Shown here: in pieces, positions 1 to 59,140 of the stretch | How the letters are laid out: every line of letters starts with the position of its first letter | Position numbering within the stretch: the first letter of the stretch is position 1 | Source of the DNA: an uncultured Spirochaetales bacterium | GTDB taxonomy: Bacteria; Spirochaetota; Spirochaetia; Sphaerochaetales; Sphaerochaetaceae | Reading direction: 5' to 3' | NCBI GenBank assembly: GCA_949283235.1 | Contig: CASDRY010000061.1 | Span: 1-59,140 of the forward strand | DNA: 59,140 bases | Made by a program: the position numbers and the translations under genes | The notes under the pieces: generated by a model | What the model saw: the letters and a program-made list of their open reading frames with translations, nothing else | Told to the model about the DNA's origin: nothing | Database searches by the model: none

Positions 1-20
1 CTATTTCTTTATCAGATTAA

Positions 21-2534
21 TTACTCTTCAGTTGGAGGGTTCTCAGTATCTTCTGCTGAAGCTGTTTCCGGGGTCTGGATTTCTTCGCCTTCATCCTCAA
101 CTTCCTGATAAACAGTCACTGCAATAGCATTAACTGTATCATCTTTCTTCTTGAATGAAGCTACACGAACACCCATAGCAGCTCTTCCCTGGATTGAAAT
201 ATCCTTTGCATGTACTCTGATTGTCTGACCACGCATTGTTACGAATACCACGTCGTCATCATCGCTTACAGCAACGGCACCAACTAGGCCGGATTCTTCA
301 ACAGTATAAATCTTCTGCCCCATTGTTCCGCGTCCATGTGCTTTGAACTGGTCGAATCTTACCTGTTTACCCTTGCCTTTTTCAGTAACCATCAGGATAC
401 GCTTCGAATCATCAACAGCTACAACTCCAACAACCTCATCATCTCCGAGAAGTCTTATGCCTCTTACACCATGAGTTGCTCTACCCATTGTCCTTACATC
501 ATCTGCATGGATTCTGAGTCCCTTTCCATTTCTGGTGATGATCATTGCATCCTCGCCATCTTTAATAAAGATAGACTGAACAAGCTCATCACCTTCATCA
601 AGGATTATAGCCTTAACTCCTCTCGCTTTCGCATTGATGAAATCATTGAGTTTAACTTTCTTAGCTACTCCTAGCTTAGTAACCATCAAGAGGTAAGTAT
701 CATCCTGGAATGATGGGAAAGTCACAATGGATGTTACCTTCTCATTATTCTCAATCTGAAGGAAATTCTTGATATTAGAACCCTTTGTAGCTTTTGCTCC
801 CTCTGGAATCTCGAAAGCCTTTATATAATAAGCCTTACCGAAATTCGTCACGAACATGATTATATCGTGAGAGGAGCAGACAAAGAGATGATCTACATAA
901 TCTCCATCGACGAGTTTAGCTCCGATAGTTCCCTTGCCACCTCTTCCCTGAGCTTTATACTCAGTTGTACTGAGACGCTTTGCAAAACCCTTACGGGAGA
1001 TGCTTATTACCACATCTTCCTTCTTGATGAAGTCTTCAGGGGATGCATCATTAAGCTCCTGCTCAATAATCTCTGTTCTTCTTCTGTCACCATAGGAAGC
1101 ACCAAGAGCCCTGATTTCATCTTTTACAACACCAAGTATCTTGTTTCTATCAGAAAGGAGATCCTTATAGTAAGCAATCTTTGATTCAAGATCGGAAAGC
1201 TCATCAAGAATCTTCTCAGTTTCAAGATGGGAAAGTCTTCCAAGTCTCATATCAATGATCGCATCAGCCTGGATTTTATCAAGACCAAATGCTTTCTGGA
1301 GCTCAAGGGAAGCAACATTATTATCTTCGCTTTCCTTTATTATCCTTATAACCTCATCGATATTCTCAAGACCTATCTTAAGACCAAGAAGAATATGGGC
1401 TCTCTCTTCTGCTTTCTTGAGATCGTACCTTGTGCGTCTTTCAATGACCTCTTCACGATGATCCACATAAATCTGAATCATGTCTCTGAGAGTCATTAGC
1501 TTAGGTCTTCCCTGATAAATAGCCAGGTTATAGGCATTGAAATTGCTCTGAAGTGCTGTTCTGCTGAAAAGCATATTAAGAACAATCTTAGGAACAGCTC
1601 CCTGCTTAAGCTCTACAACAACCCTAATACCATCACGACCGGACTCATCCCTTACCGAAGCAATATTAGGAATAGCTCCATCTTTTCGAAAATCATCAAT
1701 CTTCTTTACAAGCTCAGCTTTATTCACCTGATACGGCAGCTCAGTGAAGATTATCGCATCGTGACCCTTATCATTCTCCTCAATCTCATAGCGTGATCTT
1801 ATAACTATCTTGCCTTTACCTGTCGTGTAGGCATCCATTATTCCTTTCTTTCCGCATATGATTCCATATGAAGGGAAATCAGGGCCTTTAACATAGTTCA
1901 TAAGCTCAAGAGAAGTAATTTCAGGATTATCTATATAAGCACATATACCATCAACAACTTCAGTAAGATTATGAGGAGCGAGATTTGTTGCCATACCTAC
2001 AGCAATACCCGATGAACCATTTACAAGAAGGAAGGGGAGAGCTGCAGGAAGAACAGAAGGCTCTTCTGTCGAACCATCATAGTTTGGTGTGAAATCGACA
2101 GTCTCTTTCTGGATATCAGTGAGCATCTCCTCACCGATTCTGCTCATACGAGCCTCTGTGTATCTCATAGCTGCTGGTGGGTCACCATCGATTGAACCGA
2201 AGTTACCCTGTGGTGCAACTACTGGATAACGAAGAGAGAAGTCCTGTCCAAGTCGTACAAGAGCATCATAAACGGAAGCATCTCCATGTGGATGATACTT
2301 ACCGAGAACATCTCCTACTATACGAGCACACTTCTTGTTGGGGGAGTTGTATCTGATTCCAAGCTCCCACATATCATAGAGGATTCTTCTATGTACCGGC
2401 TTTAATCCGTCTCTTGCATCTGGAAGTGCACGACTTATGATAACCGACATAGCATAGTTGATATAACTTGTTTTCATCTCCTCAGAGATGTCCGCCTGTA
2501 CAATACGCGGATTGAGTTCCTGATTATCTTCCAT
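21..2534 (-). CDS. gyrA: DNA gyrase subunit A
   Basis: GyrA is the breakage-reunion subunit of gyrase, which introduces negative supercoils together with GyrB. At 837 residues it has the usual length. The N-terminal winged-helix/tower domain carries the catalytic tyrosine at residue 125, in AAMRYTEAR. The quinolone-determining loop reads [10 protein letters not shown] at residues 81-90. The position equivalent to E. coli Ser83 is therefore Ala86, while the Asp87 equivalent is kept as Asp90. The C-terminal beta-pinwheel contains the GyrA box QGRGGKG, which marks it as gyrase rather than topoisomerase IV. The tail is acidic. It lies 8 bases downstream of gyrB on the same strand, so the two are almost certainly co-transcribed. 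The stop codon is 20 bases from the window edge. Function is certain; only the quinolone consequence is inferred. Confidence 0.98.
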
Positions 2535-2542
2535 ACAGCACC

Positions 2543-4585
2543 TCAGATATCAAGCGTCCTGACGAAGGTCGCATTCTGTTCGATAAATTCTCTTCTAGGC
2601 TCTACATCTTCGCCCATGAGCATAGAGAATACTCTGTCTGCCTGCTCTGCATCTGAAAGATGAACCTTTCCAATCATTCTGGTCTCTGGATTCATTGTTG
2701 TTTCCCAGAGCTGTTCAGGATTCATCTCTCCAAGACCTTTGTAACGCTGAATCGCTATCTTGGACTCATCGATTCCAGGTGCATATTCATCAAGAATCTT
2801 TTTCTTATCAACTTCATCATATGCATAGAAATCTTTCTTATTGATAGTGATCTTATATAGAGGAGGCATAGCAAAATAGATATATCCTGCCTCAATCAAA
2901 GGTCTCATGTAACGGAAGAAGAATGTCAGAAGAAGTGTTCTGATATGAGAACCATCAACATCAGCATCAGCCATGATTATTATCTTATGATATCTGGCTT
3001 TGGAGATATCGAAGGTCTTCTCGCCATCTTTCTTCTCACTTCCATCCTCTTCATCGAAATCCTTACCTGTATTATTGTACCTTGTTATACCAGCTCCGAT
3101 TGTCTGGATAACAGGCTCAAGCTTGTCATTATTGAGGACCTTGGCTTCCTGAGCTTTCTCAACATTGAGCATCTTTCCCCAGAGAGGAAGAATTGCCTGA
3201 AAACGGCTATCTCTTCCCTGCTTTGCAGATCCACCAGCGCTATCACCCTCAACAATGAAAACCTCACATCTAGCAGGATCACGCTCAGTGCAATCAGCAA
3301 GCTTTCCTGGAAGTCCACCACCTTCGGATTTTTTCCTTATGTTCTCTCTGGCTTTTCTAGCTGCTACACGACCAAGAGCTGCGCTTGTAACCTTATCAAG
3401 AAGCTTATCGATCGAATCAGGGAACTCATCAAAGTAATTTGTAAGGTTCTCATAAACAAGAGAATCCACAATACCTTTGACATTGGAGTTTCCAAGCTTC
3501 ATCTTGGTCTGTCCCTCAAACTGAGGGTTAGGAATCTTTACAGAAATAACAGCAGTAAGACCTTCAGAGATATCTGAAGCTTCAAGGCTATCAGGATACT
3601 TCTTCATGTACTTAACGCTCTTTTTGAGCTGATTATTAAGACATCTTGAAAGAGCAGCCCTGAATCCTGAAAGGTGAGTACCACCTTCCCTTGTATTGAT
3701 GTTATTTACGAATGTATAGATTTTCTCATCGTACTTATCGTTGTACTGCAGCGATACTTCAACAGATACATCATCTTTCTGACAATCAAATGAAATAGGA
3801 TCAAAAAGCACTGTCTTGTATTCGTTAAGGTACTTAACAAATGATGAAAGTCCTCCCTCCGCATGGAAAACTTCCGATTTTTCAGGCTCTGTTCTTTTAT
3901 CAGTGATTGTTATTGTTATTCCTTTATTAAGATAGGAAAGCTCCTTAAAACGAGCAGCTAAGGTATCATAATTAAAGGAATTAGGCTCCATTATTTCAAA
4001 ATCAGGAGTGAATTTGACTATTGTTCCGGTTCTATCTGTATCACCGATTATAGCAACATCTCCCTCTGGAATGCCTCTATGATAAGTCTGTCTATATACA
4101 TGAGGAGCACGATGTACAGTTACTTCCATCCATGAAGAGAGAGCATTTACACAGGAAACACCAACACCATGAAGACCACCAGAAACCTTATATGCGTTGT
4201 GGTCGAATTTTCCTCCTGCGTGAAGCTGTGTAAGAACAACCTCAAGAGAACTCTTTCCTTCTTCTGGATGAATATCTACAGGGATACCTCTACCATTATC
4301 CTCTACTGTGCAGATTTCTCCATTCTCCCCATTTTCAAGAAATACTTTGATATCATTACAGTAACCAGCCATTGCCTCATCTATGGAGTTATCCACGACT
4401 TCGTAGACAAGATGATGCAGACCATCTATACCAGTAGATCCGATATACATACCAGGTCTAAGACGGACTGCTTCGAGGCCTTTCAGGACTGTAATGCCGC
4501 TGGAATTGTAATCCTCGCTGGCTTTGATTTCAGCTTCAAGTTCAGCTTTATCATGGCCCGCGATCTTCAGTTCTTCATTGTCCAT
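2543..4585 (-). CDS. gyrB: DNA gyrase subunit B
   Basis: GyrB is the ATPase subunit of gyrase. This 680-residue protein has the short, non-enterobacterial architecture. A GHKL ATPase domain starts near residue 30 ([13 protein letters not shown], then DNGRGIPVD). It is followed by the transducer domain and a Toprim domain with [10 protein letters not shown] and the metal-binding [10 protein letters not shown]. The C-terminus ends with the conserved [18 protein letters not shown] block. About 25 acidic or polar residues precede the conserved start of the family, which looks like a small N-terminal extension. It heads a leftward gyrB-gyrA unit, divergent from dnaA across a 248-base gap. In many relatives gyrB follows recF on the dnaA strand, so the divergent layout is a local rearrangement. 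Confidence 0.98.
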
Positions 4586-4833
4586 TATGATCTCCAGTCT
4601 GATTCCAATATCCGGAGGCTGAGACCGTATCGAGCAGGTGGATAGTCATAGCCGTATTCGGATTTTTCAGCATATGTTAGTATACATTGTAGAGGTATTT
4701 CGTTTCAAGTAGCCAATTAAAATCAATACTATTAATATTTCTTTATAAGAAATTAACTTATATATAATTCAAATACTTCATATTCTCTTCTTGCTTTACG
4801 GCTGCAACTCCCTTTGATATAATCTCCGGCAGT
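4586..4833. other. Divergent gyrB/dnaA intergenic region
   Basis: This 248-base gap separates the divergent gyrB and dnaA starts. The gyrB-proximal half is of average composition. The half from about 4710 to 4790 is strongly AT-rich (runs such as TTATATATAATT) and could hold promoters for gyrB or act as easily melted DNA. I see no good match to a DnaA box here, unlike the gap on the other side of dnaA. Confidence 0.6.
4795..4823 (+). promoter_or_regulatory. Candidate dnaA promoter, very short leader
   Basis: A perfect TATAAT hexamer at 4818-4823 lies 17 bases after a weak TTTACG. The dnaA ATG is at 4834, so transcription would start about 3-5 bases before the start codon. No Shine-Dalgarno-like sequence is visible before that ATG. 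The dnaA mRNA may therefore be nearly leaderless from this promoter, or another promoter further upstream may be used. Confidence 0.4.
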
Positions 4834-6180
4834 ATGGAAAATCTCTCAAATATCTGGCAGGAAGCTGCGTCACATCTTGAGGACACACTACCTGAATCAA
4901 AAAAGCAATGGATAAGAAAAATATCATTTGAAAAAGAAGAGAATGGAAAAATGATTCTTTCTCTTTCTTCAGCTTTCTACAAGGAAACAACTGAAAAAAA
5001 CTGTAAAGCTGATATCGAGAACACAGTTGCAGAGATATCAGGAAAGGAAATACCTGTAGAATTCATAGTCAACACAGCAAGGAAAGCAACTGCAAAAGTA
5101 GCCTCTAAGCCCCAGAAGAAGGAAAAAACTGAACCAGTTTCAAAGAATACGACATTAAATAAGCAATATTCCTTTGATAACTTCATCTCTGGAGACAATA
5201 GCAGTTTCGCATTCAATGCATGCAAGGTAATTGCCCAGAATCCTGGAACATCTTTTAACCCATGCCTTATCTATGGTGGGGTAGGACTTGGTAAAACCCA
5301 TCTTCTAGAATCAATCGGAAATTACATCGATGAGCATAATCCAAAGATGAAAATCATCTACACTACAGCTGAAAGCTTTACAAATGAATTCATAGATTCT
5401 CTTCTTTCAAAGGAGAAAATATCATCATTCAAAGCTAAATACAGAAGTGTTGATGTTCTTCTCATCGATGATATCCACTTCCTACAGAAGAAGGACTCCA
5501 CACAGGAAGAGCTATTCCATACATTCAATGAGCTTTATGATAATCATAAGCAGATAGTTCTTACCTGCGATAGACCTATAACAGAACTTACTGATATCAC
5601 AGATAGACTTAAAACAAGATTCAGAAAAGGACTCAATGTAGATCTACAGCCACCTGCATATGAGACAAGAATGGCAATCGCAATGCAGAAATGCAGGGAA
5701 AGAGGATATGAAATAGATCATAAAGTACTTGAATACATTTGTCAGAATGTAAACACAAATGTAAGGGATCTTGAAGGAGCTCTGACAACTTTAAGTTCCT
5801 TCGCAACATTGGTAGGAAAGCCAGTAACCCTGGATATAGCCAAAGAGCAGCTTAAGAATTTCATTGTCTCTCCAGCTATCAAAAACAGTGACATAACTAT
5901 AGATATGATAATCCATAGCACTGCATCTTATTTCAATGTAAAAGATTATGATATAAGAGGAAAAAGCAGGAATAAGAATATAACTCTTGCTCGTCATATT
6001 TCCATATATCTTGCTTCTGAATTAACTTCATATTCGCTTTCAGAAATCGGAAAGATGATGAATGGAAAAGATCACACAACAATTATGTATTCTGTTGAGA
6101 AAATCAAATCTATTCTTGATACAGATGAATCTGTGCGCCAGGCGGTAAATGATATAAAAGCAGATTTAATGGGGAACTGA
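4834..6180 (+). CDS. dnaA: Chromosomal replication initiator DnaA
   Basis: DnaA is the ATP-dependent origin-binding initiator. At 448 residues it has the expected length and four-domain layout. Domain I (residues 1-80) is the DnaB/regulator contact region and domain II is a short Lys-rich linker. The AAA+ domain III has Walker A GGVGLGKTH (about 148-156), Walker B VLLIDDIHF and sensor regions. Domain IV is the helix-turn-helix with the DnaA signature ending GKDHTTIMYSV. ATG 4834 is the first in-frame start; its ribosome-binding site is poor. Boxes that its product should bind occupy the gap just downstream and a second cluster near 16.5 kb. It is followed by dnaN and recF on the same strand. 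Confidence 0.98.
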   Translation: MENLSNIWQEAASHLEDTLPESKKQWIRKISFEKEENGKMILSLSSAFYKETTEKNCKADIENTVAEISGKEIPVEFIVNTARKATAKVASKPQKKEKTEPVSKNTTLNKQYSFDNFISGDNSSFAFNACKVIAQNPGTSFNPCLIYGGVGLGKTHLLESIGNYIDEHNPKMKIIYTTAESFTNEFIDSLLSKEKISSFKAKYRSVDVLLIDDIHFLQKKDSTQEELFHTFNELYDNHKQIVLTCDRPITELTDITDRLKTRFRKGLNVDLQPPAYETRMAIAMQKCRERGYEIDHKVLEYICQNVNTNVRDLEGALTTLSSFATLVGKPVTLDIAKEQLKNFIVSPAIKNSDITIDMIIHSTASYFNVKDYDIRGKSRNKNITLARHISIYLASELTSYSLSEIGKMMNGKDHTTIMYSVEKIKSILDTDESVRQAVNDIKADLMGN

Positions 6181-6465
6181 GTTTTCCACCGATTGTGGAA
6201 AAACCCTGTGGAAAACTTGTTAAAAACATGTAGAAAGCATCTGGAAAAGCTGTGGAAGAAAAATTAGTTTTCCACAGCTTTTTTGATGCATCTTGATTTT
6301 CGGTGGAAAACTTCATTTTAAAGCGCTGTTTTTCCACAGATTTATCCACATTTTAAATAATTCTCATAAAAAGAGATAAATATAGTTTTCCACAATTTCA
6401 CAGCTCTTACTATTATTACTATACCTGATTTTATGATATATTAATAAACATAGAAGGAGAGAACT
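6181..6465. other. DnaA-box cluster between dnaA and dnaN (candidate oriC)
   Basis: Nine DnaA-box-like nonamers occur in both orientations. TTTTCCACM or TTATCCACA forms start at 6182, 6268, 6330, 6342 and 6386. Inverted forms (TGTGGAAAA and close variants) start at 6194, 6207, 6251 and 6302. The copy at 6342-6350 is the exact consensus TTATCCACA. The distal 80 bases before dnaN are AT-rich and could be the unwinding element or the dnaN promoter. A dnaA-dnaN spacer full of boxes is the commonest bacterial origin layout. A competing cluster lies at 16414-16684, so this region could be a complete origin, half of a bipartite one, or a dnaA autoregulatory site. Confidence 0.75.
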
Positions 6466-7575
6466 GTGAAATTCTTATGCCAATCAAGCGTTTTAAGAGC
6501 TGAGATTGAAATTGCTAATAGTTTTTCTAGCTCGAAAAATTCACTATCGATATTCAGTAACGTACTTCTTGAAGCAACAAATGATGCTCTTAAAGTAAAA
6601 GCAACTGATCAGAACATGGGATTTTCATCTACTGTCCCTATCTCTGTTCTTGTACCAGGTTCTACTACTGTCTATTGCGATAAACTTTCCCAGCTTCTTA
6701 AGAATATTCCAGATACTGAAATCGAAGTTTCTGAAGAAAATGGTAATATGACAATAAAACCATCTGATAACAGCAATAGTTTTGTCATAAACATAAAAAC
6801 AATAGATGCAGCTAAATTCCCTGGAATTGCCGAAATAGATGAATCACTCTATTTCTCTGCAACTCAAAGAGATTTCTTCGATATGATAGACAAGACATCT
6901 TTTGCTGTAGCTGAAAATGATTCAAGACATTTCCTTACTGGTGTCTATATGGAGAAAAAAGAAGATGATCTTGTTATGGTAGCTACAGATGGTAAGAGAA
7001 TGGGATATGTATGTCGTCATTTTGAACAGAATATCCCTGAATTCATGCCAGCTATCATACCTCCTAAGTTTCTTTCTCTTATGAAATCTATAGGTACTGG
7101 AGAAGGACTTCTCTCTATTGGAGTCAAAGAAGGCTATATATTCTCAGAGATTGGAAACAGAACTATATATTCGACTCTTATTCAGGGACCTTATCCTGCT
7201 TATGAGAAGGTAATTCCAAAGAATCTTGATAATGTCTGTGTAATAAAGAAGGATGATATAGAGAAAGCTATATCCCTTATCTCTATTCTTGTTGAAAGTA
7301 AATCTAAGAGAATATTTGCAGATCTTACAGAGAATAAAGTAGTACTCTCAAGTGAGAATACTGAGTTTGGAGAAGGCGAGCAGACTGTTCCTGCATCTTA
7401 TTCCGGACCAGATGTAAGAATGTCTTTCAACTCTCAGCTTCTTGTTGCACCTATAAAGAAGATTGATTCTGATTACATGAAAATCATGTTCAGTAAACCG
7501 ACTTCTGCTATGATTTTCACATCTGAACCTGAGAAAGATTATCTCTTTGTTCTGATGCCGATGCAGATTTCATGA
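6466..7575 (+). CDS. dnaN: DNA polymerase III beta subunit (sliding clamp)
   Basis: DnaN is the ring-shaped processivity clamp of the replicative polymerase. At 369 residues it has the usual length and the three repeated clamp folds. Recognisable landmarks are MVATDGKRMGYV in the second domain and the C-terminal VLMPMQIS, which matches the conserved L-[ML]-P-[MV]-R/Q ending of clamps. Translation starts at a GTG (6466), preceded at good spacing by AGAAGGAGAG. The stop codon overlaps the recF start by 4 bases (ATGA), so the two are translationally coupled. Confidence 0.97.
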   Translation: MKFLCQSSVLRAEIEIANSFSSSKNSLSIFSNVLLEATNDALKVKATDQNMGFSSTVPISVLVPGSTTVYCDKLSQLLKNIPDTEIEVSEENGNMTIKPSDNSNSFVINIKTIDAAKFPGIAEIDESLYFSATQRDFFDMIDKTSFAVAENDSRHFLTGVYMEKKEDDLVMVATDGKRMGYVCRHFEQNIPEFMPAIIPPKFLSLMKSIGTGEGLLSIGVKEGYIFSEIGNRTIYSTLIQGPYPAYEKVIPKNLDNVCVIKKDDIEKAISLISILVESKSKRIFADLTENKVVLSSENTEFGEGEQTVPASYSGPDVRMSFNSQLLVAPIKKIDSDYMKIMFSKPTSAMIFTSEPEKDYLFVLMPMQIS

Positions 7576-8645
7576 GGTTTACATCTCTTTCAATCAGAAA
7601 TTTCAGGAATATATCCTCTGCAGATGTAGATATAAATGCAGAGGATATTGTTCTAACTGGCATAAATGGTCAGGGAAAGACCAATTTTCTAGAAGCTTTA
7701 TATCTTCTCTGTTATGGTTCTTCTTTCAGGACAAATCATATAAAAGAGTGCATTAAGCATGGCAGTAGCGGTTTTATGCTCTCCGCTATTTCAGAGAATA
7801 ATGGTCTTAATGAAAGAATATCGATTTCATTTTCTGATAACAAAAGAAAGATAATGATAGATGGAAAGGAGATAACTGACAGACGAAGTCTAATATATAG
7901 CTTTCCATGCATAGTTTTCTCACATGATGATATTCTTTTCGTGAAAGGAGAACCTGAACATAGAAGAAAATTCTTCGATCAGATGATGAGTCTTTATTCA
8001 CCCCTTTTCTTTGATTCTCTTCGTTCATATAGAGCTATACTTATGCAGCGTAATGCTGCTATAAAGCAGGGTAATAAAGAAATTATTTCATTATATAATA
8101 AAAGATTATCTATATATGGACTTGAATTAATGAAGGAAAGAGCTGAAGCGGTATATGGCTTTAATTCAATCTTTCCAGAGCTTTTTAAGAGAATATCATC
8201 AACTGAAATGGATATAACAGTTAAATACCAACCATCATGGCAGGGGATGGAAACAAGCGATGAAATCTCTCTATATCTGGAAGCCAATGTTGATAGAGAC
8301 ATAGTGCTTTCAACAACTACAAGCGGTCCTCATAGGGATAGGTTTACAGTAATGTGTGGTGATATTCCTTTTTCCTCTGTTGGTTCCACAGGACAGATAA
8401 GACTTGCATCCATCCTTTTTAGAATAGCTGAAGCAGCTTATTTTTCAGAGAAGACTGGTAATAGACCTATGATACTTATAGATGATGTTCTCTTGGAGCT
8501 TGATAGTGCTAAAAGAGGTCTAGTGCTTGAGTCTCTACCTGAGTATTCACAGGCTTTCTATACATTTCTTCCTAATGAAAGCTATTTTTCTGACAAAAAG
8601 GAAAATTCTCTGACATATACTGTCTCTGAAGGAGCTTTTCTATGA
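7572..8645 (+). CDS. recF: DNA replication and repair protein RecF
   Basis: RecF is an SMC-like ATPase that loads RecA at gaps during recombinational repair. The 357-residue protein shows the family landmarks: the opening FTSLSIRNFRNI, Walker A GINGQGKTN near residue 33, a central region with EPEHRRKFFD, the signature near SVGSTGQIRLASIL, and Walker B MILIDDVLLELD. It overlaps dnaN by 4 bases upstream and the DUF721 gene by 4 bases downstream, giving a tightly coupled dnaN-recF-DUF721 run. Confidence 0.97.
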   Translation: MRFTSLSIRNFRNISSADVDINAEDIVLTGINGQGKTNFLEALYLLCYGSSFRTNHIKECIKHGSSGFMLSAISENNGLNERISISFSDNKRKIMIDGKEITDRRSLIYSFPCIVFSHDDILFVKGEPEHRRKFFDQMMSLYSPLFFDSLRSYRAILMQRNAAIKQGNKEIISLYNKRLSIYGLELMKERAEAVYGFNSIFPELFKRISSTEMDITVKYQPSWQGMETSDEISLYLEANVDRDIVLSTTTSGPHRDRFTVMCGDIPFSSVGSTGQIRLASILFRIAEAAYFSEKTGNRPMILIDDVLLELDSAKRGLVLESLPEYSQAFYTFLPNESYFSDKKENSLTYTVSEGAFL

Positions 8646-8920
8646 TTGAAGTCAAGGATATAAAGGATCTTGTAAGGGAGTATGTTAATAAAACTGTTTC
8701 TCCTGAAATAAATTATCATAGAAAATGGCCTTTGATAGCGGGACCGAATCTCAGAAAGGTAACATCTTTTGCAAAAATGGATGGTCATACTATATGCATT
8801 TTTGCCAAGGGATCATCTGCCAAAGCCAGAATAATGCTTGAAAAGGGTCGGATACTTTCAGATTTCAATAAAAACTTTCCTTCTGCATTCGCTGATGATA
8901 TAAAAATAGTCAGAATGTAG
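8642..8920 (+). CDS. DUF721 protein, small DciA-related family
   Basis: A 92-residue basic protein starting MIEVKDIKDLVREYVN, coupled to recF through an ATGA overlap. Size, position after recF and the pattern WPLIAGPNLRKVTSFAKMDGHTICIFAKGSSAKARIM fit the DUF721 family. Longer members of that family, called DciA, load the replicative helicase in bacteria lacking DnaC/DnaI. A helicase-loading role here is inference from family and position; this copy is at the short end of the size range. No membrane segment or signal peptide is visible. Confidence 0.75.
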   Translation: MIEVKDIKDLVREYVNKTVSPEINYHRKWPLIAGPNLRKVTSFAKMDGHTICIFAKGSSAKARIMLEKGRILSDFNKNFPSAFADDIKIVRM

Positions 8921-8955
8921 ATGCTTTTCTCTCAGTAGTATAGGAATAATATGGG

Positions 8956-8984
8956 TTGACCTGTGATGCTGTGTTTGCTAGAAT
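8956..8984 (+). promoter_or_regulatory. Sigma70-type promoter of rpmH operon
   Basis: TTGACC at 8956-8961 and TAGAAT at 8979-8984 are separated by exactly 17 bases, about 75 bases before the rpmH start. The surrounding 8921-9057 gap has no other gene. It most likely drives rpmH-rnpA and perhaps yidC-khpB. Confidence 0.6.
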
Positions 8985-9057
8985 CCAATAATTGGGCTGA
9001 AAAGCACAATCATTTATGATATTAACGCTTTAATGCGATGGATTTGGAGTATATCAG

Positions 9058-9225
9058 ATGAGTAACAAAGGCAAGAGAACCTATCATCCAAGCAAGATGA
9101 AGAGGACAAGGAAGTTTGGTTTCCGTGCAAGAATGGCCACAAAGGGTGGACGTCTCGTACTTGCTCGCCGCAGAGCTAAGGGTAGACATAGCCTCACAGC
9201 CAGCGATGAGAAGAAGCCTTACTAA
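9058..9225 (+). CDS. rpmH: 50S ribosomal protein L34
   Basis: A 55-residue, highly basic protein that is the smallest large-subunit ribosomal protein. It begins [13 protein letters not shown] and continues with the invariant core [13 protein letters not shown] and LARRRAKGR, all diagnostic of L34. About eight residues more than the usual 44-47 are added at the C-terminus ([11 protein letters not shown]). A GGAG lies about 8 bases before the ATG. The end of the gene overlaps rnpA in another frame; rpmH-rnpA-yidC-jag is the standard order next to dnaA. Confidence 0.97.
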
Positions 9226-9568
9226 GACAGAGATTATCAGAAAGAAAGAAGAGATCAATCGCATTTTCAGGCAGGGTAAAGCTATCTCCTGCAGGGGAAT
9301 GCGATTAATCAGTCTTAGCAACAATCTGGGTTTTGATCGTATTATCGTGATTCCTGCAAAACATTTCGGAACTGCAGTTGAACGGAATAAAGCCAGACGC
9401 AGAGCAAAGGAAATATTCAGAAATTACGAAATGAGAATAAGCTCAGATGAACCAATGGAAGATGAAGGACGGGATTTTGCTCTTGTCCTGTATCCTGGTA
9501 AGGTTTCCACCTTTGCCTTGCTTGAGTCCAGTATGCTAGAACTTCTGGACAGGTCTAGGCGGAAATAG
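9206..9568 (+). CDS. rnpA: Ribonuclease P protein component
   Basis: RnpA binds RNase P RNA and assists 5' maturation of tRNA. From the ATG at 9206 it is 120 residues, the normal size. The family core is present: [14 protein letters not shown], then [27 protein letters not shown], where the RNR-type motif reads [11 protein letters not shown]. This start lies inside rpmH, giving a 20-base overlap. The frame stays open further into rpmH, with a possible TTG at 9116 that would add 30 residues. The ATG has only a weak ribosome-binding site, so coupling to rpmH translation is likely. The longer start would resemble the overlapping rpmH/rnpA layout known in Thermus. Confidence 0.93.
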
Positions 9569-9646
9569 TTCCCATTCTATTCTCATCAGCAGAGATTTCC
9601 TATTCCAGCTTCCGGATACAATCTTTCCATCATCTAAGGAGATGAG

Positions 9647-11434
9647 ATGGATAGGAATACCATCATTGCAATTGTTCTATCCGTGATCGTTATTACGGTT
9701 GGAATGGGTGTACAGACAGCATTTTTCCCACCGGAAATGCCTGTAACAGATGAAGCTGTTGTTGCTGAAGCTATCGAAGCTTCTCTTCCAGCAGCTTCCG
9801 GAAATGAGATAGAAGCGGTAGGAGATAATCCTGATTCCACACCTTTTACAGTAGATTCAGGGGCGTATAGGATAACTTTTGATCCTACAGGAGCTACTGT
9901 TTCGTCAATAAAGCTTCTTGAGCATCTCGATGGAGAAGAGCCTGTTGAGCTTCTTTTCAAGGATGCTGATGATGAGAATGCTTTCATTCTCTATGTCGGA
10001 GGAGATATAAATCAGCCGATAGATGCTGTTTTCAGTCATAGTGAGACTGTTAATTCAAATGGACTTCATATAGTTTCCTTTACAAGGGATTTTGTTACTA
10101 GTGATGGAAGTCCATTCACGATTACAAAGCAGTTTGCAATCCCAGATAATGGCGAATATATGATTCAGCTTGCAGTCGGATTGAGCACACCGGATGGATC
10201 TTCCGTTCCGCTTAATGTCTCATCTGATATGTACACGCTTTCAGTCGGACCTCAGATTGGACCTGCTTTCGAGTCTATTTCAAACAACTATGACTATAGA
10301 AGAGTTTCTGTAAGATACGATGGCAGAAGCAGAACTGATGCCAGATTCGATGATGGAATCTTTACTTCTGATAGTGATAGAACAGTAGATTGGATGTCTA
10401 TTGCTGGAAAGTATTTCGCATTCATTCTCATTCCGAATGATAATGTTGCGATAGCTTCTTCAAGTGCTATCCAGACATCTAATGAAACAGGAGTAACACA
10501 GGAAGATACGATCTACATGTCTAGAAGTGCTTCTGCAGAGTCTTCTGTTACAGATATCTACTCCTTCTATGCAGGACCAAAAGTCAAGAGCAATCTTTCC
10601 ATTTATGATAACGCAGATGAGAATATCTTCAGAATTGAAGGACATGAGCTTACTGAAATCATAGATGGAAGCTGGCTTTCATGGCTTGAAAGCATCCTTA
10701 ACTGGATTCTTCAGCTTTTCTATAGATTCATTCCTAATTATGGTGTTGCTATCATTCTTCTTACTATTCTTATCAAGCTGCTTCTCCAGCCAATTGCAAA
10801 GAGAGGTATGGATTCAACAGCTAAGATGAGTGCTCTTACACCTAAAATCAATGAAATCAAGGAGAAGTATCCAGACGATCCAGAAGCACAGAATGCTGCT
10901 ATGGCTAAGCTTTATAAGGAAGAGAAGATCAATCCTATGGGATCATGTATTCCAATGCTTGTACAGTTCCCTATATTCATAGCTCTCTATGGACTTCTGA
11001 ATACCAACTTCGATCTTCGTGGATCTATGTTCATTCCAGGATGGATTCCAGATCTTTCAATTCCAGATACGATCTATACACTTCCATTCTCGATTCCGCT
11101 GCTTGGAAGCAGAATACATCTTCTTCCTATCCTCTATACCATCTCCATGATCTTCTCAATGAAGATAACTCAGATGGGTTCTCAGGCTAATGCAGGGTCC
11201 CAGGCTGGAATGATGAAGTTCATGACATATGGTATGCCTTTGATTTTCTTCTTCGTAATGTACAACGCACCTTCTGGACTTCTTCTTTACTGGTCCACTG
11301 TTAACGTGATTTCCATTGGTCAGCAGGTGTTTGTGAATAAAAAGAAGAAGAATGTCTATGCAGAGGAAATCGCAGAGCGTGATGCTGAGAAGCTTGCCAA
11401 GAAGGAAGCTAAGAGAAAGAACAGGAGAAAATAA
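9647..11434 (+). CDS. yidC: Membrane protein insertase YidC
   Basis: YidC inserts and folds inner-membrane proteins, alone or with SecYEG. This 595-residue form has the Gram-negative architecture: an N-terminal membrane anchor (residues 5-22), a large periplasmic beta-sandwich domain (about 55-330), then the conserved insertase core. The core begins near FIPNYGVAIILLTILIK and contains INPMGSCIPMLVQFP and the final YNAPSGLLLYWSTVNV helix. The C-terminus is strongly basic (KKEAKRKNRRK), typical of ribosome-contacting YidC tails. GGAGATGAG precedes the ATG. It follows rnpA by 78 bases, with no yidD between, and abuts khpB. Confidence 0.96.
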   Translation: MDRNTIIAIVLSVIVITVGMGVQTAFFPPEMPVTDEAVVAEAIEASLPAASGNEIEAVGDNPDSTPFTVDSGAYRITFDPTGATVSSIKLLEHLDGEEPVELLFKDADDENAFILYVGGDINQPIDAVFSHSETVNSNGLHIVSFTRDFVTSDGSPFTITKQFAIPDNGEYMIQLAVGLSTPDGSSVPLNVSSDMYTLSVGPQIGPAFESISNNYDYRRVSVRYDGRSRTDARFDDGIFTSDSDRTVDWMSIAGKYFAFILIPNDNVAIASSSAIQTSNETGVTQEDTIYMSRSASAESSVTDIYSFYAGPKVKSNLSIYDNADENIFRIEGHELTEIIDGSWLSWLESILNWILQLFYRFIPNYGVAIILLTILIKLLLQPIAKRGMDSTAKMSALTPKINEIKEKYPDDPEAQNAAMAKLYKEEKINPMGSCIPMLVQFPIFIALYGLLNTNFDLRGSMFIPGWIPDLSIPDTIYTLPFSIPLLGSRIHLLPILYTISMIFSMKITQMGSQANAGSQAGMMKFMTYGMPLIFFFVMYNAPSGLLLYWSTVNVISIGQQVFVNKKKKNVYAEEIAERDAEKLAKKEAKRKNRRK

Positions 11435-12120
11435 TGCAGAAGGAATATGAAGGTAGAACTGAACAGGAAGCTATCGATAAAGCAATAAGGGAACTTGGTC
11501 TGGATCGTGACCAGTTTGATGTTGAGATTATAGAGAAAGAGAAGAAGTCATTCTTCAGAAAGGGAAATGTGAAGATCAGGGTTTACTATGGAGAAGATGA
11601 TTCTTCAGAGGAAGTTTCTGATGAGGAAAAGACTGCGGAAGTAGCAGAAGATCGCAATCCTGAACCTCAGAATGATAATGAAAGAAAGATCCTGGAATTC
11701 CTTGATACGCTTATCATGAAGATGGGCTACACAGGAAAAGCTTCCATTTCATTCCGTCGTGAGTCAAAGATAGGTATAAATATCGAAAGTGATGATTCCT
11801 CTATAATAATCGGACGCAAGGGTAAGAATCTTGATGCTATCCAGCTTATTACTAATGTATATGCTGGAAATCTTGATCCTGATATCAAGGTTGTGATTGA
11901 TAGCGAGAATTACAGGATGAGACATGAGGAGCAGATAATCCGCACAGCATATCGTGTTGCTTCTGATGTAAGAAGGACAGGACGCTCCAAGCTTCTCGAT
12001 CCTATGAATCCTTTCGAGAGAAGACTTGTTCATACAGCTCTTAATGATTTCGATGGTGTCGAGACCAAGAGTGAGGGAGAAGGACTTTACAAGCAGGTAA
12101 GGATTCTTCCTAAGAAATGA
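11434..12120 (+). CDS. khpB: RNA-binding protein KhpB (Jag)
   Basis: KhpB/Jag is a cytoplasmic RNA-binding protein encoded beside yidC in most bacteria and linked to cell-envelope growth control. The 228-residue protein has an N-terminal Jag domain (EGRTEQEAIDKAIRELGL), an acidic linker (residues 60-90), a KH domain containing IIGRKGKNLDAIQ, and a C-terminal R3H domain with PMNPFERRLVHTAL. Its start codon overlaps the yidC stop by one base. A terminator hairpin follows, so it closes the rpmH-rnpA-yidC-khpB operon. Confidence 0.93.
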   Translation: MQKEYEGRTEQEAIDKAIRELGLDRDQFDVEIIEKEKKSFFRKGNVKIRVYYGEDDSSEEVSDEEKTAEVAEDRNPEPQNDNERKILEFLDTLIMKMGYTGKASISFRRESKIGINIESDDSSIIIGRKGKNLDAIQLITNVYAGNLDPDIKVVIDSENYRMRHEEQIIRTAYRVASDVRRTGRSKLLDPMNPFERRLVHTALNDFDGVETKSEGEGLYKQVRILPKK

Positions 12121-12127
12121 GAAGTTT

Positions 12128-12157
12128 AAGCTGGCTGTAAAAGGCCAGCTTTCTTCT
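12128..12157 (+). terminator. Rho-independent terminator after khpB
   Basis: An eight-base stem AAGCTGGC / GCCAGCTT (12128-12135 with 12144-12151) encloses an eight-base loop and is followed by a pyrimidine tail, TCTTCTT. It ends the yidC-khpB unit just before the perR promoter. Confidence 0.8.
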
Positions 12158-12202
12158 TGACTTCATCTTATAGTAATGATAATTTATTAGTAATTATTAT
12201 CA
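12157..12202 (+). promoter_or_regulatory. perR promoter with PerR/Fur-like box
   Basis: TTGACT at 12157-12162 and TAATTT at 12180-12185 are spaced 17 bases apart. Overlapping the likely start site, 12188-12202 reads TAGTAATTATTATCA. It matches the PerR box TTATAATNATTATAA at 11 of 14 defined positions. This suggests that the regulator encoded just downstream represses itself and the following rubrerythrin gene. Confidence 0.5.
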
Positions 12203-12216
12203 ATAAGGATAAATCG

Positions 12217-12639
12217 ATGGATAGAAGGAATACGGTACAGAAGGAATTGACATATGATGCTGTTATATCGTATCCAGGGCATCCAAGTGCTGATGATATC
12301 TATCGTGTTATTTCTTCAAAGCACAGTACGATATCTAAAGCAACTGTATACCGCAATCTTTCCCAGCTTTCTGAAGATGGGAAGATAGGAAAGGTTGAAT
12401 CCTTTGCAAGCGGTGAGACACACTACGATCACAGAACTGATAAGCATTACCATGGTTATTGCAAGAAGTGTGGCAAGGTTGTCGATATCGATTTATCATA
12501 TGATGGTAAAATCTTAGAGAAAGCTTTTCCGATGGAGGATGGTTTTTCCATCACCTCGCACGAGCTTATATTCGTAGGAATCTGCAAGGAATGCAGAGAG
12601 AAGGAGAAAGAAAATGGAACTGAAGGGATCAAGAACTGA
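12217..12639 (+). CDS. Fur-family peroxide/metal regulator, PerR-like
   Basis: A 140-residue Fur-family repressor. The N-terminal winged helix contains [30 protein letters not shown]. The C-terminal metal-binding half has [14 protein letters not shown] and two zinc-site CxxC pairs (CKKC, CKEC). The coupling to rubrerythrin favours a PerR-type peroxide sensor over an iron-sensing Fur, but sequence alone cannot settle this. The ATG at 12217 was chosen because AAGGAT precedes it and the Fur domain begins there; the frame is open upstream only through promoter DNA. The 3' end overlaps the rubrerythrin start by 26 bases. Confidence 0.85.
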
Positions 12640-13153
12640 ACAGAATCTTCAGGCGGCATTTGCAGGTGAGAGCCAGGCAAGAAACAAGTATACCTACTTT
12701 GCATCAAAGGCAAAGAAGGAAGGATATGAGCAGATTGCAGCTATCTTCCTCGAAACAGCAGAGAATGAAAAGGAGCATGCAAAGCTTTGGTTCAAGTATC
12801 TCGAAGGTGGAGATATCAAGTCAACTCCAGAGAACCTCAAGGCAGCAGCAGCTGGTGAGAACTATGAGTGGACAGATATGTATGCAGAGTTCGCTAAGGT
12901 AGCTGAAGAGGAAGGATTCAAGGAAATCGCAGCAAAGTTCAGAGGTGTTGCAGCTATCGAGAAGCATCATGAGGAGAGATACCTTGCACTTCTTAAGAAT
13001 GTTGAGGAAGGCCTTGTATTCTCACGCGATGGCGAGATGATCTGGAAGTGCAGAAACTGCGGTCACATCGTAATCGGAAAGAAGGCTCCAGGTGTATGCC
13101 CAGTATGTAACCATCCACAGGCATATTTCGAGCTTGTTGGACAGAACTACTAA
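12614..13153 (+). CDS. Rubrerythrin
   Basis: Rubrerythrin reduces hydrogen peroxide in the cytoplasm of anaerobes using a di-iron centre and a rubredoxin-like iron site. The 179-residue protein has a four-helix ferritin-like domain with the iron-ligand motifs [20 protein letters not shown] and [11 protein letters not shown]. It ends with a rubredoxin domain whose four cysteines lie in CRNCG and [22 protein letters not shown] precedes the start, which lies inside the perR-like gene, so the regulator and its likely target are translated together. A strong hairpin follows. The usual electron donors are not in this window. Confidence 0.96.
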
Positions 13154-13168
13154 TAGCTTGTCTATTAC

Positions 13169-13204
13169 AAGGGATCAGGGATTGTTCTCTGATCCTTTTT
13201 CTTT
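13169..13204. terminator. Terminator between rubrerythrin and merR gene
   Basis: GGATCAGGGA and TCTCTGATCC form a roughly ten-base stem around TTGT, followed on the + strand by TTTTTCTTT. It terminates the perR-rubrerythrin transcript. The convergent MerR-type gene ends inside the same hairpin, so part of its last codons forms one stem arm. Confidence 0.8.
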
Positions 13205-13987
13205 CACTTTTATTCTTATTCTTGTTGCTGTGGATCCTGGAATATCTGTAAGAGCATATTCCTCATATGAATCTGAGATTGCTTCATAGCCTTCAGCGTC
13301 TATTTTATCAAGAAGCTTTGAGTAGAGGCTATCGAAGTCATCATATGGTCTCTTTGTATAAATAACACCATAAAGACCCTCTGGTATTGTCCTGTTTCCA
13401 TCATTTCTTTTTATGAAAATGCTATTCACCTTTGATGATTGTCCATTTATTGCATCTGCAAGGGACACAGTAGAACCCTGATTAAGAAGATCTGACTTTG
13501 AGCTATCATCAATCATGGCTGAGAATGTAAGGCTCCATTCCTCCTCATCGTCTATATCATCTTTATTAACAGATTCCTTTATTCTCTCTTCATTGAAGTA
13601 TCGGATATCAATTTCACCTTCTTTTCTTCCTCTGAAATCTTCAAGGAGCTCAGTCTGCTTTGAAATCGAGGTTCGTATATGCTGCAGCTCGGAAATTCTT
13701 TTATCTATCTGATTCTTCTCAATCTGGAATATTGAGAGAAGGCTATCAGGATTCTCTGCTTTGATATAAGCCATTATAGATTCTATCGGAAGTCCGACGT
13801 TTCTCAATGTTAGAATTGTATCAAGATCGTTTATCTGATCAGATGTGTAATAACGATACCCATTACTGTCCCTTCCTGCGGGGGAGAATAACCCAATCTT
13901 GTCATAATAGAAGAGCGTATGCTTGCTTATGCTGAAAAGCTCAGCAAATTCCTTTGTAGAGTACCTTTTTACATATTCTCTGTTCAT
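13175..13987 (-). CDS. MerR-family regulator with effector-binding domain
   Basis: A 270-residue regulator. Residues 8-75 form a MerR winged helix with YSTKEFAELFSISKHTLFYYDKIGL and the GYRYYTSDQIN wing. A dimerisation coiled coil follows (about 80-115). The C-terminal 150 residues look like a GyrI/BmrR-type small-molecule-binding domain. It is transcribed divergently from a MATE exporter, with a perfect palindrome in the shared gap, so regulation of that exporter by one of its substrates is a reasonable inference. No metal-binding cysteine pattern typical of MerR/CueR is visible. Its stop codon lies within the terminator of the convergent rubrerythrin gene. Confidence 0.85.
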   Translation of the reverse strand: MNREYVKRYSTKEFAELFSISKHTLFYYDKIGLFSPAGRDSNGYRYYTSDQINDLDTILTLRNVGLPIESIMAYIKAENPDSLLSIFQIEKNQIDKRISELQHIRTSISKQTELLEDFRGRKEGEIDIRYFNEERIKESVNKDDIDDEEEWSLTFSAMIDDSSKSDLLNQGSTVSLADAINGQSSKVNSIFIKRNDGNRTIPEGLYGVIYTKRPYDDFDSLYSKLLDKIDAEGYEAISDSYEEYALTDIPGSTATRIRIKVKEKGSENNP

Positions 13988-13990
13988 ATC

Positions 13991-14024
13991 TTGACTATAG
14001 AGTGACTCTATGGTTTTTCATAGT
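13991..14024 (+). promoter_or_regulatory. MerR-type operator/promoter of MATE gene
   Basis: TTGACT (13991-13996) is followed directly by the perfect 15-base palindrome ATAGAGTGACTCTAT (13997-14011). A poor -10 (TTTCAT to CATAGT) lies 19-22 bases after the -35. A dyad filling an over-long spacer is the hallmark of MerR-family activated promoters. It lies between the merR-like gene and the exporter gene. Confidence 0.6.
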
Positions 14025-14039
14025 GGGTTGGAGGATACT

Positions 14040-15410
14040 ATGCCTTCAGATAATACAGAAAGGCTATTTTTAAATACAAAACCGGGACATCTATTTTTCA
14101 AAGCAGCGATTCCTGGAGCAATGGGAATGCTTGCTTCGTCTCTTTATTATCTTCTCGAAGGAATTCTTGTAGGCAGGGTGCTTGGTGCAGAAGCATTCGC
14201 AGGTCTAAATCTTGCCATGCCATTTGTCATCATCAATTTTGCTATCTCAGATATGATTGGTGTTGGTTCATCTGTCCCTATAGCAATCAAACTTGGACGT
14301 GGAGAGAAGGAAGAAGCAAATGGTATATTCTCTGCTGCCATTGTTATGATTATCATTGCTGGATTCGTGACAGGAGGTCTTCTTTTTGCTTCAGCTCCTG
14401 CTTTGTTCAGGTTGATGGGAGCTGATGAGTACCTCATTCCATATGCCGTGGATTATCTGAGGGCCTATGCATGCTTTTCGCCACTGACAACACTTGTCTT
14501 TGCTATGGATAACTACCTTAGAATCTGCGGAAAGATCAAAGGTTCCCTGATGATGAACATCTTCATGGCTGCATCCTGTGTCATTTTCGAGATGTTCTTC
14601 CTATTTGTTCTCAAAGGGGGAATCGCTACAGCCGCAATTGGTACATGTATAGGAATGTCCTCTGCTGTTCTGGTAGTTCTTTCGATATTCTTAAGTGGAA
14701 AGATGGAACTTAAGTTCAATCGTCCCAGATTTCACTTTTCCCTTATAAAGACTATCGTTTCATGTGGTCTTCCTACGTTTTTATCAAATGTATCTGGAAG
14801 AATAATATCAATCATAATGAATGTTATGCTTCTATCCCTTGGAGGTGCTGATGCTGTAAGCGTTTATGGGATAATCATGTCTGCAGATGGTCTAGTTATG
14901 CCGCTTTTATATGGTACATGTGATTCCCTCCAGCCTTCAGTTGGCTATAACTGGGGAGCCAGAAGGTATGACAGAGTAGAGACCTTGGAGAAATACTGCT
15001 TCGGAACAGGTGCTACTATTTCACTTTTATTCGGTGTCTTCCTGTTCCTCTTCCCGGATTTTGCTGTAAGCCTTTTCGTTGAAGGTGAAAGTACAGGAAT
15101 CCATACATTTGGAATAGCTGCTCTTAAAATCTCAGCATTTGCCTATCTTGTCAGATGGATATCAATCTGTACTCAATGCTTTATGTCAGCTATAGGAAAG
15201 CCTGCATATGCAGCTGCTATATCAGTATCTGCAGCTTTTATATTCCCTCTTATTCTCATATTCACACTCTCTCCTATAGGTCTTGATGGTATATGGATGA
15301 ATCTTCCGGGAACGGCATTCCTGACAGCGCTTCTTGCCCTGATTATCCTCACAAGATACAGAAAGATTGTAGACAAGGAAAAATCATATTCCATTGATGA
15401 TTCTATCTGA
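14040..15410 (+). CDS. MATE-family multidrug exporter
   Basis: A 456-residue, twelve-helix inner-membrane protein of the MATE family, which exports cationic drugs and toxins using a sodium or proton gradient. The N-terminal half starts KPGHLFFKAAIPGAMGMLASSLYYLLEGILVG, and the second half has the matching repeat from CGLPTFLSNVSGRIISIIMN and QPSVGYNWGARRYDR. The ATG at 14040 was chosen because GGAGG lies just upstream. The in-frame start at 14010 falls inside the palindromic operator. The last 27 bases overlap the convergent kinase gene. Substrate is unknown. Confidence 0.88.
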   Translation: MPSDNTERLFLNTKPGHLFFKAAIPGAMGMLASSLYYLLEGILVGRVLGAEAFAGLNLAMPFVIINFAISDMIGVGSSVPIAIKLGRGEKEEANGIFSAAIVMIIIAGFVTGGLLFASAPALFRLMGADEYLIPYAVDYLRAYACFSPLTTLVFAMDNYLRICGKIKGSLMMNIFMAASCVIFEMFFLFVLKGGIATAAIGTCIGMSSAVLVVLSIFLSGKMELKFNRPRFHFSLIKTIVSCGLPTFLSNVSGRIISIIMNVMLLSLGGADAVSVYGIIMSADGLVMPLLYGTCDSLQPSVGYNWGARRYDRVETLEKYCFGTGATISLLFGVFLFLFPDFAVSLFVEGESTGIHTFGIAALKISAFAYLVRWISICTQCFMSAIGKPAYAAAISVSAAFIFPLILIFTLSPIGLDGIWMNLPGTAFLTALLALIILTRYRKIVDKEKSYSIDDSI

Positions 15411-16370
15411 GAGCTCTTTTGCCTTCTCTGGGCTAAACTGAGCTCCAAGCTGGGAGATTATCTCTCCGGCAAGGAATGAGGCTATTCGACCGGAATCCTC
15501 TGTCGAGTAGCCTTTTGTGTACCCGAAAAGGAATCCAGCAGCATATGTATCTCCAGCTCCTGTTGTATCTACAGGATCGGATTTTCCATATAGAGGTATT
15601 TCAATCATCCTGCCGTTATCAGAGATATAAGAGCCTTTCTTTCCATTCTTCACTATAGCTATCTTGGTAAGCTTTCCCATTGATCGGCAGCATTCATAAG
15701 GATCATAGTTATTGAAAAGGAATCTGGCTTCCTCGCTATTTGCGAATACGATATCGCAATAGTTTTCGAGAAGATCCAGAAAATCTGATCTATAGCGGCC
15801 TACTGCAAAAGGATCTGCCAGATCAAAGGCTATCTTAGTACCATTTTCCTTTGCTATCTTGAGCGCTTTTCTTACAGCTCCACGCTGTGCTTCTGTATCC
15901 CACATATATCCAGTGAAGTAGAACAGCTCGGCTTTTCTCACGCTCTCCTCATTCACCTTGTCCTCATCATACATCCTATTAGCTCCAAGGAATGTATTCA
16001 TCGTTCTTTCCCTATCATTTGTCAGGAGAATTATCGAAGTACCTGTTGCAGCATGGAATACAACTGTTTCATCTTTCACACCATTATCACGGAGCCTTTT
16101 CTTGTACATCTCCCCAAATTCATCATCTCCGACTCCTCCTGCCAGAGTCGTTTCGGCTCCAAGCATTCTGAGTGTGACCATAGTATTTGGACAGGATCCT
16201 CCGCATGATATGGTTTTCTTCTTGTTGTTCATCCTGGTTATTATCTCAGTGCGTTTTTTCTCATCTACAAGAAGCATTGTCCCTTTGTTCAGGGAGAGGT
16301 ATTCAAGGTCTTCATCATCTGCATAACAGAGAAAATCTATAAGTGGATTACCGATTCCGTAAATAGCCAT
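15384..16370 (-). CDS. PfkB-family sugar/nucleoside kinase, adenosine-kinase-like
   Basis: A 328-residue cytoplasmic kinase of the PfkB/ribokinase family. The N-terminal motif GGSCPNTMVTLRMLGAETTLAG binds substrate, and the C-terminal signature DTTGAGDTYAAGF carries the catalytic Asp and anion hole. Overall pattern and length resemble adenosine-kinase-like members, but the substrate cannot be assigned from sequence. The start was placed at ATG 16370. The frame extends to a GTG at 16421, but that codon is part of a DnaA box, so the extension is unlikely to be translated. It ends convergently with the MATE gene, overlapping by 27 bases. The second DnaA-box cluster lies immediately upstream. Confidence 0.8.
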   Translation of the reverse strand: MAIYGIGNPLIDFLCYADDEDLEYLSLNKGTMLLVDEKKRTEIITRMNNKKKTISCGGSCPNTMVTLRMLGAETTLAGGVGDDEFGEMYKKRLRDNGVKDETVVFHAATGTSIILLTNDRERTMNTFLGANRMYDEDKVNEESVRKAELFYFTGYMWDTEAQRGAVRKALKIAKENGTKIAFDLADPFAVGRYRSDFLDLLENYCDIVFANSEEARFLFNNYDPYECCRSMGKLTKIAIVKNGKKGSYISDNGRMIEIPLYGKSDPVDTTGAGDTYAAGFLFGYTKGYSTEDSGRIASFLAGEIISQLGAQFSPEKAKELSDRIINGI

Positions 16371-16413
16371 ACCATGAGTATAAGAGTATTCTGAAAGTAA
16401 CGCTATATGTAGG

Positions 16414-16684
16414 TTTTCCACAGGTTTTCCACAGCTCGGTGGAAATGATGTGGAAAAGTGGAAAAATAAGGAAGAAAAGGCGGTTTTGCAATAATTCGTT
16501 CAATATTGTAATTTGTGATTTAATTACTTGTTATATAAATAATTAACAAAACAATTTAAAGTGTGGATAACATAAAATTTATATAAGATTAATTGAAAAA
16601 ACATGCTATTTTAAGCTTGTGGAAAACGAGTTTTCCCCAGAGTTTTCCACAGGTTTTCCACAGGTAAGCGTTTAGTTATCCACA
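16414..16684. other. Second DnaA-box cluster with AT-rich core (candidate oriC)
   Basis: About ten DnaA-box-like nonamers are arranged in two groups. The left group has TTTTCCACA at 16414 and 16425, plus inverted forms at 16449 (TGTGGAAAA) and 16457 (AGTGGAAAA). The right group has TGTGGATAA at 16562, TGTGGAAAA at 16618, TTTTCCACA at 16643 and 16654, and the exact consensus TTATCCACA at 16676. Between them, about 16488-16612 is almost pure A/T. Boxes flanking an AT-rich core is origin architecture. The whole 16371-16750 gap has no gene. It lies 10 kb from dnaA and is at least as box-rich as the dnaA-dnaN gap. Confidence 0.7.
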
Positions 16685-16750
16685 ACCTCTTAACTGACAG
16701 TAATTACTGTAATTAGATAGGTTAAATTAAAAATATCAGGACTTATGCTT

Positions 16751-17758
16751 CTAGTGCTTTGAAGACTCTATATAGAGTTCTGCCTCTTTTAGGAGTTCCC
16801 TTACATTTCCTGGAAAGTTATGCATGAAGGAGGCGTAATCATTGATGATTCTTCCGTATCCCATCCTCCTTTCATATGCCTGAAGTATCTCAGGTATATC
16901 TTCCATATGTTCCAGGAGACTTGGCATTCTTATCTCATGTCCATATATCCTGTAATAGAAGTCCTTTCTTATTGTCTTTGTCCTTACAAGCTCCTTCAGT
17001 GACATGTTTGAAGCGGTAATAAGTCTGAAAGAAGTCTTCAGAGTCTTTCCTGAACCAAGCTTTCTGTATTCTCCTGTATCAAGAACTCTGAGAAGCTTTG
17101 TCTGAAGATTCATAGGCAGATCCTGTATTTCATCCAGAAACAGTATTGATCCATCTGCTTCGGCAAGGAGTCCTTCTCTGTTATCTGTTGCTCCTGAGAA
17201 TGCTCCTTTTGTATGTCCGAAAAGTTCACTGTCTGCTATATCTGTTGAAAGACAGCCACAGCTTTCCATAACGATATCCCTGTCATGACGAGAGGACATG
17301 TGTATCAGTTTGGCGGCAAGAGTCTTCCCTGTTCCCGTATCTCCCACGAGATGTACCGGAAGAGAAGATTTTATAGCATGGAGAATAGACTTTCTGGTTT
17401 TTACCATCACATCAGAGCTTCCTGCAAGAAAACTCTTCAGATTTAGTGATACCAAATCCCCATTTACCGCATTCTCCAGTTCCAGATCTGAAAAGTTCTC
17501 ATTGAGATAGCAGAATTTCGGATCTCTTCGCTGTCCTTCAGAATCTGTTATCACAATGATCTTTCCTGGAAAGTTTCTTAAGCTTTCACTAAGAGTTGCT
17601 GTAAGTATGGATAGCCTTGTGATTATGACATCCTCTTTATCGCCACCTGCTGTTATGAGACGCTGAAAAGTCGGACAGCTGACACAGTTAGCCTGTCCTA
17701 ATAGTGGCACGACCCTTTCCGACAGAGCCCTGCCAAGTGAAAATATGAGAAACCTCAA
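16751..17758 (-). CDS. Sigma54-activator-type AAA+ ATPase without DNA-binding domain
   Basis: A 335-residue protein from a TTG start at 17758. That start is preceded by AAGGAGGG at ideal spacing, a far better site than the upstream in-frame ATG at 17809. Residues 1-115 are an unrecognised N-terminal domain with a CVSC pair; no receiver Asp pattern is evident. The AAA+ domain has Walker A GDTGTGKT (139-146), the sigma54-contact loop GAFSGA (185-190, normally GAFTGA), Walker B SILFLDEIQ, the arginine finger in RKDFYYRI and sensor II FPGNVREL. The protein ends directly after this domain, so the usual Fis-type helix-turn-helix is absent. Such activators (FlgR, CtcC) are known to work without DNA tethering. 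Target genes are unknown. Confidence 0.85.
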   Translation of the reverse strand: MRFLIFSLGRALSERVVPLLGQANCVSCPTFQRLITAGGDKEDVIITRLSILTATLSESLRNFPGKIIVITDSEGQRRDPKFCYLNENFSDLELENAVNGDLVSLNLKSFLAGSSDVMVKTRKSILHAIKSSLPVHLVGDTGTGKTLAAKLIHMSSRHDRDIVMESCGCLSTDIADSELFGHTKGAFSGATDNREGLLAEADGSILFLDEIQDLPMNLQTKLLRVLDTGEYRKLGSGKTLKTSFRLITASNMSLKELVRTKTIRKDFYYRIYGHEIRMPSLLEHMEDIPEILQAYERRMGYGRIINDYASFMHNFPGNVRELLKEAELYIESSKH

Positions 17759-17963
17759 AATACCCTCCTTCTTGTTATAAACAATGGACTTAGATAGGGG
17801 AGTTATCAATAAGAAGGTGTCTATGTTTTGTGTAATAATGCATCTGATAGAAAAGAATAGGGTATTACAGCTACTTCATTTCATTTGAATGCAATAGGTT
17901 AGGAGAGTAATCAATAAACAATTATCTTTTATGTGCGGAATCATTCCTCTGCTTTTCTGAGCC

Positions 17964-18698
17964 CTAATTCTGAAGAAGAGCCTGTATCGCTGACGCTGTG
18001 TATATGGCAGCAGTTTCAGCACGGAGTATGTTCGTGCTGAGAAGAACCGGTATTGCATTCTTTTCTACAGCTATATTGCATTCCCTATCTGAAAAGCCTC
18101 CCTCAGGACCTATCATGAAGGAGATGGATTCATCCTCTTTAGTATCTTCAAGTGCCTCAGAAAGCTTTCTGGTCCTTTCGATCGTACTTTGATGGAGGAT
18201 GAGAATCCTTCCTTCAGCAATATTAAGGGCCTCCTCGAAAGATACAGGTCCTATAAGCTCAGGTTCCTTGCTTCCAGATTGCTGCACAGCTTCCCTTATA
18301 ATTGTTTCCAGTCTTTCATTCTGATGTTTTGATAGCGGAGATTGGACAAATTCGGTATTCATCAACACTATCTTTTTCACACCGATTTCAGTTAATGCCC
18401 TTACCTCCATTTCATTCTTCTTGCCTTTCAGGACAGATATGAAAGCTATCATCGGAATGAAAGGTCCTTTATAGGATGAGAGGTTATCAAGAAGGGTTGC
18501 TTCAGGATTATCGGTTCTTTCTAGAGTTATTGAGCCCTCATCGAAAAGAAATGCCTTGTAGTATCTTTCCTTGCTGTCTTTAGCTGTGAATACATCGTTC
18601 ACATTCAGCCTCAGAACACGGAAAAGATAGTTCTTCTCCTTCTCGGAAAGGTTATAAATACCATTATCTGCATCTCGCCTAAGGAGGAATACTCTCAT
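17964..18698 (-). CDS. rsmE: 16S rRNA m3U1498 methyltransferase RsmE
   Basis: RsmE methylates N3 of U1498 in 16S rRNA using S-adenosylmethionine. The 244-residue protein has the N-terminal PUA-like domain (MRVFLLRRDADNG) and a SPOUT methyltransferase domain. Family signatures are EMEVRALTEIGVKKIV, the knot motif IGPEGGFSDREC and the terminal ILRAETAAIYTASAIQALL. Its start overlaps the upstream protease stop by 4 bases, so it is the second gene of a protease-rsmE pair. A 150-base gap without recognisable features separates its end from the sigma54-type gene. Confidence 0.93.
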   Translation of the reverse strand: MRVFLLRRDADNGIYNLSEKEKNYLFRVLRLNVNDVFTAKDSKERYYKAFLFDEGSITLERTDNPEATLLDNLSSYKGPFIPMIAFISVLKGKKNEMEVRALTEIGVKKIVLMNTEFVQSPLSKHQNERLETIIREAVQQSGSKEPELIGPVSFEEALNIAEGRILILHQSTIERTRKLSEALEDTKEDESISFMIGPEGGFSDRECNIAVEKNAIPVLLSTNILRAETAAIYTASAIQALLQN

Positions 18699-20122
18699 TC
18701 TCCTAATACCTCCAGTGCTTTTGCTATGTACTGATCGAACCAGATATCCGCTACAGGACGATCCTCATAGTCCATTGAGTAGATATATTCATTTCTTATG
18801 AGAAGTTTGAGAAGATCCTCTGGAACACCACTGTCTCTATATTCAGAGGCAAAGTCCTCGACATTTTCTTTTGTGTATTCAGGGTGTTCTTCTATATATG
18901 GAGTGAACTTATCTTCTTCCATGAATGTTTCGAAAGCTTTCATCTCCTCATCTGTATACTCCGGTTCCTCGATAAGAATTTCAGGAGTGATTCCAACTTC
19001 ATGGATATCCTTTCCGGATGGGGTATAGAAATGACCTGTAGTTATCTGTATGTATCCACCTCTGAAAGGTCTTATTTCCTGTGATATACCTTTCCCGAAT
19101 GTCTGGCTTCCAAGAACAGTTGCCCTTCCGTTATCCATTAAAGCGCCTGTAAGGATTTCGCTCGAAGAAGCGGTACCGCCATTAACTATGAGAAGAAGAG
19201 GTATGTCTTCAGGCACAGATACACCTGGATCTGCATAGACAATAGCTTCTGATCTTCCAGATGATGGTTTGTACTTTGTTTCGAGAAGCATACCATCTGA
19301 GAGGAACATATCAGCAGTTTCAAGCGCACTCTGTACAGTTCCACCTCCATTGTTTCTTAAATCGATTATAAGCTTCTTAGCCCCTTGGGATAGAAGCGAG
19401 GAGAGATCTTCTGCAACCGAACTGCCTGTTGTTAGTGAGAATGTATAGATAGCTATGTAGCCTATATCATCAGTAAGCATTCCAGAGACAGTGGATGGAG
19501 TTGCGACAACTTCCGGCATCAGGGAGATATCGAAGACTGCGGAACCTCTATGCACTGTAAGAGTCACAGCTTCTCCTATTCTTCCTTTCATCAGATTGGA
19601 TGCCTCAGTTGCTGTAAGTGATGAGACATCCTCTCCGTTTATAGCACTGATCATATCCCTTGGTCTTAGTCCTGCTCTGTCCGCAGGGCCTCCAGGAAAT
19701 GGAGATGCGATTATCACCATGTAGCTTTCAGGATCGTCAGGATCCGCATATGCAGGGTTCATCTTCGTTAGATATGTTCCGATACCGACATATTCCCCTT
19801 CAGTGCTTTCCTCGAAGTCTTCAGCGACATCAGGTGGTATGTAATAGGAATATTGATCACCAAGAGAGTCTATCATTGCGCTGATAAGCTCTTCTTCCAT
19901 TGTGTCAGAATCAATGTCATAGAGAAAATTATTGCTTAGATAGGCATAGAGATTACCAAGCGAGTATAGAATCTGGGAGATGCTTCTGGAGTTTTCAACC
20001 GCTTCACTGCTTTCCAGATTAGATGGGGTTGTCGTGATTATAGGAGTATATTCGGGAATAGCCCCCGCACTCAGTATCGATAATGATAATGCTACGGAAA
20101 TGGCTGCTATTGTTTTTTTCAT
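18695..20122 (-). CDS. C-terminal processing peptidase (S41 family)
   Basis: A 475-residue exported serine protease of the CtpA/Prc type, which trims or degrades envelope proteins. A signal peptide occupies about residues 1-22. The region up to 110 resembles the CTP N-terminal helical part. A PDZ domain follows (about 115-215, with FPGGPADRAGLRPRDMI), then the S41 catalytic core. The nucleophile Ser is in GGTASSSEI and the general-base Lys in GSQTFGKGIS. Catalysis appears intact. The C-terminal 90 residues are acidic. It overlaps rsmE by 4 bases and diverges from lgt. Confidence 0.92.
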   Translation of the reverse strand: MKKTIAAISVALSLSILSAGAIPEYTPIITTTPSNLESSEAVENSRSISQILYSLGNLYAYLSNNFLYDIDSDTMEEELISAMIDSLGDQYSYYIPPDVAEDFEESTEGEYVGIGTYLTKMNPAYADPDDPESYMVIIASPFPGGPADRAGLRPRDMISAINGEDVSSLTATEASNLMKGRIGEAVTLTVHRGSAVFDISLMPEVVATPSTVSGMLTDDIGYIAIYTFSLTTGSSVAEDLSSLLSQGAKKLIIDLRNNGGGTVQSALETADMFLSDGMLLETKYKPSSGRSEAIVYADPGVSVPEDIPLLLIVNGGTASSSEILTGALMDNGRATVLGSQTFGKGISQEIRPFRGGYIQITTGHFYTPSGKDIHEVGITPEILIEEPEYTDEEMKAFETFMEEDKFTPYIEEHPEYTKENVEDFASEYRDSGVPEDLLKLLIRNEYIYSMDYEDRPVADIWFDQYIAKALEVLGE

Positions 20123-20197
20123 ATTTGAAATATACCACCAAAGAAGAAGAAACAGAAAGGCATTGAATGTAAGAAGTCTGATGGATAAACTTAGCCT

Positions 20198-21208
20198 ATG
20201 CTTGCCCAGTTTGTGGAATTCCCCAGATGGATTGATCCATATGTAATAAATGGCTTACCGATAAGATGGTATGCTGTGATGTATCTAGTCGCGTTCGGTA
20301 TCGCATATGCGCTTTTCAGGTATCAGTGCAAGAAAGATAGGTATCTTCTGCTTTCAAGCGATGAAAGCCAGACTTTCTTCTTCTATGGGATACTCTTTCT
20401 TCTTATATTCGCGCGTCTTTTCTCGGTCTTCTTCTATAGTGATGGTCTTTATTATCTGACTCATCCATGGCTTATCTTCTGGCCTTTCAGGAATGGAGAG
20501 TTCGTTGGTCTTCCAGGAATGAGCTATCATGGGGGAGTTGTAGGTGCTCTTGTAGGAGGAATAATCTTCTGCCATTTCCATAAGCAGAAGCTTCTGAGAA
20601 TAACTGATACAGTCGTTGCTGGTATTCCTCTTGGATACACATTCGGACGCCTTGGCAATTTCATCAATGCTGAGCTTTATGGAAGAGTTACCACAGTGCC
20701 TTGGGGAATGGTGTTCCCTACAGCTCCCGGTTTCTCCACGAATGAGGAGTGGGTCAGGAATATTGCTGACAAAGTAGGTATTGAGTATGTGCTTGGTGAT
20801 GTGATTAACCTTCCTCGTCATCCCTCCCAGCTTTATGAAGCATTGTTTGAAGGTGTCGTGCTGTTTCTGATTCTATGGTTTGTAATAAGACCATGGAAGC
20901 TTAAGAAGAGACTTCCTGATGGAACAGTATTCGCTTTCTATCTGATGGGCTATGGTTTCTTCAGGTTCATGATTGAATACTGCAGACAGCCAGATAGTGA
21001 TATCGGGTATGTGATAGCGCTTGGAGAGCATAGTGATAATATAGCGCTCTTCCAGTCTTTCCTGAATATTTCAAAAGGACAGATTTTCTGCCTGATAATG
21101 ATAGCTGCCGGAGCCTTGCTCCTTGCAATACTTCTATGGAGGTACAGAAATGGATATAGAGAAGAAGCTGGAAAACCTGCGAAAAAGCCTAAGGGAAAGA
21201 AATCTTGA
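20198..21208 (+). CDS. lgt: Prolipoprotein diacylglyceryl transferase
   Basis: Lgt transfers diacylglycerol from phosphatidylglycerol to the lipobox Cys of prolipoproteins, the first step of lipoprotein maturation. The 336-residue protein is polytopic. It has the essential HGG motif in SYHGGVVGALVG and the Lgt signature GRLGNFINAELYGR, followed by LPRHPSQLYEALFEG. A basic tail ends the protein (KPAKKPKGKKS). The downstream aminopeptidase starts within its last 59 bases. A candidate substrate is the lipoprotein at 38.1 kb. Confidence 0.96.
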   Translation: MLAQFVEFPRWIDPYVINGLPIRWYAVMYLVAFGIAYALFRYQCKKDRYLLLSSDESQTFFFYGILFLLIFARLFSVFFYSDGLYYLTHPWLIFWPFRNGEFVGLPGMSYHGGVVGALVGGIIFCHFHKQKLLRITDTVVAGIPLGYTFGRLGNFINAELYGRVTTVPWGMVFPTAPGFSTNEEWVRNIADKVGIEYVLGDVINLPRHPSQLYEALFEGVVLFLILWFVIRPWKLKKRLPDGTVFAFYLMGYGFFRFMIEYCRQPDSDIGYVIALGEHSDNIALFQSFLNISKGQIFCLIMIAAGALLLAILLWRYRNGYREEAGKPAKKPKGKKS

Positions 21209-22916
21209 TGGCTATCTTATAATAGGAACCGATCCCCATCAGAGTGAATATGTAGCTCCGAGATGGAGAACGAGGGAGTTTATATCGGGTTTCACAGGAT
21301 CTGCGGGAACTGTGATAGTAACTCTCGATAATGCACTTCTCTGGGTTGATAGCCGTTACTTCATCCAGGCTGAGAAAGAGATTCAGGGGACAGAGTTTCA
21401 GATGATGAAGCTTGATACTGATAACACCCCTGATCCTTATAGGTGGCTTGAAGAGAATATGGAAGAAGGAAGCTGTGTAGGAGTTGATTCCTCTTCAGTC
21501 TCCATTTCTCTTTTCTCGATGCTTTCGTCTAGATTGAAAGCTAGGGGAATAATCATTGAGGCGACTGATGATTTGTTAGATCCGATATGGCAGAAGCGTC
21601 CTTCTATTCCATTCTCTGAATGTGAAGCAATGGATGCGGAATATGCAGGAAAGAGTGCGAAGGAGAAGGTTGAGGATGTTCGTTCATTCCTTCGTTCAAG
21701 AGATCTCAGATGGACGTTCATTGCCTCTCTTGATGATATAGCTTGGCTTACTAATCTCAGAGCCGATGATATCCCATGCAATCCAGTTTTCGTTTCATAT
21801 GCATTTATATCGCTTTCAAAGGCTGTTCTTTTCATAGATAAAGCGCGTTTTGCAGATAAAGCTTTGCTTCAGAGTGTGAAAGCAGTGTTTGAGCTTAGGC
21901 CATATGAGAATGCTGTAAAAGATCTGAAGAACCTTGCAAAGGGTGCAGGGTACTACTCTCCAGAGAAAGTTTCAGAAGTATTCCATAAAGCACTTTCAGG
22001 GAAGAACAATATAACAGGAAGAGATATCACAACAGATATGAAGACAAGGAAGAACAAAGCTGAGATAAAAGGCATGAAGCTTGCTCATATCTACGATGCA
22101 GCCGCTTATGTTTCCTTCCTTGCAAGACTGGATAGAAATGAAAAGTATGATGAAATAGAGATATCTACACTGCTTGAGAATGAGAGAAAGAAGATTCCTG
22201 GTTATCTTGGACCATCATTCAATCCTATATCTGGATATAGGGAGCATGGGGCTATGTGCCACTATAGTGCTACCAAGGAAAGTTCCGCTGAAGTTAATGG
22301 CCATGGTCTTCTTGTCCTTGATACTGGCTCTCAGTTCGAATTCGGAACTACAGATATAACAAGGACGCTTCTCTTTGGTGATGAAGCTACGGAAGAGGAG
22401 AAGAGGGATTATACCCTTGTTCTGAAGGGCCATCTTGCTCTTTCAAGGCAGAAATTCATCAAGGGAACAAGAGGTGTGCAGCTTGATGTGCTTGCTAAGC
22501 AGTTTCTATGGCAGTACGGGGAGAGCTTCTTCCATGGAACAGGCCATGGAGTAGGGTGTCGTCTGAATGTACATGAAGGACCTCTTAGAATTTCTTCAGC
22601 TTTGATAGATGTACCTCTTGAACCAGGTATGGTTACATCCGATGAACCCGGGCTTTATAAGGAAGGACGCTACGGAATAAGGATTGAGAACCTTCTCGCA
22701 GTAAAGGAGGATATGGAGACTGAATTCGGTGCATTCTATTCATTCGATGTTCTTACTCTTGTTCCTTATGAGAAGAAACTTATAGATCTTTCACTTATTA
22801 CTGATGAGGAAAGAAAGCAGATTGATGAGTATCATAAGAGGATATATACGGAACTTCATGAGCTTGTAGATAAAGATGTTCTGAAATGGCTATCTGATGC
22901 CACTTCCCCGCTTTGA
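21150..22916 (+). CDS. Xaa-Pro aminopeptidase, M24B family
   Basis: A 588-residue cytoplasmic metallopeptidase that removes N-terminal residues preceding proline. Two creatinase-type N-terminal domains (about 1-300) precede the pita-bread M24 domain. The metal ligands are visible: Asp in VLDTGSQ, Asp in TTDITRT, His in FFHGTGHGVG, Glu in SDEPGLY and Glu in RIENLL. The length is that of the long, eukaryote-like aminopeptidase P group rather than the 440-residue E. coli type. The ATG at 21150 was chosen because GGAGG lies 7 bases upstream; it lies inside lgt (59-base overlap). Confidence 0.93.
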   Translation: MDIEKKLENLRKSLRERNLDGYLIIGTDPHQSEYVAPRWRTREFISGFTGSAGTVIVTLDNALLWVDSRYFIQAEKEIQGTEFQMMKLDTDNTPDPYRWLEENMEEGSCVGVDSSSVSISLFSMLSSRLKARGIIIEATDDLLDPIWQKRPSIPFSECEAMDAEYAGKSAKEKVEDVRSFLRSRDLRWTFIASLDDIAWLTNLRADDIPCNPVFVSYAFISLSKAVLFIDKARFADKALLQSVKAVFELRPYENAVKDLKNLAKGAGYYSPEKVSEVFHKALSGKNNITGRDITTDMKTRKNKAEIKGMKLAHIYDAAAYVSFLARLDRNEKYDEIEISTLLENERKKIPGYLGPSFNPISGYREHGAMCHYSATKESSAEVNGHGLLVLDTGSQFEFGTTDITRTLLFGDEATEEEKRDYTLVLKGHLALSRQKFIKGTRGVQLDVLAKQFLWQYGESFFHGTGHGVGCRLNVHEGPLRISSALIDVPLEPGMVTSDEPGLYKEGRYGIRIENLLAVKEDMETEFGAFYSFDVLTLVPYEKKLIDLSLITDEERKQIDEYHKRIYTELHELVDKDVLKWLSDATSPL

Positions 22917-22958
22917 GCTATTCCGATATATTCCATGATGATAGAGAAGGAGATTCAA

Positions 22959-24608
22959 ATGGTTGAACCACTCGTAAAAAACGGAAAGATCCAGCGCCGT
23001 GGACCAGTAATGCTTGTTATTATGGATGGCGTAGGATTCGGAAAGTATAAGGATGGAGATGCTGTAGCATGCTCCATGACAAAGAATCTTGATGCACTTT
23101 ATGCAACATGCCCTTGGACAAAGCTCAAGGCACATGGAACAGCAGTTGGTCTTCCTTCCGATGCCGATATGGGAAATAGTGAGGTTGGTCACAATGCTAT
23201 GGGTTGCGGAAGAGTATTCGCACAGGGTGCAAAGCTTGTTTCCAATGCAATCACATCTGGTGATATGTTCAAAGGAGCTACATGGCAGAAGCTTATTGAG
23301 AATGTAAAGAAGAATAATTCAACTCTTCATTTCATCGGACTTCTTTCCGATGGTAATGTTCATTCTCATATCGATCATCTTAAGGCTATGGTAGCGGAAG
23401 CCAAGAAAGAAGGTGTGAAGAAAGTCCGTGTACATGCACTTCTTGATGGTCGTGATGTAGGAGAGATGTCTGCTCTCGATTACTTCGATCCTTTTGCAGA
23501 GTATCTTGCTGAGCTTTCTGCTGATGGTACATTCGATGCGCAGATTGCTTCCGGTGGTGGAAGAATGGTCATTACAATGGACCGCTACAATGCTGACTGG
23601 GATATGGTAAAGCGTGGCTGGGAGACACATGTCCTTGGCGAAGGAAGAATGTTCCCTTCTGCACATGAGGCTATTGAGACTCTCAGAAAAGAGACAGGAG
23701 CTATCGATCAGGATCTTCCTCCTTTTGTTATTGCAAAGGATGGAAAGCCTGTAGGAACAATCGAGGATGGTGATTCTGTCATTCTCTTTAACTTCAGAGG
23801 GGATAGAGCTATCGAGCTGTCAAGGGCTTTCGATGAGGAAAACTTCACAGAGTTTGATAGAAAGAGATGGCCGAAGGTTGAGTATGCGGGAATGATGGAA
23901 TACGATGGCGATCTTCACATTCCTCATCAGTATCTTGTATCTCCTCCAGCTATTGATAGAGTAATGGCTGAGTATCTTTGCGCATCAGGGGTAAAGCAGT
24001 TCTCAATCTCTGAGACACAGAAGTTTGGTCATGTCACATACTTCTTCAATGGAAACCGCTCTGGTAAGTTTGATGAGAAGCTTGAGGAGTATGTCGAGAT
24101 TCCTTCAGATAAGGTTCCATTTGAGCAGCGCCCATGGATGAAGTGTGCAGAGATCACAGATCGTGTCATTGTTGAAATCGAGAGCGGTAAGTGGGATTTC
24201 ATCAAGCTTAACTTCCCTAACGGAGATATGGTTGGACATACAGGTGTGTTCGAGGCTGTTGTATGCTCCATGGAGGGAATGGATCTTCAGATTGGAAGAC
24301 TCAAGGAAGCTATTGAGAAAGCTGGCGGTATCATGGTAGTTACAGCAGATCATGGCAATGCTGATGATATGTATGAGCATGATAAGAGCGGTAATGTGAA
24401 GAAGAAGGAGAATGGAGAGCCTAAGGCTAAGACTTCTCATTCGCTCAACCCTGTGCCATGTATCATCTACGATCCAGAGTATAAAGGTGAGTATTCAACA
24501 ACACTCAATGAAGGTCTTGGAATCTCATCAATTGCAGCAACTTGTATGAACCTGCTTGGATTTGTTCCTCCTGCAGATTACGACAAGAGCGTTGTAGAGA
24601 TGAACTAA
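22959..24608 (+). CDS. gpmI: 2,3-bisphosphoglycerate-independent phosphoglycerate mutase
   Basis: GpmI interconverts 3- and 2-phosphoglycerate in glycolysis using two manganese ions. The 549-residue protein has the alkaline-phosphatase-like metal sites VIMDGVGFG and TADHGNADDM and the phosphoserine loop MGNSEVGHNAMG. It also has the HSHIDHL and LLDGRDVG motifs of the phosphotransferase domain. It is slightly longer than typical (about 510). ATG 22959 is preceded by GAAGGAGA at good spacing; the in-frame ATG at 22935 lacks such a site. A strong terminator follows. Confidence 0.96.
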   Translation: MVEPLVKNGKIQRRGPVMLVIMDGVGFGKYKDGDAVACSMTKNLDALYATCPWTKLKAHGTAVGLPSDADMGNSEVGHNAMGCGRVFAQGAKLVSNAITSGDMFKGATWQKLIENVKKNNSTLHFIGLLSDGNVHSHIDHLKAMVAEAKKEGVKKVRVHALLDGRDVGEMSALDYFDPFAEYLAELSADGTFDAQIASGGGRMVITMDRYNADWDMVKRGWETHVLGEGRMFPSAHEAIETLRKETGAIDQDLPPFVIAKDGKPVGTIEDGDSVILFNFRGDRAIELSRAFDEENFTEFDRKRWPKVEYAGMMEYDGDLHIPHQYLVSPPAIDRVMAEYLCASGVKQFSISETQKFGHVTYFFNGNRSGKFDEKLEEYVEIPSDKVPFEQRPWMKCAEITDRVIVEIESGKWDFIKLNFPNGDMVGHTGVFEAVVCSMEGMDLQIGRLKEAIEKAGGIMVVTADHGNADDMYEHDKSGNVKKKENGEPKAKTSHSLNPVPCIIYDPEYKGEYSTTLNEGLGISSIAATCMNLLGFVPPADYDKSVVEMN

Positions 24609-24623
24609 GAGAATCTAAAAGAC

Positions 24624-24660
24624 GCAAGAAGCCGAGGAGACTAAATCCTCGGTTTCTTTG
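24624..24660 (+). terminator. Rho-independent terminator after gpmI
   Basis: AAGAAGCCGAGGA pairs with TCCTCGGTTTCTTT across the loop GACTAAA, giving a long stem with a T-rich 3' side. It lies about 20 bases after the gpmI stop. Confidence 0.85.
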
Positions 24661-25054
24661 TGAAATATATGCTATTATTCTGATATTCTTAGTTGCGTTT
24701 AGTATATCAATCGTAATGGTAATCACAACATCAAACGCAACTTTTTGGAGACCAAACGAAACTTTTTCATGAGCAATCGTAACTTTCTGTTTATTGGTAG
24801 TAGCCTCAATAGCCGGATTTTTCAGATTCAATAGCCGGCTTTTCAGACTTAATAGCTTGGTTTTTGAGTCAATCACCAGATTCTAAATGGATTTCCAATA
24901 GTTCAGATTTTTAAGGATTACTGCGAACTGAGAATAAGCAGAGGAGAACTCTGCTTTTAGATTCTCGCTGTAATTCACTTCTGATTCATAGTTCTCTATG
25001 ATCTTCTTGATTGCTTACCAGATGCTTCATGAAAAAAGCAGTAGAAGACTTTAC
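24661..25054. other. Gene-poor stretch with relic coding sequence
   Basis: This stretch of nearly 400 bases has no intact gene. On the minus strand, about 24888-25010 reads as a plausible 40-residue C-terminal fragment (KIIENYESEVNYSEN..., ending WKSI and stop). Below it lie short tandem repeats (24736-24870). The repeats can be read as ...AIKSEKPAIESEKS..., which resembles the low-complexity linker of AlbA_2-type regulators such as the one at 52.1 kb. The simplest reading is a decayed gene entering from the right. Confidence 0.4.
24736..24870. repeat. Two families of 21-22 bp imperfect tandem repeats
   Basis: Copies of CGNAACTTTYT begin at 24736, 24757 and 24778, exactly 21 bases apart, with a weaker unit at 24712. 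A second motif, AATAGCCGG followed by a TTTTCAGA block, begins at 24808 and 24830, with a degenerate third copy at 24851 (steps 22 and 21). The unit length equals seven codons. All minus-strand frames are interrupted within or near the repeats, so this is probably decayed coding sequence. Confidence 0.6.
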
Positions 25055-25831
25055 TTAGAACGTATTCTTCGAAGAGAGTGTCAGCATTACTATTCCTGCA
25101 ATGTATAGTATTCCTGCGATGATTGATGGAAGGGCTACATTGCTCATTGAGAAGAAATTACCAAGCATCATCAGAATGAAAGCTGCTGCTCTGCTTATGC
25201 TATGAGTGGATCTGTCCTTTGCTACAGCTGCTATGTATGTACATATCGAGACAAGATAGATACAGATGAGAGCAGCTAGAAGAAGCGCATCATATGAAGA
25301 TGAGAATACAGTCAATGTTGCAAGATCTGTCGTTCCTGTATTCAGAGGCATTGCAACAGCAAGGAACAATGCTGCCATGATAGTCAGATACAGATAGAGT
25401 TTAAGACGCGATGCATTTGTTCCGAAATACTGTACAGCAGTGAATACAAAAACCATCGCAGCAGAAATCATTGCAAATCTTTCTATGATTACAACAGCAT
25501 TCGGAGCAAGGAGGGTTATTCCTGTTACCTCTGTGTAGAGTGGAATGATCATCGTGGCTTCCAGTGCTATGAATGTGAAAAGCATTGGTAACAGTGTGCT
25601 ATCTATGCTGTGTGTTCTATGTCTTAGGCGCAGAATGAAAAGGAAGATCAGAGAAGATACTATTATCGCAAGCTGCGGAAGATAGATCATCAGATACATG
25701 AACCATCCCTGCGATCTCTGCTGCAGGAGCACAATAGTCATATGCACAAGGATGGCACTGTATAGAATGGAAATGAAAAGCTGAAGAATCAGAGCAAACG
25801 AAAATTGCTTCTTTTTTCTTTTCTCAGGCAT
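25055..25831 (-). CDS. Polytopic membrane protein of unknown function
   Basis: I do not recognise this 258-residue protein. It is almost entirely hydrophobic, with a basic N-terminus (MPEKRKKKQF) and roughly seven to eight predicted membrane helices separated by short loops; the largest hydrophilic loops are only about ten residues. No enzymatic motif is seen. Its ATG overlaps the TGA of the upstream symporter gene by one base (TGATG), so it is translated with the symporter and may work with it or sense the same substrate. It ends next to a relic stretch. Confidence 0.65.
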   Translation of the reverse strand: MPEKRKKKQFSFALILQLFISILYSAILVHMTIVLLQQRSQGWFMYLMIYLPQLAIIVSSLIFLFILRLRHRTHSIDSTLLPMLFTFIALEATMIIPLYTEVTGITLLAPNAVVIIERFAMISAAMVFVFTAVQYFGTNASRLKLYLYLTIMAALFLAVAMPLNTGTTDLATLTVFSSSYDALLLAALICIYLVSICTYIAAVAKDRSTHSISRAAAFILMMLGNFFSMSNVALPSIIAGILYIAGIVMLTLSSKNTF

Positions 25832-27078
25832 CAGATAGTATCCCTATATGGAATCTCTACATCGGTACCTACGGCGGTAGCTACCACGCTATTGCCGAAT
25901 GATACTATGAGGCTATCTATCATGGTAGCGAGACCTCCGAGTATTGGAAGGAATGCCACTATAGCATTTTCTGCCCCATATAGATTGATTCCAAGAAGCT
26001 GTAGCGTAATTACGGTTATGATAGCTATCTCTGTTCCTGCAGAGACAGAGGAAGCGAAGGATACTGCAGCTGCGGTTATCGCTGTTATTGCAATAACACT
26101 TGCTGAAGGCATGCTTTCGGTTGTCTCTGTAAAGAGTGTCAGCATCGTAAGAACTGCAACAAATGCACTTCCTCCTTTTCCGATTACAGAAAGCAGGGGA
26201 GTCGCAGTTGAAGCTATTCTCTTCTGCACTCCAAGATTCTGCCTTGCGATACTCTCATTGATAGGGACAGTAGCAACGATATTCGATGTCGTGAATCCCA
26301 TCAGCATCGAAGCAATCGATCTGTAAAGCACCTTGTAAGGATTCTTCCTGAAACCGGTAAATATAGCGTAGAGAAGAGGAAGAACTACAATGACAGCTGC
26401 TATTGCCGCGATAGTAAGAAGCTTTGCGTATTCAGGAACAGCAAAGATTGTCTTCTCCTGATATACATCTGTAAAGAAAGAAGCAGATGTTATGAACACG
26501 AGGAAGAAGCCATAAACAGTATATGTCCTGGATACTCTATACATTACTTCTGAGAATGAATTCATTGTCGTATATGCTGGACGGATAATATCTGCAGAAG
26601 GCTTAAGGGCAAGGCCAAGTATCCAGGATATGATAATCAATGGAAGAATGAAGCGTGTTGTTGAGGCCAGTGTCCAGAATGCGTTAAGTGGATACAAGGC
26701 GCTTCCTGCACTGCCCATCATGTATGAAACGTGGCTTAGAAGTGTTCCAGGGGCACTTCCTGCTGAACTTGTAACAGGGAATCCCTCAGGTTTCGCTATG
26801 AATACCACAGCTGCAGCAAAGGCAAGGATTATAGCTGTTACAACAGACCATAACAGAGAGAAGCCAAAGACTTTCTTTCCCTTCTTGTCCTTCATCAATG
26901 AAGCTGTTCCTGAAGCTAATGTAATGAAGATTACAGGAATGGAAATGAACACACCTAGGCTGATCATGTAAGATGAAACAGAGGAAAGAATCCCTGCTGT
27001 TTGTGTAAAAGTGCCAAAAAGCAGCGATGTTGCAAGTCCCATGAGCATTGCTGCAATGTAGGTAATCCACGTTTTCAT
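25831..27078 (-). CDS. SDF/DAACS-family cation:dicarboxylate or amino-acid symporter, divergent
   Basis: A 415-residue inner-membrane protein with the fold pattern of the dicarboxylate/amino acid:cation symporter family. The re-entrant loop region near KRIASTATPLLSVIGKGGSAF replaces the usual NMDG-containing stretch. The end has MIDSLIVSFGNSVVATAVG where the family has a conserved TAxNVxGD helix. Substrate-binding residues of characterised glutamate carriers are therefore not conserved, and the substrate is unknown. ATG 27078 was chosen; the 20 extra in-frame residues upstream are Cys-rich and implausible. It is followed by the coupled membrane-protein gene. Confidence 0.72.
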   Translation of the reverse strand: MKTWITYIAAMLMGLATSLLFGTFTQTAGILSSVSSYMISLGVFISIPVIFITLASGTASLMKDKKGKKVFGFSLLWSVVTAIILAFAAAVVFIAKPEGFPVTSSAGSAPGTLLSHVSYMMGSAGSALYPLNAFWTLASTTRFILPLIIISWILGLALKPSADIIRPAYTTMNSFSEVMYRVSRTYTVYGFFLVFITSASFFTDVYQEKTIFAVPEYAKLLTIAAIAAVIVVLPLLYAIFTGFRKNPYKVLYRSIASMLMGFTTSNIVATVPINESIARQNLGVQKRIASTATPLLSVIGKGGSAFVAVLTMLTLFTETTESMPSASVIAITAITAAAVSFASSVSAGTEIAIITVITLQLLGINLYGAENAIVAFLPILGGLATMIDSLIVSFGNSVVATAVGTDVEIPYRDTI

Positions 27079-27159
27079 ATTGAAAAGGATACAGCACCTA
27101 CATGCTGTAGTCAATGTTGGGAGATGTGTGTTATTCATATATGCAAATCTTTCTGCTAT

Positions 27160-27190
27160 ATGAAAAAGAAGGAGCAGTTTCCTGCTCCTC
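27160..27190 (-). terminator. Terminator after the GH13 gene
   Basis: On the minus strand GGAGCAG-GAAA-CTGCTCC (7-base stem, tetraloop) is followed by TTCTTTTTC, a few bases beyond the stop of the large GH13 gene. It separates that gene from the symporter pair. Confidence 0.75.
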
Positions 27191-27195
27191 CGTGC

Positions 27196-30100
27196 TTATT
27201 CTTCCTCATCATCCCTGAGAAGTTCTTTCAGCTTGTAACCGCTTTCCATTTCCTTCTCCATGAGAGTTTTGATGTATTCATCAGGATTGAAATCCTTTGA
27301 TTTCGGAGAAAGTGCGAATGATAGTGCTGATAGCAGTATCACCCTCTGCATCTGCTCCTTGTTGTACCAGATCTCTCCCTGATACTCATTGCATTGAGTA
27401 AGGTTCTGTACTCCTTCATCACTCATTATCTGAGTAAAGAGCTTCAGGCTGGACATTCCTTTCTGATAATCTCTTCCAGCTGTTGTAAGTATTGCGGCAG
27501 AATGTATTACAGCTCTTCTCTCGTTCTCTCCATATGCGAGCTCGTTGAACTCATATTCGAAGAATGAATCTATGAGAAGTCTGTCTGTCTCCTCCATCGT
27601 GCCTCTTATATCGAGATTCTCGATGAATGGATAAAGCACAAGAGATGAGGCAATGGTTAGAACCAATGCATTATCTGCTCCTGCCCATGCAGGGAAGGCC
27701 TTTCCTTTCTTCTCGGTGAAAAGCGATGCCAGCGTCCTTATGAGCTTGATCATCGGTTTAGGCTCGATTTCAACAGGTTTTACACTAATCTGACCCTTTG
27801 CAGGTTCTTCCAGAGTCTCATATACCTCAGGAATCATGGTGTAGCATTCAGCAATCGAAAGAAGAAGTTCTCTTTCCCCTTCTTTTGATAGCCTTCCATT
27901 CACCATATCTGTTATATGCTTCAGAGTTTCCTGAGAGCGTAGCATCTCCATTGCTTTGAAAAGCGGTTCAAGGCGGAGAAGGGCCACAGCCTTTGATATA
28001 TTCCTGATTCCCTTCCTTCCGTACATTCTCCAAAGCCTTTCATAGCTTCCATCGGTATCCTCAACCTGCCTTATATTCCAGTACACTCTCGCTTCATAGC
28101 CCTTGAGTGAGAATGAGAATCCCTCATCGTAGAGCTGCATTGAAGGAATGATGTATGTCAATCCATCGGAGAAGCAATCAAGAAGTGCGTAGTTCCTGCC
28201 TCCGAATGAAAGTCCCAGGCTATCTGCAAGCTTTGTCGTGACTGTTGTTCTTGTATCATGATCCTTCTTCAGCTTGGGTGAAGATACGCTTATGTTTCCT
28301 CCGCATTCCTCATACTGGTTGTTGACAAGGATAAGAGTGCGTTCGGAATCTGTTCCGTTCACGAAAGCATAAATCGATTCCTCGATGCCTCCGTTCTGGT
28401 TATAGCAGTCAAAGAGCTGGAAATGATCTACTCCAGAGAATAAGTATCTTCTTCTGAAGAGGGGGAAGATCCTTCTATAGTGCTCTCCGACAAGCCATCC
28501 ATTTGGCTGTTCGTTGTAGTAGGCTCTCTTATACTCCATGCCATACTTCTCATGGTAGCCTTCAATCTGACCATGTCCTACCATCGGAAGACCTGGAAGA
28601 GTTGCAAGGAGCGTGCAGACGGCAAAGTATTTGTCTCCATCTCCGAACTGGGCTATTGCTGTCTCCTCATCAGGGTTGTTCATGAAGTTGACATAGCGCT
28701 TAAGAATCTCGGGCTCAAATACAAGCGTGTTCTTGATGCCAAGCCTGTATTTCTGATTCTCCTGATTCTTCAGCATGTTCATGAATGCAGAGTTATAAAC
28801 TCTGTGCATGCCAAGTGTTCTTACGAAGTAGCCTTCCATCATCCAGAAAGCTTCTGCGAGAAGAAGGGTATCTGGGACTTCCTGGGCGACTCTGTCAACG
28901 ACTTCTCTCCAGAACTCCTGTGGAATACGGCGATTGAATTCCTCGTCACTCATTGCATAACGAGCTCTTCCCGCTATATCACCGCCATGTCCAGGCTTTG
29001 GATACCAAAGTCTCTGTATATGTCTCTTTGCGAGAGTCATGGCTGCATCGAAACGTATTATAGGGAAGTTCCTGGCTACATGAAGAATTTTCTGAATGAC
29101 AGCTTCTCTGGTAGTCGGATTGAGATAATCAAGCTGAGCTGTATCATTCCAGGGCATCGATGTTCCATCATTTCCATGGAATATATACCTTGTCTGTCCT
29201 GTGCGTTTATCACGGAGCATGAAAGTTACAGCGGCATCTGTCCTGTCATAGTAATGATCTTCAATCTTCACCTCATAATCCGGATTATTAGATAGATCAG
29301 GGCCATTGTATGTATAAGAAGGATATGGTGGCCAATCCTGCTGCACGAAGTAATCTGGATGCTCATATACCCAGTTCCCATCGATTCCTGTATGGTTTGG
29401 AACCATATCAGAAGCAAGCCTGATTCCTCTTGCCTTGCACCTCTCCCTTAGATTGTCGAGAGATGCCCATCCTCCTATTGCCGATGAGATTTCATAATCT
29501 TTCAGGGAGTAAGCCGAAGCTTCTGCATCAGGGTTGCCGCAGAGATTCTTTATCTTCTTCGATGCCTCTGATCGCTCCCATAGACCAATAAGCCAGAGAG
29601 CTGTGAAGCCTCTTTCTTTCAAGAGATCCAATTCCTCATCTGGAATCTGGTCAAGCCTTGTTATTGACCTCTTGTATTGTTTTGAAAGCTGGTCAAGCCA
29701 TACAAGAGTACATTTCGCTATCATGACGACACGAGGCATCCAGTTTGAATCATCAGAGAAGGCCTCATACTCATTGAGTTCGCTTTCAGAGTAGTTGATA
29801 ACCTGTGTCGGTCCTCCGCCTCCACCGACTCCGCCTCTGTCTTTTTCCTCTTCATGAATGTAATCGAGGGAAGTCTCCAAGAGTCTTATCAGATAGGAAG
29901 GAAGCAGCGCGCTCCATTCTCTGAGAATGTATCTGATCTGTTCCTCGAGGGAATTCGGATAGAGACGCGCAGGAAGCTGAAGCATTGTGAAGATATCATC
30001 AGTATTAGGCTTTCCATTTCTCAGATCATCTTTCACATAAGATGAGAGAATACTCGACAGAGCTTTGTACTCCGGTGGATAGATTATCTGGTCAGGTGAG

Positions 30101-30564
30101 ACGAAAGGCTTTGAAGCTGCTAACAAAGCTGGGTTCTGGAGCATAACCTGATGAATGAAGAAGCCTCTCATATCTTCTGTCATTCTCTTTGCGGCATCTG
30201 GTTTCTTCTCTTCAAGAGCAGGAGAAGGGAAAGTACGTGAGTAGAAACCTAATGCGTTTGATAGCTCCTCGTTTGATGCAACTGTAGCGATTCGTCTTGT
30301 GAAGAAATCACCTTGGCCATCATCCATTCTCGCTGTCAGTACAATCTGATAAATCAGATGCAGTACGGCAGAGGCATGAAGCTTTCCCGGGGAAACAAAT
30401 CCGCTTTCAGCTCCAGTTCGTTTTAATTCAGAGTTATATCTGTACGCAAGAAGGGAAGCTTCCCTGTACAGCAGGTCGAGACTTTCATCAGTTGGAAAGA
30501 CCGATCCGTTAATTTTGATTTTCTCCCTTGTGATCAAGGGGATTCTTAAATCCCTTTTTTCCAT
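27196..30564 (-). CDS. Very large GH13 (alpha-amylase family) enzyme
   Basis: A 1122-residue protein. The N-terminal 240 residues are helical and unrecognised. A glycine run (GGVGGGGG, 244-251) links them to a GH13 TIM barrel (about 275-760). Region I is DMVPNH (386-391), region II RFDAAMTLAKRH with nucleophile Asp506, and region III LLAEAF with acid/base Glu571. Region IV reads FMNNPDE (627-633) instead of the usual NHD: the Asp is kept but His is replaced. About 360 C-terminal residues follow. No signal peptide is present, so it should act on intracellular alpha-glucan or maltodextrin. The NxPD form recalls maltosyltransferase-type GH13 members, so a transferase is possible. It is a single gene flanked by terminators. 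Confidence 0.8.
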   Translation of the reverse strand: MEKRDLRIPLITREKIKINGSVFPTDESLDLLYREASLLAYRYNSELKRTGAESGFVSPGKLHASAVLHLIYQIVLTARMDDGQGDFFTRRIATVASNEELSNALGFYSRTFPSPALEEKKPDAAKRMTEDMRGFFIHQVMLQNPALLAASKPFVSPDQIIYPPEYKALSSILSSYVKDDLRNGKPNTDDIFTMLQLPARLYPNSLEEQIRYILREWSALLPSYLIRLLETSLDYIHEEEKDRGGVGGGGGPTQVINYSESELNEYEAFSDDSNWMPRVVMIAKCTLVWLDQLSKQYKRSITRLDQIPDEELDLLKERGFTALWLIGLWERSEASKKIKNLCGNPDAEASAYSLKDYEISSAIGGWASLDNLRERCKARGIRLASDMVPNHTGIDGNWVYEHPDYFVQQDWPPYPSYTYNGPDLSNNPDYEVKIEDHYYDRTDAAVTFMLRDKRTGQTRYIFHGNDGTSMPWNDTAQLDYLNPTTREAVIQKILHVARNFPIIRFDAAMTLAKRHIQRLWYPKPGHGGDIAGRARYAMSDEEFNRRIPQEFWREVVDRVAQEVPDTLLLAEAFWMMEGYFVRTLGMHRVYNSAFMNMLKNQENQKYRLGIKNTLVFEPEILKRYVNFMNNPDEETAIAQFGDGDKYFAVCTLLATLPGLPMVGHGQIEGYHEKYGMEYKRAYYNEQPNGWLVGEHYRRIFPLFRRRYLFSGVDHFQLFDCYNQNGGIEESIYAFVNGTDSERTLILVNNQYEECGGNISVSSPKLKKDHDTRTTVTTKLADSLGLSFGGRNYALLDCFSDGLTYIIPSMQLYDEGFSFSLKGYEARVYWNIRQVEDTDGSYERLWRMYGRKGIRNISKAVALLRLEPLFKAMEMLRSQETLKHITDMVNGRLSKEGERELLLSIAECYTMIPEVYETLEEPAKGQISVKPVEIEPKPMIKLIRTLASLFTEKKGKAFPAWAGADNALVLTIASSLVLYPFIENLDIRGTMEETDRLLIDSFFEYEFNELAYGENERRAVIHSAAILTTAGRDYQKGMSSLKLFTQIMSDEGVQNLTQCNEYQGEIWYNKEQMQRVILLSALSFALSPKSKDFNPDEYIKTLMEKEMESGYKLKELLRDDEEE

Positions 30565-30650
30565 TCCAACCCTCTTTGCATTTAACTATATCATAGCATA
30601 GCAATGAGGGCTCTTTTAAGCACGATTTAGACGTTTTAACGCATATGTGG

Positions 30651-31496
30651 CTATTTCGTTGATATAACAAGCCCCAGAAGAGTAAGAAGAGTTCCAGCTC
30701 CAGAGGAAAGAGTTATAGGTTCGTCAAGGAAAAGAGCTGAGGAGATTACCGTAACAACAGGGACAAGATATATAAATACACTTGTTTTGATAGCCCCTAT
30801 CTGTCTTACAGCTATGTTCCAGAGTACAAAACAAAGTGCAGAGGCCATTATTCCTAGAAACGCAAGATTAAGTATATTGCTTGCAGTGAAGATATTTCTT
30901 GCATCTCCATGACCATGCCAGAAAAGCATCGCAATTGATATGAACACCAGTCCATACAGAAAGGATCTTCTTGTTGTCTGTATTTCAGAGTAGCCGAATG
31001 TGCTTATTTTCTTTGTCAGGATCGCGTAAATGCCCCATACTGCTGCAGCTCCAAGGGAGAGAAAATCTCCCAAAAGACTGCTTTGGGAAACTTCTAATGC
31101 TGAGAAGCTCATTAAAAGTATTCCTATGATTGCAGAGACGAAGCCGATGAAGAACCACTTATTCTTCTTTTCCTTTGAAAAGAGTGCTGTGAAGAAAGGA
31201 GCTGTCGATACGATTACTCCTGTGTTTGAGGCACTTGTCCAGATTAATGAGATATTCTCAAGAAAATAGTACAGGAATATTCCAGATATGCCGGCGGCTA
31301 TGAAATATTTCTCCTCTTTCCATCCTTTGCTTTTCAATATATGAGGGGATATAACGAATAAGGCAATTGTTCCTATTGCAAATCTGATGAAGAGAATCTC
31401 AACAGGGGTGAATGTGTTAAGAAGCAGTTTCGTGGAGACAAAGGTGATGCCCCAGATAAGAACGGTTATTGTTGCAGCAACGTATCCTGTTTTCAT
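30651..31496 (-). CDS. EamA/DMT-superfamily permease
   Basis: A 281-residue protein with ten predicted membrane helices in two EamA repeats: residues 1-130 (starting TGYVAATITVLIWGITFVSTKLL) and 145-280 (LLGDFLSLGAAAVWGIYAILTKK, ending FLDEPITLSSGAGTLLTLLGL). Family members export or import amino acids, nucleobases or drugs; the substrate cannot be named. It is the last gene of a leftward reductase-pth-permease run and overlaps pth by 4 bases. Confidence 0.85.
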   Translation of the reverse strand: MKTGYVAATITVLIWGITFVSTKLLLNTFTPVEILFIRFAIGTIALFVISPHILKSKGWKEEKYFIAAGISGIFLYYFLENISLIWTSASNTGVIVSTAPFFTALFSKEKKNKWFFIGFVSAIIGILLMSFSALEVSQSSLLGDFLSLGAAAVWGIYAILTKKISTFGYSEIQTTRRSFLYGLVFISIAMLFWHGHGDARNIFTASNILNLAFLGIMASALCFVLWNIAVRQIGAIKTSVFIYLVPVVTVISSALFLDEPITLSSGAGTLLTLLGLVISTK

Positions 31497-32017
31497 AAGA
31501 CAGATATTTCTCTCTCATCTTCTGGACTGTCAATAAGCGGTCTTATCCTGGAAAATAAAGTTTTAAGGATAATTGCTTCATCCTTTTTGAAAGGGGAGGT
31601 TACATACAGCCTTACATCTCCATGCACTGGTCTTCCTATTCCTACTCTCAGACGATAAAAGCCATCGGAGCCAAGACGTTCTTTTATATTCCTGAGTCCG
31701 TTATGTCCTTGTAGTCCCCCTCCTTTCTGGACTTTGGCTTTACCAAGGGGAAGCTCTAGATCATCATGGACAATCAGAATCTCATCTGCTTTCAGTTTGT
31801 AAAATGATGCAGCCTCCGAAACTGCCGTTCCTGAGAGATTCATCATGGTCATTGGCTTTATAATCTTCCTTCCCCCTTCTTCTGTGAAAGCTGAATGGAA
31901 CTTCACTTTCCAGGAAGCATATGGATAAAGCTCATCTGAAAGGAGAAAGCCTGCATTGTGCCTTGTTTCTTTATACTCTTTTCCTGGATTACCAAGGAAA
32001 GCTACCAGACGGATCAT
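31493..32017 (-). CDS. pth: Peptidyl-tRNA hydrolase
   Basis: Pth releases peptides from prematurely dissociated peptidyl-tRNA. The 174-residue protein is slightly shorter than the usual 185-195. Family motifs are present: FLGNPGKEYKETRHNAGF with the catalytic His in RHNAGF, PMTMMNLSG, IVHDDLELPLG and GGLQGHNGLRNI. It overlaps the gene before and after by 4 bases, indicating tight translational coupling. The usual neighbour rplY is absent. Confidence 0.95.
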   Translation of the reverse strand: MIRLVAFLGNPGKEYKETRHNAGFLLSDELYPYASWKVKFHSAFTEEGGRKIIKPMTMMNLSGTAVSEAASFYKLKADEILIVHDDLELPLGKAKVQKGGGLQGHNGLRNIKERLGSDGFYRLRVGIGRPVHGDVRLYVTSPFKKDEAIILKTLFSRIRPLIDSPEDEREISVL

Positions 32018-32568
32018 GCTTCTATGAAACTCAAGAATCTTTCGGCCTGATCCTCAAGCTTCCTCCTTCTGTCGTTATCCAGATATAGTGTATCCGATGA
32101 GAACTCTTCAGGAGTAAGGCTTATTGAAGTCTCTTCTCCATCCATGTGCTTCATCTTCATGAAAATAGAGAGTTCTGAAAGCCTTTTTCTTGCATTAGCA
32201 GCCCCGCTCTTTCCTCCGGCTCCTGAAAGTGTGACAGGAAGCCCTGTAGCTGCAGAGATTCTTTCCGGATCTCCTTTGACAAGCGGTCTTGATAACCAAT
32301 CCAGAAGATTCTTCAGCACTCCCGGTATATTGAAGTTGTATTCAGGTGAGAATATCCAGATACCATCTGCGCTCATCACCTCATCCCTTATCCGCTTCAC
32401 GGCTTCGGGGGCAGGATACTCTATGTCCTGATTCATGAAAGGGATGTCTGAATAATCCAGAAAAGAAACTTCCGCTCTGTTTCCGATTATAGCGGCAGCA
32501 CTTTCAGCTAATGATTTATTGAAAGAGTTCTTTCTGAGAGAACCCACTATGAAAAGAATCTTCTTCAT
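32014..32568 (-). CDS. NADPH-dependent FMN reductase family protein
   Basis: A 184-residue flavodoxin-fold protein. The N-terminal phosphate-binding loop is VGSLRKNSFNKSLAE. The central PEYNFNIPGVLKNLLDWLSRP motif, typical of NADPH-dependent FMN/quinone/azo reductases, is well conserved, followed by LSGAGGKSGAAN. It probably reduces flavins or quinones in the cytoplasm; the physiological acceptor is unknown. It is first in the reductase-pth-permease unit, with an AGGAAAA-like site upstream. Confidence 0.85.
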   Translation of the reverse strand: MKKILFIVGSLRKNSFNKSLAESAAAIIGNRAEVSFLDYSDIPFMNQDIEYPAPEAVKRIRDEVMSADGIWIFSPEYNFNIPGVLKNLLDWLSRPLVKGDPERISAATGLPVTLSGAGGKSGAANARKRLSELSIFMKMKHMDGEETSISLTPEEFSSDTLYLDNDRRRKLEDQAERFLSFIEA

Positions 32569-32642
32569 AATTTTTCCTCATAGAGAATATAGCTGATGCA
32601 AGGACGGCAGAAAAGTAATGAATTGGGTTGGAATCAGTTGGT

Positions 32643-32740
32643 TTTCAGTTGATAATCAGGTGGTAAAAATAACTAATTATTTATAATACAAGAAATATAA
32701 TCAGTTGAATTTTTTAATTTGCAGTTGATTTTCAGTTGAA
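32643..32740. repeat. 98-bp direct repeat, left copy, with TCAGTTG iterons
   Basis: This 98-base block recurs at 34312-34409 with only 3 mismatches and no gaps. It contains TCAGTTG-like motifs starting at 32645, 32656, 32701, 32721 and 32732; one more at 32634 lies just outside. Steps are 11, 11, 45, 20 and 11 bases, close to whole helical turns. It also contains a perfect TATAAT. It ends 45 bases before the AlbA_2 regulator start, so it is the likely promoter/operator of that gene. Confidence 0.9.
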
Positions 32741-32784
32741 TAATAATAATTTTGGATTTAGAATTCTTTATAGAAGGAGTTATT

Positions 32785-34311
32785 ATGACTGCGGAAACTA
32801 AGTATAAAGTGATCTCAAATCTTCTTGATAACCTAAGCAAAGAAGGACTGGAAGTGGAATTCAAGGAAGCATCTTATTCCATTCCCCAATCAATGTGGGA
32901 GACTGTATCAGCTTTTGCTAATACAAATGGCGGTGTAATAATTCTTGGAGTAAAGGAAAAATCCCATGTATTCACAGTTTCAGGTATCGCAAATGCAGAG
33001 AAGATGGAAGCTGATTTCTGGAACACTATCAGAAATAGAAAGAAGATAAGTCAGTTATCAATAGGTTCACATTCTTTTGAGATATTGGAGACGGAAGATG
33101 GAAAGCAGATAGCCCGTATTTCGATTCCCCAGGCTGATGTCTCAGAGCTTCCTGTTTTTCTGAATGGAAATATGAGTGAGACTTATATCCGTCGGGGAGA
33201 AGGGGATTATCAGGTGAATCCAGAAGAGCTTAAAGCGCTTATCCGTAATAGCAGTCCTAAAAGCAATGATCGAAAAACACTGGAAAAACTTTCAATTGAC
33301 GATCTTGATAGAGTAGCTCTCCGTAATTTCAAAGCAATAATTGAGGACAGATATCCAGAAGGGGCTTATGAAGATATGAAAATGCAGGATTTTCTGCTTC
33401 ATTTAGGACTTCTAGATGATTCCGATAAAGATAATATCTGTCTTTATGCAGGAACTTTGCTGCTTTTTGGAAAGTACAATACAATAAAGAAATACTTCAA
33501 TTCATATCAGCTGGATTATTTTGATTACAGGGGAGCTTCCAATCGCTGGATAGATAGAGTGTCCTCTGATGATCTCGGGTCAGGGGAGATGAATATATTC
33601 AATTTCTACAACGTTGTGTACCAGAAACTTGCAATAGTGGCAAAATCAGGATTCAAGCTGGATGAGAATATGGTGAGAGTTAATACCGATATAAAGGAAG
33701 CTCTCAGGGAAGCTCTTGTGAATGCTTTAGCACACGCAGATTATTCCATTCCTAACGGCTGTGTCAGAATTGAGGTCTATGATACATATTATAAATTCGA
33801 GAATCCCGGGAAGATGCTTATTCCTGCAGAGAAATTCTTCAGGGGTGGAACAACTAAATCTCGCAATGATGTGATAATGTCATCATTCCGCAGAATTGGT
33901 TTATCTGAAAGGCAGGGGTATGGAGGTTACCAGATATTCAGAACAGTAATCAACAACAAGTTCAGAACCCCAGAAATCTTTACATCCCTTGAGAAAACTG
34001 TTCTCACGCTATGGCTTGTGGATTTTCCTGGTTCTTATCCTGATCTTCCTGCTGTGGAGAAAGATATTCTATCGATACTTACTCGTTCCAGTTTTCTCTC
34101 AAAAGGGGAGATTGAAACTATTCTTTATGATAAATACACGGAGTATAAGATAAAGAAAGCCCTTAAAGAGCTTGTTGATAGGGGTATTTTGATAATTTCA
34201 GGAAGGGGGAGATCAATAAAATATTCTATTAACTTTACTACGGCAGAAGGGCTTGGTCAGATAAGGCTTCTGATGGATAGATTGACAGAACTTGTTAGTA
34301 AAAAGGATTAA
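32785..34311 (+). CDS. AlbA_2-domain transcriptional regulator, repeat-flanked
   Basis: A 508-residue protein of the Schlafen-AlbA_2 / divergent AAA-4 type, annotated in bacteria as putative DNA-binding regulators. The N-terminal AlbA_2 domain has EFKEASYSIPQSMWETVSAFANTNGG at about 28-53. The middle part has a GHKL-like HATPase_c_4 domain (REALVNALAHADYS, then FENPGKML). The C-terminal winged helix (about 435-500) includes SKGEIETILYDKYTEYKIKKALKEL. The ATG at 32785 is preceded by GAAGGAG. Upstream and downstream lie near-identical 98-bp repeats carrying phased motifs, which it plausibly binds (inference). A paralogue with the same domains lies at 52.1 kb. Confidence 0.82.
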   Translation: MTAETKYKVISNLLDNLSKEGLEVEFKEASYSIPQSMWETVSAFANTNGGVIILGVKEKSHVFTVSGIANAEKMEADFWNTIRNRKKISQLSIGSHSFEILETEDGKQIARISIPQADVSELPVFLNGNMSETYIRRGEGDYQVNPEELKALIRNSSPKSNDRKTLEKLSIDDLDRVALRNFKAIIEDRYPEGAYEDMKMQDFLLHLGLLDDSDKDNICLYAGTLLLFGKYNTIKKYFNSYQLDYFDYRGASNRWIDRVSSDDLGSGEMNIFNFYNVVYQKLAIVAKSGFKLDENMVRVNTDIKEALREALVNALAHADYSIPNGCVRIEVYDTYYKFENPGKMLIPAEKFFRGGTTKSRNDVIMSSFRRIGLSERQGYGGYQIFRTVINNKFRTPEIFTSLEKTVLTLWLVDFPGSYPDLPAVEKDILSILTRSSFLSKGEIETILYDKYTEYKIKKALKELVDRGILIISGRGRSIKYSINFTTAEGLGQIRLLMDRLTELVSKKD

Positions 34312-34409
34312 TTTCAGTTGATAATCAGATGGTAAAAATAGCTAATTATTTATAATACAAGAAATATAATCAGTTGAATTTTTCAATTTGCAGTTGATTT
34401 TCAGTTGAA
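34312..34409. repeat. 98-bp direct repeat, right copy
   Basis: It begins at the base after the AlbA_2 gene's stop codon and matches 32643-32740 at 95 of 98 positions. Motifs TCAGTTG (34314), TCAGATG (34325), TCAGTTG (34370), GCAGTTG (34390) and TCAGTTG (34401) keep the same 11-45-20-11 spacing. It lies 108 bases before the next gene, so it could place that gene under the same control. Confidence 0.9.
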
Positions 34410-34455
34410 ACGGAAATTTGGATACAATTAATCAGTAAGTTGTATTCTCTTCCGC

Positions 34456-34485
34456 TTAACCAATAATGGGGTATCGGGCTAGAAT
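34456..34485 (+). promoter_or_regulatory. Candidate promoter of the small membrane protein
   Basis: TTAACC (34456-34461) and TAGAAT (34480-34485) are 18 bases apart, about 32 bases before the ATG at 34518, which itself has TTTGGAGGTGG upstream. The -35 is imperfect. Confidence 0.35.
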
Positions 34486-34517
34486 GTAGCTGCAATATAC
34501 ACTTTGGAGGTGGAAAT

Positions 34518-34928
34518 ATGGCAACTGGAAAAGTAAATGGGGATTTCATCCTCAAGATACTTGTCGGTATTCTTTTTGTTGTTATCGGTATCGAGGGTAT
34601 TGCCGATTTCGGAGGGAATGCCATCTATGATGAGCTCGATGAGCCTTTTAACATCATTGTCGGTGTGGTTCTCCTTGTAGCAGGTCTTCTTCTGATAGTT
34701 CCTTCTTTCATCGGTGGAATCAAGGCTTCTTTCGTGAAGATCTCAACACTTGTTGTCCTTGTCGCTTGGATTATCTTCATTCTTCTTGAAGATTTTATCT
34801 ATGGACTTAGTGGTCTTAATGGAGATGAGTGGTTCCTGTGGATCGAGGATCTGATCTACCATCTTCTCATCCTTTACTGCATCTATCGTGTAGCAACTCC
34901 TGCAGTACGCAAGCTTGGTAACAAGTAA
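34518..34928 (+). CDS. Small four-helix membrane protein, unknown
   Basis: A 136-residue protein with about four membrane helices: 11-30, 45-66, 75-95 and 113-130. The second and third are joined by a short loop (FIGGIKASFVK). Acidic residues lie in the first and third loops (YDELDEPF, NGDEWFLW). I do not recognise a family. It has a strong ribosome-binding site and a promoter-like pair, and lies downstream of the right 98-bp repeat, so it might be a target of the AlbA_2 regulator. It converges with nth with no gap between the two stop codons. Confidence 0.6.
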   Translation: MATGKVNGDFILKILVGILFVVIGIEGIADFGGNAIYDELDEPFNIIVGVVLLVAGLLLIVPSFIGGIKASFVKISTLVVLVAWIIFILLEDFIYGLSGLNGDEWFLWIEDLIYHLLILYCIYRVATPAVRKLGNK

Positions 34929-35594
34929 TCAGCGATTTCTTATAACCCCCTTCTTAGGACACTGTTCGTTTTCAGGACAGAGCGAGCAGAAAGGGGATAC
35001 AGGAGTACAGATTTTCTGCCCATAACGGACAAGGAGCTCATTGAGTGGTATCCAGAACCGTCTGGGCAGGATTTCTCTTAGTCTTTTCTCTGTTTCTTCA
35101 GGAGTTTTTGTCTCAACCCAGCCAAGACGATTTGCTATTTCATGTACATGACAGTCCACGCATACGGCATCGATACCATATCCAAGGTTAAGGACGAGGG
35201 AGGCTGTCTTTATTCCGACTCCTGGAAGGGAAAGAAGCGTATCCATATCATTAGGGACAATGCTGTTGTAGTTGTCGCGGATAATTATTGCAATCTTTTT
35301 AAGCTGCTCGCCTTTTCTTTTGTAGAAACCTGCGGGTTTTATAGCCTCTGCGATTCTTTCGCTATCAAGTTCAGCTAGCGTATTTATATCAGGAGCAATC
35401 TGGAACAGCCTTTTCGAGGCTTCGAGTGTTACCTCATCTTTTGTTCTAAGACTTATGATTGTGGAGGCAAGCACTTTGTATGGATTGCTATCCTCCTCTG
35501 CGATAGTACTGACAGAAGGAAGGGGAGAGCCTATTTTCCTTAGCTCCTCGCTGAAAGAATTGAAAATTGAATCAACATATTTCTCGTCAAGCAT
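34929..35594 (-). CDS. nth: Endonuclease III
   Basis: Nth is a bifunctional DNA glycosylase/AP lyase that removes oxidised pyrimidines. From ATG 35594 it has 221 residues, the normal size. The helix-hairpin-helix LPGVGIKTASLVL contains the catalytic Lys. The catalytic Asp follows in VCVDCHVHEIANRLGW. The C-terminal iron-sulfur cluster has the spacing C-x6-C-x2-C-x5-C (in CTPVSPFCSLCPENEQC). The frame is open for 70 more residues upstream, but that part lies antisense in the aroF-pheA gene and does not match the family, so it was rejected. It diverges from that gene across 46 bases. Confidence 0.93.
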   Translation of the reverse strand: MLDEKYVDSIFNSFSEELRKIGSPLPSVSTIAEEDSNPYKVLASTIISLRTKDEVTLEASKRLFQIAPDINTLAELDSERIAEAIKPAGFYKRKGEQLKKIAIIIRDNYNSIVPNDMDTLLSLPGVGIKTASLVLNLGYGIDAVCVDCHVHEIANRLGWVETKTPEETEKRLREILPRRFWIPLNELLVRYGQKICTPVSPFCSLCPENEQCPKKGVIRNR

Positions 35595-35604
35595 TTTTTC
35601 CACG

Positions 35605-35633
35605 TTGACCAAATCATCTGGAAAAGCTAGCGT
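35605..35633 (+). promoter_or_regulatory. Possible aroF-pheA promoter with minimal leader
   Basis: TTGACC (35605-35610) and the weak TAGCGT (35628-35633) are 17 bases apart. The ATG is only 7 bases further on and has no visible Shine-Dalgarno sequence. A nearly leaderless message is implied if this promoter is used. The assignment is tentative. Confidence 0.3.
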
Positions 35634-35640
35634 TTTCCGT

Positions 35641-37566
35641 ATGATTGTCATCCTAAAACAGGGTATTACACCCCAGGAAAAAGATAAAGTAAGATCCTTT
35701 CTCTCAGAGAAGGGTTTCATTGTAAAGGAAATCGTCGGACAGCAGGATACCGTACTTGGCGCTGTTGGCAAGGTTTCGATAGATCCGAGAACTGTAGAAC
35801 TCATGCCAGGGGTAAGTTCTGTAGTCCCTATTTCAAAACCTTATAAGCTCGCATCCCGCGAGATGAAGAAAGAGGACACGATTGTTCAGGTAGGAAAGGT
35901 CAAGATCGGAGGAAACAGAGTAGCTGTGATAGCTGGTCCTTGTGCTGTTGAGAGCTATGACCAGGTAATGGCAATTGCTGAATCTGTAAGAGAGGCCGGT
36001 GCTGTAATGCTTCGAGGAGGAGCCTTTAAGCCAAGAACAAGCCCGTATGCTTTCCAGGGTTTGGGAGAAGAAGGACTTAAAATCCTCAGGAAAGCTGGAG
36101 ATGCCTTTGATATGCCTATTACATCAGAGGTTGTTTCTCCTTCCGATGTTAAGATGATGGCTGAGTATGTTGATATGTTCCAGATCGGAGCCAGGAACAT
36201 GCAGAACTTCGAACTTCTGAAGGAAGTCGGGAAGACAGGTATGCCAGTTCTTCTCAAGAGAGGACTAGCTGCAACTATTGAAGAGTGGTTGATGGCTGCA
36301 GAGTATCTCATGGCATCCGGAACCGATCAGGTAGTTCTTTGCGAAAGAGGTATAAGAACATTCGAGAAGGCTACCAGAAATACACTCGACTGCTCTGCAA
36401 TTCCTGTCGTGCAGAAGCTTACCCATCTTCCTGTTATAGGGGATCCTTCCCATGCTACAGGTATAAGAGACATGGTAGCTCCTATGAGCCTTGCAATCAT
36501 CGCATCCGGAGCTTCCGGTGTGATTGTAGAGGTTCATAACTGTCCTGAAAAAGCTTTTTCAGATGGTCCTCAGTCTCTTTATCCTTCACAGTTCAAGAAG
36601 CTTGTTCATGATATCCAGGCGCTTTGTCCTGTTGTGGGAAAGAGCCTTGAGAAGATACCTCGCATTATTCCTGCTGGAATGAAGACACAGGAGGAAGAGA
36701 AGAAAGAAGCAGGGGATTTCTCTTCTGTTGTTGTTTCCTTCCAGGGTGTGAGGGGTGCATTCTCTGAACTTGCAGCAAGAAGATCATTTGATGAGAGCGT
36801 GACACTTCTTCCTTGCCATTCATTTGCGGATGCGTTCGATGCTGTCTCGTCAGGAAAAGCTAAATATGGAGTTCTCCCTGTTGAGAATACCCTAGGTGGA
36901 ACTGTTTATGACACTCTTGATCTCCTTGCAATGCATCCGGAGCTTACAGTTGTCGGAGAGCAGCAGGTAAGGGTAATGCATAATCTTATAGTTACACCTG
37001 GTGCAAAGATGGAGGATATCAAGAAAGTATATTCACATCCTCAGGGAATCCAGCAGTGCAAGGCATTCCTTGATAGCGAACTTCCAGATGCGGAGCGTAT
37101 CCCATTCTTTGATACAGCCGGAGCTGTTGAGTACATTTCAAAGCTTGGGGACAAGTCGGTTGCCGCAATAGCAGGTGCTCCAGCTGCTCATTATTATGGT
37201 ATGGAAGTGCTTCGACAGGGTATAGAAACAGATGCCTCCAACTATACTAGATTCTATATTCTCTCCAGGGAGGAGAATGCTGAGGTTTATCGCTCGCAGG
37301 AGAAGCTCAATAAGGCGGCTCTCTCATTCTCTGTCTCCGATGAACCAGGTTCTCTGATGGATGTTCTGAAGACGATCTCTGATTATGGTGTGAATATGAC
37401 AAAGCTTGAGTCCCGTCCTATTCCAGGAAAGCCTTGGGAGTATCTTTTCTTCGTGGAGCTTGATCTTCCAGAGGAAATGAAGAAGTTTGATGAGCTTGCG
37501 GAGGATATTAAAGCAAAAGCTGTCTCCTTCAGGGTTCTTGGTGTATATACTTCTGTAATAGGATGA
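35641..37566 (+). CDS. Fused DAHP synthase and prephenate dehydratase
   Basis: A 641-residue fusion of the first enzyme of the shikimate pathway with the phenylalanine-branch dehydratase. Residues 1-70 are the ferredoxin-like N-terminal domain of type I-beta DAHP synthases. Residues 75-345 are the TIM barrel (AVIAGPCAVES, GAFKPRTSPYAFQG, GDPSHATG). Residues 360-530 are a PheA domain (FQGVRGAFSELAA, LPVENTLGGTVYD). Residues 555-640 are an ACT domain with the ESRPIPGKPWEYLFFVEL phenylalanine-binding region. No chorismate mutase domain is seen. The ACT domain suggests feedback by phenylalanine, possibly on both activities. Start ATG 35641 matches the family N-terminus; a longer in-frame start would run back through nth. 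Confidence 0.92.
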   Translation: MIVILKQGITPQEKDKVRSFLSEKGFIVKEIVGQQDTVLGAVGKVSIDPRTVELMPGVSSVVPISKPYKLASREMKKEDTIVQVGKVKIGGNRVAVIAGPCAVESYDQVMAIAESVREAGAVMLRGGAFKPRTSPYAFQGLGEEGLKILRKAGDAFDMPITSEVVSPSDVKMMAEYVDMFQIGARNMQNFELLKEVGKTGMPVLLKRGLAATIEEWLMAAEYLMASGTDQVVLCERGIRTFEKATRNTLDCSAIPVVQKLTHLPVIGDPSHATGIRDMVAPMSLAIIASGASGVIVEVHNCPEKAFSDGPQSLYPSQFKKLVHDIQALCPVVGKSLEKIPRIIPAGMKTQEEEKKEAGDFSSVVVSFQGVRGAFSELAARRSFDESVTLLPCHSFADAFDAVSSGKAKYGVLPVENTLGGTVYDTLDLLAMHPELTVVGEQQVRVMHNLIVTPGAKMEDIKKVYSHPQGIQQCKAFLDSELPDAERIPFFDTAGAVEYISKLGDKSVAAIAGAPAAHYYGMEVLRQGIETDASNYTRFYILSREENAEVYRSQEKLNKAALSFSVSDEPGSLMDVLKTISDYGVNMTKLESRPIPGKPWEYLFFVELDLPEEMKKFDELAEDIKAKAVSFRVLGVYTSVIG

Positions 37567-38087
37567 TTCCAAGACCTTACGATAAAGCAATGCTTTTTAT
37601 GGGAGTCCTCTCAGTGAGGGGATTCCCGGAGAATCTTAAAGCGCGTCTTGAAAAACTTTTCGGACCTGTCTCGGTTATAACGCCTTCGATACCTTTTGAT
37701 TTCACCGATTATTACAATAGTGAGATGGGTGAAGGAATAGAGCGCTTCTTCATAGCTTTTGATAACCTTGTCTCTCCTGATACTCTTGCTGATATAAAAA
37801 CAGCTACAGATGAGCTTGAGCTTGATTATGCTATTGATGGAAATAGGCATATAAATCTGGATCCAGGACTTATTACAGAAGGGAATGTAATTCTCGCAAC
37901 GACAAAGAATCGGTCGCATCGGATTGCTATAGGGCGTTCGTTGTATGCAGAAGTGACGCTTATTTACCATAGCCATGGCTTTGAATCCTTTCCATGGACG
38001 TATGCAGATTATCGTTCGGAAGCGGTCCAAAACGAGCTTTTGATGCTTCGTAAGCGCTACTTATCATTAAGAAAACTGTCAAAATAA
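37563..38087 (+). CDS. DUF4416 family protein
   Basis: A 174-residue cytoplasmic protein matching the DUF4416 pattern, a family of unknown function. Visible conserved blocks are KAMLFMGVLSV near the N-terminus, FDFTDYYNSEMGEGIERFFIAF, NLDPGLITEGNVILATTKNRSHRIAIG, and a C-terminal FPWTYADYRSEAVQ. No metal site, membrane helix or signal peptide is evident. It overlaps the aroF-pheA gene by 4 bases (ATGA), so it is co-translated; a link to aromatic biosynthesis is not established. Confidence 0.75.
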   Translation: MIPRPYDKAMLFMGVLSVRGFPENLKARLEKLFGPVSVITPSIPFDFTDYYNSEMGEGIERFFIAFDNLVSPDTLADIKTATDELELDYAIDGNRHINLDPGLITEGNVILATTKNRSHRIAIGRSLYAEVTLIYHSHGFESFPWTYADYRSEAVQNELLMLRKRYLSLRKLSK

Positions 38088-38111
38088 GAGAGATGCAGAG
38101 TATATCTATAT

Positions 38112-38819
38112 ATGATACTTACTCTGCTTTTATTATTTCTATCTTCATGTTCCTATGAACCATGGATTGATGTGGAACTTGTCATTCCCGAGCAGCATCC
38201 TTTTGAAGATGCTTTCTCTGAGAGTATGTGGTTTACCCTCTCTTATTTCAATGGAGAGAGGATTGTCGATGAGCATATTCCTAAAGGAAGCCGCAATGTA
38301 AGCGTTAAAGTAAGATCAGGAGGACTTGCTGTATTTTCATTTCGTCCTATTGGAGAGTTAGGGGCAATCGGGGGATTCTATGAACCCGGAGATGAAAGGA
38401 GGGTAAATGTTCTTCCTGAGTATGGAGCCTTTGCGGAGATGCTTTTAAATGCGGCTTCTTATCGTGCGGAACCTGTTTCAAGGTTATCTGTCAGGGAGGT
38501 TCTGACAGCTGTTGATGATATACAAGCTATAGATGAAACTGAATTCCTCCGAGATATCTTCAATGGAACATTGGGGTATGGAATAAAGCTTAATGATAAA
38601 TATCTTGTGCGGTATGATTCGATTCCAGAGGGCGTCTGGATTTCTGAGCGTTTTGATATCCCTTCATTTGAAATTGATTTCACAGGAGAATCTGTTTCTT
38701 TAATGCTATATCCTGGAGTCTACAGATATGCTGAGGTGTCAAGAGGATTGCTGCTGACTGTCATCGTCGATGAAGAAGGTGAGGGTTCTTTCATGATGTC
38801 CGGCATTCCCTTGTGGTAG
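38112..38819 (+). CDS. Putative lipoprotein, unknown function
   Basis: A 235-residue protein whose N-terminus MILTLLLLFLSSCSYEPW has a hydrophobic stretch ending in a lipobox (LSSC). Cys13 would be lipidated by Lgt after export. The mature part is acidic and rich in beta-type segments; I recognise no domain. It lies 24 bases after the DUF4416 gene and before the serine dehydratase gene, probably in the same transcript. The signal region is short and lacks basic N-terminal residues, which lowers confidence slightly. Confidence 0.65.
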   Translation: MILTLLLLFLSSCSYEPWIDVELVIPEQHPFEDAFSESMWFTLSYFNGERIVDEHIPKGSRNVSVKVRSGGLAVFSFRPIGELGAIGGFYEPGDERRVNVLPEYGAFAEMLLNAASYRAEPVSRLSVREVLTAVDDIQAIDETEFLRDIFNGTLGYGIKLNDKYLVRYDSIPEGVWISERFDIPSFEIDFTGESVSLMLYPGVYRYAEVSRGLLLTVIVDEEGEGSFMMSGIPLW

Positions 38820-38849
38820 AAAAGCGCTTATTAATGTAGACTCACAGCC

Positions 38850-40055
38850 ATGGAATCCCTGAGAGAATTATTCCGCATTGGATATGGTCCATCTTCTTCG
38901 CATACGATGGGGCCTAGAGAGGCTGCCAGACTTTTCATGACAGCTCACCCAGAGGCAAGGAAAGTTAAGGCTGAGTTATTCGGTTCGCTTGCTGCGACAG
39001 GCAAGGGGCATCTGACAGATAAGGCTATCAGGGAAGCTTTCTCGGAAAAGGGGATTGAGACTGAAATATTCTGGTTTCCCGATGAATTCAAGCCTTTTCA
39101 TCCTAATGCACTTACGATAATCGAGATGGAACCGGGAAGCGCGGAAGAGTCTTACTATTCAGTAGGTGGCGGAAAGGTTGTTCAGGAAGGGGAAAACCCT
39201 GATTCTGTTTCTCATCCTTATCCTGATGAAAAAGTAGGAACGATGTCCAGGCTTCTCAGATATTGTGACGATAACGGCTATCAGATCTGGGAGACAGCGC
39301 TTGAATTCGAAGGTGAGGAGATTCTTGATTACATCTCCGAGGTCTGGAGCGTGATGAAGGATTCCATAAAGAGAGGCCTAGAAGCTGAAGGGGTTCTCCC
39401 TGGGGGTCTTCGTCTGCAGAGGAAAGCTTGCCAGGCATATGCGAAGGCTAAGGATTTCACGGGATCGATGGGAAGTTCTGCCCATGTTTTCGCTTATGCT
39501 TTAGCTGTCTCAGAGGAGAATGCAGGTGGTGGAAAAATCGTCACAGCTCCTACATGCGGAAGCTGCGGAGTCCTTCCTGGTGTGCTTTATCATCTGGTGA
39601 GAGAGTATGACCTTCCAGAGATAAGGGTTCTCAGGGCTCTTCTTACAGCTGGTATGGTTGGTAATATCGTAAAGACAAATGGTTCTATATCTGGGGCAGA
39701 GGTTGGCTGTCAGGGTGAAATTGGTGTTGCCTGTGCAATGGCAGGAGCCGCAGCTGCCCAGCTTACAGGAGGAACGATAAGACAGGTTGAGTATGCTGCT
39801 GAGATGGGGCTTGAGCATCATCTTGGCCTTACCTGTGATCCTCTGATGGGACTTGTGCAGATTCCATGTATAGAGAGAAATGCTATGGCATGCATGAGAG
39901 CAATTGATCATGCAACCTATGCGATCATGGGAGATGGAAGGCATAAGATTTCATTCGATGATGTTGTCGAAGTTATGATGGAGACAGGGCATGCCCTTCC
40001 TTCCCTTTACAGGGAAACTTCAATGGGTGGTCTTGCCCGCATCCATGAACTCTGA
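38850..40055 (+). CDS. sdaA: L-serine dehydratase, iron-sulfur type, single chain
   Basis: It deaminates L-serine to pyruvate and ammonia with an oxygen-sensitive [4Fe-4S] cluster, which fits an anaerobe. The 401-residue chain contains both usual domains. The beta domain has GYGPSSSHTMGPREAA (residues 10-25) and YSVGGGKV. The alpha domain has cysteines in TAPTCGSCGVLPG, GCQGEIGVACAMAG and LTCDPLMGLVQIPC. At about 400 residues it is shorter than the E. coli single-chain form (about 455) but has all signature cysteines. No strong ribosome-binding site is visible. The 3' end overlaps the convergent toxin gene by 49 bases. Confidence 0.92.
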   Translation: MESLRELFRIGYGPSSSHTMGPREAARLFMTAHPEARKVKAELFGSLAATGKGHLTDKAIREAFSEKGIETEIFWFPDEFKPFHPNALTIIEMEPGSAEESYYSVGGGKVVQEGENPDSVSHPYPDEKVGTMSRLLRYCDDNGYQIWETALEFEGEEILDYISEVWSVMKDSIKRGLEAEGVLPGGLRLQRKACQAYAKAKDFTGSMGSSAHVFAYALAVSEENAGGGKIVTAPTCGSCGVLPGVLYHLVREYDLPEIRVLRALLTAGMVGNIVKTNGSISGAEVGCQGEIGVACAMAGAAAAQLTGGTIRQVEYAAEMGLEHHLGLTCDPLMGLVQIPCIERNAMACMRAIDHATYAIMGDGRHKISFDDVVEVMMETGHALPSLYRETSMGGLARIHEL

Positions 40056-40303
40056 GATGGAAGCTCGTGACCATGGGTTATGGCAAGAATCACAGCTCTC
40101 TTTTCTGTGATTCTTGTAAGTACCCTATAGTCTCCTATCCTGTATTGCCATCTCTTTCTACCTCCAAGGCTTGTTCCGATACTTTTCGGATCACTGAGCG
40201 GCTTCACGTTTCTGATCAGCCAGCCTTTTATCAAGGAGGAGGTTATGCTGTCCATCCTGGACAATTCAAGTTCTGCTCTCCGGGAAAGTTCAATTCTCAC
40301 CAT
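40007..40303 (-). CDS. RelE/ParE-family toxin, altered C-terminus
   Basis: A 98-residue basic protein of the RelE-type mRNA interferase family: MVRIELSRRAELELSRMD, then SDPKSIGTSLGGRKRWQYRIGDYRVLTRI. Family members normally end in a GHRxxVY motif, where Arg and Tyr act in catalysis or ribosome binding. Here the equivalent stretch reads THGHELP and the chain continues about 17 more residues, antisense to the serine dehydratase 3' end. The toxin may thus be weakened or dead through loss of its original stop. It starts inside the antitoxin gene (14-base overlap), the standard toxin-antitoxin layout. Confidence 0.75.
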   Translation of the reverse strand: MVRIELSRRAELELSRMDSITSSLIKGWLIRNVKPLSDPKSIGTSLGGRKRWQYRIGDYRVLTRITEKRAVILAITHGHELPSQSSWMRARPPIEVSL

Positions 40304-40502
40304 CTTCTTCCTCCAGAGCTGTTGTTTCCGGATTCTCCTTGAACTCTTCAAGAGCTTTTCTGTAAGTCTCAAGATCGAAATCTTCTTCTATCCTTTTAAG
40401 CACCGTCTGCCTGATCATCTCCGAGAGATTCATGTTGTTGAGTTCCGCATACTTCCTGAAAAGCGTGGCATCCTCATCTGGTAAACGAAGTGAGATTATC
40501 AT
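40290..40502 (-). CDS. RelB/DUF6290-type ribbon-helix-helix antitoxin
   Basis: A 70-residue protein. The N-terminal ribbon-helix-helix (MIISLRLPDEDATLFRKYAE, NLSEMIRQTVLKRI) should bind operator DNA as a dimer. The acidic C-terminal tail (LEEFKENPETTALEEEDGE) should neutralise the basic toxin encoded next. GGAGG lies 6 bases upstream of the ATG. The antitoxin-first order and overlapping frames support a type II toxin-antitoxin module that represses its own promoter. Confidence 0.82.
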   Translation of the reverse strand: MIISLRLPDEDATLFRKYAELNNMNLSEMIRQTVLKRIEEDFDLETYRKALEEFKENPETTALEEEDGEN

Positions 40503-40521
40503 ATAAAGCCTCCAGAACTAC

Positions 40522-40549
40522 ATTGTAATACATAATCAGGATATCACAA
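40522..40549 (-). promoter_or_regulatory. Candidate promoter of the toxin-antitoxin pair
   Basis: On the minus strand TTGTGA (40544-40549) and TACAAT (40522-40527) are spaced 16 bases apart, 20 bases upstream of the antitoxin ATG. AT-rich partial dyads around it (CAATT/AATTG) could be antitoxin-binding sites. Confidence 0.4.
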
Positions 40550-40597
40550 TTTTATTTACAATTGCATCCTACTGGAAGAAGTAATGATTTCTGCAAA

Positions 40598-41470
40598 CTA
40601 GCTGAACATCTCAGGTGAATACAGTGGTATTGCTCCTTTGTTCCCTACCACATAATCTGCAACAGCTGTCGCCTTATGAAGTGCTTCCGCTGCTTTGAGG
40701 CCCTTTTCATAGCGGTAGAAGAGATAAGCTGCAGATAGGCTATCTCCTGCACCTACTGTATCTACAACCTTCACATCCGAGCAGTTTTCATGCACTTTCC
40801 CTTCTGTGGTGAAACAATCTGAGCCATGTTTTCCTCTGGTGATCAGAAGAGTGTGTATTGCGGTATTTTCAAGAAGCCAATCAAAAAGTTCCTCTGCATC
40901 GCAGTTTTCTATTCCAGCCATGTCACAGATAACATTGATCTCATCCTCATTGATCTTGAGAATCGTAGCATTATCCAGACAGAAGCCAAGAATCGAATCA
41001 CTGTAGAAATCCTTTCTGAGATTGATATCAACGAATACTTCCTCAGGGGAGGTTGAAGCGAGAATGCTATCCAATGTCAGGAAAGATTCAGTACTTCTTA
41101 GGGCAAGAGATCCAAAGTATAGAATGAAGGGGTTTTCATTAATTGCATCAATATCATCATCTGAAAAATCTATCCTATCCCATGCGGCAGGATAGTTGAA
41201 TTCATAGTCGGCATCTTTGCCATTCATTGTTATTTCTGCAATTCCTGTCGGAACCTTTTCCAGTATGGATATCATAGAGGCATCTACGCCAAGCTTCTCA
41301 ATACTCTGGAATGCTTCCTGTCCAAGCACGTCATGCCCCAGTGCGCTTATTATGGCGCTCTCTCCTCCGAGCTGCTTGTAATGAGCCGCGACATTAAGAG
41401 GCGCGCCCCCGAGTGTATGTGTATCCTCGAATGTGTCAAAAAGAATCTCTCCGAATGAGTATAGCTTCAT
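40598..41470 (-). CDS. PfkB-family fructokinase
   Basis: A 290-residue cytoplasmic sugar kinase. It opens LYSFGEILFDTFEDTHTLGGAPLNVAAH, the pattern of bacterial fructokinases (ScrK-like). The DTVGAGDSLSAAYLF signature carries the catalytic Asp. It should phosphorylate fructose released by the divergently encoded GH32 and GH172 enzymes, feeding glycolysis as fructose-6-phosphate; this specificity is inferred from family and context. It overlaps the lacI-type gene by 4 bases and is transcribed after it. Confidence 0.88.
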   Translation of the reverse strand: MKLYSFGEILFDTFEDTHTLGGAPLNVAAHYKQLGGESAIISALGHDVLGQEAFQSIEKLGVDASMISILEKVPTGIAEITMNGKDADYEFNYPAAWDRIDFSDDDIDAINENPFILYFGSLALRSTESFLTLDSILASTSPEEVFVDINLRKDFYSDSILGFCLDNATILKINEDEINVICDMAGIENCDAEELFDWLLENTAIHTLLITRGKHGSDCFTTEGKVHENCSDVKVVDTVGAGDSLSAAYLFYRYEKGLKAAEALHKATAVADYVVGNKGAIPLYSPEMFS

Positions 41471-42504
41471 GAAATGCCTCCTGTTGATTCTCTGATCTTA
41501 AGCTCTGTTGCTGCGGTGATGAATAGACTTGCTCTTTTGGGATCCTTCAGCTTTGATAAAATGCAGTGGATAGTCTCCATTCCTAGCAGTTCCTTAGGTG
41601 TCGCTATTGTTGTCAATGATGGAATCATGTCCTGTGAATCGGGAATATCATCAAATCCAGCTACTGCAACCGTTTCTGGGACCTTTATTCCTTCGGAAGA
41701 TAAAGCTCTCATTATCTGAATTGCCGTCCAGTCATTTCCGCATATGTATACATCTGGCAATTGTGTGAAGTGCTTGATTCTAGCAGCTGCTGCAGTTGGG
41801 TTAATAACACCATCAATCGTCACTTCCTCTGTGAATGAGCATTCCCTGATTTCTTCAAGCCCAGCATCTCTGAGCGCTTCAGTGAAGGCTTTGTATCGCT
41901 CTGCAAAGCCAAGGCTTGTATTGCTTGAAGCAAGGTTTCCTGCAAAAGCGAACCTCTTCCTGCCAGCCTTTATCAGCTTCATGACAAGATTGTAGATATT
42001 GTTTCTGTTCTCCATTGTGACAACATCAATCTTTTCAAGAACATCCTCTGCATTGTTTGGAGCATCGACGGAGACTATAGGTACTCCTAGTGTAAGGAGC
42101 TTTCTGCATACATCGGCGTTGCAGACTTCGACTAGGATTATCCCTCGGATATTATCCTGCCTCAGAAGTGGGGGGATTTTTGCGTTCAGGATTTCCTCGG
42201 AACTCATCATTGCCATTGCAAGAGTTAGTCCTGTCCCCTCTATAGCTTTCTTTATGCCTTCCATCACACTCAGCCAGAATCCTGTCTGGGCTGTTGATTT
42301 CGTAAGCAGGATTATGGAGCCATCGTGAGGTTCATTTCTCAAGTCCGCTTCTGATAAAAACTGTCTGTATTTCATAGCGACAGCTGTTTCTATTATCTTC
42401 TTTCGTGTTTTCTCTGAAACACCAGGCTTGCCATTGAGTGCTTTTGAAATGGTATTCCTGGATAATCCGAGGCTTGCTGCAATGTCATTAATTGAACAAT
42501 TCAA
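41467..42504 (-). CDS. LacI-family regulator of the fructoside locus
   Basis: A 345-residue repressor. The N-terminal LacI helix-turn-helix is SINDIAASLGLSRNTISKALNGKPGVSEKTR (residues 4-34), followed by the hinge and a periplasmic-binding-protein-like sensor domain (about 65-335). Translation starts at a TTG (42504) with GGAGG 6 bases upstream; the nearby ATG is in another frame and closes after six codons. It is divergent from the GH32/ABC operon and co-transcribed with fructokinase. Repeated TTTGCA half-sites in the intergenic region are its probable operators, and fructose or a fructoside the likely inducer. Confidence 0.9.
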   Translation of the reverse strand: MNCSINDIAASLGLSRNTISKALNGKPGVSEKTRKKIIETAVAMKYRQFLSEADLRNEPHDGSIILLTKSTAQTGFWLSVMEGIKKAIEGTGLTLAMAMMSSEEILNAKIPPLLRQDNIRGIILVEVCNADVCRKLLTLGVPIVSVDAPNNAEDVLEKIDVVTMENRNNIYNLVMKLIKAGRKRFAFAGNLASSNTSLGFAERYKAFTEALRDAGLEEIRECSFTEEVTIDGVINPTAAAARIKHFTQLPDVYICGNDWTAIQIMRALSSEGIKVPETVAVAGFDDIPDSQDMIPSLTTIATPKELLGMETIHCILSKLKDPKRASLFITAATELKIRESTGGIS

Positions 42505-42530
42505 ACATAACCTCCTGTTCTTTTTACATG

Positions 42531-42559
42531 ATTATATTTGCACAGGTTTAACTTTGCAA
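42531..42559 (-). promoter_or_regulatory. Promoter of lacI-fructokinase with TTTGCA sites
   Basis: On the minus strand TTGCAA (42554-42559) and a perfect TATAAT (42531-42536) are exactly 17 bases apart. TTTGCA motifs on the plus strand (42537 and 42553) lie within and at the edge of the spacer, so repressor bound there would block the promoter. This implies autoregulation. Confidence 0.65.
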
Positions 42560-42565
42560 GAAAAA

Positions 42566-42581
42566 GTGTGCATTTGCATAC
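42566..42581. promoter_or_regulatory. Putative LacI-family operator
   Basis: GTGTGCATTTGCATAC is a 16-base near-perfect palindrome (6 of 7 arm positions) between the two divergent promoters. Size and symmetry are typical of LacI-family operators. Confidence 0.55.
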
Positions 42582-42637
42582 AAAAATGTATTTGGTGCAC
42601 TTAATATGGCAGAAAAATAAGAAAATAAAAAATTTTG

Positions 42638-42692
42638 TTGACAGATAACAATACTGGACTTACCCTGAATTTGCATTTGAAAAGGTGCAAAT
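42638..42692 (+). promoter_or_regulatory. Promoter and operator of the fructoside operon
   Basis: TTGACA (42638-42643) is 17 bases from TACCCT (42661-42666). Just downstream the inverted arms ATTTGCA (42669-42675) and TGCAAAT (42686-42692) overlap the expected start site, in position for repression. The first gene's ribosome-binding site AAGGAG follows 8 bases later. Confidence 0.6.
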
Positions 42693-42711
42693 GTAAACAT
42701 AAGGAGTAACG

Positions 42712-44157
42712 ATGTTCATATCATATAAACCATCTGATGCTTATGTCGGTGATGTAATCCCGTATTTCGAGAATGGAAAGTATTATGCTTATTATCTGCA
42801 TGATCCCAGAAACTGCGGTGCAGGAATTTATGCAGAAGATACTACATGGCACCTTGCTACAACAGAGGATGGTCTTGTTTTCAAGGATGAAGGAAGAATC
42901 CTTCCTACTGGAGATGAGACAACTCCTTATCTTAATAATTACACCGGGTCGGTTATAAAGCATAGCGATGGCAGATATTATGCATTCTTTACAGCTTTCA
43001 ATGAGCTTAATGACTCATATAAGGTCAATGGCAAGGCTGTTCAGTCTGTCATGATGGCTGTTGGTGATACTCCTGAGAAGCTTGAGATAGTCAATGATTT
43101 CAGGCTCTTGGGTGACGACAATATCTATGAGGTATATGACTGGAGAGACCCTTATGTTTTCTACTCAGAGGATGATCAGTGCTATCTGATGCTTTTATGT
43201 GCGAGAAGAAAAGGCAGTGGTTATCATAGGGGAGGCTGTATCGGTCTTTGTAAGTCAAAGGATCTTGTTTCATGGGAGTATGCTGAACCATTTTATGAAC
43301 CTGGAATGTATATAACAATGGAATGCCCTGAAGTTTTCAGAATGGGAGGAAGATGGTATCTGGTATTCTCCACATTCTCTGATAGATTCCTTACACACTA
43401 CAGATATTCCGATTCGCTTTCAGGTCCTTGGATTATCCCTGCAGAGGATTCTCTTGATTGCCGCTCTGATTATGCGATAAAGACGGCAGGAGATGATAAG
43501 GAGCGACTTGCATTCGGATGGATTGCAACAAAGCTTGGAAAAAGAGATGAAGGGCCTTATGAGTGGGGTGGAACGATGATTGCTCATCGTCTCACAGCTG
43601 ATACCGAAACAGGTCTTCTGAAGGTCAGCATGCTGCCTTCTGTGGATAAGCTTTTCTCGAAAAAGGCTGTTCCTGCGGTATCTGTATTGAATGCATCTTA
43701 CTCAGATAGTGTTCTCTCTTCTTCTGGAATGGGTGCCATTCTGCATGAAGTGAATGAAGGCCCTTTCATGATTGATTTCGAACTTGAAGCAGATTGCCAT
43801 GAATTCGGACTTTTTCTAGGTGCTGATGAAAAACTTGAAGAGGGGTATCAGATCAGGCTTAGGAATGGAATTCTTTCCCTCGACCGCTGGCCTAGAAAAG
43901 AACAGGGCCGCTACCAATGGCAGATTGATGGAGATATCCCATTTGCTATCGAGACAGTGAGATACTTCGATCAGGCAATCAGAAACTTCAATATAAAAGT
44001 TATTCGTGATGATGAGATACTCATAGTTTATCTCAATGACTCAATTGTCTTATCGACTCGTATTTACGGACATAAGAAAGGACTTGCCGGTGTATATGTT
44101 GCTGGAGGTTCTATAAAAATCGGAAGTTATTCCCTGAGATACCCTGAAAGGGCTTAG
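42712..44157 (+). CDS. GH32-family glycoside hydrolase, atypical N-terminus
   Basis: A 481-residue five-bladed propeller enzyme plus C-terminal beta-sandwich (about 330-480). The catalytic triad of GH32 is recognisable: nucleophile Asp14 in YVGDVIPYF (in place of the classical WMNDPNG), the transition-state stabiliser in DWRDPYVF, and the acid/base Glu in MECPEVF. It lacks a signal peptide, so it should act on imported fructosides. The atypical first motif separates it from the classical GH32 encoded later in the operon, suggesting a different linkage preference. It is the first gene of the operon, with AAGGAG before the ATG. Confidence 0.82.
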   Translation: MFISYKPSDAYVGDVIPYFENGKYYAYYLHDPRNCGAGIYAEDTTWHLATTEDGLVFKDEGRILPTGDETTPYLNNYTGSVIKHSDGRYYAFFTAFNELNDSYKVNGKAVQSVMMAVGDTPEKLEIVNDFRLLGDDNIYEVYDWRDPYVFYSEDDQCYLMLLCARRKGSGYHRGGCIGLCKSKDLVSWEYAEPFYEPGMYITMECPEVFRMGGRWYLVFSTFSDRFLTHYRYSDSLSGPWIIPAEDSLDCRSDYAIKTAGDDKERLAFGWIATKLGKRDEGPYEWGGTMIAHRLTADTETGLLKVSMLPSVDKLFSKKAVPAVSVLNASYSDSVLSSSGMGAILHEVNEGPFMIDFELEADCHEFGLFLGADEKLEEGYQIRLRNGILSLDRWPRKEQGRYQWQIDGDIPFAIETVRYFDQAIRNFNIKVIRDDEILIVYLNDSIVLSTRIYGHKKGLAGVYVAGGSIKIGSYSLRYPERA

Positions 44158-44171
44158 GAAAAGGAGGAAAA

Positions 44172-45443
44172 ATGAAAAAGACTTTAGTTTTTGCCATGAC
44201 CATTCTTCTTGCTATCTCCTCGGTTTTCGCAGGAGGAAGCAGTGAGAGCGACGACGTAACTACTGTTACCTGGTTTGCTTCAAGACCGCTTGGTGGCGAA
44301 ATTGATACGACAATGAGGGAGATTGCCGCGCAGTATAGTGCTGAGCATGGTGGCAAGTGGGTGCTTGAAGTGGAAACTACAGCTGATAGGCCTTCATATC
44401 TCCAGAGACTGAAGACTTTGATAGCTGGCGGTAATATGCCTGACATAATTGATATCGATGCTGATCCATATTGCCAGGAACTTGTCGATGCCGGAATGCT
44501 TGTAGATGTAAAGCAGTTCCTTATTGATAACAACAAATACGATGCTTTCCAGGAAGTTGCTCTTCGCTATCAGGAATTCGAAGATGGCTCAATGTATACA
44601 CTTCCGCTTGAGTATCATATCGAGATGATCTGGTACAATAAGGCAATCTTTGAAGAGTATGGGCTTGAAGTTCCAGAGACAATGGATGAATGGCTGGAAG
44701 TCTGCCGTGTGCTTGATGAGAATGGAATAACACCGATTGCTGTTGATGGTGTTGATAGGTGGCCAGTTCTCCGCTATATGGCAATGATTCCTTTCAGATA
44801 TACAGGAAACCAGTATATTCTTGACCTCCGTTCCGGAAAAGCTAGCATGGGCGATGAACTTGGACGTGAAGCTATCGAGTTCGTGCAGGAAATCGGACAG
44901 TATTTCAATGATGGATTTGCAGCAACAGATTATGCTACCGCACAGTCAATGTTCCTCGATGGAAAGGCTGCTATGTACTACATCGGAGACTGGGAGCAGA
45001 GAGCAATGCTTGAAGGTTATGAGAATGGAACGATTGATTATTTCCTTCTTCCTATGACAGAAGGGGCTACTACAGGTCCGAATGAGTATTGTGCTAACTC
45101 TGGAATAGGTCTTGCATTCAATGCTGAGACATTTGATGAGAAGACAAAGGATTTCATTCTTTATGTCATCGATAACTATGGAAAGATCTATGCATCAAAG
45201 CAGCAGATGACACCGATAAAGACCGAGCTTCCTGCTGATGTTGAGTATTCTGATCTCTATATGAGAATCCAGAAGGATATGGATAACTTCGGTACAAACT
45301 TCATGAAGCCATGGGATACATATCTTGACCCATCAACAAATACCATCATCCAGGATAATATCCTGCTCCTCGCATCTGGAGATATGGATGCAGAGACATT
45401 TATACAGCTCATAGATGATTCGATTCAGGATTATGTGAACTGA
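44172..45443 (+). CDS. ABC sugar-binding protein (family 1)
   Basis: A 423-residue extracytoplasmic binding protein of the maltodextrin/multiple-sugar type. The signal peptide (residues 1-20, ending SSVFA) is followed by GGSSESDD. There is no lipobox Cys, so signal peptidase I cleavage is expected. Motifs such as MPDIIDIDADPYCQELVDAGML and the region around LFLDGKAAMYYIGDWE are typical of family 1. It should capture fructo-oligosaccharides or difructose anhydrides for the two permeases that follow; the substrate is inferred from neighbours only. AAGGAGG precedes the ATG. Confidence 0.9.
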   Translation: MKKTLVFAMTILLAISSVFAGGSSESDDVTTVTWFASRPLGGEIDTTMREIAAQYSAEHGGKWVLEVETTADRPSYLQRLKTLIAGGNMPDIIDIDADPYCQELVDAGMLVDVKQFLIDNNKYDAFQEVALRYQEFEDGSMYTLPLEYHIEMIWYNKAIFEEYGLEVPETMDEWLEVCRVLDENGITPIAVDGVDRWPVLRYMAMIPFRYTGNQYILDLRSGKASMGDELGREAIEFVQEIGQYFNDGFAATDYATAQSMFLDGKAAMYYIGDWEQRAMLEGYENGTIDYFLLPMTEGATTGPNEYCANSGIGLAFNAETFDEKTKDFILYVIDNYGKIYASKQQMTPIKTELPADVEYSDLYMRIQKDMDNFGTNFMKPWDTYLDPSTNTIIQDNILLLASGDMDAETFIQLIDDSIQDYVN

Positions 45444-45450
45444 TTGATTG

Positions 45451-45478
45451 ATATCCGGGGTGTTCTCACTCCGGATAT
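45451..45478 (+). other. Stable intergenic hairpin in sugar ABC operon
   Basis: ATATCCGGGGTG pairs with CACTCCGGATAT (12-base stem with one G-T pair) across a TTCT loop, between the binding-protein and first permease genes. No T-run follows, so it is not a classical terminator. Such hairpins often protect the upstream binding-protein message and raise its level over the permeases. Confidence 0.7.
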
Positions 45479-45496
45479 AACTGAAGGAGGTAACTT

Positions 45497-46375
45497 ATGG
45501 GAGGCATACTCAGAGATAAAAAAGCATATCTTGTATTCCTTGTTCCCGGTATAGCGTTTTATCTTTTTGCCGTGTTCTATCCGATAATCGACTCTGTTCG
45601 CTTAAGCTTTGTCGAATGGGGTGGTATAGGGCCTGAGGAGTTTGTTGGTCTTGATAATTACATAGATATGTTCACAGACCATGTCTTCTATGAGTCCTTC
45701 TTCAACAACATTATATATCTTGTAATTGTTGTGGCTATGCAGCTTCTGATCGGACTTCTTTTTGCTGTTCTTCTTACTTACATGAATAAGAATGTCTCGC
45801 TTGTTAAGACTCTGTATTATGTCCCATGCATTATAACGACAGTAGCTGTTGGTCAGATGTTCAGAAGCATGTATGCGACAGAGCCAATGGGATTATTCAA
45901 TATAGTGCTCAATGCAGTTGGTCTTGAGGGCCTTGTCAGAAGCTGGCTTGCTGATGTGAATACAGTTCTCGCTGCGGTCTCGATACCAGAGGGCTGGAGA
46001 TTCACAGGTATGTACATGGTAATTTATTATGCGGCTCTTATCTCGATAGATCCTGAGGTGAGTGAAGCTGCGGAAATTGATGGCGCTAATGCCTGGCAGA
46101 CACTATGGAAGGTCAAGATTCCGATGATCAAACCAGTTATTGTGCTATCGTTGACGATGTGTATAACAGGAGCTCTCCGTGGTTTTGATATCCCTTATCT
46201 TCTTACCAATGGAGGCCCGGGAAATGCCAGCGAACTTATGAGCACTTATATGTATAAGCAGGCATTTGCAAGCAATAAATTCGGATATGGAAGTGCAATT
46301 GCGGTTTTCATAATCATTGAAAGCATTCTTGCCGTTGTTGTGCTTCGGCTTATATCAGGAAGAAAGAAGGACTGA
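45497..46375 (+). CDS. Sugar ABC permease, MalF-type
   Basis: A 292-residue inner-membrane subunit with six predicted helices. The cytoplasmic EAA loop that docks the ATPase reads EAAEIDGANAWQTLWKVKIP (about 193-212). It follows the binding protein and pairs with the next permease; AAGGAGG precedes the ATG. No ATPase gene is present in the operon, so a shared MsmK/UgpC-like ATPase encoded elsewhere probably energises it. Confidence 0.92.
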   Translation: MGGILRDKKAYLVFLVPGIAFYLFAVFYPIIDSVRLSFVEWGGIGPEEFVGLDNYIDMFTDHVFYESFFNNIIYLVIVVAMQLLIGLLFAVLLTYMNKNVSLVKTLYYVPCIITTVAVGQMFRSMYATEPMGLFNIVLNAVGLEGLVRSWLADVNTVLAAVSIPEGWRFTGMYMVIYYAALISIDPEVSEAAEIDGANAWQTLWKVKIPMIKPVIVLSLTMCITGALRGFDIPYLLTNGGPGNASELMSTYMYKQAFASNKFGYGSAIAVFIIIESILAVVVLRLISGRKKD

Positions 46376-46377
46376 GT

Positions 46378-47226
46378 ATGGAAAACAGACAGTATGCATT
46401 TATAAAGAAGATGAAGAAAGCTGTATTCGCAGTTGTGATTATACTCTTCCTTGTTGTACAGCTATATCCTGTGTTCTGGGTTTTCATGGCTAGTATAAAG
46501 CCAACAGTTGAGCTTTCGTCCCAGCCATTCTCGCTTCCGCAGAACCCTACATTTGAAAACTATAAGAAGATATTCGATGAGGGGGATATCTTCCTTTACA
46601 TATGGAACAGCGTGAAAGTCACGTTCCTGTCCCTTGTTCTTATCATGGCATTCAGCTCAACAGTGGGCTATGCTCTTTCCAAGTTCAGGGTAAAGATAAA
46701 CAAGCTTCTCTATTCTTTCCTCACGCTTGGAATCATGATTCCAGTGCAGATAACCCTTATTCCATTATTCATCTTCTATAGCAAGATGGATATCCTGAAT
46801 ACGACTTTCTCACTGGTTCTTCCTCAGGTTGGATTTGCAATTCCGCTTTCCGTCATGCTTTTCGTGAACTTCTATCAGTTTGTTCCCAACGAGCTACTTG
46901 AAGCTGCTACGATTGATGGCTGTTCTCCTTATGGCATATTCTTCAGGATAATGATGCCAATGGCGAAGAATACATTTATAACCATTGCTTCGATGTACAG
47001 TATTCTTATCTGGAATGATTTCATATTCGCGAATACGTTCATCAGCAAGAGCAGTGCAAAGACTGTGGCAATGGGACTGAAGGATTATGTCGGAGCCTTC
47101 GGTAATGTGGATTGGGGCCTGACGTTTGCTGCAATTGCAGTATCGATTCTTCCTCCAATGATTGTTTATTTCCTCTTGAATAAGCATGTTACAGCTGGTA
47201 TGGCGGCAGGAGCTACAAAGGGATGA
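46378..47226 (+). CDS. Sugar ABC permease, MalG-type
   Basis: The second membrane subunit, 282 residues with six helices. Its EAA loop reads EAATIDGCSPYGIFFRIMMP (about 176-195). The N-terminal region YPVFWVFMASIKP is typical of MalG-type partners. It starts 2 bases after the first permease stop, and its stop overlaps the GH172 gene start by 4 bases, showing that transport and hydrolysis genes are translated as one block. Confidence 0.92.
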   Translation: MENRQYAFIKKMKKAVFAVVIILFLVVQLYPVFWVFMASIKPTVELSSQPFSLPQNPTFENYKKIFDEGDIFLYIWNSVKVTFLSLVLIMAFSSTVGYALSKFRVKINKLLYSFLTLGIMIPVQITLIPLFIFYSKMDILNTTFSLVLPQVGFAIPLSVMLFVNFYQFVPNELLEAATIDGCSPYGIFFRIMMPMAKNTFITIASMYSILIWNDFIFANTFISKSSAKTVAMGLKDYVGAFGNVDWGLTFAAIAVSILPPMIVYFLLNKHVTAGMAAGATKG

Positions 47227-48311
47227 TGTGGGATATTCTTCATAAAAGCAGGCTGGAAAGCAGAGCCGCAACAGCAGAGAATCCTGATGGATCAAAAGGA
47301 AAGGGCGGAACCGCTTCATCAGTTCTTGGTCCATCAAGAAAAGGTTCCCCATGCCTTAAAGATATTCCTAGCGGAGCTACAGTTACTCTTTTCTCATCAG
47401 ATGGTCCTGGTATGATCCGTCATATATGGATGACTGTTGATGATAGAACTTCTGATTCCGATAGATTCGTTTTAAGAGATCTGGTACTGAGAATGTACTG
47501 GGATGGGGAGAGAGAGCCATCAGTTGAAGTTCCACTTGGAGATTTCTTCCTTCTTGGATTCGGAGAAAGCTATACCGTTACGTCTTCGCTTATTTCGGTA
47601 ATACCATCCAGAGGGATGAATTCTTACATCCAGATGCCTTTCAGAAAGGCTGTAATAACGCTGGAGAACCAGCATAGGAATCCGATACCTGCTTTCTTTT
47701 ACCAGATTGATTATACGCTTGGTGATGAGGTTGATGATTCGGTTTTCCGTTTCCATGCAATGTGGAGAAGAGAAAGGATTACAGAGAAAGGCCATGATTA
47801 CACAATTGCAGATGGAATAAGAGGAGATGGAGCATATTTAGGAACTTTCATCGCGCTTTCTACTCTTGAACGCTATTGGTGGGGAGAGGGAGAATTCAAA
47901 TTCTATATTGATGGCGACAGGGAGTATCCTACTATATGCGGGACAGGCATGGAGGATTATTTCGGAGGATCCTGGAGTTTTGCCAGAACTGACGAAAAAG
48001 GAAGAACGGCAGAACAAACTTACTGTACTCCTTATCTAGGATATCCTTTCTATTCCCATCACGATTCTTCGCTCTATAACAAGTATCATAACGATGATTG
48101 TCCTCCTATGAGGTCTTTCTACAGGTGGCATCTTTCGGATCCTATATATTTCCACTCAGATCTTAGACTGACAGTACAGCAGATCGGGGTATCATATGGG
48201 GGGCTTTTTGAGAGACAGGATGATTTATCATCGGTGGCATATTGGTATCAGACAGAACCACATGCTTCTTTCTCTCCTCTGCCTCCTCCTGAAGAGAGGT
48301 GGCCCAGATGA
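47223..48311 (+). CDS. GH172 (DUF2961) fructosidase-like enzyme
   Basis: A 362-residue protein of the DUF2961 family, now GH172. Characterised members include alpha-D-fructofuranosidase/difructose dianhydride I synthase of Bifidobacterium and related arabinofuranosidases. The hallmark region WWGEGEFKFYIDGD, then ICGTGMEDYFGGSW (about residues 218-256) holds the two glutamates expected to be catalytic. No signal peptide is present, so action is cytoplasmic. It lies among GH32 genes, a fructokinase and an importer. That makes cleavage of difructose anhydrides or alpha-linked fructosides the best guess, rather than arabinan. It overlaps both neighbours by 4 bases. Confidence 0.82.
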   Translation: MMWDILHKSRLESRAATAENPDGSKGKGGTASSVLGPSRKGSPCLKDIPSGATVTLFSSDGPGMIRHIWMTVDDRTSDSDRFVLRDLVLRMYWDGEREPSVEVPLGDFFLLGFGESYTVTSSLISVIPSRGMNSYIQMPFRKAVITLENQHRNPIPAFFYQIDYTLGDEVDDSVFRFHAMWRRERITEKGHDYTIADGIRGDGAYLGTFIALSTLERYWWGEGEFKFYIDGDREYPTICGTGMEDYFGGSWSFARTDEKGRTAEQTYCTPYLGYPFYSHHDSSLYNKYHNDDCPPMRSFYRWHLSDPIYFHSDLRLTVQQIGVSYGGLFERQDDLSSVAYWYQTEPHASFSPLPPPEERWPR

Positions 48312-49651
48312 CTTACAGACCACTCTTTCATTTCACAGCTGAACGCGGATGGATAAATGATCCCAATGGGCTTTGCTTTTACAAGGGTAAGTATCACTTG
48401 TTTTATCAATATAATCCTCACTCTACTGAATGGGGAAAGATGCATTGGGGACATGCTATAAGTTCTGATCTCGTAAACTGGGAGCATCTTGATATAGCAC
48501 TTAGTCCTGATGAGTGGTATGAAGATGATGAAAGGGGTGGGTGTTTCTCCGGTTCTGCCATGGTTATCGGAGATAGGCTTTATCTGATGTATACAGCTAC
48601 AGCTGGTGGTAAGCAGCGTCAGTGTATAGCCTATTCAGATGATGGCCTGAATTTCACTAAATATGACAAGAATCCTATAATAGAGCCTCCAGAAGGCATT
48701 CATGAAGAGCGGGATCCTTATATCTTCAGACTTCATGATAGATATCTTACACTTGTTGGGATGCCTGGGAAAATAGAGCTTTATTCGTCCTGTGATCTTC
48801 TCTCATGGAATGATGAAGGTTGTTTTTATTCTCTTCCCCCTGAAATGGGAAGTTTTGTTGAATGTCCTGGTATATTCTTCCTTGGAGATGAGGCTTTCCT
48901 TACATTCTCGCCAATGCATTTCGGTTGTGTGGGGGCTCCTGTTACAGTTATAAGGGGAAAAATGGATGGTCTTTCATTTATTCCCTCCTCTGTTTCATCT
49001 GCGGATTCAGGTCCAGACTTCTACGCATTGCAGACATTCCTTACCAATAAAGGTGAACGATGTGGTTTTGCTTGGGCAAATGGCTGGGAATGGATGGATG
49101 ATTTCAGAGGCTTTGGACCAACAGAGAAAGAAGGATGGAGAGGCTGTATGGCTTTTCCAAGGATTTATAGTCTGAAAGAAGGTCATTTATCCGCGTTCCC
49201 TGTCAGTGAAGCTGAGGAGTGTTATAACATCATTGAGATTGACGATAGACTTAAACTAACAGCAGAGAGAACATTTCTGCCAAGGAATGATGTTTTTCAC
49301 CTTTCTCTTTCTCTGGATCCAGGAATTGGGGATGTGCCAGAACTTGAGATAGGAATTTATAAAGATAGCACGAAGGAGCTTTCTCTTATTGTAGACTTTC
49401 ATTCATTGACCGCATATCTTGTTGAGCTTTCAGATGGAAGTGTTGATAGGATATTCAAAACAAGTTTTGCAGAAGGTGAGTTCTCTGTAGATGTATTTGC
49501 AGATAAATCGATTACTGAAATATATCTGGAAAAAGGCTATTCGTCGTTTACTATCAACACGTACAGAAATGAAGATTACAGAGGTCCTTGGATAAGAGCT
49601 CTTTCTGGTACAATTGATGCAACTTTGAGATTTTCTCTTTCAGAGGAGTAA
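48308..49651 (+). CDS. GH32 beta-fructosidase (sucrose/fructan hydrolase)
   Basis: A 447-residue classical GH32 enzyme. The propeller motifs are WINDPNG with nucleophile Asp18, CFSGSA, the stabiliser in ERDPYIF, and VECPGIFF with the acid/base Glu. A C-terminal beta-sandwich (about 310-445) ends DVFADKSITEIYLEKG, the usual Glyco_hydro_32C pattern. It should release fructose from sucrose, fructo-oligosaccharides or levan fragments. No export signal is present. ATG 48308 overlaps the GH172 stop as ATGA; the GTG at 48299 is less likely. Confidence 0.93.
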   Translation: MTYRPLFHFTAERGWINDPNGLCFYKGKYHLFYQYNPHSTEWGKMHWGHAISSDLVNWEHLDIALSPDEWYEDDERGGCFSGSAMVIGDRLYLMYTATAGGKQRQCIAYSDDGLNFTKYDKNPIIEPPEGIHEERDPYIFRLHDRYLTLVGMPGKIELYSSCDLLSWNDEGCFYSLPPEMGSFVECPGIFFLGDEAFLTFSPMHFGCVGAPVTVIRGKMDGLSFIPSSVSSADSGPDFYALQTFLTNKGERCGFAWANGWEWMDDFRGFGPTEKEGWRGCMAFPRIYSLKEGHLSAFPVSEAEECYNIIEIDDRLKLTAERTFLPRNDVFHLSLSLDPGIGDVPELEIGIYKDSTKELSLIVDFHSLTAYLVELSDGSVDRIFKTSFAEGEFSVDVFADKSITEIYLEKGYSSFTINTYRNEDYRGPWIRALSGTIDATLRFSLSEE

Positions 49652-49653
49652 GT

Positions 49654-52062
49654 ATGAAACGCTGGATCCGACTTGATAGCATGTCACAGATGCCACTTGG
49701 CAAGGATGGAAGAAGAGTCACTGCAAGCAGTGAGCATATAGCTTTATCGAGAAGGGCAACAAGCGAATGTGCCGTACTCCTTAAGAATACAGATAATGCA
49801 CTTCCGATAAAAGGAACGATAGCTCCTTTTGGTAAGGGCATAGTTGATTACGTCAAGGGTGGTGGTGGAAGCGGTGATGTCACAACACTTTATTCTCGCA
49901 GTGTGCTAGATGGTCTCTTGCAGAAGGAGAAGGAAGGTAAAGTTTCTATTTTTAAACCTCTTTCTGATTACTACGCTGAATATGTCAGGAGTGAGTATGA
50001 GAATGGAGGTGTTCCAGGCCTTATTGATGAGCCTGTCTTTCCTTTTGAGTATGCGGTGGCAGCTTCGAAAGCGAATGCCACACCATTGATTATCATCAGC
50101 AGATTCTCAGGAGAGAACTGGGATAGGGCAAGTGAAGGGGATCCGATTTTCTCAACAGAAGAAGGTACATTGGCGCTTCTGAAAAAAGAAGCTGAGATAT
50201 TCTCTCGTGGTGACTTCTACCTAAGCGAGAAGGAAGAGAAGATGGTAGAGACGGTCTTGTCACTATTTGGGAGTGCTGTAGTTGTTCTCAATGTCGGTGG
50301 TGTCATGGATGTTTCCTGGATCGCAGATGATAATCGTATAAAAGCTGCCCTTCACATATTCCAAGGAGGAATGGCAGGAGGAGAGGCTGCTGCGGATATC
50401 CTCGTTGGCGATACATCCCCATCTGGAAGACTTTCTGATACATATGCAAGAACACTTGCCGCCTATCCATCCACAAAGGGATTTCATGACTCATTAGAGC
50501 ATGTTTATTACAATGAGGATATTTTTGTTGGCTATAGATATTTCTCGACAATTCCCGGAGCAAAAGAGAAAGTTATCTATCCTTTCGGGTATGGCCTTTC
50601 CTATACATCGTTCAGTCTTGCTGTAAAAGAAAGTTCTGTTGAAAACAGGGATATTTCGTTGCTTATAGAGGTGAGGAATACCGGAAAAGCAAAAGGAAAG
50701 GATGTTGTTGAGATATATGCAGAACTTCCGATTGCCTCTCTGGATAAACCTCGAACAGTGCTTGCTGCATTTGGAAAGACAAGGGAGCTTGAACCATGTG
50801 AATCCGAATTGCTGTCTATAAGATTCTATCTTGATGATATAGCAAGCTATGATGAAGAAGGCGTTATTGAAGAAGCATCATGGGTATTGGAAAAGGGTAG
50901 ATACAATATCCTGATGACGGATGATGCTATAAGATATGATTCTGTTCTCTCTGTTGAACTTGAAGATCATGTCATAATCGAAAAACTTTCACATCATCTG
51001 CTTCCGAAGGAGAGCTTTTCTGTATTAAGAAGTGATGGAACTGAAAGAGAGGTTAGGTTTGAGGAAAAACCAGCACCAGTTTCAATCTATCCGAGACTTC
51101 AGACAGGGGAAGAGTATATTCTTCCTGGGGAGAGGGTACATGAGAGGCTTTCATTTGAAGACTCTTCTGCATTGAAGGAAAAATCATTTGAGAAGGTTTT
51201 AGAAGGAAGCTTAACACTTGATGATTTCGTCTCATCTCTTCCTGATGATATTCTTGTTGATTTACTGGGAGGGCAACCTAATAAAGGCCTTGCAAATACC
51301 TTCGGTTTTGGTAATCAGAGAGAGTATGGAATACCTTCTGTAATGACCGCAGATGGACCTGCAGGGTTAAGGATTCTTCCTGAACACGATGTTTACTCAA
51401 CAGCATGGCCTTGCGCTACTGCAATTGCATCTTCCTGGGATATGAAGCTTGCTGAGGCGATTGGAAAAGCAGTTGGTGAGGAAGTAAAGGAGAATGGCTT
51501 CGGTCTCTATCTTGCTCCTGCTGTTAATATTCATAGATCTCCTCTATGCGGAAGAAACTTCGAATACTATTCAGAGGATCCTCTCCTTGCAGGACAGATA
51601 GGAGCTGCAGCTGTAAGAGGAATTCAATCAAATGGTGTTGGTGCATGTGTAAAACATTTTGCATTGAACAATAAGGAGACTAATAGAAAGAGCTCTGACT
51701 CAATCGCTTCCGAACGCGCAATAAGGGAAATCTATCTAAGGCAGTTTGAGATAATAATAAAGGAAGCAAGTCCTGTTGCTATCATGTCATCGTATAATAT
51801 CATCAATGGGGTCAGAGCTTCTGAGAACAAGGAACTTCTTACAGATATCCTTCGTGGTGAATGGGGCTTTGAAGGGTTTGTCACGACAGATTGGTGGACT
51901 CTTGGTGAACAGTACCTTGAAATAAAAGCAGGAAATGATCTGAAGATGGGAACTGGTTACCCTGAGAGGCTTCTTGATGCGCTGGAAAAGGGAGTTATCA
52001 CAAAAAAGGAAATAGAACTAAGTGTGAAACATATTCTTTCTGCCTTTATGCGTCTTGAGTGA
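49654..52062 (+). CDS. GH3 beta-glycosidase with inverted domain order
   Basis: An 802-residue GH3 enzyme whose domains are circularly rearranged. The alpha/beta sandwich that is normally C-terminal comes first (ECAVLLKNTDNALPI at 39-53, then KGGGGSGDV). A fibronectin-III-like part follows (about 300-420). The TIM barrel is last (about 530-800: TADGPAGLR, APAVNIHRSPLCGRNFEYYSEDP, CVKHFALNN, and the nucleophile Asp in FVTTDWW). Such inversion is known in Ruminococcus and Butyrivibrio beta-glucosidases. No signal peptide is seen. Its role in a fructoside operon may be removing beta-linked glucose from mixed oligosaccharides. It starts 2 bases after the GH32 stop. Confidence 0.88.
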   Translation: MKRWIRLDSMSQMPLGKDGRRVTASSEHIALSRRATSECAVLLKNTDNALPIKGTIAPFGKGIVDYVKGGGGSGDVTTLYSRSVLDGLLQKEKEGKVSIFKPLSDYYAEYVRSEYENGGVPGLIDEPVFPFEYAVAASKANATPLIIISRFSGENWDRASEGDPIFSTEEGTLALLKKEAEIFSRGDFYLSEKEEKMVETVLSLFGSAVVVLNVGGVMDVSWIADDNRIKAALHIFQGGMAGGEAAADILVGDTSPSGRLSDTYARTLAAYPSTKGFHDSLEHVYYNEDIFVGYRYFSTIPGAKEKVIYPFGYGLSYTSFSLAVKESSVENRDISLLIEVRNTGKAKGKDVVEIYAELPIASLDKPRTVLAAFGKTRELEPCESELLSIRFYLDDIASYDEEGVIEEASWVLEKGRYNILMTDDAIRYDSVLSVELEDHVIIEKLSHHLLPKESFSVLRSDGTEREVRFEEKPAPVSIYPRLQTGEEYILPGERVHERLSFEDSSALKEKSFEKVLEGSLTLDDFVSSLPDDILVDLLGGQPNKGLANTFGFGNQREYGIPSVMTADGPAGLRILPEHDVYSTAWPCATAIASSWDMKLAEAIGKAVGEEVKENGFGLYLAPAVNIHRSPLCGRNFEYYSEDPLLAGQIGAAAVRGIQSNGVGACVKHFALNNKETNRKSSDSIASERAIREIYLRQFEIIIKEASPVAIMSSYNIINGVRASENKELLTDILRGEWGFEGFVTTDWWTLGEQYLEIKAGNDLKMGTGYPERLLDALEKGVITKKEIELSVKHILSAFMRLE

Positions 52063-52113
52063 ATGTCCTTATCTGCTCATATTCTTTTCCTTCGCATGTG
52101 TTAGACTAGGGCT

Positions 52114-53646
52114 ATGGGAATGGATTTCAGTAGGTATAAGGAATATAGAGAAGGCTATCGTATAGAAGCTAAGAGTGCATTGCATGGACTTCCCAGCTCA
52201 ATATGGGAGACGTACTCTGCATTTGCCAATACCTATGGCGGTGTCATTTTGTTGGGTGTCAAAGAAGCTGAGGATGGTTCTTTCATTCCTTCTGGAGTAA
52301 AGGACACCGCACCATTAAAGAAAGCTTTCTGGAATACTGTAAATAATCCAGACAAAGTATCTGCAAATCTAGTCTCAGATAGTTCGGTTAAGACTTTTTA
52401 CGATGGTGAATATGAAATGCTTGCTATCGAGATACCTAGAGCAAGAAGAGAGGATCGTCCTGTTTTCCTGAATGATAATCCGTACAAAGGAACTTATCGC
52501 AGAAACTATGAAGGGGATTATCGTTGCTCAAAGAAAGAAGTTAATGCAATGATCCGCGATAACGCTTCAGATAGTTCTGATTCTTCTATCCTTACGGATC
52601 TTGATTTTGATTGTCTTAACAAGGAGACGATAGCAAAGTATAGACGCCGTCATGAGATTTTCTCTCCAAAGCATCCCTGGATAAATCTTCCATTGGAGCA
52701 GTATCTTCTTATGATTGGAGCCGCAGGAAAAGCGGAAGGAAAGCTGTATCCAACAGTTGCTGGTATTCTCATGTTTGGAAATGACTGGTGTATTACAAAT
52801 GTGTTTCCAGAGTATTTTGTGGATTACAGATATTATGAGAATGAATCAGAAACAGATTGGATAGATAGATTGTGTTCATCTACAGGTACATGGTCTGGAA
52901 ATCTCTGTGATTTCTATTTTGAGGTTCTCTTTAAGCTGGAACGAATTCTCGAAGTTCCTTTCAAATTGAAAGAGGCTGGAAATGTATTGATCCGTGATGA
53001 GGAGACACCTGCAAGGATTGCTGTGAGGGAAGCTCTCATGAACTGCATAAGCAATGCTGACTTTTCCATTTCCTCGGGAATTGTCGTTTTATGTAAACCA
53101 TCTGGCCTGTCTCTCTCGAATCCTGGAGATATAAGGGTAGGGCTGGATGAGATGCTTGCAGGTGGAGTTTCAGATTCCAGAAATAAGGGAATAATGAAGA
53201 TGTTCAATCTTCTTGGGATAGGGGAAAGAGCTGGCAGCGGTGTTCCAAGAATCATGAAAATCTGGAAAGAACTGGATTTTGATGAACCAGAATTTGAAGA
53301 AAAGCTTGAAACTTGCCGTACAAGAATTAATCTTCCTTTCAGTGAGAAAAGAACAAAGGAGAAGTTTATCGCTGAAAAATCGGCGATAAAAATCAGCGAT
53401 AAATCCAGGATAGAGAATGAAAGGCTCTCTTCCATTCTTTCATATCTCTCTGCTCATGAAGTGGCAGATACCGCTGAAATCTCTGAAGCTATAGGGCTCG
53501 GTGCCTCAAGAACAAGACAGCTTTTAGGAATTCTCGTATCGAGAAGAGCTGTTTTAGCTATCGGAGCTAACAGAAACAGACGCTATAAGCTTAGTAGGAA
53601 GGAATTGCTTTCTGTAAGTGAAAAGATTCCTGGATATAATAATTGA
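52114..53646 (+). CDS. AlbA_2-domain transcriptional regulator, second copy
   Basis: A 510-residue paralogue of the repeat-flanked regulator at 32.8 kb. The AlbA_2 domain has YRIEAKSALHGLPSSIWETYSAFANTYGG; the HATPase_c_4-like part has REALMNCISNADFSISSG and LSNPGDIRVG. A charged linker contains EKSAIKISDKSR, a short form of the repeat linker common in this family. The C-terminal winged helix has ADTAEISEAIGLGASRTRQLLGIL. It follows the GH3 gene by 51 bases without an obvious terminator and could be read through from the fructoside operon. It lacks the 98-bp flanking repeats. ATG 52120 is an alternative start. Confidence 0.8.
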   Translation: MGMDFSRYKEYREGYRIEAKSALHGLPSSIWETYSAFANTYGGVILLGVKEAEDGSFIPSGVKDTAPLKKAFWNTVNNPDKVSANLVSDSSVKTFYDGEYEMLAIEIPRARREDRPVFLNDNPYKGTYRRNYEGDYRCSKKEVNAMIRDNASDSSDSSILTDLDFDCLNKETIAKYRRRHEIFSPKHPWINLPLEQYLLMIGAAGKAEGKLYPTVAGILMFGNDWCITNVFPEYFVDYRYYENESETDWIDRLCSSTGTWSGNLCDFYFEVLFKLERILEVPFKLKEAGNVLIRDEETPARIAVREALMNCISNADFSISSGIVVLCKPSGLSLSNPGDIRVGLDEMLAGGVSDSRNKGIMKMFNLLGIGERAGSGVPRIMKIWKELDFDEPEFEEKLETCRTRINLPFSEKRTKEKFIAEKSAIKISDKSRIENERLSSILSYLSAHEVADTAEISEAIGLGASRTRQLLGILVSRRAVLAIGANRNRRYKLSRKELLSVSEKIPGYNN

Positions 53647-53666
53647 GGGTGCCATCAAGCACCCTC
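53645..53666. terminator. Bidirectional terminator between AlbA_2 gene and leuS
   Basis: GAGGGTGC (53645-53652) and GCACCCTC (53659-53666) form a perfect eight-base stem with a six-base loop. It is flanked by AT-rich sequence on both sides, exactly between two convergent genes. Confidence 0.8.
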
Positions 53667-53675
53667 TTAATCAGA

Positions 53676-56189
53676 TTATTTTACGACGATATTCACAAGC
53701 TTTCCTGGAACAACGATTTCTTTTACTATCGTCTTTCCCTCAGTCCAGCTCTTTATCTTCTCATCGTTCTTTGCAGCTTCAAGCATATCTTCCTTGGAAG
53801 CTGAACGTGGCATCATCATCTTTGCTCTTACCTTGCCATTGACCTGAACTACGATTTCAATCTCGTCGTCTACAGTCTTTGTCTCATCATATTCCGGCCA
53901 GCTTACAAGAGCTACCGATGGCTCATGTCCGAGCATCTCCCAGAGCTCTTCTGCAAGGTGCGGTGTGTATGGTGAGAGAAGAAGGGTAAGATTCTCCAGA
54001 GCCTTCTTTGGAATTACCTCAAGCTTGTTAAGCTCATTCACGAAAACCATCATCTGGCTTATTGCAGTATTGAAAGCAAGAGTTTCAGTATCCTCTGTTA
54101 CCTTCTTGATGGTCTTGTTCATAAGCTTATCAATATCTGGTGTGAGCTCGATATCCTCAATCTTCTTTTCTGTCGAGATTCTCCAGATTCTGTCGAGGAA
54201 ACGATAAACTCCGATGAATCCATTTGTAGCCCATGGCTTGGATTCCCTGAGAGGTCCCATGAACATCTCATACATTCTGACGCTATCAGCACCATAGTTC
54301 TTGATGAAGTCATCTGGATTGATGACATTCTTCAGGGACTTTGACATCTTTGCGATTACCTGTGTCAGCTCTTCGCCTGTTTCCTTGTCGAAGTATTTGC
54401 CATCTTTTTCCTCTACAAGGTCTGTAGGAACAAGGCTCTTGTTTGCTTTCTGGTATGCAAATGATGTGATCATTCCCTGATTAACAAGCGCATGGAATGG
54501 CTCTGATGTGGAGACAAGTCCAAGATCATAGAGAACCTTGTGCCAGAATCTTGAATAGAGAAGATGGAGAACAGCATGTTCTGCACCTCCTACATAGAGA
54601 TCTACTGGCATCCAGTATTTCTCTTTCTCCGGATCAATGAATGCCTTGTCGTTATGCGGATCGATATACCTAAGGTAATACCAGCAGGATCCTGCCCACT
54701 GAGGCATTGTATTAGTCTCTCTCTTTGCATCTCCTCCGCACTTTGGACACTTGCAGTTAACCCAGCTCTCGACATTTGCAAGAGGGGATTCCCCAGTTCC
54801 TGTTGGTTCGTACTTGTCTACTTCTGGAAGTGTAAGAGGGAGTTCCTCTTCTGGCACAAGCACAGTACCGCAATGAGGACAATGAATGAGAGGTATTGGC
54901 TCTCCCCAGTATCTCTGGCGTGAGAATACCCAGTCTCTGAGCTTGTAGTTTATAGCTTTATGACCATAGCCGTTCTTCTCAAGGAATTCCAGCATCTCCG
55001 CTATTGCATCTTCCTTGTTGAGGCCATCGAGCCATTCAGAGTTCACATGGATACCATCCTCTGTCCATGCCTCTTTCTGTACATCGACTTTGCCTTTGAG
55101 AACTTCAATGATAGGAAGGTTGAATTTCTTCGCGAATTCCCAGTCCCTTGTATCATGAGCAGGAACAGCCATGATAGCCCCTGTTCCATAGCTGATGAGA
55201 ACATAGTCTGCAATCCAGATAGGTATTCTCTTTCCATTTACAGGATTTATCGCATATGAACCGGAGAATACACCTGTCTTCTCCTTTGCTAGATCTGTTC
55301 TTTCGAGATCTGATTTGTGCTTGACCTCGTCAAGATACTTCTCGACAGCTTCCTTCTGCTCCGGTGTTGTCAGTTTAGCGACAAGTGGATGCTCAGGGGC
55401 AATTACCATGTATGTTGCACCGAAGAGAGTATCACAGCGGGTTGTATAGACCTCGAGTTTGTCTCCAGTCTTCTCGACTGTGAAGAATACCGCAGCTCCT
55501 TCAGACTTGCCAATCCAGTTACGCTGCATTGCTTTTACTGATTCAGGCCAGTCAAGCTCATCAAGTCCTTCAAGGAGTTTATCAGCATAAGCTGTTATGC
55601 GGAGCATCCACTGCCTGATGTTCTTCTTCTCGACCTTCTCTCCGCAGCGCTCGCATCTGCCTTCCTTGACTTCCTCATTAGCAAGTCCTGTTTTGCAGCT
55701 AGGACACCAGTTGATAGGAGTTACAGCTTCGTATGCCAGTTCCTTCTCGTAGAGCTTCTCGAAAATCCACTGTGTCCAATGATAGTAATCAGGTTCACAA
55801 GTTGAAACTTCTCTGTCCCAGTCATAAGAGAAGCCAAGGCTCTTGATCTGGCGACGGAATGTATCGATATTCTTCTTTGTAGTCTCCCATGGATGGGTTC
55901 CGGTTTTGATTGCGTAGTTCTCTGCAGGTAGACCGAATGAGTCAAATCCCATTGGATGAAGAACATTGTAGCCTTTCATCCTTAGATATCTTGAATAGAT
56001 ATCAGTTGCTGTATATCCCTCAGGGTGTCCTACATGAAGGCCAGCTCCTGATGGATAAGGGAACATATCCAGAACATATTTCCTCTTTTCTTTAGGAATT
56101 AACGGATCTTCAACAGCACGGAACGTCTTGTGCTCTTCCCAGTACTTCTGCCATTTTGTCTCTATTTCATTGAATGGATACCTGCTCAT
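53676..56189 (-). CDS. leuS: Leucyl-tRNA synthetase
   Basis: LeuRS charges tRNA-Leu. From ATG 56189 the protein has 837 residues. The class I motif HVGH lies in [15 protein letters not shown]. The CP1 editing domain contains [13 protein letters not shown] and [12 protein letters not shown]. The KMSKS loop is in [16 protein letters not shown], and the C-terminal domain ends [13 protein letters not shown] and a short tail. Two zinc-finger-like CxxC pairs (CPSC/CERC and CPHC/CPKC) are present. The 37 extra in-frame residues upstream do not match the family and were excluded. Confidence 0.97.
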
Positions 56190-56314
56190 ACGAGTGAGGA
56201 TATCACTAAAGGGGAAATAAAGGCTATATTCACATTTAATGGATGCTGAAGTTTGGATTCCTTTCTGAATATGGATGAATTTTAAAAACATAAAATTCAA
56301 CTGTAAAAGTGTAG

Positions 56315-56644
56315 AAAGTTTTTTCTCATAAACTGCGAGGAGAGATTTTCGAATCGTTTGCTGTTTCCGAATTGATACGCAATGCTCTCAATAATGGTGA
56401 CTTCTCATCATTTTATTTTTATAAAGAGGAGAACGGAAATGCTGAGATTGATTCAATCAAAGAATCCAATGATAAGTTGTATCCCATAGAAATCAAACTT
56501 AACTCAACACCCAAAGTATCAATGGCTGGATATTTCTCCAGACTGAACAATAATGAAAGAGGAATGGGTATGATAATCTATTTGAATGACAAAAAGACGA
56601 TTCTAGCTTCCGATTTGCTAATAATGCCTATCTCTCTATTATGA
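56315..56644 (+). pseudogene. Truncated remnant of AAA/DUF4143 ATPase
   Basis: About 110 codons with no proper start. The reading frame [21 protein letters not shown], then FYFYKEENGNAEIDSI and KLYPIEIKLNSTPKVS matches the C-terminal DUF4143 domain of a common ATPase family. Its nuclease-like E-I-D...E-I-K pattern is visible. The whole N-terminal AAA domain (about 300 residues) is missing, and a stop codon precedes the fragment. Such ATPases are frequently acquired and lost; this copy is a decayed leftover between leuS and the amino-acid transporter operon. Confidence 0.75.
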
Positions 56645-56646
56645 TT

Positions 56647-56662
56647 TGTTATTATAATAACA
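56647..56662. promoter_or_regulatory. Perfect 16-base palindrome upstream of ABC promoter
   Basis: TGTTATTATAATAACA is fully self-complementary and lies 22 bases before the -35 hexamer of the amino-acid transporter promoter. It resembles a metalloregulator or other dimeric-repressor site. It is also just after the DUF4143 remnant, so a chance AT-rich palindrome cannot be excluded. Confidence 0.4.
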
Positions 56663-56684
56663 TTAAAGTTTTTATCATAACATC

Positions 56685-56713
56685 TTGACACTATTTTAAC
56701 CATTGCATATTAT
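56685..56713 (+). promoter_or_regulatory. Sigma70 promoter of amino-acid ABC operon
   Basis: Consensus TTGACA (56685-56690), exactly 17 bases, then TATTAT (56708-56713), 31 bases before the first ATG. It is the best-matching promoter in the window. Confidence 0.75.
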
Positions 56714-56743
56714 CCAACCATGCTCAGGCATGGAGGAACTTCA

Positions 56744-57601
56744 ATGAGACTTAGAAGAATTGCAGCAGTAGCGATAATGATAGCTCTTTCTCTTTCAGCA
56801 GTCTTTGCTGGTGGAAGCTCGGAAGAGAAGAGTACGGTATCTGAATCAGGACGTCCTGTCCTTCGTGTTGCCATGGAATGTGGTTATGCACCATATAACT
56901 GGACACAGACAACAGATGCAAATGGAGCTGTGCCAATTGCAGACTCCAATGACTACGCATATGGCTATGATGTCATGATGGCTAAGCTCATCTGCGAGAG
57001 ACTTGGTTATGATCTCCAGATTGTTAAGCTTGACTGGGATTCTCTCGTTCCTGCAGTTCTTTCCGGAACAGTTGATTGCGCTATCGCGGGTCAGTCAATC
57101 ACATCCGACAGGCTCCAGATGGTAGATTTCACAGAGCCTTATTACTATGCATCCATCATCTGTCTTGTTAATGAAGGCAGCAAGTATGAGAATGCAAAGG
57201 GTGTTCATGACCTTGCAGGAGCTACATGTACAAGCCAGATGTCTACAGTCTGGTATGATGTATGTCTTCCACAGATTCCAGATGCAAACATCCTTCCTGC
57301 TCAGGAAAGCGCACCTGCAATGCTTGTAGCACTTTCAAGCGGTAGAGTAGATCTTGTCTGTACAGATATGCCTACAGGACAGGCAGCACTTGTTGCTTAT
57401 CCTCAGATGAGGCTTCTCGATTTCTCTGGTACAGATGATGATTTCCAGGTAAGCCAGGAAGAGATTAATATAGGAATATCAGTTAGAAAAGGAAACACAG
57501 AGCTTCTCGATGCTTTGAATAGCGTCCTTGAGACTCTTACAGTAGATGACTTCAATAGAATGATGGATGAAGCTATCTCTGTTCAGCCTCTTGCTCAGTG
57601 A
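56744..57601 (+). CDS. Polar amino-acid ABC binding protein (family 3)
   Basis: A 285-residue extracytoplasmic binding protein. A signal peptide (residues 1-23, ending SAVFA) precedes GGSSEEKS, nearly the same leader junction as the sugar-binding protein at 44.2 kb and also without a lipobox Cys. The mature part has the family 3 pattern: RVAMECGYAPYNW, YGYDVMMAKLICERLGYDLQIV, AGQSITSDRLQMVDFTEPYY. It should bind an amino acid; which one is not clear. ATG 56744 follows a GGAGGA site; the start at 56720 would add eight residues without a site. Confidence 0.92.
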   Translation: MRLRRIAAVAIMIALSLSAVFAGGSSEEKSTVSESGRPVLRVAMECGYAPYNWTQTTDANGAVPIADSNDYAYGYDVMMAKLICERLGYDLQIVKLDWDSLVPAVLSGTVDCAIAGQSITSDRLQMVDFTEPYYYASIICLVNEGSKYENAKGVHDLAGATCTSQMSTVWYDVCLPQIPDANILPAQESAPAMLVALSSGRVDLVCTDMPTGQAALVAYPQMRLLDFSGTDDDFQVSQEEINIGISVRKGNTELLDALNSVLETLTVDDFNRMMDEAISVQPLAQ

Positions 57602-57612
57602 TTGGTGAAGAA

Positions 57613-58413
57613 ATGACAATAGCGGAAATGAATTTTTTCCAGAGGATGCTTTACATCCTCCAGCGTTATGGTGGCTCCCTTCTCGAGGGAGCTGCTACTA
57701 CGATGGCGATAGCCATAATCTGTACCCTTCTAGGGTGCGTTATTGGCTTTGCAGTAGGTCTTATACAGACGACAGAACCACATAAGAAGGATGGAATTAT
57801 AAAAAGAGGCATCCTTAAATTCGTGAAATTAATCCTCACAGCTTATGTAGAAGTTTTCAGAGGCACTCCGATGATGCTTCAGGCTGCATTCATCTACTAC
57901 GGAATGAGCCAGCTTTTCGGAATCAATCTCGGTATGTGGAGTGCTGCAATCATAATCGTTTCAATCAATACAGGTGCTTATATGGCTGAAACAGTCAGAG
58001 GTGGTATTCTCTCTGTGGATCCAGGCCAGATGGAGGGTGCAAGGGCAATCGGTATGTCTCATTTCCAGACAATGCTTCTTGTAGTGCTCCCGCAGGCACT
58101 TAGAAACATAATGCCTCAGATTGGTAACAACCTCATCATTAACATAAAGGATACCTGTGTTCTTTCTATCATCGGAACAGTAGAGCTTTTCTTTACATTC
58201 AGAAGTATCTCCGGTGCACTCTATACATATTTTGAAGCAGCTACAGTCACGATGATCATCTACTTTGTTCTTACCTTCGTATGTTCCAGAATCCTTCGTT
58301 ATGTTGAAAGCAGGATGGATGGCCCTTCCAATTTTGATCTTGCAACTACAGATACCCTTGCTTTCACAAGTGGGCTTACACGCTATGATGCAAAGAAGGG
58401 AGGTACATTCTGA
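57613..58413 (+). CDS. Polar amino-acid ABC permease
   Basis: A 266-residue inner-membrane permease of the HisM/GlnP type. It has the N-terminal [21 protein letters not shown], the substrate-path motif [16 protein letters not shown], and the EAA-like loop [31 protein letters not shown]. Members usually act as homodimers with one ATPase pair. The start may be ATG 57613 or GTG 57598, which overlaps the previous stop. Its stop overlaps the ATPase start (TGATG). Confidence 0.92.
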
Positions 58414-59140
58414 TGGAAGAGATTCTGAGAATTGAACACCTTGTTAAGACGTTTGGAACAAATGAGGTTCTGAAAGATATAGATTTTGATGTTTTCAAGG
58501 GCGATGTAATTAGTATTATCGGGGCATCGGGTTCTGGAAAGTCCACTCTTCTTAGATGTATCAATATGCTGGAAGAAGCTACAGGCGGCAAGATTCTTTA
58601 CCATGGGAAGAATATTCTTGCAGGAGAGATAAACGAGGATCAGTACAGGACAAAAGTCGGTATGGTTTTCCAGTCTTTCAATCTCTTCAGCAATTATGAT
58701 GTTCTGGAGAATTGTATTATAGGGCAGACCCATGTTCTCAAGAGAAGCAAGGAAGAGGCTAAGGAAAAGGCCATGGAGTATCTTGCGAAAGTCGGTATGG
58801 CTCAGTACATAAAGGCTAAGCCAAGACAGCTTTCAGGAGGACAGAAGCAGAGAGTTGCTATTGCACGCGCCCTTGCAATGGATCCGGAGGTGCTTCTCTT
58901 CGATGAGCCTACTTCTGCGCTTGATCCTGAGATGGTAGGGGAAGTTCTTGATGTAATGAAAGCCCTTGCTGAGACAGGTATGACAATGCTTGTCGTAACT
59001 CATGAGATGGCTTTTGCCAGGGATGTTTCCAATCGTGTGATCTATATGGCTGATGGAAAGATCGAGGAGGAAGGTTCTCCATCTGAAATCTTCTCAGCTC
59101 CAAAGAGCCCGAGGACAAAGGATTTCCTTTCAAGATTCTC
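58413..59140 (+). CDS. Polar amino-acid ABC ATPase (partial at window end)
   Basis: The ATPase subunit of the transporter, 242 codons visible before the window ends, close to the usual 245-255. Walker A is GASGSGKST (about 37-45), the Q-loop [11 protein letters not shown], the ABC signature LSGGQKQR, Walker [13 protein letters not shown], and the switch His in VVTHEM. GGAGGT precedes the ATG, which overlaps the permease stop by one base. The reading frame is open at the window edge, so only the last few residues are missing. Confidence 0.95.

What the first reader, a model, noticed from the sequence alone, without database searches (positions are those of the whole stretch)
32643..34409. AlbA_2 regulator gene framed by two 98-bp, 97% identical direct repeats
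The gene is bracketed exactly: the left repeat ends 45 bases before its ATG and the right one begins at the base after its stop codon, with 3 mismatches and no indels. AT-rich non-coding repeats this similar imply recent duplication, gene conversion or selection. Options: a mobile or excisable cassette (repeat recombination would delete gene plus one repeat), or a duplicated operator that places the next gene (34518) under the same regulator. I know of no described element with this form.
Basis: partly seen in the sequence, partly recalled or inferred. Interest (0 to 1): 0.75.

Follow-up and report, generated by a model that had tools for sequence, protein, structure and literature searches.

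The report
Repeat-bounded Schlafen-type gene cassette
A single bacterial gene, related to the animal antiviral Schlafen RNases, sits between two nearly identical DNA blocks; in relatives the same precise block-gene-block unit has landed at many genome sites, and sometimes only one block is left behind, so it behaves like a small, previously undescribed mobile cassette that probably controls itself through those blocks.

Summary
In detail: two 98-bp direct repeats (95/98 identical) bracket an AlbA_2 gene. Each repeat is an array of CAGTTGA-type heptamers spaced 11 bp apart around an AT-rich core. The gene encodes a Schlafen-type nuclease domain, a GHKL ATPase and a winged helix. It recurs: orthologues (67-72%) lie at at least four other sites in the genus, most with their own left and right repeats, and a second AlbA_2 subfamily has the same design with another heptamer at about eight sites. 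Left and right repeats match each other better than those of other elements (1/720 and 1/5040 permutations). Homology ends at the outer heptamers. Relatives show empty sites with no repeat, and three solo repeats without the gene. In all 14 left repeats tested the last heptamer supplies the -35 of a sigma-70-like promoter. In distant homologues similar arrays sit beside the gene mainly when homology reaches the winged helix (29/35 versus 1/16). Most likely it is an autoregulated, defence-type single-gene cassette that moves as a unit and is lost by left-right recombination. No recombinase was found; how it inserts is unknown.

The parts
32635..32740 (+). left terminal repeat: heptamers at 32635 (CAGTTGG), 32646, 32657 (CAGGTGG), 32702, 32722, 32733 around an AT-rich core; the part shared with the right copy is 32643-32740
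32736..32764 (+). inferred sigma-70-like promoter: -35 TTGAAT (32736-32741) lies inside the last heptamer, 17-bp spacer, -10 TAGAAT (32759-32764)
   Evidence: score 11.7, best in the 150 bp upstream; same placement in all 14 left repeats examined
32773..32779 (+). likely ribosome-binding site GAAGGAG
   Evidence: sequence
32785..34311 (+). 508-aa protein: SLFN_AlbA_2 (residues 20-144), HATPase_c_4/GHKL (327-408), C-terminal winged helix (about 421-485)
   Evidence: Pfam; AF2 model, winged-helix pLDDT about 75-90; Foldseek to 3lmm and winged-helix regulators; hmmsearch to 2kyy and Schlafen 8 5yd0
34312..34409 (+). right terminal repeat, starts at the base after the stop codon; heptamers at 34315, 34326 (CAGATGG), 34371, 34391, 34402

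Best explanation
This is a 1.78-kb single-gene cassette: left heptamer array, a Schlafen-GHKL-winged-helix gene, right heptamer array. Shown: in this genus the unit occurs at many unrelated sites with homology ending at the outer heptamers, related genomes have the same sites with no element, the two arrays of one element are kept alike while differing between elements, and solo arrays occur without the gene. Inferred: the protein's winged helix binds the heptamers head to tail on one face of the helix; the left array, whose last heptamer provides the -35 box, makes the gene autoregulated; the right array marks the other end of the unit and may allow looping between the two arrays; recombination between the two direct arrays excises the gene and, by conversion or repeated exchange, keeps the arrays alike. 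The cargo is probably an RNase-type anti-phage or stress effector. How a new insertion is made is not known; no recombinase gene lies in the unit.
For: Flanking repeats in L046-L049 orthologues and in about nine members of a second subfamily. Partner permutation tests 1/720 and 1/5040. Empty sites: FMN reductase and 34518 gene adjacent in L077, L078, L079, L087; dipeptidase and next gene adjacent in about ten relatives of L046. No similarity outside the outer heptamers between different sites. Solo repeats: G029:C138, 81% to the window block with no gene nearby; G008:C88 after the same five genes that precede the full element in G022; G025:C42 with conserved flanks where G062 has the full element. 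Decayed copy in G015 at the window's site. -35 inside the last heptamer in 14/14 left repeats. Arrays accompany homologues whose homology reaches the winged helix, 29/35 versus 1/16, P 2e-7; control genes 2/61. E20, E25, E58 invariant; the E20/E25 spacing matches the Schlafen13 catalytic Glu205/Glu210 (PMC5862951). Schlafen RNase + minimal histidine kinase + wHTH genes are reported beside BREX as backup effectors (PMC12839542).
Against: No DNA binding, excision or transposition has been observed. No genome with two near-identical copies was seen. Target-site duplications could not be judged because empty sites are too diverged. The genus data are MAGs, so a missing gene or collapsed repeat could be an assembly effect. 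L144 shows a weak left-right match and L050 has no right repeat. In Firmicutes homologues the array lies on one side only, so two flanking arrays are not universal. The defence role rests on domain analogy.
Confidence: 0.6

Rival explanations
1. Immobile autoregulated gene: the two arrays are operators kept alike by gene conversion; its scattered positions reflect ordinary horizontal transfer and genome rearrangement rather than any mobility of the unit.
For: Left array overlaps the promoter; some sites are shared by sister species (L048/L049, L242/L243), showing long vertical inheritance; no recombinase in the unit.
Against: About 13 different sites for two subfamilies in one genus, insertion between genes that are adjacent in relatives, and homology ending at the outer heptamers with no donor flank carried along.
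Confidence: 0.22
2. Integration through a circular intermediate: a circle with one array recombines with a solo array (homologously or by an enzyme encoded elsewhere), giving array-gene-array; solo arrays are then also entry sites.
For: Solo and full states at one site and homogenised arrays fit an in-out cycle.
Against: Empty sites at the window and L046 loci carry no array at all, so first arrival needs another route.
Confidence: 0.15
3. True transposable element in which the Schlafen-GHKL-winged-helix protein is itself the mobility enzyme and the arrays are its terminal binding sites, as transposase and end repeats are in known transposons.
For: Sharp ends, many sites, heptamers diversify with the protein family, nuclease-type residues kept.
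Against: Ends are direct, not inverted; no multicopy genomes; no target-site duplication seen; relatives in restriction-modification operons (L175, L176) have no arrays; Schlafen domains are known as RNases.
Confidence: 0.12

Closest known systems
Bacterial Schlafen (AlbA_2 + GHKL/HATPase_c_4 + winged helix, COG2865-type) proteins
   Same: same domains and order; invariant acidic pair spaced as in Schlafen13
   Different: no paper found describes paired homogenised heptamer arrays, solo arrays or precise-unit movement; many family members in operons lack arrays
PhoB/OmpR-type operators (7-bp direct repeats, 4-bp spacer, overlapping the -35; from general knowledge)
   Same: 7-bp direct repeats at 11-bp period, last one at the -35, winged-helix protein
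   Different: no response regulator; arrays at both ends of the gene; different sequence in each lineage
Plasmid iterons
   Same: arrays of short direct repeats beside a gene for a winged-helix protein; on an L. iners plasmid seven tandem units lie next to a homologue
   Different: chromosomal here, no replication function shown
LTR elements and solo LTRs
   Same: long direct terminal repeats alike within an element; solo repeat left by recombination
   Different: no reverse transcriptase; repeats are arrays of likely protein sites; bacterial
Integron gene cassettes (attC)
   Same: single-gene unit with a repeat starting at the stop codon
   Different: no integrase beside it, heptamers all direct, no significant hairpin, repeat on both sides

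Membership tests
AlbA_2 / Schlafen-GHKL-wHTH protein family | AlbA_2 plus HATPase_c_4 domains | tested here: met
   Pfam above cut-off; 2kyy, 3lmm, 5yd0 matches
AlbA_2 / Schlafen-GHKL-wHTH protein family | C-terminal winged helix | tested here: met
   AF2 residues 421-485, pLDDT about 75-90, wHTH topology; weak Foldseek matches to RosR-like folds
Schlafen RNase | three-carboxylate active site and RNA cleavage | tested here: inconclusive
   E20 and E25 invariant with the right spacing, E58 a candidate third residue; activity cannot be tested here
IS element / transposon | transposase gene and terminal inverted repeats | tested here: not met
   only the AlbA_2 gene inside; ends are direct repeats
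IS element / transposon | target-site duplication | tested here: inconclusive
   edges printed; empty sites too diverged to align
Integron cassette | attC with inverted core sites folding as a hairpin | tested here: not met
   heptamers direct; folding z-scores -0.38 to 0.77
Integron cassette | integrase and attI nearby | tested here: not met
   neighbours examined are an FMN reductase, peptidyl-tRNA hydrolase, EamA transporter, amylase-type protein and HhH-GPD protein
Known structured RNA | Rfam match | tested here: not met
   no match up to E 1
PhoB/OmpR-type autoregulatory operator | specific binding of the winged helix to the heptamers | not testable with these tools
   only the geometry was shown

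The most novel reading that the evidence does not exclude
A new class of mobile element without a recognisable recombinase: a Schlafen-type nuclease/ATPase/winged-helix protein that recognises its own lineage-specific iteron-like terminal direct repeats and uses them both to control itself and to move or be copied as an exact unit.
Probability: 0.2. Interest if true: 0.92.

Novelty: new variant of a known kind. Interest (0 to 1): 0.74.

Why it matters
It links a widespread but poorly understood bacterial Schlafen family to specific DNA sites for the first time that I can find, giving a direct handle (the heptamer code) on what the winged helix recognises and how such effectors are kept silent. 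It also shows a recombinase-less gene unit with sharp ends, homogenised direct repeats and solo scars, which makes testable the question of how single defence-type genes travel between bacterial chromosomes.

Tried and rejected
Operator for the downstream gene: rejected (convergent neighbours at other sites, no promoter placement at the right repeat). Integron attC, Rfam RNA, hairpin: no support. Known defence or phage family: PADLOC gives only weak partial pAgo-type matches, PHROG 12156 is named 'DNA helicase', NCBIfam none. Close homologues in viral contigs: none with P0001, two weak with the alignment. The first pattern for the second subfamily had the wrong spacing and is to be ignored; corrected. 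The first promoter script cut the search short; corrected.

Full report
OBSERVATION. The block occurs only twice in this genome. Each copy is built of CAGTTGA-type heptamers 11 bp apart (7 + 4), in two clusters around an AT-rich core; the left array has one more heptamer at 32635. The motif CAGTTGA-N4-CAGTTGA is found in this genome only here.

PROTEIN. Pfam finds SLFN_AlbA_2 and HATPase_c_4. The AF2 model from 15 sequences is weak overall (pLDDT 57) but its C-terminus (421-485) is a fairly confident winged helix. Foldseek and HMM searches point to DIP2311 (3lmm), histidine-kinase-type ATPases, the AlbA_2 structure 2kyy and Schlafen 8. E20, E25 and E58 are invariant among 15 homologues; the E20/E25 spacing equals that of Glu205/Glu210, which with Asp248 are needed for RNA cleavage by Schlafen13 (PMC5862951). 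That E58 plays the part of Asp248 is inference. The architecture 'Schlafen RNase + minimal histidine kinase + wHTH' is reported next to BREX loci as a probable backup effector (PMC12839542).

RECURRENCE. Orthologues at 67-72% identity in the same Spirochaetaceae genus (L046-L050) lie beside different genes, and L046-L049 also carry a left and a right repeat of their own, with heptamers CGGTTGA, CAGTTGA or CAGGTGA. L050 has only the left repeat and a truncated gene. In G015, at the window's own site on the right side, the gene is internally deleted but both repeats remain. A second AlbA_2 gene of the same genome (P0002, about 25% identical) and its orthologues (52-60%) show the same design with TTGTTTGA heptamers at about eight sites.

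HOMOGENISATION. The best match of a left repeat is its own right partner in 4 of 6 and 6 of 7 elements; the true pairing beats all other pairings (1/720 and 1/5040). Left and right are 75-98% alike within first-subfamily elements and mostly 86-96% in the second, against means of about 71-78% between elements. At one shared site (window and G015) the window's left-right identity (97%) exceeds the left-left identity between the species (91%), so homogenisation seems to have continued after they split, although independent insertion at one site cannot be fully excluded. L147/L152 show the reverse (left-left 97%, left-right 86-89%), so it is not constant.

MOBILITY AND LOSS. At the window's site, the FMN reductase gene and the 34518 gene are directly adjacent, with neither gene nor repeat between them, in L077, L078, L079 and L087. 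For L046, the dipeptidase gene and the next gene abut in about ten relatives. Between different sites there is no similarity outside the outer heptamers. Three solo repeats were found: G029:C138, 81% over 101 bp to the window's left repeat, with no gene nearby; G008:C88, after the same five genes that precede a full element in G022, although the right flank differs; and G025:C42, where both flanks match G062, which has the full element. In the genus the degenerate pattern gave 22 hits, nearly all in these elements, against 2 in the reversed control. These are MAGs, so the absence of a gene could in part be an assembly effect.

PROMOTER. In all 14 left repeats examined from both subfamilies the best sigma-70-like promoter has its -35 inside the last heptamer (TTGAAT-17-TAGAAT in the window), and in the second subfamily the ATG lies about where transcription should begin. 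Right repeats show no such common placement. This fits autoregulation by a winged-helix protein bound head to tail, as PhoB-type regulators do (established knowledge), but no binding was tested.

BEYOND THE GENUS. Lachnospiraceae homologues (about 40%) have CTTTTGA-N4-CTTTTGA arrays after the stop codon, and a Bacillota homologue has ACGTGAG arrays. Plasmid and satellite-phage homologues have arrays upstream, among them seven 87-bp units on a Lactobacillus iners plasmid. By a shuffle test, arrays are seen in 29/35 loci whose homology reaches the winged helix, in 1/16 where it stops earlier, and in 2/61 control genes. Thresholds differ slightly (100 and 50 shuffles) and the loci are not independent, so the P value (2e-7) is optimistic.

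CONCLUSION. The data support a precise, evolutionarily mobile, excision-prone single-gene cassette whose ends are arrays most likely recognised by its own product. The insertion mechanism and the biological role are open.

Noticed in passing
window 16405-16690: Cluster of DnaA-box-like sites (TTTTCCACA, TTATCCACA and their complements, some 11 bp apart) around an AT-rich stretch between a pfkB-type kinase gene and a sigma-54 activator gene: a candidate chromosomal replication origin.
   Followed up: partly
window 52114-53646: A second AlbA_2 + HATPase_c_4 gene (35% identical) with no heptamer array; homology stops before the winged helix.
   Followed up: partly
L065 (G000:C104): Two AlbA_2 genes in tandem; only the second has the paired repeats.
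   Followed up: partly
L173 1900-2470: Lactobacillus iners plasmid pC0094A1: seven 87-bp tandem units, each with AATCGTGA repeats and a GGCTATAAATAGCC palindrome, directly upstream of an AlbA_2 homologue close to a ParM gene.
   Followed up: no
L174 2190-2440: Staphylococcus plasmid p59736-1: 55-bp tandem units with AATCGCG-type repeats upstream of the AlbA_2 homologue.
   Followed up: no
L180, L181: Streptococcus satellite phages Javan301 and Javan96 carry the homologue next to the integrase, with 11- or 12-bp repeats upstream.
   Followed up: no
L048 and L049 4001-5524: At one shared site the adjacent genes are 95-99% identical in protein but the AlbA_2 protein only 82%, its winged-helix end 67%: fast change of the likely DNA-reading part.
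   Followed up: partly
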